Source of the DNA: Rhodothalassiaceae bacterium
GTDB taxonomy: Bacteria > Pseudomonadota > Alphaproteobacteria > Sphingomonadales > Rhodothalassiaceae
Reading direction: 5' to 3'
Assembly (NCBI GenBank): GCA_026004935.1
Contig: BPKC01000001.1
Span: 1,899,491-1,963,490 of the forward strand
Length of the DNA stretch: 64,000 nt
Shown here piece after piece: positions 1 to 64,000 of this stretch. The notes beneath the pieces are model-generated. The model made no database searches, was not told the origin of the DNA, and worked only from the letters and a program-made list of their open reading frames with translations. A program made the position numbers and the translations under genes. Position 1 is the first letter of the stretch, and every line of letters starts with the position of its first letter.

Positions 1-2
1 CG

Positions 3-689
3 CGCGTGACGCCCGGCCCCGCGCCCCAGGAGGCGGCGGCGCCGGAGTGGGCGGCCCGTCCGCCCCGGGATGCGGCCGCCGGCCGGCGGGTTCTTGCTCC
101 CTCGCGCGCCGAGGACGAGGACCGCGCACCCGACGCCATGCCTCCCCTCTCTCCGCGTGCCGCGGGGCGGCGCGGCGCGATCGCGCGCGGCCGGCTGCTT
201 CATCTGCTCCTGCAGCACCTGCCCGAGCTTCCGGCCGAGCGCAGGTGGGAGGCGGCCGACCGCTTCCTCGCCCGGCAGGCACCGGCGCTGACGCCCGACG
301 AGCGCGCGCGGCTGATCGCGGAGCTGCGCGGCGTCCTCGAGGATCCGGCCTTCGCGCCGCTGTTCACGCCGGCGGCGCGCGCGGAGGTGCCGCTGGCGGG
401 CGTGCTGGCGGGGCGTCCGGTCACGGGCCGGGTCGACCGGCTGCTGGTGACGGCCGAGCGCATTCTCGTCGTCGACTACAAGGGCATGCGCCCGGCGCCT
501 TCCACCGTGGCCGAGGTCCCGCGCGCGTATCTCAGGCAGATGGCCCTCTACAGGGCCCTGCTCCGCCGCGCCTTCCCCGACCGGCCGGTGGAGGCGGCGC
601 TGCTGTGGACCGCGGTGCCGCGCCTGATGCCGCTGCCGGATGCGCTGCTCGACGCCGCCGCCCCCGCCTGGCTGCGGACCGACGCCTGA
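3..689 (+). CDS. addA: AddA (double-strand break repair helicase-nuclease), C-terminal part, 5' truncated
   Basis: C-terminal end of the AddA subunit of the AddAB helicase-nuclease, which processes DNA double-strand breaks before RecA loading. The frame is open to the window edge, so only about 229 codons are present and the helicase domains lie upstream. The visible part is the RecB-family PD-(D/E)XK nuclease: a GRVDRLLV segment (about residues 140-147), then ILVVDYKG with the catalytic Asp and Lys, then the conserved YLRQMALYRALL helix and an ALLWT strand near the end. The residue after the catalytic Lys is Gly, where Thr or Ser is usual in this family; the D-x-K core is intact. The common downstream partner trxA is absent; a repeat-filled intergenic region follows. 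The identification rests on motif order recalled from the family, not on a search. Confidence 0.85.
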   Translation, partial: RVTPGPAPQEAAAPEWAARPPRDAAAGRRVLAPSRAEDEDRAPDAMPPLSPRAAGRRGAIARGRLLHLLLQHLPELPAERRWEAADRFLARQAPALTPDERARLIAELRGVLEDPAFAPLFTPAARAEVPLAGVLAGRPVTGRVDRLLVTAERILVVDYKGMRPAPSTVAEVPRAYLRQMALYRALLRRAFPDRPVEAALLWTAVPRLMPLPDALLDAAAPAWLRTDA

Positions 690-887
690 GCGCGGCCGGT
701 CACCGGGAATCGGTGATCGGTCACAAGTCGCCGGATGAAGGCATGCCGGGGGCTGACGACGGAAAGCGCGCCGGGTGACGGCGGGGAGCGCGCCGGCGCG
801 TGACGATGAAAGAGTGGCGGCTCAAAGCGCTCGCCAAGCCGGTCGCCGAGAGCTGACGACTGATGACTGATCACTGATCACTGAATC

Positions 888-1299
888 GTCGTTCGCCGGC
901 TTGACCGGCGAACCCAGCTGCGATCGTCGCGTCCCAGGCACTGGAGGTCGACTCCGCTTCCTCCTGGATCCGCCGATCAAGTCGGCGGATGACGAAACGG
1001 GAGCCGAACCGGCCCGTCAAGCCGTCCGGCGACGCCCCTTGTCCTCGTCATTCGCCGCGAAAGCGGCGAATCCAGACGCCATGGATGACGGCTCCGACCT
1101 TTGCAGTTGCGCCCCCCCACTGGACCCGCCGGTCAAGCCGGCGGGTGACGATTGGGGGACGCGCAACGGCGGGCGACACTTTCCCGAACGCGTCGTTCGC
1201 CGGCTAGACCGGCGAACCCATCAGGAGATGACGTCATCGCGAGCGCCGGGCGATGGCCCCGCCGCCCGCTGGACCCGCCGGTCAAGCCGGCGGGTGACG
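888..1299. repeat. Palindromic repeat cluster 1 (six elements, three inverted pairs) in the 690-1400 intergenic region
   Basis: The 711-bp gap between addA and the histidine kinase gene holds six imperfect palindromes of about 28-30 bp, at roughly 888-917, 962-995, 1047-1075, 1113-1145, 1188-1218 and 1269-1299. Each is a 7-9 bp GC-rich stem (TTCGCCGG, CCCGCCGG, TTCGCCGC or ATCCGCCGA type) around a 3-5 base loop such as TTGA, TCAA or GAAA. One foot reads GTCA/GTCG and the other TCCAG/CCCAG. Neighbours alternate in orientation, making three head-to-head pairs about 110 bp long with a 43-50 bp core. The first 200 bp of the gap (690-887) hold only short TGATCACTGA-like iterations. No coding signal is convincing here. 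Confidence 0.85.
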
Positions 1300-1400
1300 G
1301 AAAACGGGCATGTGCCGCTTGGCGATGACCGCCCGGTCCGGCCCTTGGTGTGCGGAGCCGAACACGGACGGGGGCTCCCCCGGACCGCGCGGGAACAACA

Positions 1401-3032
1401 TCAGCTTTTGGCGGCCGGCAGCGTGAAGCTGGCGCGGGTGCCTCTGCCGCGCGCGGATTCGAGATGCAGGCGACCGCCGTGAAGCTCCACGAGGCGCTTG
1501 ACCAGGGGAAGCCCGAGGCCCGTGCCGCCGTGGCGGCGGTTCATCGCGTCCTCGCCCTGGACGAAGGGCTCCAGCACCCGCTCCAGATCCTCCGGCGCGA
1601 TGCCCTCGCCCGTGTCGGCGACGACGATCTCCACCTCGTCCTCCCGGCGCGCGGCCGAAACGGTCACGCGCCCGCCCGCCGGCGTGAACTTGACGGCATT
1701 GCCCACGAGATTGATGAGAATCTGTCTCAGCGCCCGCTCGTCGGCCTCCGCGGCGAGCGATTCCGGCACCTCGTTGGCGAGCGTGATCTGCTCCTCGCGC
1801 GCCTGCACGGCGAACATCGCCAGCAGCTCGTCGACGAGCGGGCGCAGCGGCACCACCGCGCGGTCCAGACGATAGGCCCCCGCCTCGATGCGCGAGAGAT
1901 CGAGAATGTCGTTGAGCAGCGCCAGCAGATGCCGGCCCGCCTGACGGATGGTTTCGGCATACTCCCGGCGCTTGGCCTCCGGCAGGTCCGGCCGGGCGGC
2001 CAGCAGCTCCGCGAAGCCGATGATGGCGTTCAAGGGCGTGCGCAGCTCGTGGCTCATGGTCGCGAGAAACTGGGATTTTGCGTGGCTCGCCTGCTCGGCG
2101 GCGTCGCGCGCCTCGCGCAGCGCGTCTTCGGTCTGCTTCAGGGCGGTGACATCCGCATGCAGATGCACCTCCTTGCCGCTCGCCGTGCGCCGAGCGGCCG
2201 AGCGCAGCCAGCGCCCGCCGATCTTCTGGACCACCTCCTCGCCGGGCTTCAGACCGTCGGGCTTGCCCTTGAAGAGCGCCCGGTAGCCCCGGTTCAGAAA
2301 GATCGGTTGGCCGGCTGCATCGAAGAGCCCGAAGGCCTCGCCGACGCTCTCGAGCGCCTCCTCCAGGGTCTCGAGCGCCTCGCGCGCCGCCACCTGGGCC
2401 TCGACGCGGGTGACGAAGCGGCGATAACCGAGAAAGGCGCCCGTCATCAGCAGCCCGCCATAGATGACGACCACGGCCGCCAGAAGCCGCATCTCGGGCG
2501 TGTCCTGCTGCCAGAAGCTGAAGGCCAGCGAGAGGATCGGCGGCGTCGCATAGAGCCAGACGGTCAGCAGCAGCCCGCTCAGCACGACGACGGATGCGGC
2601 CGTCAGCGAAAAGATGATGGCGCCCAGCAGCATCTGGCGTTCGGGATCGGCGGGATCGAAAAAGAGCGCCGGCGCCGCCGCCCACAGCAGGCCCTCCACC
2701 AGCGCCGTGACCGGAATCCGGCGCAGCACGCGCGGACGCAGCCGCGCCGGGACCGTGAACCCCTCCCGCCACCACACGAGCAGCAGCGCAACCAGCGGGG
2801 CGGCGATCAGCGTCAGCCACAGCAGGACCGGCGGGTGCGGCACCCGGTCCCAGTTGATCCAGGCAAGAAGTGCCGCCGCGAGGATGGAAACGGTCAGCGT
2901 AAACGGCCCCATCCGGCGGCCGATCAGCGCCTGCTCCTGGCGCAGCACCGCCCGCGCCTCGGGCTCGATACCTCGCAGCCCGCGCCAGACGGCAAAAATT
3001 TCGCCGCCGAGAAACCCGGCATCCCGGACCAA
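1401..3032 (-). CDS. Membrane sensor histidine kinase, PleC/DivJ-like (PAS, HisKA, HATPase)
   Basis: Hybrid-less sensor kinase of 543 residues. Several hydrophobic segments occupy about residues 45-215, a PAS-like region with an AFGLFDAAG strand lies near 240-260, then the dimerisation/phosphoacceptor motif SHELRTPLNAIIGF near residue 325 and a HATPase domain with the N box (NLVGNAVKF), G1 (DTGEGIA) and G2 (GTGLGL). The H-box region and the following NDILDLSRIEAG helix resemble the alphaproteobacterial PleC/DivJ group that sets DivK phosphorylation; that assignment is inference. The chosen start is a TTG at 3032, because the segment ending RRMGPF before the first Met (ATG at 2912) looks like the conserved cytoplasmic N terminus of such kinases. 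A perfect CtrA-type box lies about 60 bp upstream, suggesting cell-cycle control. No response regulator is adjacent. Confidence 0.85.
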   Translation of the reverse strand: MVRDAGFLGGEIFAVWRGLRGIEPEARAVLRQEQALIGRRMGPFTLTVSILAAALLAWINWDRVPHPPVLLWLTLIAAPLVALLLVWWREGFTVPARLRPRVLRRIPVTALVEGLLWAAAPALFFDPADPERQMLLGAIIFSLTAASVVVLSGLLLTVWLYATPPILSLAFSFWQQDTPEMRLLAAVVVIYGGLLMTGAFLGYRRFVTRVEAQVAAREALETLEEALESVGEAFGLFDAAGQPIFLNRGYRALFKGKPDGLKPGEEVVQKIGGRWLRSAARRTASGKEVHLHADVTALKQTEDALREARDAAEQASHAKSQFLATMSHELRTPLNAIIGFAELLAARPDLPEAKRREYAETIRQAGRHLLALLNDILDLSRIEAGAYRLDRAVVPLRPLVDELLAMFAVQAREEQITLANEVPESLAAEADERALRQILINLVGNAVKFTPAGGRVTVSAARREDEVEIVVADTGEGIAPEDLERVLEPFVQGEDAMNRRHGGTGLGLPLVKRLVELHGGRLHLESARGRGTRASFTLPAAKS

Positions 3033-3093
3033 CGGAACGGCCTCCGCACCCCTTGCGACGCACGACCTTCAGCGCCCGATAGCCCGGGCGGCG

Positions 3094-3109
3094 TTAAGAT
3101 CGGCTTAAC
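3094..3109. promoter_or_regulatory. CtrA-binding box (TTAA-N7-TTAAC), perfect match
   Basis: TTAA at 3094-3097, seven bases, TTAA at 3105-3108 and C at 3109 match the Caulobacter-type CtrA consensus TTAA-N7-TTAAC exactly. In a region of about 70 percent GC such a string is unlikely by chance. It sits in the gap between the divergently read ends of the histidine kinase (start 3032, minus strand) and mnmA (end 3200, minus strand), so the kinase is the only gene it can serve. Binding is inferred. Confidence 0.7.
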
Positions 3110-3199
3110 CCCGAAGATGTCGCAGAATCGCCGTGAAAACAAGGGGAAAGGACCGACCCGGAGCGCGAGGCCTGCGCCGCGTCCCCGCGCGGGCGGCCC

Positions 3200-4390
3200 T
3201 CAGGCGGCATCGGGCAGCGCGACGAGACGCTCGGTGCGGGCGATCCAGCCGCCGCCCAGCACGCGCTCCCCCTCATAGAAGATTGCCGCCTGGCCGGGCG
3301 CCACACCGAGAGCCGGCTCGGCGAAGCGCACCAGCGCAACCGCCCGGTCCGGCCCGGGCCGGCAGACGGTGGCGGGCACGGGCGGCTGGCTGTGGCGGAA
3401 CTTGACGCGGACGGCCAGCTCCTCACCGTCTTCCGGCTCGTGCCGGCCCAGCCAGTTGACCTCCTCAAGCCACATCGCGGCGACCTTCAGCGCCGCGCGC
3501 GGGCCGACGAAGACGCGCCGCGTGGCCGCATCGATGCCGACGACATAGAGCGGCTCGCGCTCGCCGCCGATGCCGAGGCCGCGCCGCTGGCCGACGGTAT
3601 AATGGATGATGCCCCGGTGGGTGCCGAGCACGCGGCCGTCGACATGCACGATCTCGCCGGGCTCGGCCGCGCCCGGCCGCAGCCGCTCGATGACGCCGGC
3701 ATAGTCGCCGTCCGGCACGAAGCAGATGTCCTGGCTGTCCGGCTTCGCCGCCACCGGCAGATCGAAGTGCCGGGCGAGCGCACGCACTTCGGCCTTCGCG
3801 AGATCGCCCAGCGGAAAGCGCAGGAAAGCGAGCTGATCCTTCGTCGTCGCGAACAGGAAATAGCTCTGGTCGCGGCCTTCGTCGCGCGCGCGCAGCAGCG
3901 CCGGCTCGCCGTCGATCACCGCGCGCCGGACGTAGTGGCCGGTGGCCAGACAGTCCGCGCCCAGCTCGCGGGCGGTGGCGAGAAGGTCGGCAAACTTGAC
4001 CTGCTGATTGCAGCGCACGCAGGGGATCGGGGTCAGCCCGCGCAGATAGCTGTCGACGAAATCGCTGATGACCGCCTCGGAGAAGAGGCTTTCGTAATCG
4101 AGGACGTAATGGGGGAAGCCGCAGCGCTCGGCGACGCGGCGGGCATCGTAGATGTCCTGGCCGGCGCAGCAGGCCCCGGGGCGGCGGGCGCGGGCGTCGC
4201 CGTCATAGAGCTTCAGGGTGATCCCGATGACCTCGTAGCCGCGCGCGTGCAGCATCGCGGCGGTAACCGAGCTGTCCACCCCGCCCGACATCGCCACGAC
4301 CACGCGGGTGGCCGCGGGGCTCTTCATGAATCCGAGCCCGTTCGGCCGTCCCGGCCGCCAGTCCTCCTTCAGATGGGCGTCAAGATCCAC
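3200..4390 (-). CDS. mnmA: tRNA-specific 2-thiouridylase MnmA
   Basis: Adenylates and thiolates U34 of the Lys, Glu and Gln tRNAs in the cytoplasm, taking sulfur from the cysteine desulfurase relay. The ATP pyrophosphatase loop [12 protein letters not shown], the catalytic cysteine segments GACCAGQDI and [13 protein letters not shown], and ATGHYVRR are all visible, followed by the C-terminal beta domain ([21 protein letters not shown]-type strands). A very long open frame continues upstream antisense to fliK; that extension is not credible. Two starts are plausible: ATG at 4327 (375 aa) and GTG at 4390 (396 aa). I prefer the GTG because NGLGF upstream of the internal Met aligns with the N terminus remembered from alphaproteobacterial MnmA, and a GGAAGG lies about 10 bp upstream of it. 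Confidence 0.9.
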
Positions 4391-4523
4391 CGTTCCGCCG
4401 CCTTCCGCGTCCGATGCGCCGCCGCGCCATGGTCCGCCCGCAATATCGGCGCCCGCGCCCGCCGGCGCAAGGGTGCGGGCTTGAGACCGCCCGCGGGGGT
4501 GACCCGCTCGGGGCCCGGCGAGT

Positions 4524-4539
4524 TGGCCCCATCCTTGCT
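4524..4539 (+). promoter_or_regulatory. Sigma-54 (RpoN) -24/-12 promoter upstream of fliK-flgD-flgE
   Basis: TGGCCCC, four bases, then TTGCT: GG at 4525-4526 and GC at 4537-4538 are 12 bases apart, as required for the -25/-24 GG and -13/-12 GC of sigma-54 promoters. Transcription would start near 4550, about 43 bp before the fliK ATG at 4593. Sigma-54 control of hook genes is established in Caulobacter, which makes the context right; an enhancer site was not identified. Confidence 0.65.
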
Positions 4540-4592
4540 TGATGCTCCGGCGAGCGGCGGCCCCTGCCGCCCGAGGAAGAAAGGTTCCGCCG

Positions 4593-6593
4593 ATGACCAT
4601 GGCCGCACCGCCGAAGCCGTCCGCCGTTTCACCCGAGTTCGCCCTGCTCATGCCCGGCGCGGTGAAGACGGGCGAGCCCGGTGACGGGATCGCCGGGGCG
4701 GCGGGCTTCCTCGGCCTTCTCGAGCAGCTTCTGGGACCGGGCGTCCCGGCGCGCGGGGGCACGCGGGGCGACGCCTTGCCGCCGGATGGAGCGGGCGCGC
4801 CCGGTGCGGCCGCCGCCTTGGCGGCTTCCGCGCTGCCGGGTGCCGCCATCCCGGTTCTCGCACCAGAGACGGATGATGCGCCACAGACCGCCGGCGACAC
4901 GGCCGCACGGGGTGCGGCCCCGGGGGCGGACATCGGCGCGCCGCCGCTCAAGGTGACGGCCGCGCTCGCGGTGCCGGCCGGCGGCGTGCAGCCGCTGGCG
5001 ATGCGGCCCCTGCCGCTCATGACCGTAACGCCCGGCGATCCCGCCCCGTCGCCCGAACGGGCGCCCGCGACACCCGGAAAGATGGAGCCGCCGCCCGTCG
5101 ACCCGGCGGCCCGCCCGCCGGCGGCGCTGCCCGAGGTGGCGCTCGACGCGCCCATCGCGACGGCTTCCGGAGCCGCGTCTTCCGCGGCCGGGCTCTCCCT
5201 CGAGCCGGTGCCGCCCGCAGCCCCGTCGCCCGCCGTCGCCATGCCGGCGGCCCCCGCGCCGATGCAGCCCGAGCCTTTCGCCCAGCCCCTGCCGCCGGCG
5301 GCCTCCGCGGCGGCGACGGCGGAGCAGCCCGCGGCGGGCGACCCCGGCCCGCCGCAGGGCGGGATGACCCGTCCCCTGCCCGCCGGCACCGCGATCGCCC
5401 CCGTTCCCGCTCCGCAGGATCCGGTCCCGCATATGAACGGAGAGGTGCATGAGGAGCCGGCTTCCGAACCGGCGCCCGCGCGCGCCGGCGAGGCGGGTGC
5501 GCACCGGCTCGCGGCGGATGCGTTGAACCCCGTCAATCTGATGAAGACGGCCGAAGCCGGGCTCGTGCTGGCCTCCGGCGAAGCGTCGCCCAGGGGCGGC
5601 GAAAAGCCGACGGCCGGCGCCCCGCGGCCGGGCGAGGCGGCCGGGGGTCGCCGCGCCCTTGTCACGGCCTTCCCGGCCGTACAGCCGGTCCCGCCGCACA
5701 AAGGCGGGGCGGCGGACGGGGGCGCACCGCGCCTCGGCCTTGCGCAGGGCGCGGGACGCAGCGACGGGCCGCCCTCTCATTTTGCGCCGACGGCCTCCGG
5801 TCATGAGACTGCCGCGGGCCATGCGCCGCGCGCGATCGCAGGCGCATCCGCGACACCCGCCGAAGCGGCCGCGACGTCCACACCCCGCCCGGCCCCGCAG
5901 ATGCCTGCCGCGCCCGCGACCCCGACGGTGGCGGACCCGCAGCCGCTTCCTCAAAGCCTCGCCGCCGCTCTCGATCCCGCCCGCATGGGGCCGGCGGCGG
6001 AGCGGATCGAGATGCCGGGCCTGCTGCAGGCGGCCCAGGCCGGGGCGGGGCTCGAGCGCGCCGCAACCGCCCAGCCGGCGGCAGCGCCGCAGCCGGCGCC
6101 CCAGGCGGGCCTACCACCCGCGGCCCAGCAGCTCGGGCTCGCCCTGCAATACCGGGTGGGGCGCGGCGAGACTCGCTTTGCGCTGCGGCTCGATCCGCCG
6201 GAGCTCGGCCGCATCGAGGTCGCGCTCAAACTCCATAGCGACGGCCGGGTCGATGCGCTCGTCAAGGCCGAGCACGGCCACACGCTGGATCTCCTCCAGC
6301 GCGATGCGCGGATCCTCGAGCGCGCCTTTCACCAGCTGGGCCTCAAGCCCGAAGGCGGCATCCAGTTCACGACGGGACAGGGAAGCCAGCACCACGGCCA
6401 GCAGGCCTTCGCCGAGGGCGGGCTTTCCGGCCAGCACCACGGCAATGGACAGCCGGCCGCGCGCGAGAACGCCGCCGCGATGGCACAGGCGCCCGCGGGT
6501 ATCGCGCCTGATGCGCCCGACGACATGCCGGCTGCCGACGCGGCCGGCGCGGCCATGCGCGAGGCCGTGATCGGCGTCGACGTCAAGGTCTGA
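4593..6593 (+). CDS. fliK: Flagellar hook-length control protein FliK
   Basis: Molecular ruler of the flagellar export apparatus that stops hook growth and switches export specificity to filament proteins. The protein is 666 residues. The first three quarters are low-complexity Ala/Pro/Gly-rich sequence, typical of the ruler part. The C-terminal Flg_hook domain (about residues 515-600) carries [24 protein letters not shown] followed by [18 protein letters not shown] and [15 protein letters not shown], its characteristic beta-rich core. A His/Gly/Gln-rich tail follows. The ATG at 4593 is preferred over 4539 because GGAAGAAAGG lies about 8 bp upstream of it and a sigma-54 promoter lies just before the longer start. 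flgD follows 18 bp later, so the two are almost certainly co-transcribed. Confidence 0.88.
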
Positions 6594-6611
6594 TCGAGAC
6601 GGGAGCGCGCC

Positions 6612-7265
6612 ATGGAAGTCACACCGACGGTCCCGGGAACGGCCCAGCCCAGCGCGGCCACCGCGGCGGGCAACCAGCTCGCCCAGGACTTCGACACCTT
6701 TCTCAGCCTGCTCACGACGCAGCTGCAGAACCAGGATCCGCTGGACCCCATGGACAGCAGCGAGTTCACCAATCAGCTCGTCGCCTTCGCCGGTGTCGAG
6801 CAGCAGATCCAGACGAACAAGAACCTGGAACAGCTTCAGACCCAGCTCACCGCGGCGCGCAACGCGGCGGCCGTGGACTACATCGGCCGCGAGGTCGACA
6901 TCCGCGCCGACGAGGGCGAGCACGACGGCAGCGGCCTCACCTTCCGCTACGATCTCTCGCGCGCGGCCGACCGCGTGCGGCTGCAGATCGTGGACGAGCT
7001 GGGACGCACGGTCTTCGAGACGGACGGAGAGACGGGGCTCGGCAGCCATGTCTTCTCCTGGCCGGGTACGGATTTCGCGGGCTCGCCGGCGGCGGCGGGC
7101 CGCTATGGCTTGCGGGTCAGCGCCCTCGACGGCGAGGGACGCCCGGTGCCGAACACGATCTTCCTGCGCGGCGCTGTCAGCGCCGTGTCCTTCTCCGACG
7201 GCACGGCCAAACTGGAGGTGAAGGGCAACGAGGTCGGCCTGGACGAGGTCGATCTCGTGCGCTGA
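6612..7265 (+). CDS. flgD: Flagellar hook assembly (capping) protein FlgD
   Basis: Scaffold protein that caps the growing hook and directs FlgE polymerisation; removed when the hook is finished. The 217 residues show the FlgD N-terminal signature LAQDFDTFLSLLTTQLQNQD followed by PLDPMDSSEFTNQLVAFAGVEQQ (about residues 23-65). The C-terminal part is an FLGD_ig/Tudor-like beta domain with VGREVDI, FRYDLSRAADRVRL and GRYGLRVSALDGEG. Length and domain order are normal for the family. It sits between fliK and flgE in the usual fliK-flgD-flgE order and is probably read from the sigma-54 promoter before fliK. Confidence 0.93.
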   Translation: MEVTPTVPGTAQPSAATAAGNQLAQDFDTFLSLLTTQLQNQDPLDPMDSSEFTNQLVAFAGVEQQIQTNKNLEQLQTQLTAARNAAAVDYIGREVDIRADEGEHDGSGLTFRYDLSRAADRVRLQIVDELGRTVFETDGETGLGSHVFSWPGTDFAGSPAAAGRYGLRVSALDGEGRPVPNTIFLRGAVSAVSFSDGTAKLEVKGNEVGLDEVDLVR

Positions 7266-7383
7266 GGGCGCGCGCAGAAGGAATTCCAGGCAGAATGCCG
7301 GCGGGTCACCACGCCCAAAACGGGTCTCCGCAAACGGCCGGGCATCCGGCCGGTGATGGCTGAAGAGGAAAGGAGACTGCCAC

Positions 7384-8730
7384 ATGGCATTCGCAGCATT
7401 GGCATCCGGCGTGTCGGGTCTGCGCGCCTTTTCCGAGGCGATCGGCGCGATCTCCGACAACATCGTCAATCTCAACACGGTGGGCTACAAGGAAACCCGC
7501 AACCGCTTCGCGACGCTGGTGACCGAAACCCAGTCGGTGGACCGCTTCTCGCCCGGCGGCGTGCGGGTCCAGGCCCAGACGCGGGTGAGCCAGCAGGGTC
7601 TGCTGCGCAACACCGGATCGCAGACGGATCTCGGCATCGACGGCACGGGCTTCTTCATCGTGCGCTCGGCGCCGTCGGCCAATTCCCCGACCGGCGACAT
7701 CCAGTTCACCCGCGCCGGCAACTTCACGCCCGACGAGGAGGGCTTCCTGAAGAACACGGCGGGCCTGTTCCTCATGGGCTTTCCGATCGACCGCAACGGC
7801 AACATCCCCACCAACCTGGGTGATCTGAACCAGCTCGTGCCGATCAACACCTCGGGGCTGACCGGCACGGCCGAGGCGACGGACACCGTGGGCGTGCGCA
7901 TCAATCTGCAGTCCTCGCTGCCGATCACGGCCGGTCCGGTGAACGCCGGCGATCTCGCCACCGGGGCGTTCACGCCCGATTTCGAGCGCACGATCACGAT
8001 CTTCGACGCCCAGGGCACGGCCCAGGATCTCAACATCGCGGCGATCAAGATCGGCGTGAACACCTTCCGCTTCGAGATCTTCGGCGATCCGACCGCGCTC
8101 AACACTGCGGCGACGCCGCCGGGTCTGGTGCTCTCGGGCGAGGCGATCTTCAATTCGGACGGCAGCCTGCAGCAGTTCGTCGAAGACTTCCCGACCTCCA
8201 CCACCCACAACCCCGGCGCGGGCAACCCGATCTCGCCGTCGGCCTCGATCACCTACGCCAACGGCGCCGGTACCGAGACGGTGACCTTCCGGCTCGGGAC
8301 CTCGGGTGACAACGACGGGCTCACCCAGTTCGACAGCATCTCGACGCTGATCTCGACCTCCGCCAACGGCGCGGTCTTCGGCAACGTCATCGGCGTCAAC
8401 GTGTCGGAAGACGGCGTCGTGACGGCGCTGTTCGACAACGGCCTGTCGCGGGACGTCTTCCAGCTGCCGCTTGCGACCTTCCCGAACCCGGACGGCCTCA
8501 CCCGGCTGCAGGGCAACGCCTATGGCGTGTCCGACCAGTCGGGCAAGTTCTCGGTGGTGCTGCCGGGCACGGGCGGCGCCGGGACGATCGCGCCCCGGAC
8601 GCTCGAATCGTCGACCGTGGATCTGGCGGCCGAATTCGCCGAGCTGATCGCCACCCAGCGCGCCTTCTCGGCGGCGACGCGGATCATCACGACCGCCGAC
8701 CAGGTCCTGCAGGATCTGGTGCGGATCTGA
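7384..8730 (+). CDS. flgE: Flagellar hook protein FlgE
   Basis: Structural subunit of the flagellar hook, exported by the flagellar type III system. The 448-residue protein has the conserved rod/hook N terminus (AFAALASGVSGLRAFSEAIG then ISDNIVNLNTVGYKET), the DLGIDGTGFFIV and QFTRAGNFTPDEEG segments of the D1 region, and the C-terminal heptad helix (STVDLAAEFAELIATQRAFSA then TRIITTADQVLQDLVRI). A good ribosome-binding site (GGAAAGGAGA) precedes the ATG. It is 118 bp downstream of flgD, and a strong hairpin lies just after its stop, so it probably ends the transcript. Confidence 0.94.
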   Translation: MAFAALASGVSGLRAFSEAIGAISDNIVNLNTVGYKETRNRFATLVTETQSVDRFSPGGVRVQAQTRVSQQGLLRNTGSQTDLGIDGTGFFIVRSAPSANSPTGDIQFTRAGNFTPDEEGFLKNTAGLFLMGFPIDRNGNIPTNLGDLNQLVPINTSGLTGTAEATDTVGVRINLQSSLPITAGPVNAGDLATGAFTPDFERTITIFDAQGTAQDLNIAAIKIGVNTFRFEIFGDPTALNTAATPPGLVLSGEAIFNSDGSLQQFVEDFPTSTTHNPGAGNPISPSASITYANGAGTETVTFRLGTSGDNDGLTQFDSISTLISTSANGAVFGNVIGVNVSEDGVVTALFDNGLSRDVFQLPLATFPNPDGLTRLQGNAYGVSDQSGKFSVVLPGTGGAGTIAPRTLESSTVDLAAEFAELIATQRAFSAATRIITTADQVLQDLVRI

Positions 8731-8748
8731 TCCGCCGAATCTCTCGCG

Positions 8749-8784
8749 CCACCGGCCGGCACGGGGCCTCCCGCCGGCCGGTGG
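8749..8784 (+). terminator. Hairpin after flgE, probable transcript end
   Basis: A perfect 12-bp stem (CCACCGGCCGGC at 8749-8760 with GCCGGCCGGTGG at 8773-8784) around a 12-base loop, 18 bp after the flgE stop. There is no T-run behind it, so it may act with Rho or protect the 3' end rather than be a classical intrinsic terminator. Confidence 0.55.
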
Positions 8785-8828
8785 CCGACGCGCGCCGCCC
8801 CGGATTGGGACGGCGTTAACCGTGGCTC

Positions 8829-8843
8829 TTAGGGGTTTCTTAG
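8829..8843. promoter_or_regulatory. Degenerate CtrA-type box (TTAG-N7-TTAG) upstream of sciP
   Basis: TTAG at 8829-8832 and TTAG at 8840-8843 separated by seven bases; each half differs by one base from the CtrA half site TTAA. It lies about 65 bp before the sciP start, and a further TTAAC occurs at 8817-8821. CtrA activates sciP in Caulobacter, so the location is sensible, but the match is imperfect. Confidence 0.4.
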
Positions 8844-8905
8844 GACACCTCCGGCAAGATCGCCCCCCGAGAGAACGATGAGCCGCAAGGGGATTCGCTT
8901 GAGCC

Positions 8906-9232
8906 ATGGTCCAGGGTGACAACGGCACGCACAAGCCCCGCTACGTGATCGGGCCGACGGGCGAACCGCTGACGCTGGAGGACCTGCCGCCGCCGGACAC
9001 CAAGCGCTGGGTGATCCGGCGCAAGGCCGAGGTGGTGGCGGCCGTGCGCGGCGGCCTGATCACGCTCGAGGAGGCCTGCCGGCGCTACGCCCTCTCCGTC
9101 GAGGAGTTCCTGTCCTGGCAGCGCGCCATCGACCGCAACGGCCTGCCGGGCCTCAGGGTCACCCGCGTCCAGGAATACCGGGCGCGCGAGCGCCGCAACG
9201 AGGCGCGCGGCCCCTCCGCCCGCGCCTCCTGA
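8906..9232 (+). CDS. sciP: SciP-like CtrA inhibitor (DUF1153 family)
   Basis: Small DNA-binding protein (108 aa) of the DUF1153 family; the Caulobacter member SciP binds CtrA and represses CtrA-activated flagellar and motility promoters late in the cell cycle. The family core is clear: a YVIGPTGEPLTLEDLPPPDT lead, then KRWVIRRKAEVVAAVRGG, LITLEEACRRYALSVEEFLSW (helix-turn-helix), and the RVTRVQEYR end. The C-terminal tail after about residue 92 is Arg/Ala-rich and poorly conserved. It lies directly downstream of the hook genes, behind a CtrA-like box. Function in this organism is inferred from the family. Confidence 0.88.
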   Translation: MVQGDNGTHKPRYVIGPTGEPLTLEDLPPPDTKRWVIRRKAEVVAAVRGGLITLEEACRRYALSVEEFLSWQRAIDRNGLPGLRVTRVQEYRARERRNEARGPSARAS

Positions 9233-9316
9233 CCGCGGCCGCCCGCTCCTGCCATCGCCCCTTGGAATACCGTCGCTTGGAAAACCGTGCCGATTGCGCG
9301 GGCGCCCGGCCCCTGC

Positions 9317-9964
9317 TCACGGCGCGCCCGATTCGCCTTTCGTCAGGATGACCGAGAAGTTGTTCGCGGGCATCGGGATCGTCTCGACGAGGCGCAGGCC
9401 GTGCGGGCGGGCGGCCGCCTCGACCTCCGCGAGATCCCGCACGCCCCAGCGCGGATCCTGCTCCTTCAGCCAGCGGTCGAAGGCCTCGTTGGAGGCTGCG
9501 GTGTGGCGACCGCCGATCTTCATCGCGCCGTAGAGATACAGCACGCCGCCTTCAGGCAGGATGCGCCCGGCACCCGCCATCAGGCCGTAAAGCGCGGCGA
9601 TCGGGGCGATGTGGATCAGATTGATCGCGACGATCGCGGTGATCGGCGGGCCGAGCGCCTCGTCCTCCACCGGCCAGCGCGCCGCCGTCACGTCGAGCGC
9701 GCGCGGCGGGAGCACGAGATGGGGGCGCGCCTCGGGCACCGCCTCGGCCCAGGCGGCGATGCTGGCGCGGTTGGCGGGATCGGGATCGCTCGGCAGCCAA
9801 CGCCGCGGGGCGAGCCGCGGCGCGAAGAAGACGGCGTGTTCGCCGGTGCCGCTTGCGACCTCCAGCACCGTTCCGGCCGCCGGCAGAACCGCCCGCAAGA
9901 TGGCGAGAATCGGCTCGCGATTGCGCAGGGTCGCCGGCGCATGCCGGGCCGCCTGTGAAGTCAT
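9317..9964 (-). CDS. SAM-dependent methyltransferase, DUF938 family
   Basis: Class I methyltransferase fold of 215 residues. The SAM-binding loop VLEVASGTGEHAVFFAP (about residues 32-48) is followed by WLPSDPDPANRASI, which holds the acidic motif II residue, and by IVAINLIHIAPIAAL, typical of DUF938 proteins. ALYLYGAMK-like strands and NNFSVILTK close the domain. Substrate is unknown; DUF938 members are uncharacterised as far as I know. The ATG at 9964 was chosen; a GTG at 9982 would add six residues. It is convergent with sciP and divergent from the porin-cytochrome cluster, with no obvious functional partner. Confidence 0.8.
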   Translation of the reverse strand: MTSQAARHAPATLRNREPILAILRAVLPAAGTVLEVASGTGEHAVFFAPRLAPRRWLPSDPDPANRASIAAWAEAVPEARPHLVLPPRALDVTAARWPVEDEALGPPITAIVAINLIHIAPIAALYGLMAGAGRILPEGGVLYLYGAMKIGGRHTAASNEAFDRWLKEQDPRWGVRDLAEVEAAARPHGLRLVETIPMPANNFSVILTKGESGAP

Positions 9965-10115
9965 GGGCGTCTGCTTCGTCACTCCGTCGCCGTCCTTTCG
10001 TGGGGGCCGCGTGCTTTGGGATAGAGCCCCACTCGCGCCGGCGCGCAAGCCCCGCAGGGCTCGGATCCCGTCCGTCCGGGGTAGGCCGCTCACCTTCCAT
10101 ACCCTCATCGGGTGT

Positions 10116-10129
10116 TTGATCCAGATCAA
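10116..10129. promoter_or_regulatory. FNR/ANR/FixK-type box, perfect TTGAT-N4-ATCAA
   Basis: TTGATCCAGATCAA is an exact match to the FNR-family consensus TTGAT-N4-ATCAA. It lies 75 bp upstream of the porin ATG at 10205 and 152 bp from the divergent methyltransferase start at 9964, so the porin-cytochrome genes are the likely target. FNR-family factors act in response to low oxygen. Which family member binds cannot be told from the site. Confidence 0.72.
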
Positions 10130-10204
10130 TGATCCAGGCGGCGTCTGATGCTAGCCGTGCGGCCGAAGCTGAAACCGGTTGGCAAAAGCTGGATGGAGGA
10201 CAAC

Positions 10205-11611
10205 ATGAGGAAACGCAACATCATTGCCTTGGCGTCCCTGCTGGCGGGCACCATTCTGTCCGGTGCAGTGGCCGGCGCGCAAGAAGCGCAAGGCCAAGAG
10301 GCCCTTCTCGAGCGAATCGCCCGTCTGGAGCAGGAGCTCGCCGCACTGAAGGCTGAACTGCACGAGAACGCGGCGCGCGTGCAGCAATCCGAAGAGAAGG
10401 TGGCGGAAATCCCGACGCTCGCCGAGCGGATCGACGCCATCGACGCGCGGACCCAGGCGACCGAGACGCTGGTCTACAATCCGCCGCTGCCGAAGGCCCG
10501 CTGGCATCTTGCCGGTTACGCGGACGCATCCCTCATCGTTTCGGATGCCCCCGAAGGCCCGGACAGCTTTTCGGCCGGGATGTTCAACCCCTCCTTCCAT
10601 TTCCAGTACAAGGACATCGTGATGTTCGAGTCCGAGCTGGAGTTCAGCTTCAACAGCGAGGGCGAGACGGATCTCGAGCTGGAGTACACCCAGGCGGACA
10701 TCCTTCTGGGCGACAATAATGTCCTTGTCATCGGCAAGTATCTCAGCCCCGTGGGCCAGTTCCAGGAGCGGCTGCATCCGAGCTGGATCAACAAGTCCGT
10801 CGATGCGCCGGCCGGCTTCGGTCACGACGGCCTTCAGCCGGCGAGCGATGTCGGGGTCCAGTTGCGGGGTGTGTTGCCCTTCGGCGACGAGTCCCGCCTG
10901 ACATACGTCTTTGCGGTCGGCAACGGGCCGCGGATGAATCTCGAGGGTGGCGTCGAGCTGGAGGGATTCACCAGCGACGACAACGACAACAAGTCGCTCG
11001 GCGGCCGCATCGGCTTGCTGCCCGTGCCGTGGCTCGAGGTCGGTGCGTCGCTGCTGACCGCCGACGTGAAAGGCCTCGAGGGCACGGTCGCCGAGCCCGA
11101 TACGCCGGAGCCCACCACCGCGGACTTCACGCTCTGGGGCGCCGACATGGCGATCACCAGGAACGGTTGGGATGTCAGGTTCGAGTATCTGAACGCACGG
11201 CGCGGCGCCATCTTCAGCGCGCTTCCACACGAGGAGGAGGCGGGGGCGGAGGGAATCGGCCTCGCCTCGGCAGGCCACGAAGAGACGGCACCGGCAGGCG
11301 ACACGGAGGTCACCTTCCTGCCCCGCCTGAAGATGGAAGCCTGGTACGCCCAGCTCGCCTACAAGCTCTCGGGCATCACGGGCGCGCGCTATGTGAAGAA
11401 TCTCGAGCCGGTGGTGCGCTACGGCGAGTTCCACATCAACGGAAACGACGAACTGCGCGAGGAGAACGCCGAGAAGCGCTTCAACATCGGCCTGAACTAC
11501 TGGCTGGCGCCGTCGATCGTCGCCCGGGTCGGCGTCGAGTGGCGGAACTTCGCGGCCGAGGAACGCGAAACCGAGCGTCGCTTTCAGCTCCAGTTCGCAT
11601 ACGGGTTCTAA
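10205..11611 (+). CDS. Outer-membrane porin with N-terminal coiled coil
   Basis: Predicted outer-membrane beta-barrel of 468 residues. A signal peptide (MRKRNIIALASLLAG then TILSGAVAGAQ) is followed by a coiled-coil stretch of about residues 30-70 with regular Leu/Ile heptads, then a long run of alternating amphipathic strands ending in the aromatic C terminus FQLQFAYGF expected of BAM substrates. The family is phosphate-selective or general porin-like; the substrate is not evident. The ATG at 10205 has GGAGG 8 bp upstream and is preferred over 10148, whose extra residues would precede the signal peptide. It leads a probable unit with three c-type cytochromes behind an FNR-type box, which suggests a role in low-oxygen metabolism. 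Confidence 0.8.
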   Translation: MRKRNIIALASLLAGTILSGAVAGAQEAQGQEALLERIARLEQELAALKAELHENAARVQQSEEKVAEIPTLAERIDAIDARTQATETLVYNPPLPKARWHLAGYADASLIVSDAPEGPDSFSAGMFNPSFHFQYKDIVMFESELEFSFNSEGETDLELEYTQADILLGDNNVLVIGKYLSPVGQFQERLHPSWINKSVDAPAGFGHDGLQPASDVGVQLRGVLPFGDESRLTYVFAVGNGPRMNLEGGVELEGFTSDDNDNKSLGGRIGLLPVPWLEVGASLLTADVKGLEGTVAEPDTPEPTTADFTLWGADMAITRNGWDVRFEYLNARRGAIFSALPHEEEAGAEGIGLASAGHEETAPAGDTEVTFLPRLKMEAWYAQLAYKLSGITGARYVKNLEPVVRYGEFHINGNDELREENAEKRFNIGLNYWLAPSIVARVGVEWRNFAAEERETERRFQLQFAYGF

Positions 11612-11645
11612 GGTCCGGGCTCAGGAAACACATGGGAGAACAGCC

Positions 11646-11936
11646 ATGAAAAGACTGCCCATCCTTGCCGCTGCGCTGCCGCTCGCCGTTCTCGTGGGCA
11701 TGGCGGCTGCCGGCGAGCCGCAGAAGACGCAGAAAAACGTGCCCGACCCCGTCCAGGTCGCGCGCGGCGCGAAGGCGTGGGCCGAGAACTGCGGCAGATG
11801 CCACAACATCCGCGATCCGAAGGAGTTCAACGACGAGATCTGGGAGGTTTCCGTCACACACATGCGCATACGTGCGAATCTGCCCGGCAAGATGGCGGAA
11901 GACATCAAGGCGTTCCTGAAGGCCAGCAACAATTAG
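11646..11936 (+). CDS. Small monohaem c-type cytochrome
   Basis: Periplasmic cytochrome of 96 residues. A signal peptide (MKRLPILAAALPLAVLVGMA then AAG) precedes one haem attachment motif, CGRCH, near residue 49. THMRIRANL near residue 73 supplies a candidate axial Met. It is not closely similar to the two cytochromes that follow. It starts 34 bp after the porin stop with a GGGAGAA ribosome-binding site, so it is probably co-transcribed with the porin. Its redox partner is unknown; no oxidase or reductase catalytic subunit lies nearby. Confidence 0.82.
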   Translation: MKRLPILAAALPLAVLVGMAAAGEPQKTQKNVPDPVQVARGAKAWAENCGRCHNIRDPKEFNDEIWEVSVTHMRIRANLPGKMAEDIKAFLKASNN

Positions 11937-12049
11937 GCGGAACGCCGCCCGCGGCGCCGCCTGTCCCTGACACGGCGGCTCTTCCCGGAAGCCTTCGGTT
12001 GGGCGTAGTATACCCCTGCTGGGTTATTGAAGCTGAAAGGAAAGCGATC

Positions 12050-12457
12050 ATGAGCACAGCGACGGGCGAGACGGCGCGACGGAGTGAAGCATTCCCCAAG
12101 CGCATTCTGATCTCCCTGGGTCTGGCGGCGGCGGTCATGATGTTGGCAGCCGTTCCTCGCCCCGCCGGGGCTGGCGACGTGGCCCGTGGGGCCCGGGTCT
12201 ACAAGACCACATGCATCGCCTGCCACGGGGCAAAGGGTGACGGCGTGGTTCCCGGCACGCCGGATTTCACGGATCCCAAAGGCCCGCTCGCCCAAGATGA
12301 CGCCGTGCTCTTCGACCACATCAAGAACGGCTTCCAAAGCCCGGGTTCGATGATGGCGATGCCGCCCAAGGGCGGAAACCCGTCGCTCAGCGACGACGAC
12401 ATCCGTGCCGTCATCGCCTATCTGCGCGCCACCTTCGGCAGGGCGGAAGAGAAGTAG
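12050..12457 (+). CDS. c-type cytochrome (class I), first of a mosaic pair
   Basis: Monohaem class I cytochrome c of 135 residues. An N-terminal cytoplasmic tail of about 17 residues precedes the hydrophobic export segment RILISLGLAAAVMMLAAVP. The haem motif is CIACH (near residue 60) and the axial Met lies in SMMAMPPKGG; the end DDDIRAVIAYLRATFG is the usual C-terminal helix. From about residue 69 to the end it matches the next gene except for one residue (PLAQDD versus PLVQDD), while the N-terminal parts differ, so the pair is a mosaic. It lies 113 bp after the preceding cytochrome and probably belongs to the same FNR-type-box unit. Confidence 0.85.
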   Translation: MSTATGETARRSEAFPKRILISLGLAAAVMMLAAVPRPAGAGDVARGARVYKTTCIACHGAKGDGVVPGTPDFTDPKGPLAQDDAVLFDHIKNGFQSPGSMMAMPPKGGNPSLSDDDIRAVIAYLRATFGRAEEK

Positions 12458-12474
12458 AGACCGGCGGCCCCGCT
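12254..12474 (+). repeat. 221-bp duplicated segment, copy A (3' half of a cytochrome gene)
   Basis: Matches 12767-12987 without gaps (constant offset 513). I count five mismatches in 221 bp: four silent and one changing Ala to Val. The match runs 17 bp past the stop codon, so it is a DNA-level event (duplication or gene conversion), not only protein constraint. Confidence 0.93.
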
Positions 12475-12550
12475 TGGCTGTGCGTGCAGCTCGTGGTAGG
12501 GCCGCGGGAGCGTCTCTGGCAAGGCGGTGCCGATGCGGGAGGTCCTGTCG

Positions 12551-12970
12551 ATGATACGTGTGCGCAGGCGCGAACGGGCGGCCGTGAGGCGGGGCGTCCT
12601 CCTCCTGCCGCCGCTTCTGCTGCTGCCGGCCGCCGCCGCAGCGGTGGGGGCGCCCGCCACGGACCCGCGCCAGGCGGCGCCGGGGGACGCCATCGCGCGC
12701 GGGGCGGTCGTCTACGAGCAGACCTGCGTGGCCTGCCACGGGGCCGACGGTGCGGGCCTGTCGCCGGGCACGCCGGATTTCACGGATCCCAAAGGCCCGC
12801 TCGTCCAGGATGACGCCGTGCTCTTCGACCACATCAAGAACGGCTTCCAAAGCCCGGGTTCGATGATGGCGATGCCGCCCAAGGGTGGGAACCCGTCGCT
12901 CAGCGACGACGACATCCGCGCCGTCATCGCCTATCTGCGCGCCACCTTCGGCAGGGCGGAAGAGAAGTAG
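12551..12970 (+). CDS. c-type cytochrome (class I), second of a mosaic pair
   Basis: Monohaem cytochrome c of 139 residues, paralogue of the gene just upstream. Start ATG at 12551 is chosen over 12527 and 12533 because GGGAGG lies about 8 bp before it and the Arg-rich n-region then leads directly into the hydrophobic h-region (LLLPPLLLLPAAAAAV). The haem motif is CVACH and the axial Met is again in SMMAMPPKGG. The last 68 or so residues are nearly identical to the previous cytochrome, whereas the signal peptide and the haem-proximal segment (GADGAGLSPG versus GAKGDGVVPG) have diverged. Gene conversion of the 3' half would explain this. A palindromic repeat cluster begins about 90 bp downstream. 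Confidence 0.85.
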   Translation: MIRVRRRERAAVRRGVLLLPPLLLLPAAAAAVGAPATDPRQAAPGDAIARGAVVYEQTCVACHGADGAGLSPGTPDFTDPKGPLVQDDAVLFDHIKNGFQSPGSMMAMPPKGGNPSLSDDDIRAVIAYLRATFGRAEEK

Positions 12971-12987
12971 AGACCGGCGGCCCCGCT
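12767..12987 (+). repeat. 221-bp duplicated segment, copy B
   Basis: Second copy of the segment at 12254-12474, about 98 percent identical and covering the 3' half of the downstream cytochrome gene plus 17 bp of its 3' flank. Confidence 0.93.
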
Positions 12988-13058
12988 GGCCGCCAAAGGC
13001 GGACGGCCGGCGGGGCGCGATCGGATCCGGGCATCGCCGGGTGGCGTGCTCCACCCGC

Positions 13059-13438
13059 GTCGTTCGCCGGCTCGGCCGGCGAACCCATGAGGCGGTGATG
13101 GCCACCGTGGTGGCGGGCGTTGGGGCCGCCGCCCGCTGGACCCGCCGGTCAAGCCGGCGGGTGACGCAGAGAGAGGGTGCCGGCGGGCGACGTCCCCTTT
13201 CTCGTCATTCGCCGCGAATGCGGCGAATCCAGCCGTCATGCGAGGCAGCATCCGCCACTGGGAATCGGCCCCGCTGCCCGCTGGACCCGCCGATCAGGCC
13301 GGCGGGTGACGTGAGAAGGAGATGGACCCGCCGGAGGCCGGCGGGTGACGTGAGAAGGAGATGGACCCGCCGGCCGAGCCGGCGGGTGACGAAAGAAGGG
13401 GGGAAGGACCCGCCGGCTTGACGCTTGCGGCGGCGAAT
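13059..13438. repeat. Palindromic repeat cluster 2 (intergenic 12971-13510)
   Basis: The 540-bp gap holds about six palindromes of the same family as cluster 1, at roughly 13059-13088, 13136-13165, 13203-13232, 13282-13310, 13323-13349 and 13362-13389, with a decayed one near 13407-13438. The first four form two inverted pairs. The fifth and sixth are in direct tandem with a 39-bp period (GTGACGTGAGAAGGAGATGG linkers). Loops vary (GGAGG, CGAG, TCAA), showing compensation to keep the GCCGG stems. The remaining bases show no gene. Confidence 0.85.
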
Positions 13439-13510
13439 GGTTGAGTTTGCAACCATCACCCCGCTCCCGACGGGCGGGACGACATGATGCGTGCGTAAAG
13501 GAGAGCGGCG

Positions 13511-14110
13511 ATGGCCCATGTTCCCCCCTTGCGGCGCGAGGACCTGCCGCAGCTCAAGGAGCGCTTCGACCATTACGAGCGCACCCGCGGTTTCGTGCCG
13601 AACAGCATTCTCACCATGGCGCGCCGGCCGCGGATCGCCGAGGCCTTCATGGATCTCAACCAGGCCGTGCTCTACGAGGGCACGGTTCCGGAAGAGCTGA
13701 AGATGCTGGTCTCGCTCGTGGCCTCCCAGGCCGCGGGCTGCCGCTACTGCCAGGCGCACATGGCCAATCTCGCCCGGATCTACCAGGCGAGCGCGGAGAA
13801 GATCGCGGCGGTCTGGGAATACGCGACGAGCCCGCTGTTCACGGATGCCGAGCGCGCGGCGCTCCGGCTCGCCCACAAGGCGGCGCTCCAGCCCAATCTC
13901 GCCGAAGCATCGGACTTCGACGAGCTGCGGCGCCACTTCAGCGACGACGAGATCGTCGAGATCGTCGCCACCATCGCGCTGTTCGGCTACCTCAACCGCT
14001 GGAACGACACGATGGCCACCGATCTCGAGGCGCGCCCGGCCGACGTCGCCCGCCAGACCATCGCCGCGCGCGGCCGGGAGCCGGGCAAGCACGGCGGCGC
14101 GCGGGACTGA
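13511..14110 (+). CDS. Carboxymuconolactone decarboxylase/AhpD-like peroxidase-related protein
   Basis: Protein of 199 residues from the CMD/AhpD family, cytoplasmic. The family redox core is present near residues 75-90: an Ala/Gly run then CRYCQAHM, the C-x-x-C-x-x-x-H pattern with two cysteines and a His, preceded by ELKMLVSLVASQAAG. Helical segments (AERAALRLAHKAAL, DDEIVEIVATIALFGYLNRWNDTM) match the all-alpha fold. AhpD members act as alkylhydroperoxidases or disulfide reductants; the actual substrate here is unknown. AAAGGAGAG precedes the ATG. It stands alone between repeat cluster 2 and the convergent TadE-type genes. Confidence 0.85.
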   Translation: MAHVPPLRREDLPQLKERFDHYERTRGFVPNSILTMARRPRIAEAFMDLNQAVLYEGTVPEELKMLVSLVASQAAGCRYCQAHMANLARIYQASAEKIAAVWEYATSPLFTDAERAALRLAHKAALQPNLAEASDFDELRRHFSDDEIVEIVATIALFGYLNRWNDTMATDLEARPADVARQTIAARGREPGKHGGARD

Positions 14111-14118
14111 GGGGTGCT

Positions 14119-14718
14119 TCAGCCGCCGCAGCTTGCCGGCGGCGTGCCGTCGTCTGCGATCGCGGTGAGCGCGCCGAAACGCGGGCGATAGACGGCGCGC
14201 TCATAGAGCCTGCGGGCGGTGGTCACGCCGTTGTCGCCGAACAGCGGCGCATAGTCGAAATAGACCTCGGCCACGACGACGGTGTCGTTGTTGGCCAGCG
14301 TGATGCCCGCCGGCAGCTCCACATTCGTCGCGCCCGCGCTGCCGAGCTGGCTGCCGGCGGCGAGCGTGCCCGCGCAGCGCTGCCAGACGATGACATTGCC
14401 GTCGACGCTGTCGCCGACGAGAAGCGAGACGATGACCCGTCCCTCGTTCACGATGTCGAAGGGAGCGGCGATCTCGTCTATGGCGGCGAAGATGTCGGCG
14501 ATGTCGGATTCGGTGACGGGATCGTCGAGTCGCGCGATGAGATCCGCGGCCTGGGCCGCCACCAGCGACGCCTTCTGATAGGCGAGGATGAAGCGGCCCA
14601 GCTCGACGGCGCCGTAGAAGATGAGCAGCAGGACGGGAAGCGCCATCGCCGTCTCCGCCGCGACACTGCCGCGCGCGGACTCGAGAAGCCGGCGCAGATG
14701 CGCGAACGCGGCCGTCAC
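14119..14718 (-). CDS. TadE/TadG-type pilus assembly protein
   Basis: Minor pseudopilin-like protein of 199 residues. After a short basic N terminus comes the TadE motif RGSVAAETAMALPVLLLIFYGAVEL followed by GRF (about residues 17-42): a Glu in a hydrophobic helix, as in class IV prepilin-like substrates. A periplasmic domain follows with two Cys (about 127 and 198). The GTG at 14718 overlaps the stop of the upstream TadE gene by 4 bp, so the pair is translationally coupled. It belongs to a Tad (tight adherence) system whose secretion ATPase and other parts are not in this window. Confidence 0.8.
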   Translation of the reverse strand: MTAAFAHLRRLLESARGSVAAETAMALPVLLLIFYGAVELGRFILAYQKASLVAAQAADLIARLDDPVTESDIADIFAAIDEIAAPFDIVNEGRVIVSLLVGDSVDGNVIVWQRCAGTLAAGSQLGSAGATNVELPAGITLANNDTVVVAEVYFDYAPLFGDNGVTTARRLYERAVYRPRFGALTAIADDGTPPASCGG

Positions 14719-15344
14719 GGGCACACCTCCACTCCTGCGCCGCTTTCCACCACCAGATTGTAGGGCTCGTTGCGCACGGCGGTGGCGGCGGTCAGCGGGA
14801 TCGTCATGCCCGGCCGGCCGAGGAATGCCGGAAACAGGGGGGTGAGCGTGCGCAGGGTCACGCTGGCCTCGTAGACGACGACGTCGCTGGCCCCGCCCAG
14901 CCCGTCCTTCGCCATGTCGGGATCCCAGACGCCGTTGCCGTTGACGTCCGTGAAGCATTCGCCGGGATCGTAGATGCCGTTGCCGTTGGCATCCGAGAAC
15001 GGCTCCGGCTCGCCGATGTCCGAGAAACGGCCGTAGACGCGGGTGCGGATGTCCACGCCTCCTTCCAGCGCAAACGGCGCCATGGCGTCGATGATGCGGC
15101 CGCGGACATAGTCTTCGCGGGTCTCGCCGCTCGGGACATAGCCGGTGATCCCGCGCCGCGCCGCCTCGCGCACGGCACCTTCCAGCGTCGCGTCGGCGAA
15201 GGCGACATAGGAGAAATCGATGATGGCGAAGGTGAGCATCAGCAGCACCGGCATCACCAGCGCGAACTCGACCGCCGGTCCGCCGCGCCGGTCGCGCGCG
15301 AGCCGCCGGAAGACCGTCCCGGTATGCGCCGAGCTCCGCATCAT
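14715..15344 (-). CDS. tadE: TadE-like pilus protein with Ca-binding-like DxNGNGxxD loops
   Basis: TadE-family pseudopilin of 209 residues: a basic start, then RRGGPAVEFALVMPVLLMLTFAIIDFSYVAF, with the conserved Glu in a hydrophobic helix. Between about residues 105 and 140 it carries two tandem acidic loops, DANGNGIYDPGE and DVNGNGVWDPDM, that look like EF-hand/dockerin-type calcium loops (D-x-N-x-N-G-x-x-D). This is unusual for the TadE family as I know it and suggests a calcium-stabilised head. Start ATG at 15344 is followed by another ATG at 15341; a longer frame to 15404 has less support. It is the first gene of the minus-strand pair and divergent from the TadG-like gene. Confidence 0.82.
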   Translation of the reverse strand: MMRSSAHTGTVFRRLARDRRGGPAVEFALVMPVLLMLTFAIIDFSYVAFADATLEGAVREAARRGITGYVPSGETREDYVRGRIIDAMAPFALEGGVDIRTRVYGRFSDIGEPEPFSDANGNGIYDPGECFTDVNGNGVWDPDMAKDGLGGASDVVVYEASVTLRTLTPLFPAFLGRPGMTIPLTAATAVRNEPYNLVVESGAGVEVCP

Positions 15345-15569
15345 GGCCCTGCCGTCCGTGAACCTTCGCGTGAAGTACGCCTTGCCGGCGTGCCACCCTC
15401 GCACGCCGCCGCCAACGAACGGTTACCGCATCCGTCGAATTTGAAACGTGTTTTGGCGGTCTTGCGCGCGCTTCGTGACCGCACGTTAACGGTTCGGCGA
15501 CCACAATGTCCGCGCATCCCGGCTCCCGGCCCGCGAGGGAGCCGGCAGCAGGCTGGCGGGAGGCAGGCC

Positions 15570-17171
15570 ATGACCGGATCGCGGTGGAAGCACGGATCCC
15601 GCATGAAGCACGGACTCGGCCGCGGGCTCGCCGCTGGCGTCTTGCGGCTGCTGGCGGACCGGCGGGGCAGCGCGATCACCTGGATCGCGGTTTCCATCGT
15701 GCCGCTTCTTCTCGCCTTCGGCGCGGCGGCCGACATCGCGCGCGGCTATCTCTTCCGCTCGGAGCTCTCGAGCGCACTCGATGCCGCGGCGCTGGCCGGC
15801 GGGCGCGTCTTCAACAGCCCGACCCGCGACGAAGACATCCAGCGCTTCTTCGACGCCAATTTCCCGGCCGGCTTCCTGGGCGCGACGCTCTCGCCGCTCG
15901 AGATCACCGTAACCTCCGAACCCGGCAAGCCCGACCGGCTGACGGTGTCGGCCTCCGGAACGGTCCCGACGCTGTTCATGAAGCTGGCCGGGATCGACAG
16001 CTTCTCGGTGGCGGCGAGTGCGGAGATCACCCGCGCCAACACCGGTCTGCAGCTCGTGATGGTGCTGGACACGACGGGATCGATGGCCTCGGGCGGCAAG
16101 ATCGACGCCGTGCGGCAGGCGTCCCAGGATCTCGTCGACATCCTCTTCGGTGAGCAGACCACGAACGACAAGATCCAGATCGCCGTCGTACCCTATTCGC
16201 AGGCGGTCAATGTCGGCGATCTCGGGGACGAATTCATCGACTGGTCGAACATTCCGCCCGAGATCCGCTCGGAGGGCAACGACAACCGCCGCTGGGCCGG
16301 CTGCGTGCAGGCGCGTTCGACGCCGGGCGTGCTCTCGGACGACCCCACCGTGCTCGAGCCGGATGCCTATGACGCCAATCTCGCGCCGGTCGAGGTGGGC
16401 GGCAAGTGGAAGCCCTACATCTACCCCCACTGGTATGACAACAAGTACAACCAGCTTCCCTTCCCGCTGCCCGAGCAGAATCCGCTCGATCCCGGCCATC
16501 CGGCGCCGAGCCCGCTGCCCGGAGTCGAGGACGAGCAGGCCTACCGCGCCGGCAAGGGGCCCAACGGCGAGATTTGGTCCCTGCCGTCGGGCAACCGCGG
16601 GCCCAACCGCAACTGCCCGGCCCGGCTCCTGCCTTTCACCAGCGACAAGACGGTGCTGAAAAACTACCTCTCCTCGGCGCTGGTGCCGCGCGGCTGGACC
16701 ATCGGCAACCAGGGGCTGGTGTGGGGCTGGCGGGTCCTCGATCCCAATCCACCGTTCCCCAACGACATCCCCTGGGACGATCCGCTGAACGTAAAGGCCC
16801 TCGTGCTCATGACGGACGGCGTGAACGAGGTCGGATCCGACGCCTACACCGCCTACGGCCGGCTGCCGTGGGGACGGCTCGGTGTCGACAATCCCGATGA
16901 TGCGGTCGTCGAGTTCAACAAGCGCATCGCCAAGATCTGCCACGCCATGAAGCAGGGCGGCGTGCGCGGGCGCGACCGGGTGGAGGTCTACACCGTCATC
17001 TTCGGCTCGGTGGCGACGTCCACCAGCCAGCAGGCCGCGGATCTGCGGCAGCTCTATCACGACTGCGCGTCGCGGGATGCCAATTTCTTCCTCGCCCCCT
17101 CCAACGAGGAGCTGCGCACGGCCTTCCAGACCATCGCCAACGACCTCGCCAATCTGCATCTGAGCCGGTAG
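15570..17171 (+). CDS. tadG: TadG-like pilus protein with von Willebrand factor A domain
   Basis: Membrane-anchored pilus assembly protein of 533 residues. A basic N terminus is followed by DRRGSAITWIAVSIVPLLLAFGAAADI (TadG N-terminal helix) and YLFRSELSSALDAAALAGGR, the classical Tad_N segment. A VWA domain begins near residue 160 with the MIDAS motif VMVLDTTGSM; a long insertion rich in Pro and Tyr (about 240-350) separates it from the second MIDAS element ALVLMTDGVNE. The ending (LYHDCASRDANFFLAPSNEELRTAFQTIA) is typical of TadG. The ATG at 15570 has GGGAGG upstream. Divergent from the two TadE genes, sharing a 225-bp regulatory gap; together they form part of a Flp pilus locus. Confidence 0.87.
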   Translation: MTGSRWKHGSRMKHGLGRGLAAGVLRLLADRRGSAITWIAVSIVPLLLAFGAAADIARGYLFRSELSSALDAAALAGGRVFNSPTRDEDIQRFFDANFPAGFLGATLSPLEITVTSEPGKPDRLTVSASGTVPTLFMKLAGIDSFSVAASAEITRANTGLQLVMVLDTTGSMASGGKIDAVRQASQDLVDILFGEQTTNDKIQIAVVPYSQAVNVGDLGDEFIDWSNIPPEIRSEGNDNRRWAGCVQARSTPGVLSDDPTVLEPDAYDANLAPVEVGGKWKPYIYPHWYDNKYNQLPFPLPEQNPLDPGHPAPSPLPGVEDEQAYRAGKGPNGEIWSLPSGNRGPNRNCPARLLPFTSDKTVLKNYLSSALVPRGWTIGNQGLVWGWRVLDPNPPFPNDIPWDDPLNVKALVLMTDGVNEVGSDAYTAYGRLPWGRLGVDNPDDAVVEFNKRIAKICHAMKQGGVRGRDRVEVYTVIFGSVATSTSQQAADLRQLYHDCASRDANFFLAPSNEELRTAFQTIANDLANLHLSR

Positions 17172-17370
17172 GTGCGCGCAGGGCTTCCGCCGGCGGGGAT
17201 TCCCCTCCCCCGGCGGCCGGCCGCGGCCGTCATCACTCGCTTTTCCGGGGCCCCGCCCGAGCCGCTTGCCTGCGAGATATTTTAGAGTTAAAGTATCTGC
17301 CGCCTGGTGGGAAGCGGCGGCGCGTGCGGCCCGCGCCCGTGCGCCGCCCTGCAGTCGAGGGAGCCCCGTC

Positions 17371-18513
17371 ATGTCCACGAGCGCTGTGCGCCCGCGCAAC
17401 CGGATGTTCCTCAAGGACCACTTCAAGCTCGGCATCTTTTCCGCCAACTGCTCATCGGGCATGGCGGTCACCAAGGTGCCCGAGCGCTGGGTGAACTCAT
17501 GGGAGAACAACCTGCGGCTCGCCCAGATGTGCGATGCCGCCGGGCTCGACTTCATGCTCCCCATCGCGCGCTGGGTGGGCTATGGCGGCGAGACGGACTT
17601 TCACCACAATGTGCTGGAGACGGTGACCTGGGCGGCCGGGCTGCTGGCCGGTACCGAGCGCATCTCGGTGATCGCCACCATGCACACCGCCTTCAACCAC
17701 CCGGTCGTCGTCGCCAAGCAGATCGCGACCATCGACCAGATCGGGGCGGGGCGCGCCGGCCTCAACATCGTCGCCGGCTGGAACAAGCCGGAATACGACG
17801 CGCTCGGCATCCAGCTTCCCGACGATCACGAGACCCGCTACGAATATGCCCAGGAGTGGTTCGAGATCGTCAAGAAGCTCTGGCGCGAGAAGAACCGCTT
17901 CGACTGGAACGGCAAGTACTTCCACCTCACCCAGGTCCACTCCGACCCCAAGCCCGTCAACGGCACGCCGCCCATCATCAATGCCGCGGGTTCAAAGCAG
18001 GGCCGCGTGTTCGCAACCAGGAACGCCAATTTCCTCTTCACCTCGGCGGTGGATCTGGAGCGCTCACGCCACGAGATCATTGAGCTCAAGGACCAGGCCA
18101 AACATTACGGCCGGGAGGTCGATGTGCTGACGTTTTCCTATGTCGTCTGCCGCCCCACCCGGAAGGAGGCCGAGGACTACCATCGCTACTATGTCGACGA
18201 GAACGCCGACTGGAAGGCCGTCGACAACCTGATGCATCTCCAGCTCGCCCACGCCCAGTCCTTCCCCCATGATCTGCTGATGAAGATCCGCCGGCGGTTT
18301 GCGGGCGGCCACGGCGGGGTGCCGCTGATCGGCACGCCCCAGGACGTGGCCGAGGGGATCTTGAAGCTGCACGAGGTGGGCTTCGGCGGCACGACGCTCG
18401 CCTTCGTCAACTACGTCGACGAATTCCCCTATTTCCGGGACGAGGTGCTGCCGCTGCTGGAGCAGGCGGGCATCCGCCTGCCGAACCGCGAGCTCGGGGC
18501 CGATGCCGCCTGA
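17371..18513 (+). CDS. LLM-class flavin-dependent monooxygenase (RutA/DszA-like)
   Basis: Bacterial luciferase-like FMN-dependent oxidoreductase of 380 residues. Family features are LGIFSANCSSGMAVTKVPERW at the start, DFMLPIARWVGYGGETDFH near 55-75, ISVIATMHTAFNHPVVVAKQIATID and RAGLNIVAGWNKPEYDALG, and a C-terminal GTPQDVAEGILKLHEVGFGGTTLAFVNY. These strands build the FMN barrel; reduced flavin would come from a separate reductase. The pattern is closest to the RutA (pyrimidine) and long-chain/sulfur monooxygenase group, but the substrate cannot be told. The last 11 bases overlap the next gene, so it is likely coupled to the dehydrogenase genes that follow. Confidence 0.83.
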   Translation: MSTSAVRPRNRMFLKDHFKLGIFSANCSSGMAVTKVPERWVNSWENNLRLAQMCDAAGLDFMLPIARWVGYGGETDFHHNVLETVTWAAGLLAGTERISVIATMHTAFNHPVVVAKQIATIDQIGAGRAGLNIVAGWNKPEYDALGIQLPDDHETRYEYAQEWFEIVKKLWREKNRFDWNGKYFHLTQVHSDPKPVNGTPPIINAAGSKQGRVFATRNANFLFTSAVDLERSRHEIIELKDQAKHYGREVDVLTFSYVVCRPTRKEAEDYHRYYVDENADWKAVDNLMHLQLAHAQSFPHDLLMKIRRRFAGGHGGVPLIGTPQDVAEGILKLHEVGFGGTTLAFVNYVDEFPYFRDEVLPLLEQAGIRLPNRELGADAA

Positions 18514-19114
18514 GATGACGCCGCCCACGACCATGTCACCGACGCGGCAACGGGCGGGCTGGTCGCGGCGCCGCCTGCTGCGTGCGGGCGGGGGCGCGGC
18601 CCTTGCCCTGCCGTATCTCGTCGCCGGGCGCTGGCGGCTGCTGACGCCGCGCGAGGCCCGGGCCGCGGGAGCATCCTTGCGGGTGCTCGGGCAGAGGCAG
18701 GCGCAGGCTCTGGCGGCGCTCGCCGAGACTCTGGTGCCGGGAGCGGAAGCAGACGGTGTCGTCTTCTATCTCGATGCCCAGCTCGCCGCCGATCCCGCCG
18801 ACAGTCTCCTGATCCTGCGCTACCTCGACGTGCCGCCGCCCTGGGATGCCTTCTACCGCGCGACCGCCGCGGCCATCGATCATGTCGCGGGAGAAGATGG
18901 CTTCGCGGCGCTTGCGAGCGATACGCGCGCACGCCTCGTCTCGGATCTGATGGCGGGCCGGGCGGGCGACTGGCCGCAGGACGCGCCGCCTGCGGGGCTC
19001 GCGCTCTTCGTGCTGCGGGCGGATGCGGTCGATGTCGTCTGGGGCACGCCGGAGGGCTTCGCGCGGCTCGGCATCGACTATCTGCCGCACATCGCCCCGG
19101 CCCGGCCCTGGTAG
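18503..19114 (+). CDS. Gluconate 2-dehydrogenase subunit 3-like (Tat-exported small subunit)
   Basis: About 203 residues, small subunit of a membrane-associated flavoprotein dehydrogenase. A twin-arginine signal SRRRLLRAGGGAALALPYLV is clear near residues 21-40, as in gluconate 2-dehydrogenase gamma subunits, which guide the folded FAD subunit through the Tat system. The core (LRVLGQRQAQALAALAETLVPG) fits that family. Start is uncertain: ATG at 18503 overlaps the upstream gene by 11 bp, and ATG at 18515 or 18533 would also work. It is followed 14 bp later by the GMC catalytic subunit. A cytochrome c subunit, normally the third member, is not encoded next to it. Confidence 0.72.
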   Translation: MPPEMTPPTTMSPTRQRAGWSRRRLLRAGGGAALALPYLVAGRWRLLTPREARAAGASLRVLGQRQAQALAALAETLVPGAEADGVVFYLDAQLAADPADSLLILRYLDVPPPWDAFYRATAAAIDHVAGEDGFAALASDTRARLVSDLMAGRAGDWPQDAPPAGLALFVLRADAVDVVWGTPEGFARLGIDYLPHIAPARPW

Positions 19115-19128
19115 AAGGAGGCGGGACG

Positions 19129-20751
19129 ATGGTGACGGTCTCGGGCCTTCAGTCCAAAACCGAATACCTGATCATCGGCGCCGGTGCCGCCGGTTCCTGG
19201 CTCGCGCGCCGGCTGGCCGAGGCCGGGCGCTCGGTGGTCGTGGTGGAGGCGGGGCCGGCCTGGCGGCTCGACGACCTGCAGTCCTCCCAGATCTGGGCCC
19301 GGCGGCTGCGCTGGGGCGGGCCGGGCGTGGAGACGACGGGCGCCCATGCCTTCGGCTACGGCTTCAACGCCGGCTGGGGGCTGGGAGGAGCCGCGCTCCA
19401 TCACTACGGCACCTGGCTGCGCTTCGATCCCGAGGACTTCCGGATGCGCACGGCGACCGGCCGCGGGCGCGACTGGCCCTTTGGATACGACACGCTGCGG
19501 CCCTTCTACGACCGGGTGCAGGAGGAGGTCGGGATCTCCGGCGACGCAAAGGCCGAGGTCTGGCGGCCCGACGGCGCGCCCTACCCGCTGCCGCCGCTCG
19601 CCATCACGCCGCAGGGCGAGGCGATCGCGCGGGGCTTTGCGGCCGTCGGCCAGCGCACGGCGCCCATGCCGATGGCGATCCTGAGCCGCGACTGGAAGGG
19701 GCGCGCGGCCTGCCTCTATGACGGCTGGTGCGATGCGGGCTGCCCGATCGGTGCGCTCTACAACCCCCTCGTGCGCGACATCCCGGCCGCGCGCCGGGCC
19801 GGCGCCCGCTTCATCACCCAAGCCCTCGTCACCAGCCTGCTGTGGGACGAGGGGGCCGGCCGCGTCGCCGGCGCGCTCTATCGCGTTCGCGCGGGCGGGG
19901 CGCTGAAGCGCGTGGAGGCCGATACCGTGATCCTCGCGGCCTCCGCCGTCCACAACCCGGCGCTCCTGCTCAACTCGGTGAGCGGCCGCTGGCCGAAGGG
20001 CATCGGCAATGACCATGATCTTGTCGGCCGCTTCTTCATGACCCATGCGGTGCTCGGCGTCTATGCGCTCATGCCGGAGGAGACCTTCCCCCATCTCGGC
20101 GTCTCCGGCGCGCAGCTTTCCGCCCGGGACGACTATGCCCGCCGCCGCGCCGACGAGCCGGAGGCCTTCGGCAGCTACCACTGGCTGATCGCGCCGGCCG
20201 CCAAGCCCAATGACCTGCTGGGCATCGCCATCGCCCGCCCCGATGTCTGGGGTGCGGCGCTCGATCCGTTCCTGAAGCGCGCCAGCCGCCATTTCGCCGG
20301 CATGCCGGCGATGGTGGAGGACCAGCCGCAGGCCGACAACCGCATCACGCTTGCCGGACCGCCCGATCCCGAGCGGCCGCCCCGTCCGCACATCCGGCAT
20401 GCGTTTGCGCCCGGGACGCTCGCCGTCTGGCGGCGCGCGCGGCGGATCGGCATGGGGGTCATGAAGGCGGCGGGCGCGGAAGAGGTCTGGGCGAGCGGCG
20501 TCAACACGGCGCACATGATGGGCGGCACGATCATGGGCGAGGATCCGGCCGAATCCGTGACCGATCCCCGGGGCCGCGTCCACGGCACGCCCAATCTCTA
20601 CATCGCCGGCACGGGGCTCTACCCGGCCGCCGGCGCGCTCAACCCCACCTTCACCCTCTACGCACTGGCCGAGCGCCTTGCGGATCATCTGACGGGCACG
20701 GATCCGTCCGCCGATCCCGCCTCCCATGAGACGGGGGCCTCCCGGCCCTGA
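19129..20751 (+). CDS. GMC-family FAD-dependent dehydrogenase (gluconate/alcohol dehydrogenase-like large subunit)
   Basis: Catalytic flavoprotein of 540 residues. The FAD-binding Rossmann motif YLIIGAGAAGSWLARRLAEAG (residues 12-32) is at the start, WGGPGVETTGAHAFGYGFNAGWG-type FAD contacts follow, and the C terminus has AHMMGG with the presumed catalytic His and AGTGLYPAAGALNPTFTLYALAERLADHL, which is the GMC_oxred_C signature. Cysteines in CLYDGWCDAGCPIGA (about 195-210) resemble those of gluconate 2-dehydrogenase alpha subunits. It pairs with the Tat-exported small subunit just upstream, so it is probably periplasmic and passes electrons to a cytochrome or quinone; the substrate (sugar acid, alcohol) is unresolved. 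A repeat cluster follows. Confidence 0.86.
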   Translation: MVTVSGLQSKTEYLIIGAGAAGSWLARRLAEAGRSVVVVEAGPAWRLDDLQSSQIWARRLRWGGPGVETTGAHAFGYGFNAGWGLGGAALHHYGTWLRFDPEDFRMRTATGRGRDWPFGYDTLRPFYDRVQEEVGISGDAKAEVWRPDGAPYPLPPLAITPQGEAIARGFAAVGQRTAPMPMAILSRDWKGRAACLYDGWCDAGCPIGALYNPLVRDIPAARRAGARFITQALVTSLLWDEGAGRVAGALYRVRAGGALKRVEADTVILAASAVHNPALLLNSVSGRWPKGIGNDHDLVGRFFMTHAVLGVYALMPEETFPHLGVSGAQLSARDDYARRRADEPEAFGSYHWLIAPAAKPNDLLGIAIARPDVWGAALDPFLKRASRHFAGMPAMVEDQPQADNRITLAGPPDPERPPRPHIRHAFAPGTLAVWRRARRIGMGVMKAAGAEEVWASGVNTAHMMGGTIMGEDPAESVTDPRGRVHGTPNLYIAGTGLYPAAGALNPTFTLYALAERLADHLTGTDPSADPASHETGASRP

Positions 20752-20892
20752 CCGCCGCCGGGCTTTCCGCGCTTCCTCCGCTTCTCCGCCCCGCCGGCCT
20801 CATGCACCCTCTTCACGTCCGCGGCCCGGATGCCCACTGCGCCACCGGCCGGCACCCTTCCCTCGCTCGTCACCCATCGCCCCTTCTTTTTG

Positions 20893-21475
20893 CGTCACCC
20901 GCCGGCTCGACCGGCGGGTGACGAGGGCGGCGGTGCCGACCACCTTCACCGGCATCCGTCGCCCATGCTGACCGGATTCGCCGCTTTCGCGGCGAATGAC
21001 GAGGAAAAGAGCGTCACCCGCCGGCTCGACCGGCGGGTCCAGCCGACAGTGAAGACGACGACCGGCGTCGGAGCCCACACCACCGCCTCATGGGTTCGCC
21101 GGTCAAGCCGGCGAACGACGCGAGGAGAAAGCGTCACCCGCCGCCCCTCCTTTCTGCGTCACCCGCCGCCCCTCCTTTCTGCGTCACCCGCCGGCTCGAC
21201 CGGCGGGTCCAGCCGACAGTGAAGACGACGACCGGCGTCGGAGCCCACACCACCGCCTCATGGGTTCGCCGGTCAAGCCGGCGAACGACGCGAGGAGAAA
21301 GCGTCACCCGCCGCTCCTCCTTTCTGCGTCACCCGCCGCCCCTCCTTTCTGCGTCACCCGCCGCCCCTCCTTTCTGCGTCACCCGCCGGCTTGACCGGCG
21401 GGTCCAGCGGGGGGCGGAGCAAGCTCGACCGTCGGGAATGCCCGCCTCGTGGTCAATGACGCGGAAAAGCGCGTC
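20893..21475. repeat. Palindromic repeat cluster 3 (intergenic 20752-21577)
   Basis: The 826-bp gap between the GMC dehydrogenase and nnrS holds the same palindrome family. A symmetrical GTCAC...GTGAC element lies at 20893-20921, a TTCGCCGC-type element at 20974-21001, then two copies of an inverted pair, and a final CCGCCGG/TTGA element at 21378-21408. No gene, promoter or RNA structure is otherwise evident in this gap. Confidence 0.85.
21011..21350 (+). repeat. 170-bp tandem duplication with embedded 25-bp tandem repeats
   Basis: 21011-21180 is repeated as 21181-21350 with almost no change. Each unit holds an inverted palindrome pair (21013-21119 and 21183-21289) plus a tail of 25-bp repeats beginning GCGTCACCCGCCGCCCCTCC. 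The 25-bp unit occurs twice in the first copy and three times in a row at 21301-21375. This is recent amplification inside a repeat cluster. Confidence 0.9.
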
Positions 21476-21577
21476 ACCCGCCGGTGCGCCCCCCGCATCC
21501 CGCAGCGGCACCTCCCATCCTCGTCCGTTAGCGAACCCTTGCCCGCTTGCGACCGGCGGCCGCTGACGGACGGCCGG

Positions 21578-22735
21578 TCACCGGTCGCGATGGCGCCAGA
21601 GCACCGGCCCGAGGCGCAGCAGGTAGAGCAGATAGGCGAGCGCCCAGGCCGTCGCGCCCGCATGGATGAGGGCGATGGCCGCCCCGGCCGCAAGACCCGT
21701 CATCAGCCGCAGCACCGCCGCAAGCGACACCAGCACGAACATCGCCACCATCCAGCCGTCCGCCACCAGCGGCCGGCCGCTGTGGCCGAGGGCCGCGCGG
21801 GTCATGACGGCGAGCGTCATGGTGCCGATCGCCCCGACCGTCCAGGCGTGCAGGGCCTGGGGCGCATCGGCCGGCGACAGCAGGATCGCGGTCCCGAGCA
21901 GGAGAAAGCCCAAGGCATACCACGCATAGCCCAGATGCAGCACCACCAGCAGCGGCTCGCCGCGCGCCGCGCCCGCCTGCCAGCGGCTCAGCCGCAGCAG
22001 GTGCAGCCCGCCGAGCAGAATGAGCGGCCAGGCCGTCCACACGTCCTCGGGGCGCGCGACCCACAGCCCCAGACCGATGGCCGTGGCGAGCAGGATCAGC
22101 GCGTCCTGCCGGTTGGGCATGACCACCGTTTGCGCGCGCTCGTCGCCCCGGGCCGCGAGCCAGTTGCGGGTGAAGGCCGGCGTGATGCGCCCGCCGATGA
22201 GCCCGATGAGCAGGAGCATCAGCGCCAGCCCCGTCCGCCAGCCGATGTCGGCGCGCATGAGCGCGTCCGGCCACAGCCGCGCGCCAAGATCCGCGGCATC
22301 CGCGGCCCCCAGCAGCAGCACGACGACCGCGACCGGCAGGTTCCGGTTGCCGCTCCGCCAGATCCGCCGGCCCGCCCATATGGCAAGCAGCAGGTAGAAA
22401 CCCGGCCCGGCGAGAAGGGCGAGGATCGGCACTCCGCCGCCTGCGCCGGCGAGCAGGCTTGCCGCCGCCGCAACGCGCGCGATGAGCCACAGCAGCGCAA
22501 ATCCCGCCACGACGCGCAGCGCAGGTGCGCGACTTGCCGTCCAGTTCGGCACGGCGGTCAGCACGAATCCCGCAAGCGCAGCGGCGAGAAACCCGAAGAT
22601 CATCTCGTGCCGGTGCCAGGCGAAGGGATCGCCCGCCTCGCCGAGCAGCCCCGGCCACAGGCCGCTGTAGAGCCCCGCCCACAGCAGCACCGCCGTCAGC
22701 GCATGGAGCGCCGCAAGAGGAAAGAAGATCCGCAT
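21578..22735 (-). CDS. nnrS: NnrS family haem/copper membrane protein
   Basis: Polytopic inner-membrane protein of 385 residues. NnrS was described as a haem- and copper-containing protein linked to nitric oxide metabolism and relief of NO stress. About twelve hydrophobic segments are seen. The family features AWHRHEMIFGFLAAALAGFVLTAVPNW (near residues 35-65, with His residues and the GFxLTAVPNWT core), GGRITPAFTRNWL and MTRAALGHSGRPL are all present. The start ATG at 22735 gives the MRIFFPLAALHALTAV leader. No FNR or NnrR box is convincing upstream and no nitrite or NO reductase genes are present in the window. Divergent from the old-yellow-enzyme gene. Confidence 0.88.
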   Translation of the reverse strand: MRIFFPLAALHALTAVLLWAGLYSGLWPGLLGEAGDPFAWHRHEMIFGFLAAALAGFVLTAVPNWTASRAPALRVVAGFALLWLIARVAAAASLLAGAGGGVPILALLAGPGFYLLLAIWAGRRIWRSGNRNLPVAVVVLLLGAADAADLGARLWPDALMRADIGWRTGLALMLLLIGLIGGRITPAFTRNWLAARGDERAQTVVMPNRQDALILLATAIGLGLWVARPEDVWTAWPLILLGGLHLLRLSRWQAGAARGEPLLVVLHLGYAWYALGFLLLGTAILLSPADAPQALHAWTVGAIGTMTLAVMTRAALGHSGRPLVADGWMVAMFVLVSLAAVLRLMTGLAAGAAIALIHAGATAWALAYLLYLLRLGPVLWRHRDR

Positions 22736-22966
22736 GCCGCCGTCCTTCCCGCCTGCCGCCGGGCGCACCGGATGCCGCACGCGCGCCACCCCGCCCGCCG
22801 AGCTTAGCGCCCCCGCGGGGCCGGCCGTCAAGCGCAATGGTTCCGCCGGCCTGCGCGCGCCGCAAGGACCGCCTGCGGCCTTGTCCGCCGGGGGAAAATG
22901 GTTTAGGCTTGAAATATCAGGCGGGAGCGATGCCGCGGCCCGCCGGCAGCGGAAGGCTCATCCCTC

Positions 22967-24427
22967 ATGACCCTCTGGCGCCCACCCCAGCGCATCCGCT
23001 GGCAGCCGGACCCCGGCCCCTGGCCGGGTCGGGAAGAGGCGGAGCGATCGCTGCTGTTCGCGCCGCTCAAGGCGGGCCGGCTCAGTCTCGCCACCCGCAC
23101 CTGGGTTCCGGCGATGGTGCCCTGGCGCGCGCGCGAGGAAGGCTTCGTGACCCCGGAGCTGCTCGCCTGGTACGAACGCTTTGCCGAGGGCCGGCCCGGC
23201 GCGCTCGTGGTGGAGGCGACGGGCATCCGCGACATCCCCTCCGGCCCGCTGCTGCGCATCGGCGACGACCGCTTCATCCCGGGGCTGGCCGAGCTCGTGC
23301 GGCGGGTCCGGCGGGCGAGCGGCGGCCGGACGCGGCTGTTCATCCAGCTCATCGACTTTCTCGTCATCCGCCGCCGGCCGGCGCCCGACAAATTCTTCGA
23401 CCGCTATCTCGCGATCACGGACCGCCACCGCGAGCTTCTCGGCATGCCCGACGCGCCGGAGGAGGCCGTGCGCGCGCGGCTCAAGGCGCTCCCGGACGAG
23501 GAATGGCGGCGGGTGTTGACCGCACGCGAGTACGAGGCGCTCACGATGGGCTACCGCGAGCGGGTGACCGACACCCACCTGCCCCACATCGCGGAATTGC
23601 CGAAGCGGCTGCCCGGGCTGTTCGCCGCCGCCGCGAGACGGGCCGAGGCCGCGGGCTTCGACGGCGTCGAGCTGCACTATGCGCACGCCTACACGATGGC
23701 CTCCTTTCTCTCCGCGCTCAACACCCGCGAGGACGGCTACGGCGGCCCGCGGGAGAACCGGGTGCGCCTGCCGCTCGAGGTCTTCGAGGCGGTGCGCACC
23801 GCGGTCTCGCAGGACTTCGTCGTCGGCTGCCGGATGCTGGCGGAGGACTGCGTCCCGGGCGGCTCCTCGGTCGAAGACGCGGCCTGGTTCGCCACCCGCT
23901 TCGCCCGCGCCGGGATGGACTTCATCTCGCTGTCGCGCGGCGGCCGCTTCGAGGATGCGGCACAGCCCAAAATCGGCGAGGCCGCCTACCCCTACACGGG
24001 CCCGAGCGGCTATGAATGCATGCCGCAGTACATCTCCGACGAGCGCGGCCCCTTCGGCCGGAATCTGCCGGCGGCCCGGCGCATCCGCGCCGCCGTGCGC
24101 GCCGCGGGGCTTGCCACGCCGATCGTGGTCGCCGGCGGGTTCCACGGCTTCCGCCAGGCCGAGGAGGCCCTGCGGCGCGGGGATGCCGACATCATCGCCT
24201 TCGCCCGCCAGGCGCTCGCGGATCCCGACTGGTTCCGCAAGGTCCGCGCGGGCCGCGGCGCGGAGGTGCGCGTGTGCGCGTACACCAACTACTGCGAGGC
24301 GCTGGACCAGAAGCACAAGCCGGTGACCTGCAAGCTCTGGGATCGCCTCGCCCTCGACGAGCCCGGCGTGCCCACCACCGACGGCGGCCGGCGCCGTCTG
24401 GTGCCGCCGCGCTGGGAACCGGCGTAG
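22967..24427 (+). CDS. NADH:flavin oxidoreductase (old yellow enzyme family)
   Basis: FMN-dependent ene-reductase-like TIM barrel of 486 residues. The family pattern is visible: LFAPLKAGRLSLATRTWVPAM near the start, RRAEAAGFDGVELHYAHAYTMASFLSALNTREDGYGG (the conserved HxAHGYLxxxFLS-equivalent, here HYAHAYTMASFLS), RPxRLPLEVFEAV, and IVVAGGF with DIIAFARQALADPDWFRK at the end. The insert around residues 115-190 is longer than usual. The C-terminal CxYTNYCEALDQKHKPVTCKLWD has Cys residues reminiscent of the iron-sulfur region of 2,4-dienoyl-CoA reductases, but the full cluster and a second flavin domain are missing. Substrate unknown. It stands directly upstream of lexA. Confidence 0.82.
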   Translation: MTLWRPPQRIRWQPDPGPWPGREEAERSLLFAPLKAGRLSLATRTWVPAMVPWRAREEGFVTPELLAWYERFAEGRPGALVVEATGIRDIPSGPLLRIGDDRFIPGLAELVRRVRRASGGRTRLFIQLIDFLVIRRRPAPDKFFDRYLAITDRHRELLGMPDAPEEAVRARLKALPDEEWRRVLTAREYEALTMGYRERVTDTHLPHIAELPKRLPGLFAAAARRAEAAGFDGVELHYAHAYTMASFLSALNTREDGYGGPRENRVRLPLEVFEAVRTAVSQDFVVGCRMLAEDCVPGGSSVEDAAWFATRFARAGMDFISLSRGGRFEDAAQPKIGEAAYPYTGPSGYECMPQYISDERGPFGRNLPAARRIRAAVRAAGLATPIVVAGGFHGFRQAEEALRRGDADIIAFARQALADPDWFRKVRAGRGAEVRVCAYTNYCEALDQKHKPVTCKLWDRLALDEPGVPTTDGGRRRLVPPRWEPA

Positions 24428-24444
24428 CCGCCGCGTGCGCCGCC

Positions 24445-24473
24445 TTGACCGGCACGAAAGATGAACGTATAAG
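24445..24473 (+). promoter_or_regulatory. Sigma-70 promoter of lexA (TTGACC-N17-TATAAG)
   Basis: The -35 hexamer TTGACC at 24445-24450 and the -10 hexamer TATAAG at 24468-24473 are exactly 17 bp apart. It lies 33 bp before the lexA ATG. The LexA operator overlaps the -10, so repression by LexA itself would be steric. Confidence 0.8.
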
Positions 24474-24477
24474 GAAC
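24463..24477 (+). promoter_or_regulatory. LexA operator (GAAC-N7-GAAC)
   Basis: GAAC at 24463-24466 and GAAC at 24474-24477 are separated by seven bases, the direct-repeat operator known for alphaproteobacterial LexA rather than the E. coli CTG-N10-CAG palindrome. It overlaps the -10 of the lexA promoter, indicating SOS autoregulation. Confidence 0.85.
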
Positions 24478-24506
24478 AAAATCCGCGGTCCGGAGGGAGC
24501 GGCCCG

Positions 24507-25205
24507 ATGCTCACGCGCAAGCAGCATGATCTTCTGCGGTTCATCCACGAACGGCTGGAGGAGACGGGCATCGCCCCCTCCTTCGACGAGATGAAGGAGG
24601 CCCTGGGCCTCAGGTCCAAGTCCGGCGTCCACCGGCTGGTGACCGCCCTGGAGGAACGCGGCTTCCTGCGCCGCCTGCCGCACCGGGCGCGCGCGCTGGA
24701 GGTGCTGCGGCCGCCGCCGGAGCTGGAGCTCGCCGCCGGTCGCGGCGGCGCGCCCCGGGCCCGCGCGGGGGGCGAGCGGACGGTGGTGCCCTTCGCCGGC
24801 CGCGAGGCGGCGGCGGCGACGGTCACCGTGCCTCTGCACGGCCGCATCGCCGCCGGCACGCCGATCGAGGCGCTGGAGGAGGTCGACAGCCACATCGCCA
24901 TCCCGCAGGAATGGGTGCGCAGCCGCCGGCCGCATTTCGCGCTGACCATCGAGGGCGACAGCATGATCGAGGCCGGGATCATGGATGGCGATGTCGCCAT
25001 CATCGAATCCTGCGATATCGCGCGTGATGGCGAGATCGTCGTCGCCCTCGTCGACCGCAGCGAGGCGACGCTGAAGATCATCAAGCGTCTCGGCCAGCAC
25101 GTGGCGCTGATCCCGGCCAACCGCCGCTACGAGACCCGGATGCTGGAGGCGCACCGGGTGCGCATCCAGGGCCGGCTCGTCGCGCTGCTGCGCCGCTATC
25201 ATTGA
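24507..25205 (+). CDS. lexA: LexA repressor, SOS response regulator
   Basis: Autocleaving repressor of the SOS regulon, 232 residues. The N-terminal winged helix (LTRKQHDLLRFIHERLEETG, SFDEMKEALGLRSKSGVHRL, ALEERGFLRR) is standard. After a linker of about 40 residues, the S24 peptidase part holds the cleavage site GRIAAGTPIEA (Ala-Gly bond), the nucleophile Ser in EGDSMIEAGI and the Lys in VDRSEATLKII. The start ATG with GGAGGGAGC upstream agrees with the LexA N terminus. The GAAC-N7-GAAC operator and its overlapping promoter are directly before it. The gene stands alone. Confidence 0.96.
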   Translation: MLTRKQHDLLRFIHERLEETGIAPSFDEMKEALGLRSKSGVHRLVTALEERGFLRRLPHRARALEVLRPPPELELAAGRGGAPRARAGGERTVVPFAGREAAAATVTVPLHGRIAAGTPIEALEEVDSHIAIPQEWVRSRRPHFALTIEGDSMIEAGIMDGDVAIIESCDIARDGEIVVALVDRSEATLKIIKRLGQHVALIPANRRYETRMLEAHRVRIQGRLVALLRRYH

Positions 25206-25741
25206 CCGGCACATCCGCATGCCGGGGCATGCCGGCGCGATTCGCGGCGGCCGGTGCACGGCCTGGGATTTCGGACAGATTCTGGCGGCCGCTCCGGCAT
25301 GTTGCGCCGCAATATTTCCGGGCGACGCACCCGGGCGCAGGATCATGTCCCGGCAACCACTGGAAACTGCGGGCATTTTGTGCTATATGAAGGTTCGGCG
25401 ACGATGTCCGGCTCCGGTCCGTCACGGAGCGCATCGTTGCGGGGCAAGGTGCAGCGACGGGACCGTGTCCACGGAAGTCAGGGTTGACGGCTTCTGCCGC
25501 CGTCAGGGCTCGGCAGAAAGGGTTGCTGGCGCATCCCCGAAGACCGACATGGGCGGGACGGTTCTCCGCCTTCCCGCCCTGACCCGTGGCGCAAATGGAC
25601 CGACGAGCTCCTGCGCCGCCCTGCGATGCCGATGAGCGGCCTTGAAGGCAGGCGTTCGCGGCGGGAAGGCCGGCATGGGTTCCGGTGCGCGCGACAGCAG
25701 CGCTTCCCATGCCCACCCCACCAAGGAGGACGAAGATCAAG
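25206..25741 (+). other. Intergenic region before carD: candidate promoter and hairpin, no gene seen
   Basis: A 536-bp gap between lexA and carD. A candidate extended -10 promoter occurs at 25361-25389 (TGGAAA, 17 bp, TATATG, preceded by TGC). If used, it would give carD a leader of about 345 nt or a separate small RNA. A 7-bp hairpin with TGACGGC and GCCGTCA arms lies at 25485-25505. The translated frames here are short and show no family features. I could not match it to SRP RNA, 6S RNA or a riboswitch. Confidence 0.4.
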
Positions 25742-26248
25742 ATGACGGAAACGACGAGCGCGCTCGATTTTCAGCCTGGTGACTATGTCGTCTATCCCAA
25801 GCATGGCGTCGGCCGGGTCGTCGACATCGAGGAGCAGGAGATCGCGGGCACGCGGCTCGAGCTCTATGTCGTGCGCTTCGAGAAGGAGCGCATGACCCTG
25901 AAGGTGCCGACGAACAAGGCGAAGACCGTCGGCATGCGGCGGCTTTCCAACAAGCAGCGCATCGAGGAGGCCTTCGCCACCTTGAAGGGCAAGGCGCGCA
26001 TCAAGCGGGCGATGTGGAGCCGGCGCGCCCAGGAGTACGAGGCCAAGATCAATTCCGGCGACATCGTCTCGATCGCGGAGGTCGTGCGCGACCTGCACCG
26101 CGGCGAGGACCAGCCCGAGCAGTCCTACTCCGAGCGCCAGATTTACGAGGCGGCGCTGAGCCGGCTGGCGCGCGAGCTGGCGGCCGTCGAGGAGATCGAC
26201 GAGAAGGAGGCCTTGAAGCGCCTCGAGAAGGTGCTGATGGCCGCCTGA
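25742..26248 (+). CDS. carD: CarD/CdnL-family transcription regulator
   Basis: RNA polymerase-binding regulator of 168 residues that stabilises open complexes at rRNA and housekeeping promoters. The RNAP-interacting domain is at the start: FQPGDYVVYPKHGVGRVVDIEEQE then LELYVVRFEKERMTLKVPTNKAKTVGMR. The C-terminal helical DNA-binding domain has KGKARIKRAMWSRRAQEYEAKINSGD followed by IVSIAEVVRDLHR and SYSERQIYEAALSRLARELA. Domain order and length are normal. The ATG at 25742 follows AAGGAGGA by about 12 bp; upstream in-frame codons look non-coding. It is monocistronic, with a hairpin downstream. Confidence 0.92.
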   Translation: MTETTSALDFQPGDYVVYPKHGVGRVVDIEEQEIAGTRLELYVVRFEKERMTLKVPTNKAKTVGMRRLSNKQRIEEAFATLKGKARIKRAMWSRRAQEYEAKINSGDIVSIAEVVRDLHRGEDQPEQSYSERQIYEAALSRLARELAAVEEIDEKEALKRLEKVLMAA

Positions 26249-26283
26249 AGTCGGCCGGACACCCCTTGCGGATTCCTTCGGCG

Positions 26284-26315
26284 GGCGCGGCTCCCATGCG
26301 GGCCGCGCCTTTCGT
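26284..26315 (+). terminator. Probable intrinsic terminator after carD
   Basis: An 8-bp stem GGCGCGGC (26284-26291) and GCCGCGCC (26302-26309) around a 10-base loop, then TTTCGTCATCT. It lies 36 bp after the carD stop and would also insulate the convergent AraC gene. The T-run is short. Confidence 0.5.
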
Positions 26316-26338
26316 CATCTCCTTCGCGCCCGACGCCT

Positions 26339-27286
26339 TCAGCCGGCGCGGCGCAGGAGCGAGGGGGGATGTCCGAAGCGCTCTTTGAAGCGGCGGGTGA
26401 AATGCGCGTGGTCGCGAAAGCCGCAGGCGAGCGCGATGTCGGTCAGATGCCAAGCCGAGAAGCGCGGATCCGCCAGCATCATCCGCGCGCGCTCCAGCCT
26501 CAGCCCCCACAGCCAGGCGAGCGGCGTCGTCCCGCGCGCGGCGAACAGCCGGTAGAGGCTGCGCCGGGAGAGATTGTTGTCGCGCGCGATGCGCTCGACG
26601 TCGAGGTCGGGGTCATGCAGGTGCCGCTCGAGATAAAGGTCGAGTGCGGCCAGCAGCCGTTCCGCGCGCCGCGGCTGGTCCGGCACGCGCGCGTCGACGA
26701 GCCCGGCGAGCGCCCCCAGAAGCCCGTCCAGCGCGTCCTCTGCGCCCGCGGCCGAGGGCGGCCGGATGACGAGCTCGATCAGATAGCGCGACAGCTCGCG
26801 GCCGGCCGCGGTTTCGCCCTTGAACACCGTCGCGAACGGCAGCCGCTCGGCGCGCGCGACGCCCAGCCCTTCAGCCAGCCGCTCCCAGGGCAGATGGCAG
26901 GAGAGCTGCTGGATGCCGCCGGCGAGGATGAACTCGGATTCGCGGCGCGAATCGATGAGCGCGCAGTCGCCCGGCTCCAGATGCGCCATCCGGCCGTTCT
27001 GGTAGAGCCGCGCCTCGCCCGCGCGCTGGAGGATCAGGAAGACGTGGCGGTCCTCGCTCAGGCCCAGCGCGCGCCGGGTCTTGACGATGCGGCAGGGATC
27101 GATCGCCAGATCCGCGACCTCGAGGCCCGCGGTCCGGTGCACGCCGATGCGCCCGCTGAAGGAGGCGGGGCCCGACAGCTCCTCCAGCGGCTCGGTGTCG
27201 AAGGGCCCGCACACGGCCTTCAGCGCCCGATCCCAGGAATCGAGCCCGCGATACCAGCAGCCGCTGCCCGGCCGAGCCTGCGACAT
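26339..27286 (-). CDS. AraC-family transcription regulator
   Basis: Regulator of 315 residues. The N-terminal half resembles the AraC-binding-like (FeaR/XylS type) sensor: SGRIGVHRTAGLEVADLAIDP, then LILQRAGEARLYQNGR and LEPGDCALIDSRRESEF. The C-terminal AraC DNA-binding domain has two helix-turn-helix units: DVERIARDNNLSRRSLYRLFAA and AWHLTDIALACGFRDHAHFTRRFKERFG. The ligand is unknown. The ATG at 27286 is preferred; an upstream start at 27355 adds non-conserved residues. It lies between carD and groEL with no metabolic neighbours, so its target is not evident from context. Confidence 0.87.
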   Translation of the reverse strand: MSQARPGSGCWYRGLDSWDRALKAVCGPFDTEPLEELSGPASFSGRIGVHRTAGLEVADLAIDPCRIVKTRRALGLSEDRHVFLILQRAGEARLYQNGRMAHLEPGDCALIDSRRESEFILAGGIQQLSCHLPWERLAEGLGVARAERLPFATVFKGETAAGRELSRYLIELVIRPPSAAGAEDALDGLLGALAGLVDARVPDQPRRAERLLAALDLYLERHLHDPDLDVERIARDNNLSRRSLYRLFAARGTTPLAWLWGLRLERARMMLADPRFSAWHLTDIALACGFRDHAHFTRRFKERFGHPPSLLRRAG

Positions 27287-27393
27287 GTTCCCTGCACTCT
27301 TTCCGCCCGCTTTCCTGCAAGCATACAGGAACGGGCGGTTTGATTGCAAATTCAAGATTGAAGGATCGTACCGCCCGCGGGCGCTGCCCGCAC

Positions 27394-27430
27394 GAAAAAG
27401 GACGGGCCGGAAGGTTGCCCTTCCGGCCCG
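27394..27430 (-). terminator. Intrinsic terminator of groESL
   Basis: A perfect 12-bp stem (CGGGCCGGAAGG at 27403-27414, CCTTCCGGCCCG at 27419-27430) with a 4-base loop, followed on the minus strand by TCCTTTTTC. It lies 38 bp after the groEL stop. It is the clearest Rho-independent terminator in the window. Confidence 0.85.
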
Positions 27431-27468
27431 CTTTCGAATGGTCCGTTCGGCCGGCGTGCGTGCGCCGA

Positions 27469-29178
<1,710 letters not shown>

Positions 29179-29204
29179 TCAGAAAACTTGACGCGACAGC
29201 CGGG

Positions 29205-29519
29205 TCAGGCGGCCGCCTTCTTCTCCTCCTCCGGCACGATGATGCCGAGGATGTCGGACTCCTTCATGATGAGGTACTCTTCCCCATCGATCTTGACCTC
29301 GGTGCCCGACCACTTGCCGAAGAGGATGCGGTCACCCGGCTTGACGTCCAGCGGGATCAGCTTGCCCGTCTCGTCACGCGCACCGGGACCCACCGCGATC
29401 ACCTCGCCCTCCTGGGGCTTCTCCTTCGCGGTGTCCGGAATGATGATCCCGCCCTTGGTGCGCTCCTCCGTCTCGATGCGACGGACAAGGACACGATCAT
29501 GCAGCGGTTTGAATGCCAT
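29205..29519 (-). CDS. groES: Co-chaperonin GroES (10 kDa)
   Basis: Lid of the GroEL chamber, 104 residues. [29 protein letters not shown] includes the mobile loop (TKGGIIIPD), and [41 protein letters not shown] and the SDILGII end are typical. The C terminus has a short charged and Ala-rich tail ([10 protein letters not shown]), slightly longer than in E. coli. First gene of the groESL operon, with a perfect CIRCE element about 160 bp upstream of its start. Confidence 0.97.
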
Positions 29520-29675
29520 GTCGTTTCCTCCTTGAACTGTGCCCACGAAGCCGTGCTTCGCCAACACTTCATCACAGGACCCGCCGGCCCGGCCCTGCTC
29601 CAGGCATGCGGACCGGCGTTCCACTGGCCCATCTAGGGTGCCGATCCCGCCCGTCAAGAGGTCCGGACGAAAAAA

Positions 29676-29702
29676 TTAGCACTCTCTGGCCGAGAGTGCT
29701 AA
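29676..29702. promoter_or_regulatory. CIRCE element (HrcA operator) of groESL
   Basis: TTAGCACTC at 29676-29684, nine bases, GAGTGCTAA at 29694-29702: an exact match to the CIRCE consensus. HrcA binds it and represses groESL at normal temperature. It lies between arsC-like and groES, 157 bp upstream of the groES start. A clear -35/-10 pair was not resolved beside it. Confidence 0.95.
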
Positions 29703-29736
29703 TCCCATGTGCAATTTCGATTTTTAGCCCAGATGC

Positions 29737-30096
29737 TTAGCCGCGCAGAAATTCCTCGGCCAGCTCCGGGGGACGTGCGATGATCGCCCTGTGCCCACGG
29801 ATCAGAATGGGCCGCTCGATGAGCCGCGGGTGGGTCGCCATCGCCCGGATCAGCGTCTCGCGGTCCGCCTGCGCCAGGCCCAGCTCGCGGTATTCGGGCT
29901 CCTTCGTGCGCATCATCGCCCGGGGGTCGTCGATCCCGAGCTTCTTCATCACGTCCGCGATCTCCGCCGCGCTCGGCGGGTTCTCGAGATACGGCCGCAC
30001 CTCGTGGGGCACGCCCCGCTCCTCGAGGATCTTCAGCGCGCCGCGGGACTTCGAGCAGCGCGGATTGTGCCAGATGATAACGGGCTCGGCCGCCAT
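29737..30096 (-). CDS. arsC: ArsC-family protein (glutaredoxin-type arsenate reductase-like)
   Basis: Thioredoxin-fold protein of 119 residues. The ArsC signature is present: IIWHNPRCSKSRGALKIL with the catalytic Cys near residue 13, and RPILIRGHRAIIARPPE with the Arg of the arsenate pocket near residue 95. The intervening YLENPPSAAEIADVMKKLG and the RTKEPEYRELGL segment match the family. The YffB/Spx subgroup has a similar fold, but the C-S-K-S-R motif and length favour ArsC. Start ATG at 30096. No other arsenic genes are adjacent, so a role in arsenate resistance is not supported by context. It is read in the same direction as groESL. Confidence 0.83.
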   Translation of the reverse strand: MAAEPVIIWHNPRCSKSRGALKILEERGVPHEVRPYLENPPSAAEIADVMKKLGIDDPRAMMRTKEPEYRELGLAQADRETLIRAMATHPRLIERPILIRGHRAIIARPPELAEEFLRG

Positions 30097-30324
30097 GCCG
30101 CCTGTCCTCCCTTCCTGTGCCCGTCTCACCGATCACGGGCTGTGCGGTCACGCGCTTCCTAGCCTGCCAGCGGCATGCGGGCAACCGCGAACCAACCAAA
30201 GGCGGTTGCCGGACCGCCGGCCATTGACGCCGGCGACGGCCTCGCCCAGTCTGCGTTCCAAAGGCCGGCGCCGTTTCTGTCATGGTGTTGGGATGCACGC
30301 ATGCGAGCTGGAGGACATCCACGG

Positions 30325-32952
30325 ATGACGACGGTTCTGATCCGCCGGGGCGCGTTCGTCGCGGCGCTGCTGCTGCTCGGGCAATTGCTGGGCGCAGCCC
30401 CGGCGCGCGCGGACGATGATTTCTTCGGTTCCAATGCCCGCTTCGACCCGGCCGTGCCGGCGCCCGCGGCCGTGCTGGGCCACGCGATCGGCGCGCGCCC
30501 GGCCCGGGTGGAGGCGATCACCGGCTATCTGAAGCTTCTCGGCGCCCGCTCGCCGCGCGTGAAGGCCGAGGTCATCGGCCGCTCCTTCGAGGGCCGCGAG
30601 ATCGTCCTGCTCGCCATCTCCAGCCCGGCCAATCTCGCGCGTCTTGACGAGATCCGGCGGCAGCGGATCGCGCGCATCGAGACCGGCGCCGCCCCCCGGG
30701 ATCCGGCGGCGGCGCCGCTCATCGTCTGGCTCAACTACGGCGTCCACGGCGCGGAGGCCTCCGGGCTCGAGGCGGTGGTGCCGACCGCCTACTGGCTCGC
30801 CGCATCCGAGGACCCGGAGGTTGCGGGATGGCTCGAGAAGGCCGTGATCCTGCTGGTTGCGCCCTTCAATCCCGACGGCCATGCCCGGCGGGTCGACTGG
30901 GTGGAGCGCTGGTCGGGCGCGGTGGCCAATCCCGACCCGCAGCACTTTCTGCATGAGCTTTGGATCGACGCGCGCACCAACCACTACGGCTTCGACCTGA
31001 ACCGCCAGTGGCTGCTGCTGACCCAGCCGGAGTCCCGCGCCTGGCAGGCGGCCTGGCAGCGCTGGCGTCCCCATGTCTCCGCCGATTTCCACGAGATGGG
31101 CCGCACCTCCAGCTACTACTTCCATCCGGGCGCGCCGAGCCGCCGCAATCCCCTGATCCCCGAGGCGCTGCGCCGCTTCGCCGACCGCATCGCCGACGCC
31201 CACCGCGCCGCCCTCGATGCCACGGGCCGGCTCTATTATTCCGAGGAATCCTTCGACAACTTCTATCCCGGAAAGGGCTCGACCTATCCGCAGCTCAACG
31301 GCGGCGTCGGCTTTCTCTTCGAGGCGGCGACGGCGAACGGCGGCCTCGTGGAGACCCCCGAGGGGCTGCGGTCCCTGCGCGACAACGTCCGCACCCATTT
31401 TCTCACCAGTCTGAGCACCATCCGCGGCGCCGTGGCGCTCAAGGACGAGCTGCTCGCCTATGAGCGCGACTGGGCGGCGGAGACGGCGGCGCTGGCGCGC
31501 GCGGACGCGGTCAAGGCCGATGTCGTGCACGGCGGCGATCCGCGGGTGCTGGCGGACTTCGCCTCGGTGCTCACCGCCCACGGCATCCGCGTCCACCGCC
31601 TGGCCCGCACGCTCACGCTGGACGGGGAAACCTTTCCTGCCGGCACCTCCCTCATCATCCCGCGCGACCAGCCGCAGTACCGGATGGTCGCGACCCTGTT
31701 CGATCGCGTGCGCGAGTTTTCCGACAGCATCTTCTACGACGTCTCGGCCTGGACGCTGCCGGACGCCTACGGCCTGGCGCACGGACAGGTCACCGGCCGG
31801 CGCTTCGACCCGGATCTGCTCGGCGCCGCGGTTTCTGACGCCGAAGAGCTGCTGCCCGAGCCCCCCGCCCCGCCCGAGAACGCCTACGGCTATCTCGTCG
31901 ACTGGCGGGATCTCGCCGCGGCCCGCGCGGCCTTCCGGCTGCTCGATGCGGGTGTCGAGGTCTACGGCGCGATGAGGGAGTTCACGGCCCCGCTCGTCGG
32001 CGGCGGCACGGCGGCCTATCCGGCGGGGACATTGTTCGTCCCGGCGCGCGGTAATCAGGAGGGCCGGCGGCGGGCTCATGCGCTGCTGACCGAATTGAGC
32101 CGCAAGCTGCGGCTGCCGGTTGCCGCCGTCGCCTCCGGACACACGCCCGATGCGGGCCGCGATTTCGGCGCGCGCCAGTCGTTCGCCCCGCTCGCGCGGC
32201 CGCGGGTGCTGCTCGCCGTCGAAGACGGGCTGCAGCGCTACGAGTGGGGCGCGGTGTGGTTCCTGCTCGACCGGCGGCTCGGCATCCCCGTCACCATGAT
32301 GCCGCTGTCCGCGATCCCCGGACGCGACCTGCGCGCCTATACCCATCTCGTGCTGGTCGGCGGCCGGTCCCCGGCGCTCGACGACAGGGCGAAGGCGGCG
32401 CTTGAGCGCTGGGTGCGCGCGGGCGGCACGCTCGTCGCCTTCAAGCAGCAGGCGGTCTGGGCCGCGCGCCAGTGGCTCGCCCCCGAGGAGAAGGCGGACA
32501 AGCCGGAGCGAAACGGAGCGGACGGGGACGCGGACGGGGCCGTCCCGCGGCTCGCCTATGCCGAGATGCCGCGCTGGCTCGCCGAGCGGCAGATCGGCGG
32601 CGCGATCTTCGAAAGCCTCGTCGACCGCACCCACCCGCTCGCTTTCGGCTACGGCCGGGACCGCATCGCCAGCATGAAGAACACGACGCTGGTGCTGCCG
32701 GCCCCGCGCCACCCCTTTGCGGCGGTGGCGGTCTATGACGGGAAGGAGCCGCTGATCTCGGGCTTTGCGTCCGACGAGAATCTGCGCCGGATCGCCGGCA
32801 CGCCGATGCTGCTCGCCGACGGGCTGGGCCGCGGCCGGCTCGTGCTGTTCGCCGACGAGCCCACCTTCCGCGCCACCTTCCGCGGCACGGAGCGCCTCTT
32901 CGTCAACAGCCTGTTCTTCGCCCCCGTGATCGCCGTGCCCCGCGGCGAATAG
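30325..32952 (+). CDS. Exported M14 zinc carboxypeptidase with C-terminal GATase-like domain
   Basis: Large exported metallopeptidase of 875 residues. The signal peptide (RRGAFVAALLLLGQLLGAAPARA) is followed by the M14 carboxypeptidase-like domain. Zinc ligands lie in YGVHGAEASGLEAV (H-x-x-E) and the later His in SADFHEMGR; DLNRQW and RRNPLIPEAL are conserved surroundings, and VGFLFEAATANGG carries the presumed catalytic Glu. Residues about 560-870 form a second region with LVLVGGRSPALDDRAKAALERWVRAGGTLVAFK, typical of the class I glutamine amidotransferase-like domain seen in some M14 proteins. ATG at 30325 has GGAGG 8 bp upstream. The target is unknown; it stands alone between arsC and the RND operon. 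Confidence 0.85.
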   Translation: MTTVLIRRGAFVAALLLLGQLLGAAPARADDDFFGSNARFDPAVPAPAAVLGHAIGARPARVEAITGYLKLLGARSPRVKAEVIGRSFEGREIVLLAISSPANLARLDEIRRQRIARIETGAAPRDPAAAPLIVWLNYGVHGAEASGLEAVVPTAYWLAASEDPEVAGWLEKAVILLVAPFNPDGHARRVDWVERWSGAVANPDPQHFLHELWIDARTNHYGFDLNRQWLLLTQPESRAWQAAWQRWRPHVSADFHEMGRTSSYYFHPGAPSRRNPLIPEALRRFADRIADAHRAALDATGRLYYSEESFDNFYPGKGSTYPQLNGGVGFLFEAATANGGLVETPEGLRSLRDNVRTHFLTSLSTIRGAVALKDELLAYERDWAAETAALARADAVKADVVHGGDPRVLADFASVLTAHGIRVHRLARTLTLDGETFPAGTSLIIPRDQPQYRMVATLFDRVREFSDSIFYDVSAWTLPDAYGLAHGQVTGRRFDPDLLGAAVSDAEELLPEPPAPPENAYGYLVDWRDLAAARAAFRLLDAGVEVYGAMREFTAPLVGGGTAAYPAGTLFVPARGNQEGRRRAHALLTELSRKLRLPVAAVASGHTPDAGRDFGARQSFAPLARPRVLLAVEDGLQRYEWGAVWFLLDRRLGIPVTMMPLSAIPGRDLRAYTHLVLVGGRSPALDDRAKAALERWVRAGGTLVAFKQQAVWAARQWLAPEEKADKPERNGADGDADGAVPRLAYAEMPRWLAERQIGGAIFESLVDRTHPLAFGYGRDRIASMKNTTLVLPAPRHPFAAVAVYDGKEPLISGFASDENLRRIAGTPMLLADGLGRGRLVLFADEPTFRATFRGTERLFVNSLFFAPVIAVPRGE

Positions 32953-32972
32953 GCCGCACCGGCGGCCGCGCC

Positions 32973-35900
32973 CTACTCGGCCGCAGGCGGCAGCACCTCC
33001 TTGAGGGGCCGCTCGGCGGCTGCGGCGGCCGCATCCGCCGCCGGCCGTCTGCGCCCGGGATCCGCAAGCGCGCGGTTGCGGACCGCGATCCGGAAGGCGG
33101 CCGGGGCGAAGTAGAAGCTCACGAACATGGTGAGCAGCGTGCCGCCGGCGATCGCCGCGGCGAACGGCGGCCAGAAGGGGCTTTTCGAGAGGATGAGCGG
33201 CAGGAAGCCGCCGACGGTCGTCAGGGTCGTCGAGACGACGTGCCGGCCCGTCGCCATCACGCCATGGACGATGGCGCGCTCCTCGCCCGCGGCCGCAAGC
33301 GGCCTGTTCTTGAGCTCGGACAGGATGACGATGGAGGCGTTGATCGCAAGGCCCACGAGCCCCATCAGGCCGACGATGACGAGAAAGCCGAGGGGATAGC
33401 CGAACACCCACAGAGACAGCAGCCCGAGAGCCGCCGCCTGGGCGGCAGACATGAAGGTGATGAAGGTGAGCCGGAAGCTGTTGAAGGTGAGCAGGATCGC
33501 GATCACCATCAGCACCGCGAGCACCCCGGCCTTGGCCATCAGCTTGGCGACGGCCTCGTTGCGCTTTTCGCTCTCGCCGCCGATCTCGATGTGGTAGCCC
33601 GGCGGCAGCACGAAGCCCGCATCGGCAAGCCGCCGGCGGACCTTGGCGAAGACGGTCTCGGGCAGAACGTCCGGCGGAATGAAGGCCTGCACCGTGTTCA
33701 CCCGCTCGCCGTTGCGCCGCACGATGGCGGTGACCTTGGGGGCGAGCCGCACCTCGGCCAGCGCCGCAAGCGGCATGGTCGCGGCGCCGCCCCCGGTTGC
33801 GGAGGGATCGCCCGCCGCTGGCAGGTCGAGGGCGGCGAGCGCGTCGATGGACCGGCGGTGGGCCGCGCTCGCGCGCACCCGCACGGGCACGGTCTCCGTC
33901 TCCTCGGTCACCGAGCCGGCCGCAGCCCCCTCCACCGCCGCGCCCAGCATCTCGGCGATCGCCTTGAGATCGAGCCCCATGTCGCGCGCGGCCGCCTCGT
34001 CCACCTCCACCAGCGTCTCCGGCTGGCCGCCCTTCAGGCTCGTGCGCACATGCTGGACCTCCGGCACCGCGGCCACATGGCGCGCCACCTCCTCGCCGAG
34101 CAGGCGCAGGGTCTCGAGATCCGGCCCCAGCAGCCGGATCTCGATCGGCGCCTCATAGGGCGGGCCCTGCTCCAGCTTGCGCACCAGGATCTGGGCCTCG
34201 GGAAAGCGCGCATCGACGAGCGGCTGCAGCTCGGCGATCAGACGGTCCACCTCCTCTTCCGAGTGGGTGTTGACCATGCCTTCGGCGAACTGCGCCTCGC
34301 CGTCCTTGTTGGTGAGCATGCTGTAGAAGAACTTCGGCGCGCTCTGGCCGATGAACCAGTGGTTGGAGACCACCTCGGGCCGGGTGGCGAGAAGTGCGCG
34401 CAGCTCCTCGACCACCTGCCGGGTGCGCCCGATCGCGGTGCCCGGCGGCATGTTCACCTCGATCACGAGCTGGTCGCGATCGGACGGCGGGAAGAACTGC
34501 TCGGTGAGCGTCGTGGTGAGCGCAAGCCCTGACAGCGGCACGATGCCGACGATGAGGATCGTCGCCCAGGGATGACGCATGGCGAGGACGAGCGAGCGCC
34601 GGAACAGCCGCTGGACGGGCTTCGCCGCCACCCCCTCCCGCCACCAGCGCCGCTCGGGCGGGCGCGGCAGGATGCGGATCGCCTCCTCCGGTGCGCCCGG
34701 CGGCGGGGTGATCCCCTTGCGGCCCAGCACCCGGCCCGCGAGCGCGACGATGATCGTGAACGAGATCACGTAGGAAGCGGTGAGCGCCGCGATCACCGAG
34801 CCGGAGATGCCGCCCACGAACTCGCCGGCATTGCCGGGCATCAGGATGATCGGCAGGAAGGCGATGATCGTCGTGACGGTGGAGCCGAGGAGCGGCAGCC
34901 ACAGCTTCTTCACCGTGTGCATCACGGCCAGCGACCGGCGTTCGCCGCGCAGCAGCCGCGACTGGACCTCGTCGGTCACGACGATGGCGTTGTCCACCAT
35001 GATGCCCAGCGCGATGATGAGCCCGGTGACCACCATCTGCTCGATGGCGAACCCCATGGCATCGAGCAGCGCGAGGCTCGCGAGCGCGGCCAGCGGCAGG
35101 ATCGATGCGGAAATGAGGCTCGCCCGCCAGCCCAGCGTGATCAGCAGGACCGTCAGCACGATCAGCGCCGAATAGACGAGGTTCTCCATCAGCCCGGCGA
35201 GGCGCTGGTTCGTGTAGTGGGACTGGTCGAAGATCATGCCGATGCCGACCGCATGCGGCAGGCGGGCCGAGAAATCGTCCATCAGCTCGTGCACGCGCGC
35301 CATCCAGTGGTCGATGCGCTGGTCCTGCAGCATGCGCGCGGCCACCGCCACGCCGGGCCGGCCGTCGATGAGGGCGAGCGCGCCCGGCGGGTCCTCGATC
35401 CCGCGGCGCACGGTGCCGAGATCGCCGACGGTCAGCCGCCGGCCGGTGCCCGGCTCGACCGTGAGCGGCACCCGGCGGATGCGGTCGAGATCGGCGAACC
35501 GGCCCGAGACCGTGAGCACGAAGCGGTGCGCCTCGCCGGCCAGCAGCCCCACGGCGTCCTCGCGGTTCGCGCGTTTGAGCGCGGCGACGGCCTCGGCGAG
35601 ACTGAGACCGGCCGCCGCCAGCCGGTCGGGATCGAAGCTGACGACGATCTCCTCCTGCGGCAGGCCGAAGATGCGGGCGAAATCGGTGCCCGGCAGATTG
35701 GCGAGCCGCGTCTTGAGCTCCTTCGCGTAGCGGCCGAGAATCGCGTAGTTCGGCGGCCCCTCGGCGCGCCAGGTGAGCGCGATGATGGTGGTGAAGGCGT
35801 AAAGGCGCTTGTCGTCGAAGCGCGGCGGGCCGGCGCCTTCCGGCAGATCGGTCACCTCGGCGAGCTTGTCCTTCAGGCGCGAGGCGACGAGATCGACGTC

Positions 35901-36191
35901 CTCCACTTCGTCCTTCATCTCCACCGAGATGAAGGACAGCCCGAGGCGCGAGACCGCGACGATGTCCTTGACCTCCGCGACCTCGCGCAGCTTCTCCTCG
36001 ATCGGGATGGTGATCCGCGATTCCACCTGGGACGCGTCCGCACCCGGCCAGGGGGTCAGCACGAAGACGTAGCGCTGCTTCATGTGCGGGTCCTCGAGCC
36101 GCGGCATCGTGCGGATGCTCGCGCTGCCCGCAACAAGGATCAGCAGCAGCAGCAGGATGATGAGCCGCGGATAGCGATAGAGCCCGATCAT
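32973..36191 (-). CDS. RND efflux transporter permease
   Basis: Inner-membrane proton-driven pump of the RND superfamily, 1072 residues and about 12 TM segments. TM1 is YRYPRLIILLLLLILVAGSA, and two large periplasmic loops follow. The conserved proton-relay region is ALGIMVDNAIVVTDEV in TM4, with LLGSTVTTIIAFLPIILMPG in TM5-6 and NASIVILSELKNRP near the C-terminal equivalent. GSTVTTIIAFLPI matches AcrB/HAE1 proteins. The N terminus is at the ATG at 36191, overlapping the adaptor stop by 4 bp. The TolC-type outer membrane factor is not in the window. Substrate class (drug, aromatic) cannot be assigned. Confidence 0.9.
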   Translation of the reverse strand: MIGLYRYPRLIILLLLLILVAGSASIRTMPRLEDPHMKQRYVFVLTPWPGADASQVESRITIPIEEKLREVAEVKDIVAVSRLGLSFISVEMKDEVEDVDLVASRLKDKLAEVTDLPEGAGPPRFDDKRLYAFTTIIALTWRAEGPPNYAILGRYAKELKTRLANLPGTDFARIFGLPQEEIVVSFDPDRLAAAGLSLAEAVAALKRANREDAVGLLAGEAHRFVLTVSGRFADLDRIRRVPLTVEPGTGRRLTVGDLGTVRRGIEDPPGALALIDGRPGVAVAARMLQDQRIDHWMARVHELMDDFSARLPHAVGIGMIFDQSHYTNQRLAGLMENLVYSALIVLTVLLITLGWRASLISASILPLAALASLALLDAMGFAIEQMVVTGLIIALGIMVDNAIVVTDEVQSRLLRGERRSLAVMHTVKKLWLPLLGSTVTTIIAFLPIILMPGNAGEFVGGISGSVIAALTASYVISFTIIVALAGRVLGRKGITPPPGAPEEAIRILPRPPERRWWREGVAAKPVQRLFRRSLVLAMRHPWATILIVGIVPLSGLALTTTLTEQFFPPSDRDQLVIEVNMPPGTAIGRTRQVVEELRALLATRPEVVSNHWFIGQSAPKFFYSMLTNKDGEAQFAEGMVNTHSEEEVDRLIAELQPLVDARFPEAQILVRKLEQGPPYEAPIEIRLLGPDLETLRLLGEEVARHVAAVPEVQHVRTSLKGGQPETLVEVDEAAARDMGLDLKAIAEMLGAAVEGAAAGSVTEETETVPVRVRASAAHRRSIDALAALDLPAAGDPSATGGGAATMPLAALAEVRLAPKVTAIVRRNGERVNTVQAFIPPDVLPETVFAKVRRRLADAGFVLPPGYHIEIGGESEKRNEAVAKLMAKAGVLAVLMVIAILLTFNSFRLTFITFMSAAQAAALGLLSLWVFGYPLGFLVIVGLMGLVGLAINASIVILSELKNRPLAAAGEERAIVHGVMATGRHVVSTTLTTVGGFLPLILSKSPFWPPFAAAIAGGTLLTMFVSFYFAPAAFRIAVRNRALADPGRRRPAADAAAAAAERPLKEVLPPAAE

Positions 36192-37414
36192 TCCGCAAGC
36201 CTCTTGCCCGGCGGATGAAGCGATTCCGCGCGCGCGTCCGCCCCGCCGCCCGGGGCTTCCGGCTCCTCCACGCGCACCAGCATGCCCGGCACCACGCGGT
36301 GCAGGCCGGTCGCGATCACCCGCGTGCCGTCGGGCACCGTGCCCGTCACATAGGCGCGCTCGCCGGCCGCATGCAGGATCTGGACGTTCTCGAAGTGCAC
36401 GCGCGCATGGGGCCAGCCGCGCTCGGGATCCTCTTCCAGCGCATAGACCCGCCACAGGCCCCTGAGGTCCGCCGTCAGCGCGTCGAGCGGCAGCCAGAAG
36501 CCGCGCACGGGGACCCGCCGCTCGACGAGCAGCGAGGCGAGCGCGCCGTCCGCCACCGCGATCCCGGCCGGCAGCTCGAGTCGGGCGACGAGCGCCCGCG
36601 AGCGCGGCTGGAGCTGCGGCACGAGCCCGGCAAGGCGCGCACGGATCTCGCGGCCGTCTTCGAGCCGCACGGGATATGCGCGCCCAGGCACCAGACCCCG
36701 CCCGTCGGCCTCCGGCAGGCCGACCAGCAGCTCGCCCGCGCCGTCGCTCGCCAGCACCGCGAGCACCGGCGTGCCGGCCGCGACCACCGTGCCCTCGTCC
36801 ACCAGCCGGGCGGTGACGACGCCGGCGAAGGGCGCGACGATCCGCGTCTGCGCCAGTGCGACGCGGATGCGCGCAAGATCGGCCTTCGCGCCGGCCGCCG
36901 CCGCCGCGGCCGCCTTCAGCCGCGCCTCGGCCTCGTCGAGCCGCTGGCGCGAGACATGCCCGGCCTTGAACAGCGCCCGCACGCGCTCCGCGGTCTCGGC
37001 GGCGAGATCGCGCTCGGCCTCGGCCTCGGCGAGGGCGGCGCGGATGCGGTCCTCCTCCGCCTTGAGCCGCGCGTCGTCGAGACGGGCGAGCACGTCGCCC
37101 TTCGCAAAGCGGTCGCCCTCGCGCACCGGGATCGCGACGATCCGGCCCGCCTGCTCGAAGCCGAGCCGGCTCACCGCCGGCGCGCGCACGCGTCCCGTAA
37201 AGGCCACGGTTTCGGTGTAGGAATCCTGGTAGCGCACGGTGATCGTCGCGACCGGCAGAGCCCCCGCGCCCGCACGCGGCTCCTCGGGCTCCTGCTCACC
37301 GAGGGCGAACACCCGCGCAAGAAGACCCGCCGCCACCACCGCCGCGGCGGCGATCCAGACCGCCGGCCGTGTGCGCCGGCCCGCGCGCCAGGTTGCTCCA
37401 TGCTGTCGTGACAT
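36188..37414 (-). CDS. RND efflux periplasmic adaptor (membrane fusion protein)
   Basis: Adaptor of 408 residues linking the pump to an outer-membrane channel. The N-terminal signal/anchor is RPAVWIAAAAVVAAGLLARVFA. The biotinyl-lipoyl hairpin is split by a long coiled coil: FTGRVRAPAVSRLGFEQAGRI ahead and IVAPFAGVVTARLVDEGTVV after, with an Ala/Glu-rich coiled coil between (about residues 95-165). The beta-barrel and membrane-proximal domains follow (LVVGLPEADGRGL, GFWLPLDALTAD). ATG at 37414 is preferred to 37522 because the upstream part has no secretion signal. First gene of the two-gene efflux operon, divergent from the TetR regulator. Confidence 0.88.
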   Translation of the reverse strand: MSRQHGATWRAGRRTRPAVWIAAAAVVAAGLLARVFALGEQEPEEPRAGAGALPVATITVRYQDSYTETVAFTGRVRAPAVSRLGFEQAGRIVAIPVREGDRFAKGDVLARLDDARLKAEEDRIRAALAEAEAERDLAAETAERVRALFKAGHVSRQRLDEAEARLKAAAAAAAGAKADLARIRVALAQTRIVAPFAGVVTARLVDEGTVVAAGTPVLAVLASDGAGELLVGLPEADGRGLVPGRAYPVRLEDGREIRARLAGLVPQLQPRSRALVARLELPAGIAVADGALASLLVERRVPVRGFWLPLDALTADLRGLWRVYALEEDPERGWPHARVHFENVQILHAAGERAYVTGTVPDGTRVIATGLHRVVPGMLVRVEEPEAPGGGADARAESLHPPGKRLAE

Positions 37415-37528
37415 CGGACCGTCCCCGTTCCTTGTCGGGTCCTCATTTTCGGGCCTGCCGCGCGTCTTCGCCGCACGACGCGCCCCGCCCGCGGCGGGGC
37501 TTGCCTTCGTCGTCGCTCCCATATATAC

Positions 37529-37552
37529 ATACTGGACCGTCCAGTCCAGTAT
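37529..37552. promoter_or_regulatory. Overlapping palindromic operator between RND operon and TetR gene
   Basis: ATACTGGAC (37529-37537) and GTCCAGTAT (37544-37552) form a perfect 9-bp inverted repeat with a 6-base spacer. An inner palindrome ACTGGAC-C-GTCCAGT lies at 37531-37545 and shares its arms, so two registers of dimer binding are possible. It lies in the divergent gap 115 bp before the adaptor start and 75 bp before the TetR start. Binding by the TetR protein is inferred from position. Confidence 0.75.
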
Positions 37553-37627
37553 TCATGGGCGGTGCGGGAACGGATTTCGCGCAAGCCCTCCCCATTCGGG
37601 GAGGCCGCGAGGAGGAGGCACGAGACC

Positions 37628-38362
37628 GTGGATCGCGAGCCCCCGCTTCGGCCGTCGCCGGAAGAGATCCCGGCGGCGCGCACGGATGCCCCGGCGGATG
37701 GCCCGGATGACGAGGCGGCGCCCCAGCGCGGTCGGCCGCCGGATCCGGAACGCCGCGCGCGCATCCTCGAGGCGGCGGCGGCCCTCTTTCTGGAAAAGGG
37801 CTTTTCCCGCACCAGCATGGACCGGATCGCGCAAGCGGCCGGCGTGTCCAAGCAGACGGTGTATGCCCATTTCCGCAGCAAGGACGACCTCTATCGCGCC
37901 GTCATCGCCCACAAGATCGCCGAATACTTCCCGGACACCCGGATCCTGGCCGGCGACGCGGCGCAGGCCGAACGCGCGCTTCAGCGCTTCGGCGTGCAGT
38001 TCCTGTCGCTGGTGCTGTCCGACGATTCCATCGCCATGCTGCGCCGGCTCGCCGAATCCGCGCGCCACGAGCCGCGTCTCGTGCGCCTGTTCGATGAGGA
38101 GGGCCCGGAGCGGATTCTGGCGACCCTTGCCGCCTTCTGCGCACGCTGCTGCTGCGTCGTCCACCGCGGGCGCTGCGACGCGCGGGCGCTGGCGGAGCTC
38201 ATCACCAGCCTCCTTCTCGGCCCCTGGCTTCTCCGCCGTCTGCTGGGACTCGTCCCCATGCCGTCGCCCGCCGAGCTCGAGGCCCATGCGCGGCTCGTGG
38301 CCCGCCAGGCCATGGCGCTCGCCGAGCTCGGCCTTGTCGACTCCGCCCCGGCCGCGGGCTGA
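37628..38362 (+). CDS. TetR-family regulator with a cysteine cluster
   Basis: Regulator of 244 residues. The N-terminal 40 residues are acidic and Pro-rich. The TetR helix-turn-helix runs from about 42 to 92: ERRARILEAAAALFLEKGFS, TSMDRIAQAAGVSKQTVYAHF and KDDLYRAVI. The ligand domain has an unusual cluster FCARCCCVVHRGRC with Cys at about 171, 174, 175, 176 and 183, which could bind a metal or sense thiol-reactive compounds; that is speculation. The GTG at 37628 is chosen because GGAGGAGG lies 9 bp before it; the alternative GTG at 37562 has no such site. Divergent from the RND operon, which it presumably represses. Confidence 0.85.
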   Translation: MDREPPLRPSPEEIPAARTDAPADGPDDEAAPQRGRPPDPERRARILEAAAALFLEKGFSRTSMDRIAQAAGVSKQTVYAHFRSKDDLYRAVIAHKIAEYFPDTRILAGDAAQAERALQRFGVQFLSLVLSDDSIAMLRRLAESARHEPRLVRLFDEEGPERILATLAAFCARCCCVVHRGRCDARALAELITSLLLGPWLLRRLLGLVPMPSPAELEAHARLVARQAMALAELGLVDSAPAAG

Positions 38363-38525
38363 GACCGGTCATCGGGCTTCCGTCATCGGCCGTGAAAGGT
38401 GGACGCCGGGCCGGCGCGCGAGGCTGGAGAATCCGCGCCGGCGGGCGACGCGGAGATGCGGACCCGCCGGTCACCCTGACGTCCGAGACCGCGCAGCGCG
38501 CACCGGCGGCGGACACCCCCAATCG

Positions 38526-39133
38526 CGTCGTTCGCCGGCCATCTCTTTTTTTCGCGTCGTTCGCCGGCTTGACCGGCGAACCCATGCGGCGGACGTGGCA
38601 TCTTCGGCGCAAAAGGTTGGCCCGGCTGTCGGCTGGACCCGCCGATCAAGTCGGCGGGTGACGAGGGAAAGGAGCGGGCCCGCCGGTCAAGCCGGCGGGT
38701 GACGCAGAAACGTGCTTGCGGGGGAAGGCAACCTCCTGCTCCCGGCATCCCGTCTGGCCGCAAGGATCGAGAATGCGCACCGGCGGGTGACCTCTCTCTC
38801 CCGCGTCGTTCGCCGGCTTGACCGGCGAACCCATGCGGCGGACGTGGCATCTTCGGCGCAAAAGGTTGGCCCGGCTGTCGGCTGGACCCGCCGGTCAGGC
38901 CGGCGGGTGACGAGGGAAAGGAGCGGGACCCGCCGGTCAAGCCGGCGGGTGACGATGGCGAGTGCACGCCGGCGGTGACGCGCCCCTCTCTCGTCATTCG
39001 CCGCGAAAGCGGCGAATCCAGCCGCCGCCAGGGAAGAACCCGGCGGTTGCGGCTGTCTCCGCGTCCTGCTGGATCCGCCGATCAAGTCGGCGGATGACGA
39101 GGGATGGGCGTGGACCCGCCGATCAAGCGGGTG
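38526..39133. repeat. Palindromic repeat cluster 4 (intergenic 38363-39172)
   Basis: The 810-bp gap between the TetR gene and the cyclophilin gene holds about ten palindromes of the four stem types. A block of about 151 bp (38554-38704) is repeated as 38803-38954 with a few substitutions and one inserted base. A separate 111-bp inverted pair at 38991-39101 is the reverse complement of units in cluster 5. No gene was found; short frames here are repeats read as codons. Confidence 0.87.
38991..39101 (-). repeat. 111-bp composite repeat unit, inverted copy
   Basis: Reverse complement of the units at 47377-47487 and 48454-48564, with about two mismatches over 111 bp. It consists of a TTCGCCGC-type palindrome, a roughly 45-bp core and an ATCCGCCGA-type palindrome, so the same core travels with the same palindrome pair at sites 8 kb apart in opposite orientation. 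Confidence 0.9.
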
Positions 39134-39172
39134 GACCGGCAAAGAGGGGATGTGTGCCCGCGCGGGGGACGT

Positions 39173-39775
39173 TCATGGCGTCCCGCGCTCTTCCGGCGGC
39201 AGGTCGGCGGCCACCCGCGCCCGGAGAATCCGGGTGGGGTTGAGGGGCGGCTCGCCCGGCGCGATCTGGTCCACGCAGGCCATCCCGCTCACCACCCGGC
39301 CCCAGACGGTGTACATGCCGTCGAGCGCGGAGTTGCGCGTGTACATGATGTAGAACTGGCTGTTGGCGCTGTCGGGATCGGCGGCGCGCGCCATCGCCAC
39401 CGTGCCGCGCAGATGCGGCAGATCGTTGAATTCCGCGGGCAGATCCGGCAGGTCCGAGCCGCCGCGCCCGGTGCCGGTGGGATCGCCCGTCTGCGCCATG
39501 AAGCCGGGGATCACGCGGTGGAAGATGACGCCGTCATAGAAGCCGCGCCGCGCGAGCGTCCTGATGCGCTCCACATGCAGCGGCGCCTTGTCCGGGCGCA
39601 TCAGGATGTCCACCCGCCCGCATTCGAGATCGAGATAGAGGTGGTTTTCGGGATCGTCCGGATCGAAGGCCGGCGCCGCATCCTGGGCCGACGCGCGGCC
39701 CGCGCCCGGCAGCAGGACGAGGCCCAGCGCAAGCATGATCCGGATGGCGCCCCGCTTCCAGCTTCGCCTGCGCAT
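39173..39775 (-). CDS. Periplasmic cyclophilin-type peptidyl-prolyl isomerase
   Basis: Cyclophilin of 200 residues catalysing cis-trans isomerisation of prolyl bonds. A signal peptide (RIMLALGLVLLPGAGRASAQ) points to the periplasm. The cyclophilin core has the active-site signature GVIFHRVIPGFMAQTGDPTGTGRGG, and VAMARAADPDSANSQFYIMY with the catalytic and substrate-pocket residues. GMYTVWGRVVSGMACVDQI follows. A Trp near the usual cyclosporin-contact position is in VWGRV. It lies 32 bp downstream of coaD in the same direction, a common pairing in alphaproteobacteria as far as I know. Confidence 0.9.
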   Translation of the reverse strand: MRRRSWKRGAIRIMLALGLVLLPGAGRASAQDAAPAFDPDDPENHLYLDLECGRVDILMRPDKAPLHVERIRTLARRGFYDGVIFHRVIPGFMAQTGDPTGTGRGGSDLPDLPAEFNDLPHLRGTVAMARAADPDSANSQFYIMYTRNSALDGMYTVWGRVVSGMACVDQIAPGEPPLNPTRILRARVAADLPPEERGTP

Positions 39776-39807
39776 CGCCTTTCTTCCCCTCCCGCCTTCG
39801 CGGCCGC

Positions 39808-40332
39808 CTAGCGCCTCAGCCCGCCGCGCTCGGCCGCGATCCTGGTCTTGAGCGCCTCGGCCACCCGCGGCGGGATGAAGGGCTCGATGCGGCCGCCGTA
39901 GGCCGCGATCTCCTTGACGAGCCGCGAGGCGATGGGCTGGTACTTCGCATCCGCCATCAGGAAGACGGTCTCGACCTTCGGGTTCAGGACCGCGTTCATG
40001 CCGGCCATCTGGAACTCGTATTCGAAATCGGACACGGCCCTCAGCCCCCGCACGATGATCCGCGCGCCGACGGCTTCGGCGAAGCGCATGAGGAGATCGT
40101 CGAAGGGCCGCACCTCGATCGCGACCCCCTCCTCCTGCGCGATCGCCCGCGTCTCCGCGCGCACCATGTTGACCCGCTCGTCCAGCGGGAACAGCGGATT
40201 CTTCGCCGCGTTCGAGGCCACCCCGATCACCAGCCGGTCGACGAGGCGCGCGGCGCGCCGCACGATGTCGAGGTGACCATAGGTGATGGGGTCGAAGGTG
40301 CCCGGATAGAGCCCCACGCGTTCCTCGGCCAA
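39808..40332 (-). CDS. coaD: Phosphopantetheine adenylyltransferase CoaD
   Basis: Fourth enzyme of coenzyme A synthesis, transfers AMP from ATP to 4'-phosphopantetheine; cytoplasmic, hexameric. The 174 residues show the nucleotidyltransferase motif YPGTFDPITYGHLDI (T/HxGH type), NAAKNPLFPLDERV, the second signature RGLRAVSDFEYEFQMAGMN and YQPIASRLVKEIAAYGG. Length and order are normal. It sits upstream of the cyclophilin gene, and about 118 bp separate it from the SDR gene of the catabolic operon upstream. Confidence 0.96.
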   Translation of the reverse strand: MAEERVGLYPGTFDPITYGHLDIVRRAARLVDRLVIGVASNAAKNPLFPLDERVNMVRAETRAIAQEEGVAIEVRPFDDLLMRFAEAVGARIIVRGLRAVSDFEYEFQMAGMNAVLNPKVETVFLMADAKYQPIASRLVKEIAAYGGRIEPFIPPRVAEALKTRIAAERGGLRR

Positions 40333-40450
40333 GAGCGTCCTCCCTGGCTTGCCCGCGCCGCCTTCCCGCGCCCGGCGTGATGCGGCGGCTGGGCCGCCAC
40401 TGTTACCGGTTCACGGCGCTTCAGGCAAGAAACGTCCCTGAAGCGGCGGC

Positions 40451-41191
40451 CTAGAGCTGCAGCTGGCCGATGCTGGTGCCGCCGCACACGTAGAGCGTCT
40501 GGCCGGTGATGAAGTCGTTTTCCGGGGCGAGGAAGAAGGCCACCGCGGCCGCGACATCGGCGGGGCTTCCGATCCGCCCGCGCGGGATCTGGCGGACAAG
40601 CCGCGCCGCCGCCTCGGGTGTCGTCACGATCTCGTGGAACATGTCGGTCTCGATCGGGCCGGGGGCCACGGTGTTGACCGTGATCCCGAAGGGCGCAAGC
40701 TCCAGCGCCCAGGAGCGGCCCATCGCGATCATTCCGCCCTTGGTCGCCGCATAGGCCGTGCGCCCGGCAAGCCCCAGCGCCCCGCGCGACGACATCAGCA
40801 CGACCCGCCCCTCGCCCGCCTCCTTCATGCCGGCGAGCGCCGCCTTGACCAGCAGCAGCGCGGCGACGAGATGCAGGCGCGTCAGATCCTCGAGATCTCG
40901 TGGCGCCGCCTCCTCCACCGGCGCGGGCCGGATGACGCCCGCATTGTGGACGATCCCGTAGACCGGCCCGGCCGCCATGATCGCCTCGGCCGCGGCCGCC
41001 GTCGCCGCCGGATCCGCGAGATCGGCGGTGACCGATTCGAGCCCCGGGCGCGGATCGGCCGCATGGCGCGCAAGCGAAACGACGCGATAGCCCTCCTTCA
41101 GAAGCCGGTCGGCGATCGCCGCGCCGATGCCCCGGTTGCCGCCGGTCACCACCACGCGCCGGCCGCCGCCGACGCCGATGTATTCCGCCAT
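40451..41191 (-). CDS. Short-chain dehydrogenase/reductase (FabG-like)
   Basis: NAD(P)-dependent oxidoreductase of 246 residues. The cofactor motif VVVTGGNRGIGAAIADRLL (TGxxxGxG), the VHNAG strand, catalytic Ser in VLMSSRGALGL, catalytic Tyr and Lys in AYAATKGGMIAM, and the C-terminal FFLAPENDFITGQTLYVCGG are all present. Start ATG at 41191 overlaps the stop of the DUF35 gene (TGATG). It is the last gene of the Rieske-ligase-thiolase operon and probably oxidises a dihydrodiol or a beta-hydroxyacyl intermediate. Substrate is unresolved. Confidence 0.88.
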   Translation of the reverse strand: MAEYIGVGGGRRVVVTGGNRGIGAAIADRLLKEGYRVVSLARHAADPRPGLESVTADLADPAATAAAAEAIMAAGPVYGIVHNAGVIRPAPVEEAAPRDLEDLTRLHLVAALLLVKAALAGMKEAGEGRVVLMSSRGALGLAGRTAYAATKGGMIAMGRSWALELAPFGITVNTVAPGPIETDMFHEIVTTPEAAARLVRQIPRGRIGSPADVAAAVAFFLAPENDFITGQTLYVCGGTSIGQLQL

Positions 41192-41656
41192 CAGAGCGTC
41201 TCCTTTCCGCCCTTGCCGACGAGTTCGGCCGCGCGCGCGGCGCATCCAGCCGCGTCGGCCGCCGCAACCAGCACGAGGCGCCCCCGGCGGTCGCGCGCCA
41301 CGGCGACGGCCACGGCCGCACCCGGCCCGGGCGCCGGAGCGGGGCCGAGATGCACCCAGGCGCAGGGCCCCTCCTCCAGCGCGGCGAAGCCCGACCGTCC
41401 AGCCCGCGGGCCAGCCGCCGTCCGGCGCCATGCCGCGCCACAGCGGCACCGCCGCGAGCAGGCGGGCGGACCCCGCGCTTTCCACCCAGTCCAGCTCCTC
41501 GCCGAGACAGGCGGCGCAGAAGGGCTGGACCGGCCAGACCCAGGCGCCGCAGCCGCGGCAGCGCGCCAGCACGGGCGGGCGCCCCTCCTGCTGGCGGGCC
41601 AGCCAGGCGGCGGCGAAGGGGCTCACCCCGGCGGCAGCCGGATCCCGAGCGGTCAT
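41191..41656 (-). pseudogene. DUF35 OB-fold/Zn-ribbon acyl-CoA-associated protein, frameshifted
   Basis: Partner protein of the adjacent thiolase. The N-terminal 89 codons from the ATG at 41656 encode a rubredoxin-like Zn ribbon (CRGCGAWVWPVQPFCAAC) and the start of the OB fold, ending WTVG. The continuation of the OB fold (FAALEEGPCAWVHLGPAP ... ELVGKGGKETL) is in the next frame. Removing one G from the GGG at 41390-41392 joins them into a 154-residue protein that stops at 41191, in a TGATG overlap with the SDR start. The start also overlaps the thiolase stop by 4 bp. Either a true 1-bp insertion or a homopolymer sequencing error; the rest of the gene looks intact and constrained. Confidence 0.82.
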
Positions 41657-42840
41657 GGCCCGTCCTCTCCGCCGCCTGCGCCCGGCTCCAGCACCGCCGC
41701 GGCGTGCGCGAGCCCGCCCAGATGGTGCACGAGGCCGAAGCCGCTCACCAGCGCGCGCCGGCGCCGGCCCGCCGACCGTCCGGCCGGGCGGCCCGTGAGC
41801 TGGCCGAGGGCCTCCGTCATCCCGAGAAATCCGCCGGCCGCCCCCGCCTGGCCGCAGGAAAGCTGGCCGCCGCCGGTGTTGTGGGCGAGCGGGCCGTCGA
41901 TCGCCGTCAGCCCTTCACGGATCAGACGTCCCGCGCCGCCCGCGGGCGCAAGGCCGAAGGCCTCGAGCTGCAGGAAGACCATCACCGGGTAGTCGTCATA
42001 GGTCTGGACGAGATCGATGCCCTCGAGCAGCCCCTCGGCATCGAGCCGCGTCGCCAGCATGAGAAACGGGTCGTGGAGCGGCGGCCCGTCGCGGCGCACC
42101 TCGCCGAAGAACGCCGCCGCTCCAAGCGCACGGGCGTAGGCGAGCCCGAGGCGCTCGGCATCGGCCGCGGACATGACGAGAAAGCCCTCGCCGCCTGCAC
42201 AGGGCATCACGCAGTCGAACAGATGCAGGGGGCCCGCGACCGGCGGGGCGGCGAGATAGTCGGTGAGCGCGAGCGGCTCGCGCAGCAGGGCGTGGGGATT
42301 GTCGCGCGCATGGGCGCGCTGCTGGACGCACAGGCGCCCGAAATCCTCCCGCCCGACCCCGAAGCGGCGCATGTAGAGATCGGTCACCGCCGCGAACAGC
42401 GCGTTCGGCCCGGCCTCGCCGTAGGGGTGCACGGCGTCCTTCCAGACCCAGCTGAAATCGGCGACGAGCTCGTGGAAGGCCCCCTTGCGGTGGGTGTCGG
42501 CGGCGATGCAGGCGACGATGCGGGCCTCGCCCGCCGCCACCGCCTTTGCGGCCTCCATCAGCGCGACGACGCCGGCCGCCCCGCCGACGGGCAGGAAGGA
42601 AAACCACGAAAGCCTGAGGCCAAGCTCCGCCACGATCGCAAGCGGGGCGTCGCGGGCGAGCCCGAAGCTTGCGACCGCGAGGCCGTCGATCTCCGCCTTG
42701 TCGATCCCGGATCGCCGGCAGAGCGCGGCCAGCGTGCGCGCGATCCAGGCCTGGGCGGGAAGCGCGCTCGTGCGCTCGTAGCCGACGGTGACCGGCGCCG
42801 CGGCCGCGACATCGCCGAAGATCGCCCGTGCGCCCGTCAT
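41653..42840 (-). CDS. Thiolase-like protein (SCP2/Ltp2 type), DUF35 partner
   Basis: Thiolase-fold protein of 395 residues. The C-terminal motif NTGGGQLSCGQAGAAGG and the FDCVMPCAGGEGFLVMSA segment fit SCP2-type thiolases that pair with DUF35 proteins. The N-terminal nucleophile region reads PVGGAAGVVALMEAA, so the usual catalytic Cys is not seen there; such members may be aldolases (as in Ltp2-DUF35 retro-aldol cleavage of acyl-CoA side chains) rather than classic thiolases. That mechanistic reading is inference. Overlaps by 4 bp with both the ligase upstream and the DUF35 gene downstream. Confidence 0.83.
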   Translation of the reverse strand: MTGARAIFGDVAAAAPVTVGYERTSALPAQAWIARTLAALCRRSGIDKAEIDGLAVASFGLARDAPLAIVAELGLRLSWFSFLPVGGAAGVVALMEAAKAVAAGEARIVACIAADTHRKGAFHELVADFSWVWKDAVHPYGEAGPNALFAAVTDLYMRRFGVGREDFGRLCVQQRAHARDNPHALLREPLALTDYLAAPPVAGPLHLFDCVMPCAGGEGFLVMSAADAERLGLAYARALGAAAFFGEVRRDGPPLHDPFLMLATRLDAEGLLEGIDLVQTYDDYPVMVFLQLEAFGLAPAGGAGRLIREGLTAIDGPLAHNTGGGQLSCGQAGAAGGFLGMTEALGQLTGRPAGRSAGRRRRALVSGFGLVHHLGGLAHAAAVLEPGAGGGEDGP

Positions 42841-44540
42841 CCGGCCTCCCGCCGGCGCGGGCGCATGGCCGCCTTGTCCTCTCTCAGATCCACGAAGGCG
42901 CCCTCGCGCGCGAGCTCACGGCCCAGCCGCCGCACCGCGGCGCGGTCGATCTTCTGGGTCGCGGTCGTGGGCAGATCCTCGACGAAGGCGATCCAGCCGG
43001 GCAGCTTGTAGTAGGCAAGCCGCTCCGCCGCGGCGGCGAGCAGCGCACGGGCGCGCGCCGGCGGATCGGCGGGCGGGGTGTGCGGGACGACGAGGACGGC
43101 CACCTCCTCCCCGCGCAGATCATCATCGAGCGGCAGCGCCGCGACCGCGGCGACCCCGTCCGCGGCCAGCAGGGCCTCCTCGACCTCGGCGGCCGCGATG
43201 TTCTCGCCCGAGCGGCGGATGATGTTCTTGCGCCGCTCCACGAAATGCAGGCTGCCGTCGGGCCCGCGGCGCACGACGTCGCCGGTGTGAAACCAGCCGC
43301 CGGCCCAGGCCTCGTCCGTGGCGCCGGGATCGTCGAGATAGCCCGCGAAGAAGCCCGCGCGCGGATCCCCTTGGGCGCGGCGCACCAGAAGCTCCCCCGC
43401 CTCGCCGTCAGCCACATCGCGGCCGGCCTCGTCGACGAGGCGGATCGCAAGCCCGGGCTCCGGCCGGCCGAAGCAGCGGGTGCCGACATGGCGCGGCTCG
43501 CGGCTCGCCGCGATGCAGGCGCCGGCGCCCGTCTCGGTCATCGCCCAGGCCTCGATGAGGGGAAAGCCGAAGCGCGCCTCGAAGGCGGCGTGGTGCCGCG
43601 GCGCCACCCCGGCCCCGAAGCCGAAGCGCACGCCGCGCGCGGCCTCGTCCTCCGGCCCCGGCGGAAGCCCGAGCAGGATCGCGGGCATCACCCCGAGATA
43701 GTGCACGATGCTGGCCCCGGCCTCGCCCACCGCGCGCCACCAGCTCTTCGGGTGGAAGCGGTCCAGCGGCACGAGGCATCCGCCGCAGGCCAGCATCGCC
43801 ATCAGCGCGCAGGCGAGCGTGTTCATGTGATGGGCGGGCAGCGGCGTGATCAGCCGCTCGCCCGCGCCGAGGGCCATGAGCCCGCCCTGGGAGACGTACC
43901 AGCGTCCCATGGCGGTGAAATACGCATTCGTCAGCACGCAGCCCTTCGGCCGGCCGGTGGTGCCGGACGTGAACAGGATCGCGGCCTCGCGCGCGTCCTC
44001 CCGCTCCGGCATCGTAAAGACCGGGCGGGTGCCGATGCGCGGCGGCCGGAAGCGGTCCGGCTCCATCGACGCCTCGGGCACAAGCAGCACGAAGGGCGGC
44101 GGGTCCGCGATCGCCGCCCGCGCGGTCGCCAGCCGGGCCGCATGCGCCTCGGCGGCGACCACCAGCGCAACCCGCGCCCGCGCGAGCCGGAAGGCCACGC
44201 CCTCGGCTTCCTCGTCGGGGCCGATCGGCACGATGCTCGCGCCGAGCCCGTTGAGCGCCAGGAAATGGGCGAACAGGTCGGGGCGGTTGTCCAGCAGCAG
44301 CCCGACGCGATGGCCCGGCCCGATCCCGGCCGCGGCATAGCGGCGGGCCAGCGCGGCGGCGATCCCGGCAAGCGCCTCATAGGTCCAGCCTGCCGGCTCG
44401 AGCCCGTAATGCCGGGCGGCCGCCGACACCAGCATGAGGGCCGGCGCGTCGGGCCGCAGGCGCGCCTGATGCGCGAGCAGGGCCGCGGGGCTCATGGCTT
44501 CGGCGATCGCGGCAGCCGGCGGCGGGGATTGCGGAGTCAA
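42837..44540 (-). CDS. AMP-dependent acyl-CoA synthetase/ligase
   Basis: Adenylate-forming CoA ligase of 567 residues that activates an organic acid to its CoA thioester. The ATP-binding motif ILFTSGTTGRPKGCVLTN (A3) is near residue 190, PLIEAWAMTETGAG (A5) and GWFHTGDVVRRGPDGSLHFVERRKNIIRRSGENIAAAEVE (A7-A8) follow, and the terminal Lys lies in TATQKIDRAAVRR (A10). Start is a TTG at 44540 with GGAAGG about 9 bp upstream; ATG at 44495 is an alternative with no ribosome site. Part of the Rieske operon, so a substrate acid derived from or entering ring hydroxylation is likely. Confidence 0.87.
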   Translation of the reverse strand: MTPQSPPPAAAIAEAMSPAALLAHQARLRPDAPALMLVSAAARHYGLEPAGWTYEALAGIAAALARRYAAAGIGPGHRVGLLLDNRPDLFAHFLALNGLGASIVPIGPDEEAEGVAFRLARARVALVVAAEAHAARLATARAAIADPPPFVLLVPEASMEPDRFRPPRIGTRPVFTMPEREDAREAAILFTSGTTGRPKGCVLTNAYFTAMGRWYVSQGGLMALGAGERLITPLPAHHMNTLACALMAMLACGGCLVPLDRFHPKSWWRAVGEAGASIVHYLGVMPAILLGLPPGPEDEAARGVRFGFGAGVAPRHHAAFEARFGFPLIEAWAMTETGAGACIAASREPRHVGTRCFGRPEPGLAIRLVDEAGRDVADGEAGELLVRRAQGDPRAGFFAGYLDDPGATDEAWAGGWFHTGDVVRRGPDGSLHFVERRKNIIRRSGENIAAAEVEEALLAADGVAAVAALPLDDDLRGEEVAVLVVPHTPPADPPARARALLAAAAERLAYYKLPGWIAFVEDLPTTATQKIDRAAVRRLGRELAREGAFVDLREDKAAMRPRRREAG

Positions 44541-44556
44541 GGGGCCGGTCCTTCCC

Positions 44557-45099
44557 TCACAGCCAGATCTGGATCGGCCCCTGGGCGGCGTCGCAGTTGA
44601 CGAGCTCGACCTTCTTGAGGCCGATGCGGAAGCCGCCGGGGCCGCCGCTGAGGCGATGCGTCACGCGCGCGCCGAAGACCTGCTGCTCGTCGCGCCGGTA
44701 CTGGAAGGCCACCAGCTTCGAACGCACGACGAGCCGCCCGTCCGCCAGGCTGCGGCCGATGATGCGTGGAGAGGAGACGACGCGCAATCCCCTCGGCATG
44801 GGCTGGAGGGAATAGGCGTCCTCATGCGCGAAACGCCGGGCGCGCACCGCCCGCAGCAGCGCGTCCTCGAACATCAGCGAGACATGGCGGAACGGGTCGG
44901 GCTGGTCGGGGCTTGCGGGCATCCAGTAACGGCCTTCCGGCTCGAAGAGTGCGAGCCAGTCCTGATACCGCCCGTCATCGAGCAGCTCCGCCTCCTCCTC
45001 GAGGAAGGCCGCGACCGCCGCGGCATCGGGCAGGTCCCGCGCCGCGAACTCCTCGGGGCCCGCGAAGTGGATCCCGGCCCGTGCTTCCGCCGCCGTCAT
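44557..45099 (-). CDS. Aromatic-ring-hydroxylating dioxygenase, beta subunit
   Basis: Small structural subunit of a Rieske non-haem iron oxygenase, 180 residues, with the SnoaL-like cone fold of the Ring_hydroxyl_B family. Features: LPDAAAVAAFLEEEAELLDDGRYQDWLALF near the start, YWMPASPDQPD, SLMFEDALLRAVRARRF, RVVSSPRIIG, and the ending GLKKVELVNCDAAQ followed by GPIQIWL. The ATG at 45099 overlaps the alpha-subunit stop by 4 bp (ATGA), so the alpha and beta subunits are translationally coupled and likely form an alpha3beta3 complex. Confidence 0.9.
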   Translation of the reverse strand: MTAAEARAGIHFAGPEEFAARDLPDAAAVAAFLEEEAELLDDGRYQDWLALFEPEGRYWMPASPDQPDPFRHVSLMFEDALLRAVRARRFAHEDAYSLQPMPRGLRVVSSPRIIGRSLADGRLVVRSKLVAFQYRRDEQQVFGARVTHRLSGGPGGFRIGLKKVELVNCDAAQGPIQIWL

Positions 45100-46466
45100 C
45101 GTGCCGCCTCCCGCATCGGGCCGTGGGCCGCAAATCCTCCCGTCATGTAGTAGCGCCAGGCCGCATACTGGTTGCGGAACACCATGTCGGACGAGCCGAT
45201 GGCGCTCCAGCCGCCCTCGTCGTTGCGCCGGGCGGCATCCGGATAGCGGTCCATCGTCACCCGCGCCCCGGGGGATCCCGCGAGCGCCTGGTGCTGGCGC
45301 CAGTAGCATTCCTCGTCGTCCGGCCCGACGATCCCGGCGTGGGAGTTGATGAGGTTGCAGTAGAGGATCGACCGCTCGAGCAGCGCCTCGGGTGCGCCCT
45401 TGAGCCGGAGCGTCCAGGATTCGATGAGCGTGCGGTCGACGGCCAGCGGCCGCACCACACGGATCGTCTGGATCGGCCCCTTCACGGTGAGCGAGGGGTA
45501 GATCACCGTGTTGTGCCGCTGCATCGAGAGAATCTCGCGCGTGCGCTCCGCGCCGCAGGCCTTCTCGAGGGCGGCCACGTATTCCGGGATCTCCCGGTAG
45601 CCGGAATGAATGGACACGCGCCCGCCCGAATAGCTGTGGCCGTAGGCGAAGGCGTGCACCCCCATCTCGTCGAAGAAGCGGTAGGTGTTCGTGAACGGCC
45701 CCAGGATCTCGATCGCCGCCGGCACCTCGCGTCCGCCATCCAGCTCCTGCTTGGCGACGATCCGCGCCGTGCGCGAGGAGGAGCGGTGCGCGACCATGGG
45801 GTGCAGCATGTCGTTCAGGTTCTCGACGAAGAATTTCCAGTTCGAGTTGTGCACATAGCGCAGCACGCCGCCCGTGACCTCGAGCGCGCCTTCCGGTGCG
45901 CGCGCGACCATGTTGTCGATCGAGGCGCGGGCGCCGCCGAGCCACTCGGCGAGCGGCGGCACGGCATCTGTGAGGCTGGCGAACACGAAGCCGCGGTAGG
46001 AATCGCAGCGCGCAACCGGCTCGAGATCACGCAGCCGGGCATCCTCGCCGATGCAGGTGCCGGCATAGCCCTCGGGCAGCGGGATGGAGCGGTTCCGGCC
46101 GTCGCGGCCGAAGCACCAGCCGTGGTAGCCGCAGCGCAGCACCTTGGCGTGGCCTGAGCCCTCGGGCACCACCATCGCGCCCTTGTGCGGGCAGCGATTG
46201 TGGAGCACCCGGATCGCACCGTCATCGCCCCGGATCATGATCACCGGCACGCGGCCGATGCGGGTGGCGTACCAGTCGCCCGGCTCCGGCACCTGGCTTT
46301 CGTGGCCGACATAGATCCAGGTGCCGCCCCATATGCGGCGGAGCTCCTCCTCGAAGATCGCCGGATCGGTGTAGATCCGCCCGCGCACGCCGGCGGCCTC
46401 CACCAGCCCGTCCGCGCCCGCCGCCGTCCCGGCGGCCGGCATCTCGGTCTGCGCCTGATCGAGCAT
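45096..46466 (-). CDS. Aromatic-ring-hydroxylating dioxygenase, alpha subunit (Rieske)
   Basis: Catalytic subunit of 456 residues. The Rieske [2Fe-2S] motif is C-P-H (HNRCPHKGAMV) and C-x-x-H (LRCGYHGWCFG), residues about 85-110. The mononuclear iron site has the 2-His pattern in NLNDMLHPMVAH (about 215-226) and an Asp further on. The overall size matches anthranilate/salicylate-type oxygenase alpha chains, but the substrate cannot be told. No ferredoxin or reductase gene for electron supply is in the operon. ATG at 46466 with AGGAGAGAGG upstream. A promoter and inverted-repeat operator lie just upstream, divergent from the MarR gene. Confidence 0.93.
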   Translation of the reverse strand: MLDQAQTEMPAAGTAAGADGLVEAAGVRGRIYTDPAIFEEELRRIWGGTWIYVGHESQVPEPGDWYATRIGRVPVIMIRGDDGAIRVLHNRCPHKGAMVVPEGSGHAKVLRCGYHGWCFGRDGRNRSIPLPEGYAGTCIGEDARLRDLEPVARCDSYRGFVFASLTDAVPPLAEWLGGARASIDNMVARAPEGALEVTGGVLRYVHNSNWKFFVENLNDMLHPMVAHRSSSRTARIVAKQELDGGREVPAAIEILGPFTNTYRFFDEMGVHAFAYGHSYSGGRVSIHSGYREIPEYVAALEKACGAERTREILSMQRHNTVIYPSLTVKGPIQTIRVVRPLAVDRTLIESWTLRLKGAPEALLERSILYCNLINSHAGIVGPDDEECYWRQHQALAGSPGARVTMDRYPDAARRNDEGGWSAIGSSDMVFRNQYAAWRYYMTGGFAAHGPMREAAR

Positions 46467-46495
46467 GGCCTCTCTCCTCTTCCCGCTCGCGGAAA

Positions 46496-46523
46496 ATGAT
46501 ACCGCAGTTGCGTGATTTTTCAA
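46496..46523 (-). promoter_or_regulatory. Sigma-70 promoter of the Rieske operon
   Basis: On the minus strand, TTGAAA (46523-46518) and TATCAT (46501-46496) are 16 bp apart, each five of six matches to consensus. Transcription would start near 46489, 23 bp upstream of the alpha-subunit ATG. Confidence 0.7.
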
Positions 46524-46537
46524 GTTTCAAGATTCAC
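46512..46537. promoter_or_regulatory. Candidate MarR operator (imperfect inverted repeat) in the Rieske-MarR gap
   Basis: GTGAT...TTCAC ends at 46512-46537 form an imperfect 26-bp inverted repeat; a TTTCAAG direct repeat (46518-46531) lies within it. It overlaps the -35 of the Rieske operon promoter and lies in the divergent gap shared with the MarR gene. Arms match at only about 60 percent, so this is tentative. Confidence 0.4.
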
Positions 46538-46648
46538 CCTCTTGCCAGCGCCCCGTCTCCCGGCGAATATGTCGCGCGGTGGAAGCCGCCGTTGCACGCC
46601 TGGCGGGCGGATGGCGGCACATTCCGGAGATCCGGAGGGAGGAGACGG

Positions 46649-47194
46649 GTGAGCAGCGACGGGCGGTCGCCCGCGGTCCTTGCCGCGGGAAGCGGGGACG
46701 AGGTGACGGAATTGAAACGCCGCGGGCGGCCTCTGCCGCCGGAGAGCGATCCGGGGCACGCACGCTTTCACAGCAGCCGCTATCCCTTCTATCTGATGGC
46801 GCACGCGCTGGGCAGCTACGGGCGACACATGGAGCGCGCCCTGAAGCGCATCGGCACGGACCAGCCGCACTGGCGGATCCTTGCGATCCTCGGGGAGAAC
46901 GGAACCACGCCGGTCAGCCGCATCGCCGACAAGGCGGTCTACAAGCTGTCCACGGTGACCCGCATCATCCAGCGCATGGAGGCGAAGGGGCTCGTGACCA
47001 CGCGTCGCAGCCCGCGCGATGCGCGCGTGACGGAGGTGACCCTTACCCCCATGGGCGAGGCGGAGCTGCGCCGTGTGCGGGCGGTCGCCTCGAGGATCGC
47101 CAACGAGGCCTTCGCGGGCTTCAGCCGCGAGGAGATCGCGACCCTCATCGCGCTTCTCACGCGCGTGGACTCCGCGCTCGAGGAGATGGAGTAA
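46649..47194 (+). CDS. MarR-family transcription regulator
   Basis: Regulator of 181 residues, winged helix. The recognition helix is in TPVSRIADKAVYKLSTVTRIIQRMEAKGLVTTRRSPRDARVTEVTLTPMG, with the wing in the DARVTEVTLT segment. The N-terminal 40 residues are acidic and basic and not conserved. Start is a GTG at 46649, preceded by GGAGGGAGGAG; the frame remains open to 46496 but the upstream part overlaps the promoter region. Divergent from the Rieske oxygenase operon, which it probably controls in response to an aromatic acid or its CoA ester. Confidence 0.87.
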   Translation: MSSDGRSPAVLAAGSGDEVTELKRRGRPLPPESDPGHARFHSSRYPFYLMAHALGSYGRHMERALKRIGTDQPHWRILAILGENGTTPVSRIADKAVYKLSTVTRIIQRMEAKGLVTTRRSPRDARVTEVTLTPMGEAELRRVRAVASRIANEAFAGFSREEIATLIALLTRVDSALEEME

Positions 47195-47266
47195 CGCGCC
47201 CGCCGCGCCTGCCCCCACTCACCCGTCGGCACCTCTTCTTGGTGACGTGCCGACATGCCATTCTTT

Positions 47267-47338
47267 CGTCACCCGCCGGCACTCTCTTTTCGTCACCCGC
47301 CGGCACTCTCTTTTCGTCACCCGCCGGCACTCTCTTTT
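47267..47338 (+). repeat. 24-bp tandem repeat, three copies
   Basis: The unit CGTCACCCGCCGGCACTCTC followed by TTTT occurs three times head to tail at 47267-47290, 47291-47314 and 47315-47338, then runs into a full palindrome. It looks like one half of the palindrome amplified at the edge of the cluster. The same half element recurs within the 320-bp units. Confidence 0.92.
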
Positions 47339-47376
47339 CGTCACCCGCCGGCTTGACCGGCGGGTCCCATCTTTCC

Positions 47377-47487
47377 CTCGTCATCCGCCGACTTGATCGG
47401 CGGATCCAGCAGGACGCGGAGAGAGCCGCAAGCGCCGGGTTCTTCCCTGGCGGCGGCTGGATTCGCCGCTTTCGCGGCGAATGACGA
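47377..47487 (+). repeat. 111-bp composite repeat unit (cluster 5, left)
   Basis: ATCCGCCGA-type palindrome, core, TTCGCCGC-type palindrome. Apparently identical over 111 bp to 48454-48564 and the inverse of 38991-39101. Confidence 0.92.
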
Positions 47488-47580
47488 GAACAGAAGAGCG
47501 TCACCCGCCGACCTGACCGGCGGGTCCAGCCGTCAGCGGACACGACGACCCGTGCCGGGGCTGCCGTCACCGCCTGCTGG

Positions 47581-48487
47581 GTTCGCCGGTCAAGCCGGCG
47601 AACGACGCGGAAGGGGCATCACCCGCCGTTGCGCACTCCCCATCGTCACCCGCCGGCACTCTCTTTTCGTCACCCGCCGGCTCGACCGGCGGGTCCAGCC
47701 GTCAGCGGACACGACGACCCGTGCCGGGGCTGCCGTCACCGCCTGCTGGGTTCGCCGGTCAAGCCGGCGAACGACGCGACCGGGCACGAGTCATCCGCCA
47801 CGACGTACCTTACCTCGTCATCCGCCGACTTGATCGGCGGATCCAGCCAAAAGCCGGGCCACTCACAGGCATCGGGGTTGCCGTCACCGCAGCACCAAGG
47901 GTTCGCCGGTCAAGCCGGCGAACGACGCGGAAGGGGCATCACCCGCCGTTGCGCACTCCCGATCGTCACCCGCCGGCACTCTCTTTTCGTCACCCGCCGG
48001 CTCGACCGGCGGGTCCAGCCGTCAGCGGACACGACGACCCGCGCCGGGGCTGCCGTCACCGCCCGATGGGTTCGCCGGTCAAGCCGGCGAACGACGCGAC
48101 CGGGCACGAGTCATCCGCCACGGCGTACCTTACCTCGTCATCCGCCGACTTGATCGGCGGATCCAGCCAAAAGCCGGGCCACTCACAGGCATCGGGGCTG
48201 CCGTCACCGCAGCAGCAAGGGTTCGCCGGTCAAGCCGGCGAACGACGCGGAAGGGGCATCACCCGCCGTTGCGCACTCCCGATCGTCACCCGCCGGCACT
48301 CTCTTTTCGTCACCCGCCGGCTCGACCGGCGGGTCCAGCCGTCAGCGGACACGACGACCCGTGCGGGGGCTGCCGCCCCCGCCCGCTGGGTTCGCCGGTC
48401 AAGCCGGCGAACGACGCGACCGGGCACGCGTCATCCGCCACGACGTACCTTACCTCGTCATCCGCCGACTTGATCGGCGGATCCAGC
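47581..48487 (+). repeat. 320-bp tandem repeat array, 2.8 copies
   Basis: Units begin at 47581, 47901 and 48221, an exact 320-bp period; the third is cut at 48487 where it joins a second copy of the 111-bp unit. Each unit holds about five palindromes in a fixed order with invariant cores (for example GGGCATCACCCGCCGTTGCG, at 47614, 47934 and 48254). I see only scattered substitutions between units. The perfect period and low divergence show recent amplification by unequal crossover or replication slippage. Confidence 0.93.
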
Positions 48488-48564
48488 AGGACGCGGAGAG
48501 AGCCGCAAGCGCCGGGTTCTTCCCTGGCGGCGGCTGGATTCGCCGCTTTCGCGGCGAATGACGA
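48454..48564 (+). repeat. 111-bp composite repeat unit (cluster 5, right)
   Basis: Second direct copy of the unit at 47377-47487, flanking the 320-bp array on the other side. Confidence 0.92.
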
Positions 48565-48672
48565 AAAAAGGAGAGCGTCACCCGCCGGCGCCTTCTCCCT
48601 GCGCATCAGCCCCCGTCGCGGCATCATCTCCTCACCCGCCGGCGTACTGTTCTCTCGTCACCCGGAGGCGGG

Positions 48673-49973
<1,301 letters not shown>

Positions 49974-49989
<16 letters not shown>

Positions 49990-51858
49990 GCCGCATCTCC
50001 TTTCTGGCCGCAGGGCGGAAACGGCACGGCGGGGCGAGGCGGCATGAACTCCTCGCGCGGCAGCCAATGGACGATCCGCCCATCACGCATGGTCATCCGC
50101 ACACGGATGCGTGAAAGCTCCCTCGGGTTCACCGCGAAGGGATCCGCCGTGAGCGCGACGAGGTCGGCCCGACTGCCGACGGCGAGCATGCCGCGCGCGC
50201 CCTCCTCGCCCATCAGATAGGCTCCCGCCCGGGTCAGCGCCGTCATCACCTCCTTCGAGCCCCAGCCGCTGATCGGACAGCCAGGGTGCGGCCGCATCGT
50301 CCTCTGGATCGGCGCGCCGGACCGCCACTTCCGCGGCGGCCATCGGATCGGGCGTGGAAACCGGCCAGTCCGAGCCCATGGCCAGCCGCGCTCCGGCCCG
50401 CGCCAGCATCGCGAAGGGATAGAGCAGGTTCACCCGCCCGGGCGCGAGATGCGGCAGCGTCAGATCCGTGATGTAGGGATCCGGATACGCCCACAGCGCC
50501 TGGATGTTCGCGGTGGCCCCGAGCGCCGCAAAGCGCGGCGCATCCGCGGGATCCACGAGCTCGAGATGGGCGAGATGCGGGCGCGCGGCCGCAAGCTTCG
50601 CCCATCCCAGCCGCGCGCGCGCCGCCTCCAGCGCGTCGAGCGCCACCCTGACCGCCCGGTCCCCGAGGGCGTGGAAATGCGGCTGGAAGCCCGCGGCGAT
50701 CACCGCCGTCACATGGTCCGCCAGCACGTCCGGCGGGATGTTGAGCTGCCCCTCGGGGTCCACGCCTTCCGGCACGTCGCGGTAGGGCTCGAGGACCGCG
50801 GCGGTGAAATTCTCCATCACGCCGTCGACGAAGATCTTGACGCAGTCGGCGCGCACCGCAGGGTTGCCGACGGCGTCGAAGCGCGCACGCCGGGCCTTCA
50901 GCCGTTCGATGACGGGGGCGATGTCGGCCCGGGTCATGGTGCCGGCCATGATGTCGGCCCCGGGCAGCAGACAGAGCCGGAGATCGAGCCCCGGTTGCGG
51001 CGCCTTGTGCTCGCGATCTGGCTCGAGCGACCGGCGGGCGTAGCGCAGGAAGGCCTCCTCCATGGGCCCCTCCGTCACCGCCGCATCGATGGCCGCCGTG
51101 TACCCGAGGTCGTTCATGTAGGCCATCGCGGCCGCAAGCGCGGCGTCCTGCTCGGCCGGCGTCGGCTCGGGCACGATCGCCCGCACGAGGGCGACCGCCG
51201 CCTCGCGCAGCGTGCCGGTGGGCTCGCCGGTCTTCGGGTCCCGCTCGATGCGCCCGCCCGGCGGATCCGGCGTGTCCTTCGTGATCCCGGCCGCCTTGAG
51301 CGCCGCGGAGTTCACCCAGGCGTTGTGGCCGTCGGCGGCGATCAGCACAACCGGCCGCTCCGGCACCACCGCATCGAGCAGCTCCTTCTTCGGATGGGCC
51401 CCGGGAAACAGATTGAGCTCCCAGCCCTCGCCCGCGATCACGGCAAGCGCCGGATGCGCCTCGGCATGGGCCTTGACCAGCGCGACCACCTCATCCGCCG
51501 TCGCCGCCGCGTGCAGCGAAAGCCCCAGGAGCGACCGGCCCCCGTCCAGGAGATGCACATGGGCGTCCGTGAAGCCCGGAAAGACGGCCTCGTCATCGGC
51601 GAGCCCGATCCGGCGCGTCTGCGGCCCTGCGAGCGCCAGGATCTCCTCGCGGCTGCCGAGCGCGGTGATCCGGCCGTCACGGATGGCGAGCGCCTCGACA
51701 ACGCGGCCCATCGGATCCATCGTGTAGATCCGCCCGGCCGTGAGCACCGCATCCGGGACGGGCGCGGCCGCATCGCCCGCCGCGCCGGCCGGCCCGGCAA
51801 CGAGCAGCAGCCCGGACAGAAGAGCGCCCGCCAGAGCTTCTCCGGCCGCCCCGCGCAT
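49974..51858 (-). pseudogene. Exported amidohydrolase (YtcJ-like), frameshifted near the C terminus
   Basis: Metal-dependent hydrolase with an apparent signal peptide (GALLSGLLLVAGPAGAAG). The amidohydrolase core is present: [12 protein letters not shown] near residue 95 (HxH metal ligands), NPAVRADCVKIFVDGVMEN (the Lys), PHFHALGDRAVRVAL, ARPHLAHLELVDP and AMGSDWPVSTPDP (the Asp). From about residue 530 the proper ending (KEVMTALTRAGAYLMGEEGARG, SRADLVALTADPFAVNPREL, IVHWLPREE) is in a different frame. Removing one G from the GGGG at 50260-50263 restores a protein of about 627 residues ending at 49974. Start ATG at 51858 shares one base with the TonB receptor stop. Real decay or assembly error cannot be told apart here. 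Confidence 0.83.
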
Positions 51859-54311
51859 CAGCCGCCACCGAAGCGCCAGTAGAAGTCGATGCCGAAGGTC
51901 CGCGGCCGCGACGGCCCGAAGAAGGTCGACGGGATCGGGAATTCCGCATCGATGGAGCCGTCGTAGTAGAGGTCGTTCGTCACATTGTCCACGTAGACGG
52001 CCACCTCCCAGCCGGCATCCGCCTCATAGGCGAGTCTGAGCCCCACATCCGCATAGCCCTGGATCTTGGTGAGCTGGAGATTGTCCAGCCCGCCGAAAAA
52101 GTCCGTCTGGGCGTGCAGCTCGGTCGAGAACAGCAGCCGCCCGCGCGGCAGCGGATGGGCGTATTGCAGCAGCCCGCCGAAGGTCCATTTGGGGTTCTGG
52201 GTGAGCCGGTTGCCGTCGCAGTCCTCGCAGATGCTGGCCGGCACCTTCGCGATGTCGGTGTGCGAATAGGCCACCGAGAGCAGCAGGTTCCAGCGCTCGC
52301 CCGGCCGCGCCCTGATCGTGCCTTCGAAGCCCAGACCGTCCACCTGGCCGACATTTTCGACCAGCGTGTTGAGCAGCACCTCGTCGAAGAAGGTGATCTG
52401 CAGATCCTTGTAGTCGTAATAGTAGACGTTGAGGTCGTACTGGAGCACGCGCCCCAGCAGGCTGCCCTTGATGCCCGCCTCGTACGACCAGACCTTCTCG
52501 GGGTCGAAGGCCGACAGCCGCGTGCCCTCCGGCACCGTGCCGTCGTCGTTGACGACGCAGAAGACGCCGAGCTCCTCGTCCTCGCAGGCCTGGATCTCCT
52601 CGGGCGTAAACCCGAGCTCCTCGGGGGTTGGAAGCGTGAGCGAGAAGGTGCCGAAGCCGCCCGACTTGTAACCCTTGGTCACGCTCGCCCAAACGGTCGT
52701 CTCGTCGCTCACGTGCCAGCGTGCGGTAAAACGCGGGGTGACCTGGTCCCAGTGCCGCGTCTCGGTGATGAAGCCGTTGTTGACCGCCGGATCCGTGATG
52801 TAGCCGAAGACGAAGAAGGGCCCGAGATCGCTGTCGACCGGATTGATCCGGAGCCCGAAGTTCTTGCGGTCATAGGTGTAGCGGATGCCGGCGTTGAGCT
52901 CGAGACGCGGCAGCACCTCGTAGGTCGCATCCGCATACAGCGCAAAGCCCTTGTAGCGGCCGCGCGCATCGTTGGTTTCGAACAGCCCCAGCGGGTTGGG
53001 GGTGAAATCGCCCTCCAGATATTCGCTGCAGCTCATCTCGAGGAAGGCCTCGCACATCAGCTCCTCGTCGGCCTGCTGGGCGAAGCTCGCGTCGATCTCC
53101 TCCTTGTACACGGAGGCGCCGAGAAACCACTGGAACGGTCCCGGCGTCGACGAGACCAGCCTCAGCTCCTGGCTGAAGTAGTCGCCCTGCTGGTCCTGGA
53201 AATAGTTGTTGATGACGAGCGGCGTGCCGTCGAAGTCCTCCTTGTAGTGGTAATGATGCGTGCGCACGCCGGAGATGCTGGTGAGCGTGGCGAAACCGAG
53301 GTCGTAGTCGATGAGACCCGTGAACGAGACGATGCGCCCGTCGTCGCGGGTGCCCGCACCCAGATCCGTATCCGCGTCGCGGCCGTTGCCGCGGATCACG
53401 AGCCCCAGATCCTCGCTTGTGACGGGATCGTCCTGAATCGCGCGATAGATGGTGCCGGACTGGTCGCGCACCTCGGCCTCCGCGATCAGATTGACCGTCA
53501 GCCGCTCGCCGCGATAGCCGAAGGAGAGCCGCCCCGCCTCCTTGCGCGCCTTGATGAGATCGGGCCGGCGCCCCTTGGCGGCGAGCTTGCGCAGCTTCGG
53601 CACGGCGGCCAGATCCTGCGGCGCCGGATCGGCGAAATTGTCGACGTAGCCGTCCTCGTTGAAGAAGTAGCCGGCGATCCGCATCGCCCAGCCCTCGCCG
53701 AGCGGGACGTTGACCATCGCGTTCGTCTCGACATGGGCGCGCTCGCCGAAGCCGGCGAAGAAGTCGGCATCGAAGGCGTCCGGGTCCGGCTTGTTGACGG
53801 CGAGCGAGATCGCGCCCGAGATCGCGTTGCGGCCGAAGAGGAAGCCCTGGGGACCGCGCAGCGCCTCGGCGCGCTCCATGTCGTAGAAGCTCGTGACCGC
53901 GGCGCCCGTGCGCCCCTGGTAGACGCCGTCCTTGAAGATGCCGATGGAGGGATCCCCGCCGACGCCGAAGTCGTTGGTGACGATGCCGCGCACCGAGATC
54001 GTGTCGACGAAGCTGTCCTTGGACTTGCCCGCGAATCCGGGCGTGAAGTCGATCAGGTCCTTCACGTCGTCGAGCTTCGTCTGGCGCATGAAGCTCTCGT
54101 CATATGCGCTGACGGCGATCGGCACGTCCTTGAGCGACTCGCGCCGGTACTGGGCGGTGATCACGATCTCCTCGATGACGCCCGCATCCCCGCTCTCCTG
54201 CTGCGGCGCCGACTGGGCGGCCGCATCCTGCGGGGCGAGCGCCAGCACCGCGGCGAGAGCCGCGAGACTCGCACCACCGGCCAGACGGCCCCACTGATTG
54301 CGACGGGACAT
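51858..54311 (-). CDS. TonB-dependent outer-membrane receptor
   Basis: Outer-membrane transporter of 817 residues with a signal peptide (SLAALAAVLALAPQDAAAQ), a plug domain (EEIVITAQYRRESLKDVPIAVSAYD, DVKDLIDFTPGF, GGDPSIGIFKDGVYQGR, LRGPQGFLFGRNAISGAISL) and a 22-strand barrel ending FYWRFGGG. The TonB box is probably EIVITAQ. Six Cys residues in the barrel (CEAFLEMSC, CEDEELGVFC, CEDCD) may form extracellular disulfides. Start ATG at 54311 with GGAAGGGAGG upstream. First gene of the receptor-amidohydrolase-aminotransferase unit, divergent from the PuuR-like regulator with palindromic sites between. Confidence 0.9.
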   Translation of the reverse strand: MSRRNQWGRLAGGASLAALAAVLALAPQDAAAQSAPQQESGDAGVIEEIVITAQYRRESLKDVPIAVSAYDESFMRQTKLDDVKDLIDFTPGFAGKSKDSFVDTISVRGIVTNDFGVGGDPSIGIFKDGVYQGRTGAAVTSFYDMERAEALRGPQGFLFGRNAISGAISLAVNKPDPDAFDADFFAGFGERAHVETNAMVNVPLGEGWAMRIAGYFFNEDGYVDNFADPAPQDLAAVPKLRKLAAKGRRPDLIKARKEAGRLSFGYRGERLTVNLIAEAEVRDQSGTIYRAIQDDPVTSEDLGLVIRGNGRDADTDLGAGTRDDGRIVSFTGLIDYDLGFATLTSISGVRTHHYHYKEDFDGTPLVINNYFQDQQGDYFSQELRLVSSTPGPFQWFLGASVYKEEIDASFAQQADEELMCEAFLEMSCSEYLEGDFTPNPLGLFETNDARGRYKGFALYADATYEVLPRLELNAGIRYTYDRKNFGLRINPVDSDLGPFFVFGYITDPAVNNGFITETRHWDQVTPRFTARWHVSDETTVWASVTKGYKSGGFGTFSLTLPTPEELGFTPEEIQACEDEELGVFCVVNDDGTVPEGTRLSAFDPEKVWSYEAGIKGSLLGRVLQYDLNVYYYDYKDLQITFFDEVLLNTLVENVGQVDGLGFEGTIRARPGERWNLLLSVAYSHTDIAKVPASICEDCDGNRLTQNPKWTFGGLLQYAHPLPRGRLLFSTELHAQTDFFGGLDNLQLTKIQGYADVGLRLAYEADAGWEVAVYVDNVTNDLYYDGSIDAEFPIPSTFFGPSRPRTFGIDFYWRFGGG

Positions 54312-54430
54312 CGGTTCCTCCCTTCCTGCCTTGCGCTCCGCAGGCCACCGGCCGCGTCCTGCGCGCCAACTCCGCGGGCGGGCGACGGGACCCGCCTCAT
54401 GCGGGCGATCAGCGCCCTGCACCCTTCGCT

Positions 54431-54449
54431 CTTCATTATGCTACTGAAG
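54431..54449. promoter_or_regulatory. Candidate operator 1 in the receptor-PuuR gap (CTTCA-N9-TGAAG)
   Basis: CTTCA and TGAAG arms flank nine bases, 120 bp upstream of the TonB receptor start. Its TTCA/TGAA core is shared with the site at 54521. Perfect over five bases only. Confidence 0.4.
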
Positions 54450-54491
54450 ACAAAAGAAAATCGCAAACGGTTTCGCAGTTCGGCCAAATCC

Positions 54492-54497
54492 TTGACA
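54492..54497 (+). promoter_or_regulatory. Perfect -35 hexamer TTGACA upstream of the PuuR-like gene
   Basis: TTGACA at 54492-54497, followed 17 bp later by CAGATT at 54515-54520 (three of six matches). The operator at 54521-54536 immediately follows the weak -10. Likely promoter of the regulator. Confidence 0.5.
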
Positions 54498-54520
54498 GCG
54501 CGCGCTTCTGCCCTCAGATT

Positions 54521-54536
54521 GTTCAACATACTGAAC
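54521..54536. promoter_or_regulatory. Candidate operator 2 upstream of the PuuR-like gene (GTTCA-N6-TGAAC)
   Basis: GTTCA at 54521-54525 and TGAAC at 54532-54536 form a 5-bp inverted repeat with a 6-base centre, 28 bp upstream of the regulator ATG, at the expected transcription start. A good candidate site for autorepression by the XRE protein. Confidence 0.5.
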
Positions 54537-54563
54537 AGAAAAAACACGAGGGACGACCGGAAA

Positions 54564-55109
54564 ATGCTCGCCGACGTCGGCCGCCGCCTGAAGGCGCTGC
54601 GCATGAAGCTGGGGCTGTCGCAACGCGCGCTCGCACGCCGCGCCGGGGTGTCCAACGGCACGATCTCGCTGATCGAACAGGGGCGCACCGACCCCACGCT
54701 CGGCCTGCTCATGAAGATCCTCGACGGGGTCGGCGTCTCCGTCGCGGAATTTTTCGCGCAGCCGCTTGATGAAACCGACAAGGTCTTCTTTTCGCGCGAC
54801 GAGATGGTGGACCTCGGCCACGGGCCCGTCCAGCTCCTGCAGCCGGGCCGTTCCACGCGCGGGCGCGCCATCCAGATCCTGCTCGAGCGCTACCGGCCCG
54901 GCGGCAGCACGGGTCAGGTGCCGCTGGTGCACGAGGGCGAGGAATGCGGCTTCGTCATCGCGGGCCGGATCGAGGTGACGGTGGGCGACCGGGTGCGCGT
55001 GCTGGGGCCGGGCGAGGCCTACTACTTCCGCTCCTCGATCCCCCACCGCTTCCGCAATGTGGGCGAGGAGGAATGCGTGATCGTCTCCGCCTGCACGCCG
55101 CCCTTCTAG
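54564..55109 (+). CDS. puuR: XRE-cupin transcription regulator, PuuR-like
   Basis: Regulator of 181 residues with an N-terminal Cro/C1 helix-turn-helix (RRLKALRMKLGLSQRALARRAGVSNGTISLIEQGR) and a C-terminal cupin (LLERYRPGGSTGQVPLVHEGEECGFVIAGRIEVTVGDRV then LGPGEAYYFRSSIPHRFRN). This is the PuuR architecture; PuuR of E. coli represses putrescine catabolism and is released by putrescine. A predicted -35 and two inverted repeats lie in the gap before it. Directly upstream of the puu/pot operon in the same direction. Confidence 0.88.
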   Translation: MLADVGRRLKALRMKLGLSQRALARRAGVSNGTISLIEQGRTDPTLGLLMKILDGVGVSVAEFFAQPLDETDKVFFSRDEMVDLGHGPVQLLQPGRSTRGRAIQILLERYRPGGSTGQVPLVHEGEECGFVIAGRIEVTVGDRVRVLGPGEAYYFRSSIPHRFRNVGEEECVIVSACTPPF

Positions 55110-55249
55110 CCCGCCCGCGCGCCGGATCGGATGCCGGAGCCCCCCTTGACAAGTGATTGGTTTTTTGAACACTGGCCCGGCGGCCCGTCGTGGCCCCGGC
55201 AGCAGGTCCCGCGCCGCTGCCGTTCCGGACGGCGAAAGCGAGGTGTTCC

Positions 55250-56035
55250 GTGTCCCAGCGTCCCGTCGTCGGGATCGTCTGCGATGCCGAGAAGATCGGC
55301 AAGCACGTCTTCCACTGCGTCGGCGAGAAATACATCATTCCCGTCGTCGAGATCGTGGAGGCGCTGCCCTGGCTCGTGCCGGTGCTGCCGGAGCCGCTCG
55401 ATCCGGATGCGCTGCTCGCCCGGCTCGACGGGCTGCTGCTGCCGGGCGCGCTGTCCAACGTCGATCCCGCCCATTACGGCGGCGAGCCGGCGCGGCCCGG
55501 CACGAAGCAGGACCCCCGGCGCGACCGCACGGCGCTCGCGCTGATCCGGCACGCCATCGACCGCGGTGTGCCGCTGCTCGCCATCTGCCGGGGCTTCCAG
55601 GAGCTCAACGTCGCGCTGGGCGGGACGCTCTACCAGCATCTTCACGAGCAGCCCGGCCGGCGTGACCACCGCGAGCGCGATGTAGACCCTCTCGACGTCC
55701 AGTACGGCCCCGCCCACCCCGTGCGGCTTGCGCCCGACGGGCTGCTGCGGCGCTGGCTGGGGCACGAGGAGATCATGGTCAACTCGCTCCACGGTCAGGG
55801 CATTCGCGATCTCGCCCCGTCACTGGCGGTCGAGGCCGTGGCCGACGACGGCACGATCGAGGCGGTGCGGGTGCGCGATGCCGCAAGCTTCGCCATCGGC
55901 GTGCAGTGGCATCCGGAATGGAAGGCCGCCGCGACCCCCCATTACCGCGAGCTGTTTCGCCGCTTCGCCGCCGCCGTCCATGCGCATCACCGGCGGCGGG
56001 CGGAACGGCCGCTCGATCAGGAGATGTCCTCATGA
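55250..56035 (+). CDS. puuD: Gamma-glutamyl-GABA hydrolase (PuuD-like class I glutamine amidotransferase)
   Basis: Cleaves gamma-glutamyl-GABA to glutamate and GABA, last step of the gamma-glutamylated putrescine route. The 261 residues form a class I GATase-like fold (Peptidase_C26): GVPLLAICRGFQELNVALGGTL with the nucleophile Cys, HGQGIRDLAP in the His-pocket, and GVQWHPEW with the catalytic His and Glu. GTG start at 55250, chosen because QRPVVGIVCDAEK follows directly and a GAGG lies just upstream. Overlaps puuA by 4 bp. Confidence 0.9.
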   Translation: MSQRPVVGIVCDAEKIGKHVFHCVGEKYIIPVVEIVEALPWLVPVLPEPLDPDALLARLDGLLLPGALSNVDPAHYGGEPARPGTKQDPRRDRTALALIRHAIDRGVPLLAICRGFQELNVALGGTLYQHLHEQPGRRDHRERDVDPLDVQYGPAHPVRLAPDGLLRRWLGHEEIMVNSLHGQGIRDLAPSLAVEAVADDGTIEAVRVRDAASFAIGVQWHPEWKAAATPHYRELFRRFAAAVHAHHRRRAERPLDQEMSS

Positions 56036-57432
56036 GGCCGCGCAGCAGGAAGGCCGCGCGCAAGCTTCCCGAGATCCCGGAGGAGCGCCTGCAGGAGATC
56101 AACCAGTGGCTGATCGACCAGGATGTCGACGACATCGAGGTCATGGTCTCGGATTTCGCCGGCATCCCCCGCGGCAAGGCCATGCCGCGCCTCAAGTTCA
56201 TCGAATCCATCAAGACCCACGGGCTGCGGCTGCCCGAGAGCATCTTTTCGATGACCGTCTCCGGCGAATACGTCTACCGCGGGCTCGTGCCGGTGACCGA
56301 GCCGGACGTGCTGCTCGTGCCGGAGCTCGACACGCTGGTGCTCGTGCCGTGGCAGAATGAGCCCACGGCCTGCGTCATCTGCGACGCCTGGTACGCGAAC
56401 GGCCGCGCCGTCGCCCTGAACCCGCGCGAGGTGCTGCGGCGCGTGATCTCGCTCTACGAGGCGCGCGGCTGGCGGCCGGTGGTGGCGCCCGAGTTCGAGT
56501 TCTATCTGCTCGCCCGCACGGAGGAGCCGCACGCCCCGCCCGAGGTGCCGCGCGGCCGTTCGGGCCGGCTTGACAGCGGCGAGGATTCCTATTCCATCGA
56601 TGGCGTCGATGAATTCGGCGTGCTGTTCGACGATATCTATGCCTTCTGCGAAACACAGCGCATCGCCATCGACACCTTGGTCCACGAGGCGGGCCCGGCC
56701 CAGTTCGAGTTCAACCTGCGCCACGGGGACCCGCTCGCGCTCGCCGATCAGTCGTTCTATCTGAAGCGCCTCATCCGCCAGGCGGCGATCAAGCACGGCC
56801 TGTTCGCCTCCTTCATGGCCAAGCCCTACCCCGACCACATGGGCTCCTCCATGCACATCCACCAGTCGGTGGAGGACCTCGAGACGGGGCGCAATCTCTT
56901 CGCGGACGATGCCGGCGAGGACACGGAGCTCTTCCACTATCACATCGGCGGCCTGCAGAAGTATCTGCCCGCCGCCATGCCCCTGCTCGCCCCCTACATG
57001 AATTCCTACCGGCGTCTCGGCCCCGGCATGTCGGCGCCGGTCAACACCCACTGGGGGCGCGAGAACCGCACCGTGGGCCTGCGCGTGCCGATGAGCGGGC
57101 GCGAAAGCCGCCGCGTGGAAAACCGCGTCGCCGGCGCGGATGTGAACCCCTATCTTGCGATCGCGGCCTCGCTCGCCTGCGGCTATCTCGGCATGGTTGA
57201 GGAGATCCGCCCGTCGCGGCCGCTGCGCAAGTCCGCCTACGACAGGAAGAGCCGCACCCTGCCGTCCCATTATCTGGAGGGCCTCGAGGAGCTCGAGGAC
57301 TGCGAGGAGCTCGCCGAGGTGCTGGGACCGGAGTTCGTGAAGCTCTACTGCGAGGTCAAGCGCCTCGAATACCACGACTATTACAGCGTGCTCTCGCCCT
57401 GGGAGATCCGCCATCTCATGCTGAACATCTGA
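56032..57432 (+). CDS. puuA: Gamma-glutamylputrescine synthetase (PuuA-like glutamine synthetase family)
   Basis: ATP-dependent ligation of glutamate to putrescine, first step of the pathway. The 466 residues carry the glutamine synthetase fold: beta-grasp N-terminal domain with VSDFAGIPRGKAMPRLKF, then EFEFYLL for ATP/metal binding (Glu), HEAGPAQFEFNL, FMAKPYPDHMGSSMHIHQS, the NRTVGLRVPMSG region and RVENRVAGADVNPYLAIAASLACG. It lacks the class I adenylylation loop of GlnA, as expected for PuuA-type members. Start ATG at 56032 overlaps puuD; the frame further upstream is antisense repeat of puuD sequence in another register. Confidence 0.92.
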   Translation: MRPRSRKAARKLPEIPEERLQEINQWLIDQDVDDIEVMVSDFAGIPRGKAMPRLKFIESIKTHGLRLPESIFSMTVSGEYVYRGLVPVTEPDVLLVPELDTLVLVPWQNEPTACVICDAWYANGRAVALNPREVLRRVISLYEARGWRPVVAPEFEFYLLARTEEPHAPPEVPRGRSGRLDSGEDSYSIDGVDEFGVLFDDIYAFCETQRIAIDTLVHEAGPAQFEFNLRHGDPLALADQSFYLKRLIRQAAIKHGLFASFMAKPYPDHMGSSMHIHQSVEDLETGRNLFADDAGEDTELFHYHIGGLQKYLPAAMPLLAPYMNSYRRLGPGMSAPVNTHWGRENRTVGLRVPMSGRESRRVENRVAGADVNPYLAIAASLACGYLGMVEEIRPSRPLRKSAYDRKSRTLPSHYLEGLEELEDCEELAEVLGPEFVKLYCEVKRLEYHDYYSVLSPWEIRHLMLNI

Positions 57433-57472
57433 CCGCCGGCCCCGCCCGGCGGCGGCAACGAGGAAGAGGGAC

Positions 57473-58864
57473 ATGGACGACCAGCCCACCCGGACCATCG
57501 ACACGGCCGCCGTGCTCGCGGCGGACCGCCACCACCTGCATCCCTTCACCACCCACCGCGAGCTGCGGGCCACGGGTCCAAGGGTGATCGCGGGGGCCGA
57601 GGGCGTGCATCTGATCACCGCCGACGGCCGGCGGATTCTCGACGGCATGTCGGGGCTGTGGTGCGTGCAGCTCGGCTACGGCGTGCGGCCGCTCATCGAC
57701 GCGGGGCGCGAGGCGCTCGAGACGCTGCCCTACTACAACACCTTCTTCCAGTGCACGCATCCCTACGTCGCGGAGCTGACGGCGGAGCTCAAGACGCTGC
57801 TGCCGGAGGGCTTCGACGAGATCTTCTACGCCTGCTCGGGATCGGAGGCCAACGACAGCGCGGTCAAGCTCATCCGCTACTACTGGAACCTCATGGGCCG
57901 GCCGGAGAAGAAGCAGATCATCGCCCGGCGCTGGGCCTACCACGGGGTGACCCTGGCGGCCGCTTCGCTGTCCGGGCTGCCGCATCTGCATCCCCAGTTC
58001 GACCTGCCGCTCGCCGGCTTTCATCACGTCGAGCCGCCGCCCTACCGCTTCGGCTTCGGCCGCGACATGTCGGAGGAGGCGTTCTGCGACCTGTGCGTGG
58101 AGGCCACCGAACGCAAGATCCTCGAGATCGGGCCCGAGCGGGTCGCGGCCTTCATCGGCGAACCGGTGATGGGCGCGGGCGGGATGATGACGCCGCCGGC
58201 CGGCTACTGGCCGCGCATCGCTGAGCTCTGCCGCAAACACGACATCCTTCTGTGGGCGGACGAAGTGATCACCGGCTTCGGCCGCACGGGCCGCTGGTGG
58301 GGTTTCGAGACCTACGAATTCCTGCCCGACATCATCACCATGGCCAAGGGCATGTCCTCCGGCTACCAGCCGATCTCGGCGGTGGCGCTGGGCCCGCGGA
58401 TGGGCCCCGTGATCGCCGATGCGCCGGACGAGATGGCCCACGGCTTCACCTATTCCGGTCACCCGGTCGCCGCCGCAGTCGCCATCGCGAATATCCGCGA
58501 GATGAAGCGGCGGGGGCTCGTCGACAGCGCCGACAGCCGCCGCCGCATCGCGCTGTTCCAGGAGGCGGTGCGGGGCCTTGCGGACCATCCGCTGGTCGGC
58601 GAAGTGCGCGGGGTGGGCTTTCTTGCCGCGATCGAGCTCGTGGCCGATCGCAAGACGGGCCGGCGCTTCGAACCGGAAGGCCGGGCGGGCCTCCTGTGCC
58701 GGGAGGAAAGCGTGAAAGCCGGGCTCGTCATGCGCGCCGTGCGCGACACCATGATCCTCGCCCCGCCGATCGTGATCGACGCCCCCGAAATCACCGAGAT
58801 CGCCGGCGCCGCGCGGCGCGCGCTGGACCGCACGGCGGAGATCCTGGCGCGGGACGGCGGCTGA
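57473..58864 (+). CDS. spuC: Putrescine/diamine:pyruvate aminotransferase (SpuC-like)
   Basis: PLP-dependent class III transaminase of 463 residues. HHLHPFTTHREL, DGMSGLWCVQLGYG, YYNTFFQCTHPYVAELTAEL, ACSGSEANDSAVKLIRYYWN, IGEPVMGAGGMMTPPAGY, WADEVITGFGRTGRWWG and the PLP Lys in ITMAKGMSSGYQPISAV are conserved. Resembles SpuC of Pseudomonas, which converts putrescine to 4-aminobutyraldehyde with pyruvate. Encoded in the puu operon, so the cell seems to have both a transaminase and a gamma-glutamyl route for putrescine. 40 bp after puuA. Confidence 0.9.
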   Translation: MDDQPTRTIDTAAVLAADRHHLHPFTTHRELRATGPRVIAGAEGVHLITADGRRILDGMSGLWCVQLGYGVRPLIDAGREALETLPYYNTFFQCTHPYVAELTAELKTLLPEGFDEIFYACSGSEANDSAVKLIRYYWNLMGRPEKKQIIARRWAYHGVTLAAASLSGLPHLHPQFDLPLAGFHHVEPPPYRFGFGRDMSEEAFCDLCVEATERKILEIGPERVAAFIGEPVMGAGGMMTPPAGYWPRIAELCRKHDILLWADEVITGFGRTGRWWGFETYEFLPDIITMAKGMSSGYQPISAVALGPRMGPVIADAPDEMAHGFTYSGHPVAAAVAIANIREMKRRGLVDSADSRRRIALFQEAVRGLADHPLVGEVRGVGFLAAIELVADRKTGRRFEPEGRAGLLCREESVKAGLVMRAVRDTMILAPPIVIDAPEITEIAGAARRALDRTAEILARDGG

Positions 58865-58865
58865 G

Positions 58866-60038
58866 ATGTGCGCGCGCCCGTCGGTCCGCAGCATGCTCGC
58901 CGCGGCGGCGGTGCTGGTCGCGGCGCTGCCCGGCGGCTGCGACGACGCGGCCCGGCCGGAGCATGCGGGCTCGGAGGAGCCGGTCGTCAATTTCTACAAC
59001 TGGTCGGACTATATCGCGCCCGACACCATCCCCCGCTTCGAGACCGAGACCGGGATCAGGGTCAATTACGACACCCTCGATTCCAACGACGTGCTGGAGG
59101 GCAAGCTGCTGGCCGGTTCGACGGGCTATGACGTCGTCGTGCCGACGGGCAGCTTCTTCGCCGTCCAGGTGCAGGCCGAGCTGTTTCGCCCCATCGATCG
59201 CAGCCTGCTTGCGAACTACCGCCATCTCGACCCGGCGATCCTGGAGCGCCTCGAACCCCTGGACCCCGGCCTCGAACACGGCGTGCCCTACATGTTCGGC
59301 ACCACGGGCCTCGGCTACGACGTCAACAAGGTGCTGGCGCGCATCCCCGATGCGCCGCTCGAGAGCTGGGATCTGCTGTTCAGGCCGGAGAACGCGCGGC
59401 GGCTGGCCGACTGCGGCATCGCCATCCTCGATGCGCCGGACGAGCTGCACTGGATCACCATGCATTATCTCGGGCTCGACCCGGAATCGAAGAGGCGCGA
59501 GGACATCGAGGCGGGCATGCGCCTCGTGCAGCGCATCCAGCCCTTCGTGCGCTACTTTCATTCGAGCGCCTACATCGACGATCTGGCCAACGGCGAGATC
59601 TGCCTGGCGCTCGGCTGGTCGGGCGACATCTACCAGGCGCGCCGGGATCAGGCCGCCGGTGTCGACATCCGTTACGTAATTCCGAAGGAGGGCACGATCA
59701 TCTGGTTCGACATCCTCGCGATCCCGGCCGACGCCCCGCATCCCTTGAACGCCCACCGGCTGATCGACTTCCTGCTGCGGCCCGGGATCGCGGCGGCCAA
59801 CAGCATCGCCACCCTCTACGCCACCCCCAACCGCGACGCGCGGGCGCTGCTGCCGCCGGAGATCCGCAACGATCCGATGATCTATCCCGATGCGGAGACG
59901 ATGGCGCGGCTGCATCCGGACCTGCCGGATCCGCCGCGCGTCGTGCGCATCCGCAACCGCGCCTGGGTGAACGTCAAGGCCGGCCGCGATCCGGGCGGGC
60001 GGACGGCCCCACGGGCAGGAAAGGCGTCTTCGCGATGA
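58866..60038 (+). CDS. potF: Polyamine ABC transporter substrate-binding protein (PotF-like)
   Basis: Periplasmic receptor of 390 residues for putrescine/spermidine import. The hydrophobic signal segment SMLAAAAVLVAALPGGCDD ends in a Cys that may be a lipoprotein site (weak lipobox). The mature domain begins NFYNWSDYIAPDTIPRFE, followed by YDVVVPTGSFFAVQVQAEL, YMFGTTGLGYDVNKV, CLALGWSGDIYQAR (polyamine pocket) and IWFDILAIPADAPH, all PotF/PotD features. ATG is one base after the spuC stop (TGAGATG). 4-bp overlap with the ATPase gene. Confidence 0.92.
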   Translation: MCARPSVRSMLAAAAVLVAALPGGCDDAARPEHAGSEEPVVNFYNWSDYIAPDTIPRFETETGIRVNYDTLDSNDVLEGKLLAGSTGYDVVVPTGSFFAVQVQAELFRPIDRSLLANYRHLDPAILERLEPLDPGLEHGVPYMFGTTGLGYDVNKVLARIPDAPLESWDLLFRPENARRLADCGIAILDAPDELHWITMHYLGLDPESKRREDIEAGMRLVQRIQPFVRYFHSSAYIDDLANGEICLALGWSGDIYQARRDQAAGVDIRYVIPKEGTIIWFDILAIPADAPHPLNAHRLIDFLLRPGIAAANSIATLYATPNRDARALLPPEIRNDPMIYPDAETMARLHPDLPDPPRVVRIRNRAWVNVKAGRDPGGRTAPRAGKASSR

Positions 60039-61216
60039 CGGCGGAATCCGCACAGAGCGGGCGGGCGCGCGCCCCCACCGGCGATCCCTATCTCGACCGG
60101 CCGTGGGAGGATCCGGCCGCCGAGCCCTTCGTCGTGATCGAGGGGCTCTCGAAGAGCTTCGGCGGCACCCGCGTGCTGCACGACATCGATCTGAAGATCC
60201 ATCGCGGCGAGTTCTTCTCGCTGCTCGGCGGCTCCGGCTCGGGCAAGACGACGCTGCTGAGGCTTCTGGCCGGTCTCGAGCGGCCGGACGGCGGGCGCAT
60301 CCTCATCGACGGCGCGGACGTGACGGCCGTGCCCGCCCATCGCCGGCCGGTCAACATGATGTTCCAGTCCTATGCGCTCTTCCCGCATCTTGACGTGTTC
60401 GAAAACGTCGCCTTCGGGCTCAAGGAGGAGGGGCTGCCGCGCGCGGAGATCCGCGAGCGGGTCGCCGAGATGCTGGAGCTCGTCGAGATGGCGGACCTCG
60501 CGCGCCGCCGGCCGGACCAGCTCTCCGGCGGCCAGCGCCAGCGCGTCGCGCTCGCCCGCTGCCTCGTCAAGCGCCCGAAGCTGCTGCTGCTGGACGAGCC
60601 GCTCGCCGCCCTCGACAAGAACCTGCGCGAGCGCACCCAGCTCGAGCTCGCGCGCATCCAGGAGCAGGTGGGCATCACCTTCATCATGGTCACCCACGAC
60701 CAGGCCGAGGCGATCGCGCTCTCGTCCCGCATCGCGGTGATGCGCGACGGGCGCCTCGTCCAGATCGGCACGCCGCAGGAGATCTACGAGTTCCCGGCCA
60801 ACAGCTTCGTCGCCTCCTTCGTCGGCTCCGTGAACATCTTCCCCGGCCGCGTGGTGAAGGACGAGCCGGAGATGGTGGAGATCGCGGTGCCCGAGCTGGG
60901 CTGCCGCGTGCGCGTCGGCCACGGCATCTCCTGCCCGCCGCAGGCCGAGGTGCTGGTCGCGATCCGCCCGGAGAAGATGGTGGTCACCCCGGATGCCCCG
61001 GCGCAGGCCGCATCCGGCGTCAACGTCGCGCGGGCCGTGGTGGAGGAGATCGCTTACGGCGGCGCGCTGTCCACCTTCCATCTGCGCCTGCCCTCCGGCG
61101 CCCGGCTCAAGGTCACGCGCCCGATCCGCGCCCGCGCATCGGGCTCGGACATCCTCTGGGACCAGGAGGTGTGGGTGCACTGGCACGAGAGCGCGCCCGT
61201 GGTGCTGATGGAGTAG
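60035..61216 (+). CDS. potG: Polyamine ABC transporter ATPase (PotG-like)
   Basis: Energises polyamine uptake; 393 residues. Walker A LLGGSGSGKTTLLR, Q-loop in MMFQSYALFPHL, signature LSGGQRQRVALARCL, Walker B LLLLDEPLAALD and the H-loop MVTHDQAEAI are intact. The C-terminal TOBE domain (ILVAIRPEKMVV) is present. The N-terminal extension of about 30 residues is Pro- and Asp-rich. Overlaps potF by 4 bp and is followed 7 bp later by potH. Confidence 0.95.
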   Translation: MTAESAQSGRARAPTGDPYLDRPWEDPAAEPFVVIEGLSKSFGGTRVLHDIDLKIHRGEFFSLLGGSGSGKTTLLRLLAGLERPDGGRILIDGADVTAVPAHRRPVNMMFQSYALFPHLDVFENVAFGLKEEGLPRAEIRERVAEMLELVEMADLARRRPDQLSGGQRQRVALARCLVKRPKLLLLDEPLAALDKNLRERTQLELARIQEQVGITFIMVTHDQAEAIALSSRIAVMRDGRLVQIGTPQEIYEFPANSFVASFVGSVNIFPGRVVKDEPEMVEIAVPELGCRVRVGHGISCPPQAEVLVAIRPEKMVVTPDAPAQAASGVNVARAVVEEIAYGGALSTFHLRLPSGARLKVTRPIRARASGSDILWDQEVWVHWHESAPVVLME

Positions 61217-61223
61217 GCCGATC

Positions 61224-62165
61224 ATGACGGCGGCGCCCGGCATTGCGGCAACGGCGGAAAGATGGACGGCCCGGCTCGCCGGGCGCGGGCGGGCCCTCGT
61301 CGTCGCCCTGCCCTTCTGCTGGATGCTGGTGTTCTTCCTGCTGCCCTTCCTGTTCGTGCTCAAGATCTCCTTCGCCGAGGCGGTGATCGCGCGACCGCCC
61401 TACACGCCGCTCGTCGATTTCGACGGCGAGACCTTGACCATCCGGCTGTCGCTGTTCTCCTACGGCTACATCCTCGGCGATCCGCTCTATCTCGGCGGAC
61501 TCGTGAAATCGCTCGTGCTCGCGGCGCTGACGACGCTGCTCACCCTGCTTGCCGGCTACCCCATCGCCTATGCGACGGCGCGCGCGCGCGGACGGCGGCA
61601 GATGCTGCTTCTTGCGCTCGTCATCGTGCCCTTCTGGAGCAGCTTTCTGCTGCGCGTCTATTCCTGGAAGCTGCTGCTGCAGTCGGGCGGGCCGGTGAAC
61701 GCGGCGCTGATGGCGCTCGGCGTCATCGACCGGCCGCTCGCGATTCTGCACAGCGACGGGGCCGTCCTGCTCGGCCTCGTCTACTCCTATCTGCCCTTCA
61801 TGGTGCTGCCGCTCTACGCCCAGCTCGAGCGGCTGGACTACAGCCTCGTCGAGGCCGCGACCGATCTGGGCGCGACCCCCTGGCGCGCCTTCCGGCGGGT
61901 CGTCTGGCCCTTCTCGCGCCCCGGCGTGCTGGCGGGGTCGGCCCTCGTCTTCATCCCGGCGGTCGGCGAATTCGTGGTGCCCGAGCTGCTCGGCGGGCCG
62001 CAGAGCACCATGATCGGCCGGCTGTTGTGGAACGAGTTCTTCGCCAACCGCGACTGGCCGATGGCGTCCGCGATCGCCGTGATCATGCTGCTTCTGCTGG
62101 TCGTCCCGCTGATGGTCTTCGAAAGGCGGGTGGTGGCGGCGAACGGGAAGGAGGCGGCGCCATGA
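61224..62165 (+). CDS. potH: Polyamine ABC transporter permease (PotH-like)
   Basis: Inner-membrane permease of 313 residues with about six TM helices. The EAA-loop coupling motif is EAATDLGATPWRAFRRVVWP (near residue 210), and LVIVPFWSSFLLRVYSWKLLL and FIPAVGEFVVPELLGGPQSTMIG are typical of PotH/PotB. Longer than PotI because it has an extra N-terminal segment. Overlaps potI by 4 bp. Confidence 0.93.
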   Translation: MTAAPGIAATAERWTARLAGRGRALVVALPFCWMLVFFLLPFLFVLKISFAEAVIARPPYTPLVDFDGETLTIRLSLFSYGYILGDPLYLGGLVKSLVLAALTTLLTLLAGYPIAYATARARGRRQMLLLALVIVPFWSSFLLRVYSWKLLLQSGGPVNAALMALGVIDRPLAILHSDGAVLLGLVYSYLPFMVLPLYAQLERLDYSLVEAATDLGATPWRAFRRVVWPFSRPGVLAGSALVFIPAVGEFVVPELLGGPQSTMIGRLLWNEFFANRDWPMASAIAVIMLLLLVVPLMVFERRVVAANGKEAAP

Positions 62166-62965
62166 GGCGCTGGCGCGTCCATCCCGGCGTCGTCACGGCC
62201 GCGGCCTTCGGCTACGCCTTCCTGTATCTGCCGATCGCCGTGCTCGTGCTCTACTCCTTCAACGCCTCGCCGCGGGTCGCCGTCTGGCAGGGGTTCTCGG
62301 TGCGCTGGTATGCGGCGCTGATCCATGATCCCCAGCTCATCGGCGCCGCCCTGCTCTCGCTGAAGGTGGCGGCCATCGCGGCGACGGTGGCGACGGTCAT
62401 CGGCCTCATGGCGGCGATCGCGCTGGTGCGCTTCGGCCGCTTCAGGGGGCGCAGCCTGTTCGCGGGCCTCATCGGCGCGCCGCTCGTGGTGCCCGACGTG
62501 GTGCTCGGGCTTGCGCTTCTGCTCTTCTTCGTCGCGCTCGCCGATCTCGTCGGCTGGCCGGCGCACCGCGGCTTTCCCACCATCACGCTCGCGCATGCGA
62601 CCTTCGGCGTCGCCTATGCGACGGTCGTGATCCGCGCGCGCCTCATGCGCTTCGACCCCGCAATCGAGGAGGCGGCGCGCGATCTCGGGGCGTCCGAATG
62701 GCGGGTCTTCCGGCGGGTGACCCTGCCGCTGCTTCTTCCCGCGCTGGCGTCGGCCTGGCTGCTCGCCTTCACGCTGTCCCTCGACGATCTCGTGGTCGCG
62801 AGCTTCGTCTCGGGGCCCGGGGCCTCGACGCTGCCGATGGTGATCTTCTCGAAGGTCCGCCTGGGCCTCTCGCCCGAGGTGAACGCCCTCGCCAGCATCC
62901 TCATGCTCTTCGTCGTGATCGCGGTGGCCGCGAGCTTCCGCCTCATGCGCCGGCAGGGGGAGTGA
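62162..62965 (+). CDS. potI: Polyamine ABC transporter permease (PotI-like)
   Basis: Second permease subunit, 267 residues. YAFLYLPIAVLVLYSFN opens TM1; the EAA loop is EEAARDLGASEWRVFRRVTLPLLLPAL, and LAFTLSLDDLVVASFVSGPG is the PotI/PotC signature. With PotH it forms the membrane channel of the importer. The ATG at 62162 overlaps the potH stop. Confidence 0.93.
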   Translation: MRRWRVHPGVVTAAAFGYAFLYLPIAVLVLYSFNASPRVAVWQGFSVRWYAALIHDPQLIGAALLSLKVAAIAATVATVIGLMAAIALVRFGRFRGRSLFAGLIGAPLVVPDVVLGLALLLFFVALADLVGWPAHRGFPTITLAHATFGVAYATVVIRARLMRFDPAIEEAARDLGASEWRVFRRVTLPLLLPALASAWLLAFTLSLDDLVVASFVSGPGASTLPMVIFSKVRLGLSPEVNALASILMLFVVIAVAASFRLMRRQGE

Positions 62966-62970
62966 GCGAT

Positions 62971-64000
62971 GCGCGAGCCGGCCCTGCCCCCCTACCCCGG
63001 GTCCTGGTACGCGGCCAGCCGCGCCGGCGAGATCGGCTTCGCCCCGCTTGCGGGTGACGCGCGCGCCGATGTGGCGGTGGTGGGCGGCGGCTATACGGGC
63101 CTGTCGGCGGCCCTGCATCTCGCCGAGGCGGGCGTCGACGTCGTGCTGCTCGAGGCGCGGCGCGTGGGCTGGGGCGCCTCTGGCCTGAACGGCGGCCAGC
63201 TCGGCTCCGGCCAGCGCTGGGACGTGGACGAGCTGGAGGAGGCTTTCGGGCGCGAGCGGGCGCGCGCGCTCTGGGATCTCGCCGAGGAGGCGAAGGCGCT
63301 GGTGAAAGAGCGCATCGCCCGCCACCGGATCCCCTGCCACTTCCGGCCCGGGATCCTGCATGTCGCCCACAAGCCGCGCTTCGTCCCGCGCTGGTTCGCC
63401 CTCGTCGAGAAGCTGCGGCGCGACTACGGCTACGATGAGATCGAGGCGCTGGACCGGCACCAGCTCGCCGCGCACATCGGCTCCGACCGCTATTACGGCG
63501 GCACCTACGACCGCGGCGCCGGGCACCTGCATCCCCTCAACCTCGCCCTCGGCCTTGCGCGCGCGGCGCACGAGGCGGGCGCGCGCATCCACGAGGCGAC
63601 CCCGGTCAGGCGCTACCGGCGCACGGCCGGCGGCCTGGTGCTGGAGACGCCGCAGGGCCGGGTCACCGCCGAACGCGTGGTGCTCGCCTGCAATGCCTAC
63701 GTCGACGGACTGGAGCCGCGCGTGCGCCGGCGCATCATGCCGATCCACAACTACATCATCGCCACCGAGCCCCTGGGCGAGGAGCGCGCGCGGCGGCTGC
63801 TGCCCACCGACGCCGCCGTCGCCGACAGCAAATTCGTGATCGACTATTTCCGCCTCAGCCACGACCGCCGGCTGCTCTTCGGCGGTGGCGAGAGCTACCG
63901 CCCGGACCTGCGCCGCGACGTGAAGACCTTCGTGCGCCCCTTCATGCTGAGGGTCTTCCCGGAGCTTGCGGACGTGCGCATCGACTTCGGCTGGGGCGGC
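62971..64000 (+). CDS. puuB: Gamma-glutamylputrescine oxidase (PuuB-like), 3' truncated by window end
   Basis: FAD-dependent amine oxidase (DAO family) that oxidises gamma-glutamylputrescine to the aldehyde. The first 343 codons are in the window. PPYPGSWYAASR opens the protein, the FAD motif VAVVGGGYTGLSAALHLAEAG lies at about residues 35-55, and LEARRVGWGASGLNGGQLGSGQR, PIHNYIIATEPL and FVIDYFRLSHDRRLLFGGGESY follow, as in PuuB/OrdL proteins. Start ATG at 62971 is 5 bp after the potI stop. The aldehyde dehydrogenase PuuC is not in the window and would be expected downstream. Confidence 0.92.

Follow-up and report, generated by a model that had tools for sequence, protein, structure and literature searches.

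The 320-bp tandem array at positions 47556–48487 of the window (the whole 64-kb stretch of DNA that was analysed) is, judged by its sequence, a cluster of head-head dimers of CGTC-tagged REPs, the family set out by Di Nocera, De Gregorio and Rocco in 2013 (PMC3733652, in the parts available to us). The array is probably a partly triplicated stretch within a cluster of such dimers, located between convergent 3' ends and generated by duplication between REPs.

The 320-bp array and its locus

The original prediction was of a higher-order tandem array built from palindromes in an intergenic gap, and each 320-bp unit does contain two palindromic dimers. The predicted unit starts, 47581, 47901 and 48221, are spaced by exactly 320 bp, and substitutions are few, as claimed (7/320 mismatches between units 1 and 2, 6/267 between units 1 and 3, and 7/267 between units 2 and 3). 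TRF reported the array at 47556–48487 with a period of 320, 2.9 copies, 96% matches, 0% indels and a score of 1745. A repeat search placed 300-nt copies at 47579, 47899 and 48219, the latter two with 98% and 93% identity to the first, the 300-nt window of the third copy extending beyond the end of the repeat. All three claimed units are present, but the third is partial, with 267 of 320 bases and an end at 48487. Likewise, the array exists as described but forms only part of a larger REP cluster, whose features are given below.

47267–48587, no strand: whole REP cluster of eight head-head dimers, one further REP and seven half-REPs (REP finder)
47556–48487, +: 320-bp tandem array, 2.9 copies (TRF, unit comparison)
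47264–47352, +: 24-bp half-REP ladder (tag, 5' stem arm and pyrimidine linker), 3.7 copies (TRF), running into the REP at 47339–47368
47339–47368, +: partnerless REP of left (L) type
47379–47486, +: dimer B0 (L then R), within the left 111-bp unit
47499–47607, +: dimer A0; its right REP (47578–47607) opens unit 1
47668–47776, +: dimer A1 (unit 1), preceded by a half-REP at 47644–47655
47816–47927, +: dimer C1, B-type left REP and A-type right REP
47988–48096, +: dimer A2 (unit 2), preceded by a half-REP at 47964–47975
48136–48247, +: dimer C2
48308–48416, +: dimer A3 (unit 3), preceded by a half-REP at 48284–48295
48456–48563, +: dimer B3, within the right 111-bp unit, which is identical to that around B0
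48576–48587, +: half-REP after B3
46496–47194, +: MarR-family gene, 3' end facing the cluster (PF01047, 51 bits)
48673–50067, −: class-III aminotransferase gene, 3' end facing the cluster (PF00202, 294.6 bits)

The two dimers of each 320-bp unit, one of A type and one mixed (left REP of B type, right REP of A type), are directly oriented L-to-R heterodimers, i.e. two inverted hairpins; a half-REP completes the unit. Unit 1 starts within the right REP of A0, and unit 3 ends just past the left REP of B3. B0 and B3, on the outside, are of B type throughout. The same 111-bp unit was predicted on both flanks, and 47377–47487 and 48454–48564 are identical at 111/111 positions. These are not special termini, however, but two B-type dimers of a genome-wide family, with 100 matches in the genome for the B type and 196 for the A type (E≤0.001).

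Beyond the two flanking genes lie a gene for a Rieske ring-hydroxylating oxygenase alpha subunit (45096–46523, −) and one for an amidohydrolase (50083–51858, −). For the aminotransferase, identity to named relatives does not exceed 64% (80 of 572 loci kept). Three open reading frames (47721–48470 and 48269–48985 on the + strand, 47160–47570 on the − strand) were rejected as genes, as none matches a Pfam family at E≤0.01. Rfam gave nothing up to E=1 for 46500–49500, and there was no tRNA gene within the 64-kb window and no terminator-like site or promoter in 47000–48800, where a search for intrinsic terminators (a GC-rich hairpin followed by a T run) gave 0 on either strand. The window holds four more CGTC-REP clusters, at 888–1300, 13059–13420, 20883–21485 and 38527–39110, two of which have tandem arrays of their own by TRF (one with a 39-bp period, the other with periods of 170 bp and 25 bp).

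Structure of the REPs and their dimers

The generic REP pattern, CGTCAYYCNNNNNCTYGANNNNNGRRTCCA with one mismatch allowed, has 631 matches in the 2.91-Mb genome and 0 in the reversed control. Any match at all occurs in 25 of the 147 genomes of the order, where the next highest counts are 68, 68, 55, 37, 34 and 30; these counts are lower bounds, as REPs with different loops escape the pattern and draft assemblies are interrupted at repeats. We examined 56 REP regions, chosen by sequence matches and containing 296 of the 631 pattern matches, with a REP finder that required an NGTC start and a CC end and allowed one stem mismatch. This yielded 522 full REPs.

A REP here consists of a CGTC tag, a stem of ~9 bp, a loop of 4–5 nt and CCA, and a dimer consists of two inverted REPs with their tags outermost. 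Of 100 distinct REP sequences, each of the 12 commonest starts with CGTC, and most of the commonest end in CCA. Stems of 8–9 bp and loops of 4–5 nt are seen in the REP sequences and their compensated pairs. Head-head arrangement predominates, with 192 of 201 adjacent inward pairs in the 56 regions separated by a 48–50 bp spacer. Left REPs (L) carry C at the third stem position, while right REPs (R) carry TT at positions two and three. By these marks, 192 of 198 dimers are L/R heterodimers, four pair a REP of undetermined type with an L, and two are L/L.

In the CGTC superfamily, A-T at the first and second stem pairs is described as almost invariable, with heterogeneity allowed (PMC3733652, parts available). 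The REPs analysed here depart from this pattern: the first pair of left REPs is A-T in 119/125, but the second is C-G in 98/125, and the first pair of right REPs is often G-C. Because the available description allows for stem heterogeneity, this departure marks a divergent family and does not exclude membership. Pairing is kept via double changes at pair 2 of the left stem (C-G 98, T-A 21, other 6) and at pair 9 (G-C 96, A-T 28, other 1; n=125 for both), with stem positions that were fitted and therefore favour apparent pairing. Additionally, four dimer stretches taken as single strands (one partly in both senses) fold better than 200 shuffles, with z from −3.5 to −5.1. The plus strand of A1 is predicted to fold into a structure of four arms that its two tags close, and its minus strand (47668–47777) into one long hairpin.

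Clusters, arrays and joints across the genome

Clusters are described as rare in the CGTC superfamily, which is not what we found here: 49 of the 60 dimer-bearing clusters hold at least two dimers, a share that may be overstated since the regions were picked by sequence matches. Dimer direction is uniform in 45 of the 49 multi-dimer clusters; the other four include dimers of undetermined type, and none mixes directions. TRF, at periods of at least 60, found 51 arrays in 35 of the 56 regions, with periods of 81–404 bp and 1.8–5.3 copies. In most of them a unit holds about one dimer; in five it holds about two (286, 307, 317 and 404 bp, and the 320-bp array). The prediction had called the array satellite-like and unusual. 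By analogy the first term holds, in that several related monomers are repeated as a block; the second is not supported, as long-period arrays also occur in these other regions and in a further genus of the family.

Pairs of dimers with at least 97% identity number 83/335 within clusters and 15/19168 between clusters, where tandem duplication makes dimers of the same cluster non-independent. Median dimer identity is 0.77 within clusters and 0.74 between different clusters, and the nearest relative lies in the same cluster for 124 of 187 dimers. The within-cluster median of only 0.77, together with this last count, indicates that clusters also gather dimers other than local duplicates. Clusters mix old and young dimers. 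Of the predicted recent amplification, what stands is that it was local and later than most of the family's spread, since the units differ by 2–3% compared with a between-cluster median identity of 0.74.

Near-identical dimers in different clusters are scarce, with 14 cluster pairs at ≥0.95, some sharing flanks. Of the cross-cluster dimer pairs at least 93% identical, 32/51 have unrelated flanks on both sides (<60% identity over 30 nt), the number of events being smaller than that of pairs as the same clusters recur; the other 19 failed this threshold, and one of these had a flank cut by the end of the stretch. For example, the dimers at 806471 and 2612166 are 99.1% identical and 1.8 Mb apart. 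Unrelated flanks indicate that the unit repeated between loci is the dimer, tag to tag, and they are explicable by insertion or by gene conversion between shared REP ends. Clusters 512550/574631 and 1976600/1985328 (G000:C1) have inversely oriented flanks in common as well, which points to exchange between clusters or to copying of segments. After the R tract, several loci have a degenerate half-REP (GTCACCGCCGGTGCGCACTCCC-like), e.g. at 47608–47643 of the window, and the true repeated unit may therefore be longer than the dimer. The heptamer (RGTCATC)n, which resembles the REP tag plus the first stem bases, is present in 35/56 REP regions and often adjoins the R end of a dimer (e.g. L190 at ~2773 and L180 at ~1671).

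The joints between repeats are regular. For 78 outermost REPs, the 11 nt 5' of the tag are pyrimidine-rich, with fractions of 0.82–0.94 at −9 to −2, 0.44 at −12 and a background of 0.50. In 76 short junctions (linkers of 6–16 nt) between outward-facing REPs or half-REPs, the linker is strand-pure and is owned by the R-type REP in 75; counted by region, the owner is R only in 32/33, with 38 distinct linkers. Because same-direction dimers make the adjacency of R to L automatic, only linker ownership is extra information. Half-REPs number 155 and occur in 48/56 regions. Exactly 12–16 nt are shared with a full REP type in 114 of these, which are thus broken at the hairpin apex; a substitution makes another 12 diverge earlier, and 29 diverge later, most of the latter being mutated full REPs. 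The half-REP search required the first 12 nt, so that this sample covers breaks beyond that point. A similar pattern gave 40 lone tail-side halves, and among the 30 listed most are mutated full REPs. Between a half-REP and the following tag of like orientation the step is 24–26 nt in 65/106 cases, and 75 steps of 20–30 nt comprise 43 distinct linkers (86% pyrimidine) as against 11 distinct halves.

With a home-made codon-usage gene caller, and with five stretch-end clusters dropped and clusters of fewer than three full REPs excluded, 56 placeable clusters fall into 27 convergent gaps (that of the 320-bp array included), 25 co-directional and 4 divergent. Compared with 9/45 gene pairs in the window, the convergent excess gives a Fisher p=0.0037, while the divergent deficit is not significant (p=0.074). 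This agrees with the convergent and unidirectional gaps reported by Di Nocera et al. (PMC3733652, parts available).

Among relatives, the one same-genus genome compared (G001) shows no REP within the 3.5 kb that surround its homologue of the MarR-family gene (62% protein identity). Half-REPs at 24–25-nt steps and pyrimidine-rich tracts recur in G002 and G004, from another genus of the family and with different stems, and in G020, from another family; G063, one of the four relatives examined, had no 24–25-nt ladder among 8 loci. Three larger stretches of G002 and G004 carry REP arrays of 95–186 bp and 24-bp ladders, and the 11 nt before the tag are 77–79% pyrimidine (17, 8 and 5 REPs). The arrays in these genomes indicate that tandem clustering is a trait of the family and not of the 320-bp locus.

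Origin of the array and relation to known systems

The 320-bp array is best read as a tandem duplication that arose locally and fairly late in a REP-dimer cluster, most simply through recombination or slippage from one REP to another. REP dimers would have entered an insertion-tolerant intergenic gap; stretches of one or two of them, along with their linkers, would then have been duplicated as these hairpin-forming repeats recombined or caused slippage in replication. Most likely the array has no function of its own, while its hairpins may have a role in the two transcripts' 3' regions. A REP tag is no more than 3 bases away at roughly 41 of 102 array ends (0.40 versus 0.11 at random), but ends at tags are expected anyway because the homology of dimers stops there. 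Arrays of whole units plus one extra dimer make up 11/43, with 6.7 expected. Array ends are found inside REPs less commonly than random points (0.30 versus 0.40), which, like the clustered dimers that are no local copies, counts against REP-REP duplication, and plain slippage predicts neither the R-owned linkers nor the apex-broken half-REPs.

A Y1_Tnp transposase of RAYT type had no match in the genome in a search that covered PF01797, and the same search was positive in 5/14 control genomes, E. coli among them. PF01797 occurs in 1/7 genomes of the family and 33/147 of the order; it is found together with the REP pattern in 3/147 genomes against 5.6 expected, and in one of the three (G108) the pattern match is single and non-palindromic. 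The REP family thus appears to lack a dedicated transposase, PF01797 being absent here and not co-occurring with the pattern over the 147 genomes. A RAYT-mobilised REPIN was considered and rejected: two inverted REPs do form one hairpin, but neither the GTAG tag nor a RAYT gene is present.

The regular joints are what a REP-guided nuclease might leave. Such a putative enzyme, acting on single-strand CGTC REPs as TnpA-REP or IS200-type enzymes might, would cut by the tag in the pyrimidine tract and join dimer-plus-tract units head to tail through a circular or strand-transfer intermediate. The polar linkers and apex-broken ladders fit a TnpA-REP-like single-strand nuclease, although no such enzyme was found, and near-exact concatemers of a dimer plus ~12 nt (period 120, 5.3 copies, 99% matches) as well as the unrelated flanks of cross-cluster dimers point the same way. 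TnpA-REP cleavage, with which we draw this comparison, was reportedly treated by Ton-Hoang in 2012. TnpA-REP cuts at CT or CA beside the REP, and the tag has been proposed to choose the site (PMC8266576, parts available). Against this stand the genome's lack of Y1_Tnp, the scarcity of genomes with both Y1 and the REP pattern, the non-independence of dimer pairs and the automatic R-L adjacency, and we consider a nuclease of this kind quite unlikely as the source of the array. A broader proposal, that CGTC REPs are still mobile by a polar single-strand process without a known Y1, is possible though somewhat unlikely. Its element would run from the L-REP over the spacer to the R-REP, with a strand-pure tract of 11 nt at the R end; joining of tract to tag would give head-to-tail concatemers, abortive events broken at the apex would leave units of a tag and half a stem in 24–25-nt ladders with varied pyrimidine linkers, and the arrays, the 320-bp one included, would be footprints of the process. 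Gene conversion between clusters, in which dimers overwrite one another across shared 30-bp ends and copy spacers without new insertion, would explain why identity stops at the tags in many pairs, as if shared REPs bound the exchanged tract, and why some clusters, e.g. 512550 and 574631, share longer flanks. Alone, however, it makes neither new sites nor tandem units and would not make half-REP ladders, and arms of 30 bp are short for homologous recombination; as the explanation of the array it is unlikely.

It is highly unlikely that selection maintains the array between its convergent genes as a bidirectional 3'-end or transcription-interference element. The excess of clusters in convergent gaps (with only 4/56 in divergent ones), the folding of dimers beyond shuffles and the double changes that keep left stems paired are all compatible with a selected function. 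Yet promoter avoidance explains the same location bias, with a divergent deficit that is not significant; paired stems are equally expected of a mobility recognition site, in stems whose fitted positions favour pairing; the locus gave no terminator-like site or Rfam match; and the same-genus relative has no REP there. Finally, tandem copies produced by misassembly of a single copy are almost certainly not the explanation. Repeats are hard to assemble and our analysis used the assembly without reads, but each unit carries private substitutions that an assembler could not have made from one copy, and comparable arrays with different periods exist at 35/56 regions and in a genome of another genus. 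The array in the cell may contain further copies that were collapsed in assembly.

In 2013 the CGTC REPs were said to "apparently lack a dedicated transposase", and what moves them was left open (PMC3733652, parts available). Of the 147 genomes of the order, the one analysed here is the richest in the REP pattern and has no Y1 transposases, and its regular joints (tract length, linker ownership and apex breaks) are constraints that any mechanism of CGTC-REP mobility must explain. Together, these properties make the question of CGTC-REP mobility testable.

The comparisons that follow draw on the available parts of the sources cited. The REPINs of Pseudomonas fluorescens SBW25 (Bertels and Rainey 2011, PMC3116915) share with our dimers a unit of two inverted REPs and ordered clusters of near-identical units including flanks, but are linked to RAYT transposases, none of which was found here, and differ in tag and sequence. 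As tandem clusters that include flanking sequence are known from these Pseudomonas REPINs (PMC3116915) and from GTAG families, this kind of array is already known. Enterobacterial BIMEs and tandem GTAG clusters (PMC3733652; by name in PMC6006769) have similar mosaics of REPs in alternating orientation and tandem arrays with flanking DNA, but they are GTAG-tagged and accompanied by TnpA-REP. Neisseria dRS3 (family CGTC-1 according to PMC3733652) belongs to the same superfamily and forms large clusters but, compared by description, has other stems and another host.

The CGTC-tagged REPs of PMC3733652 differ from those described here in that clusters are rare in Table 1 of that paper (Neisseria and Wolbachia excepted), whereas clusters dominate the regions we examined, and in that T-A is typical of the second stem pair where many stems here have C-G. 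The available parts of that paper describe neither the pyrimidine tract nor linker polarity nor half-REP ladders, and cluster frequency, polar linkers and apex-broken ladders are new as far as the CGTC-REP literature available to us shows. Shared with that family are the CGTC tag, stems of 9 bp with 5-nt loops or of 8 bp with 4–5-nt loops, the CCA tail, the predominance of head-head heterodimers with a conserved spacer length, the alpha-proteobacterial distribution, the location in convergent and unidirectional gaps and the want of an associated transposase.
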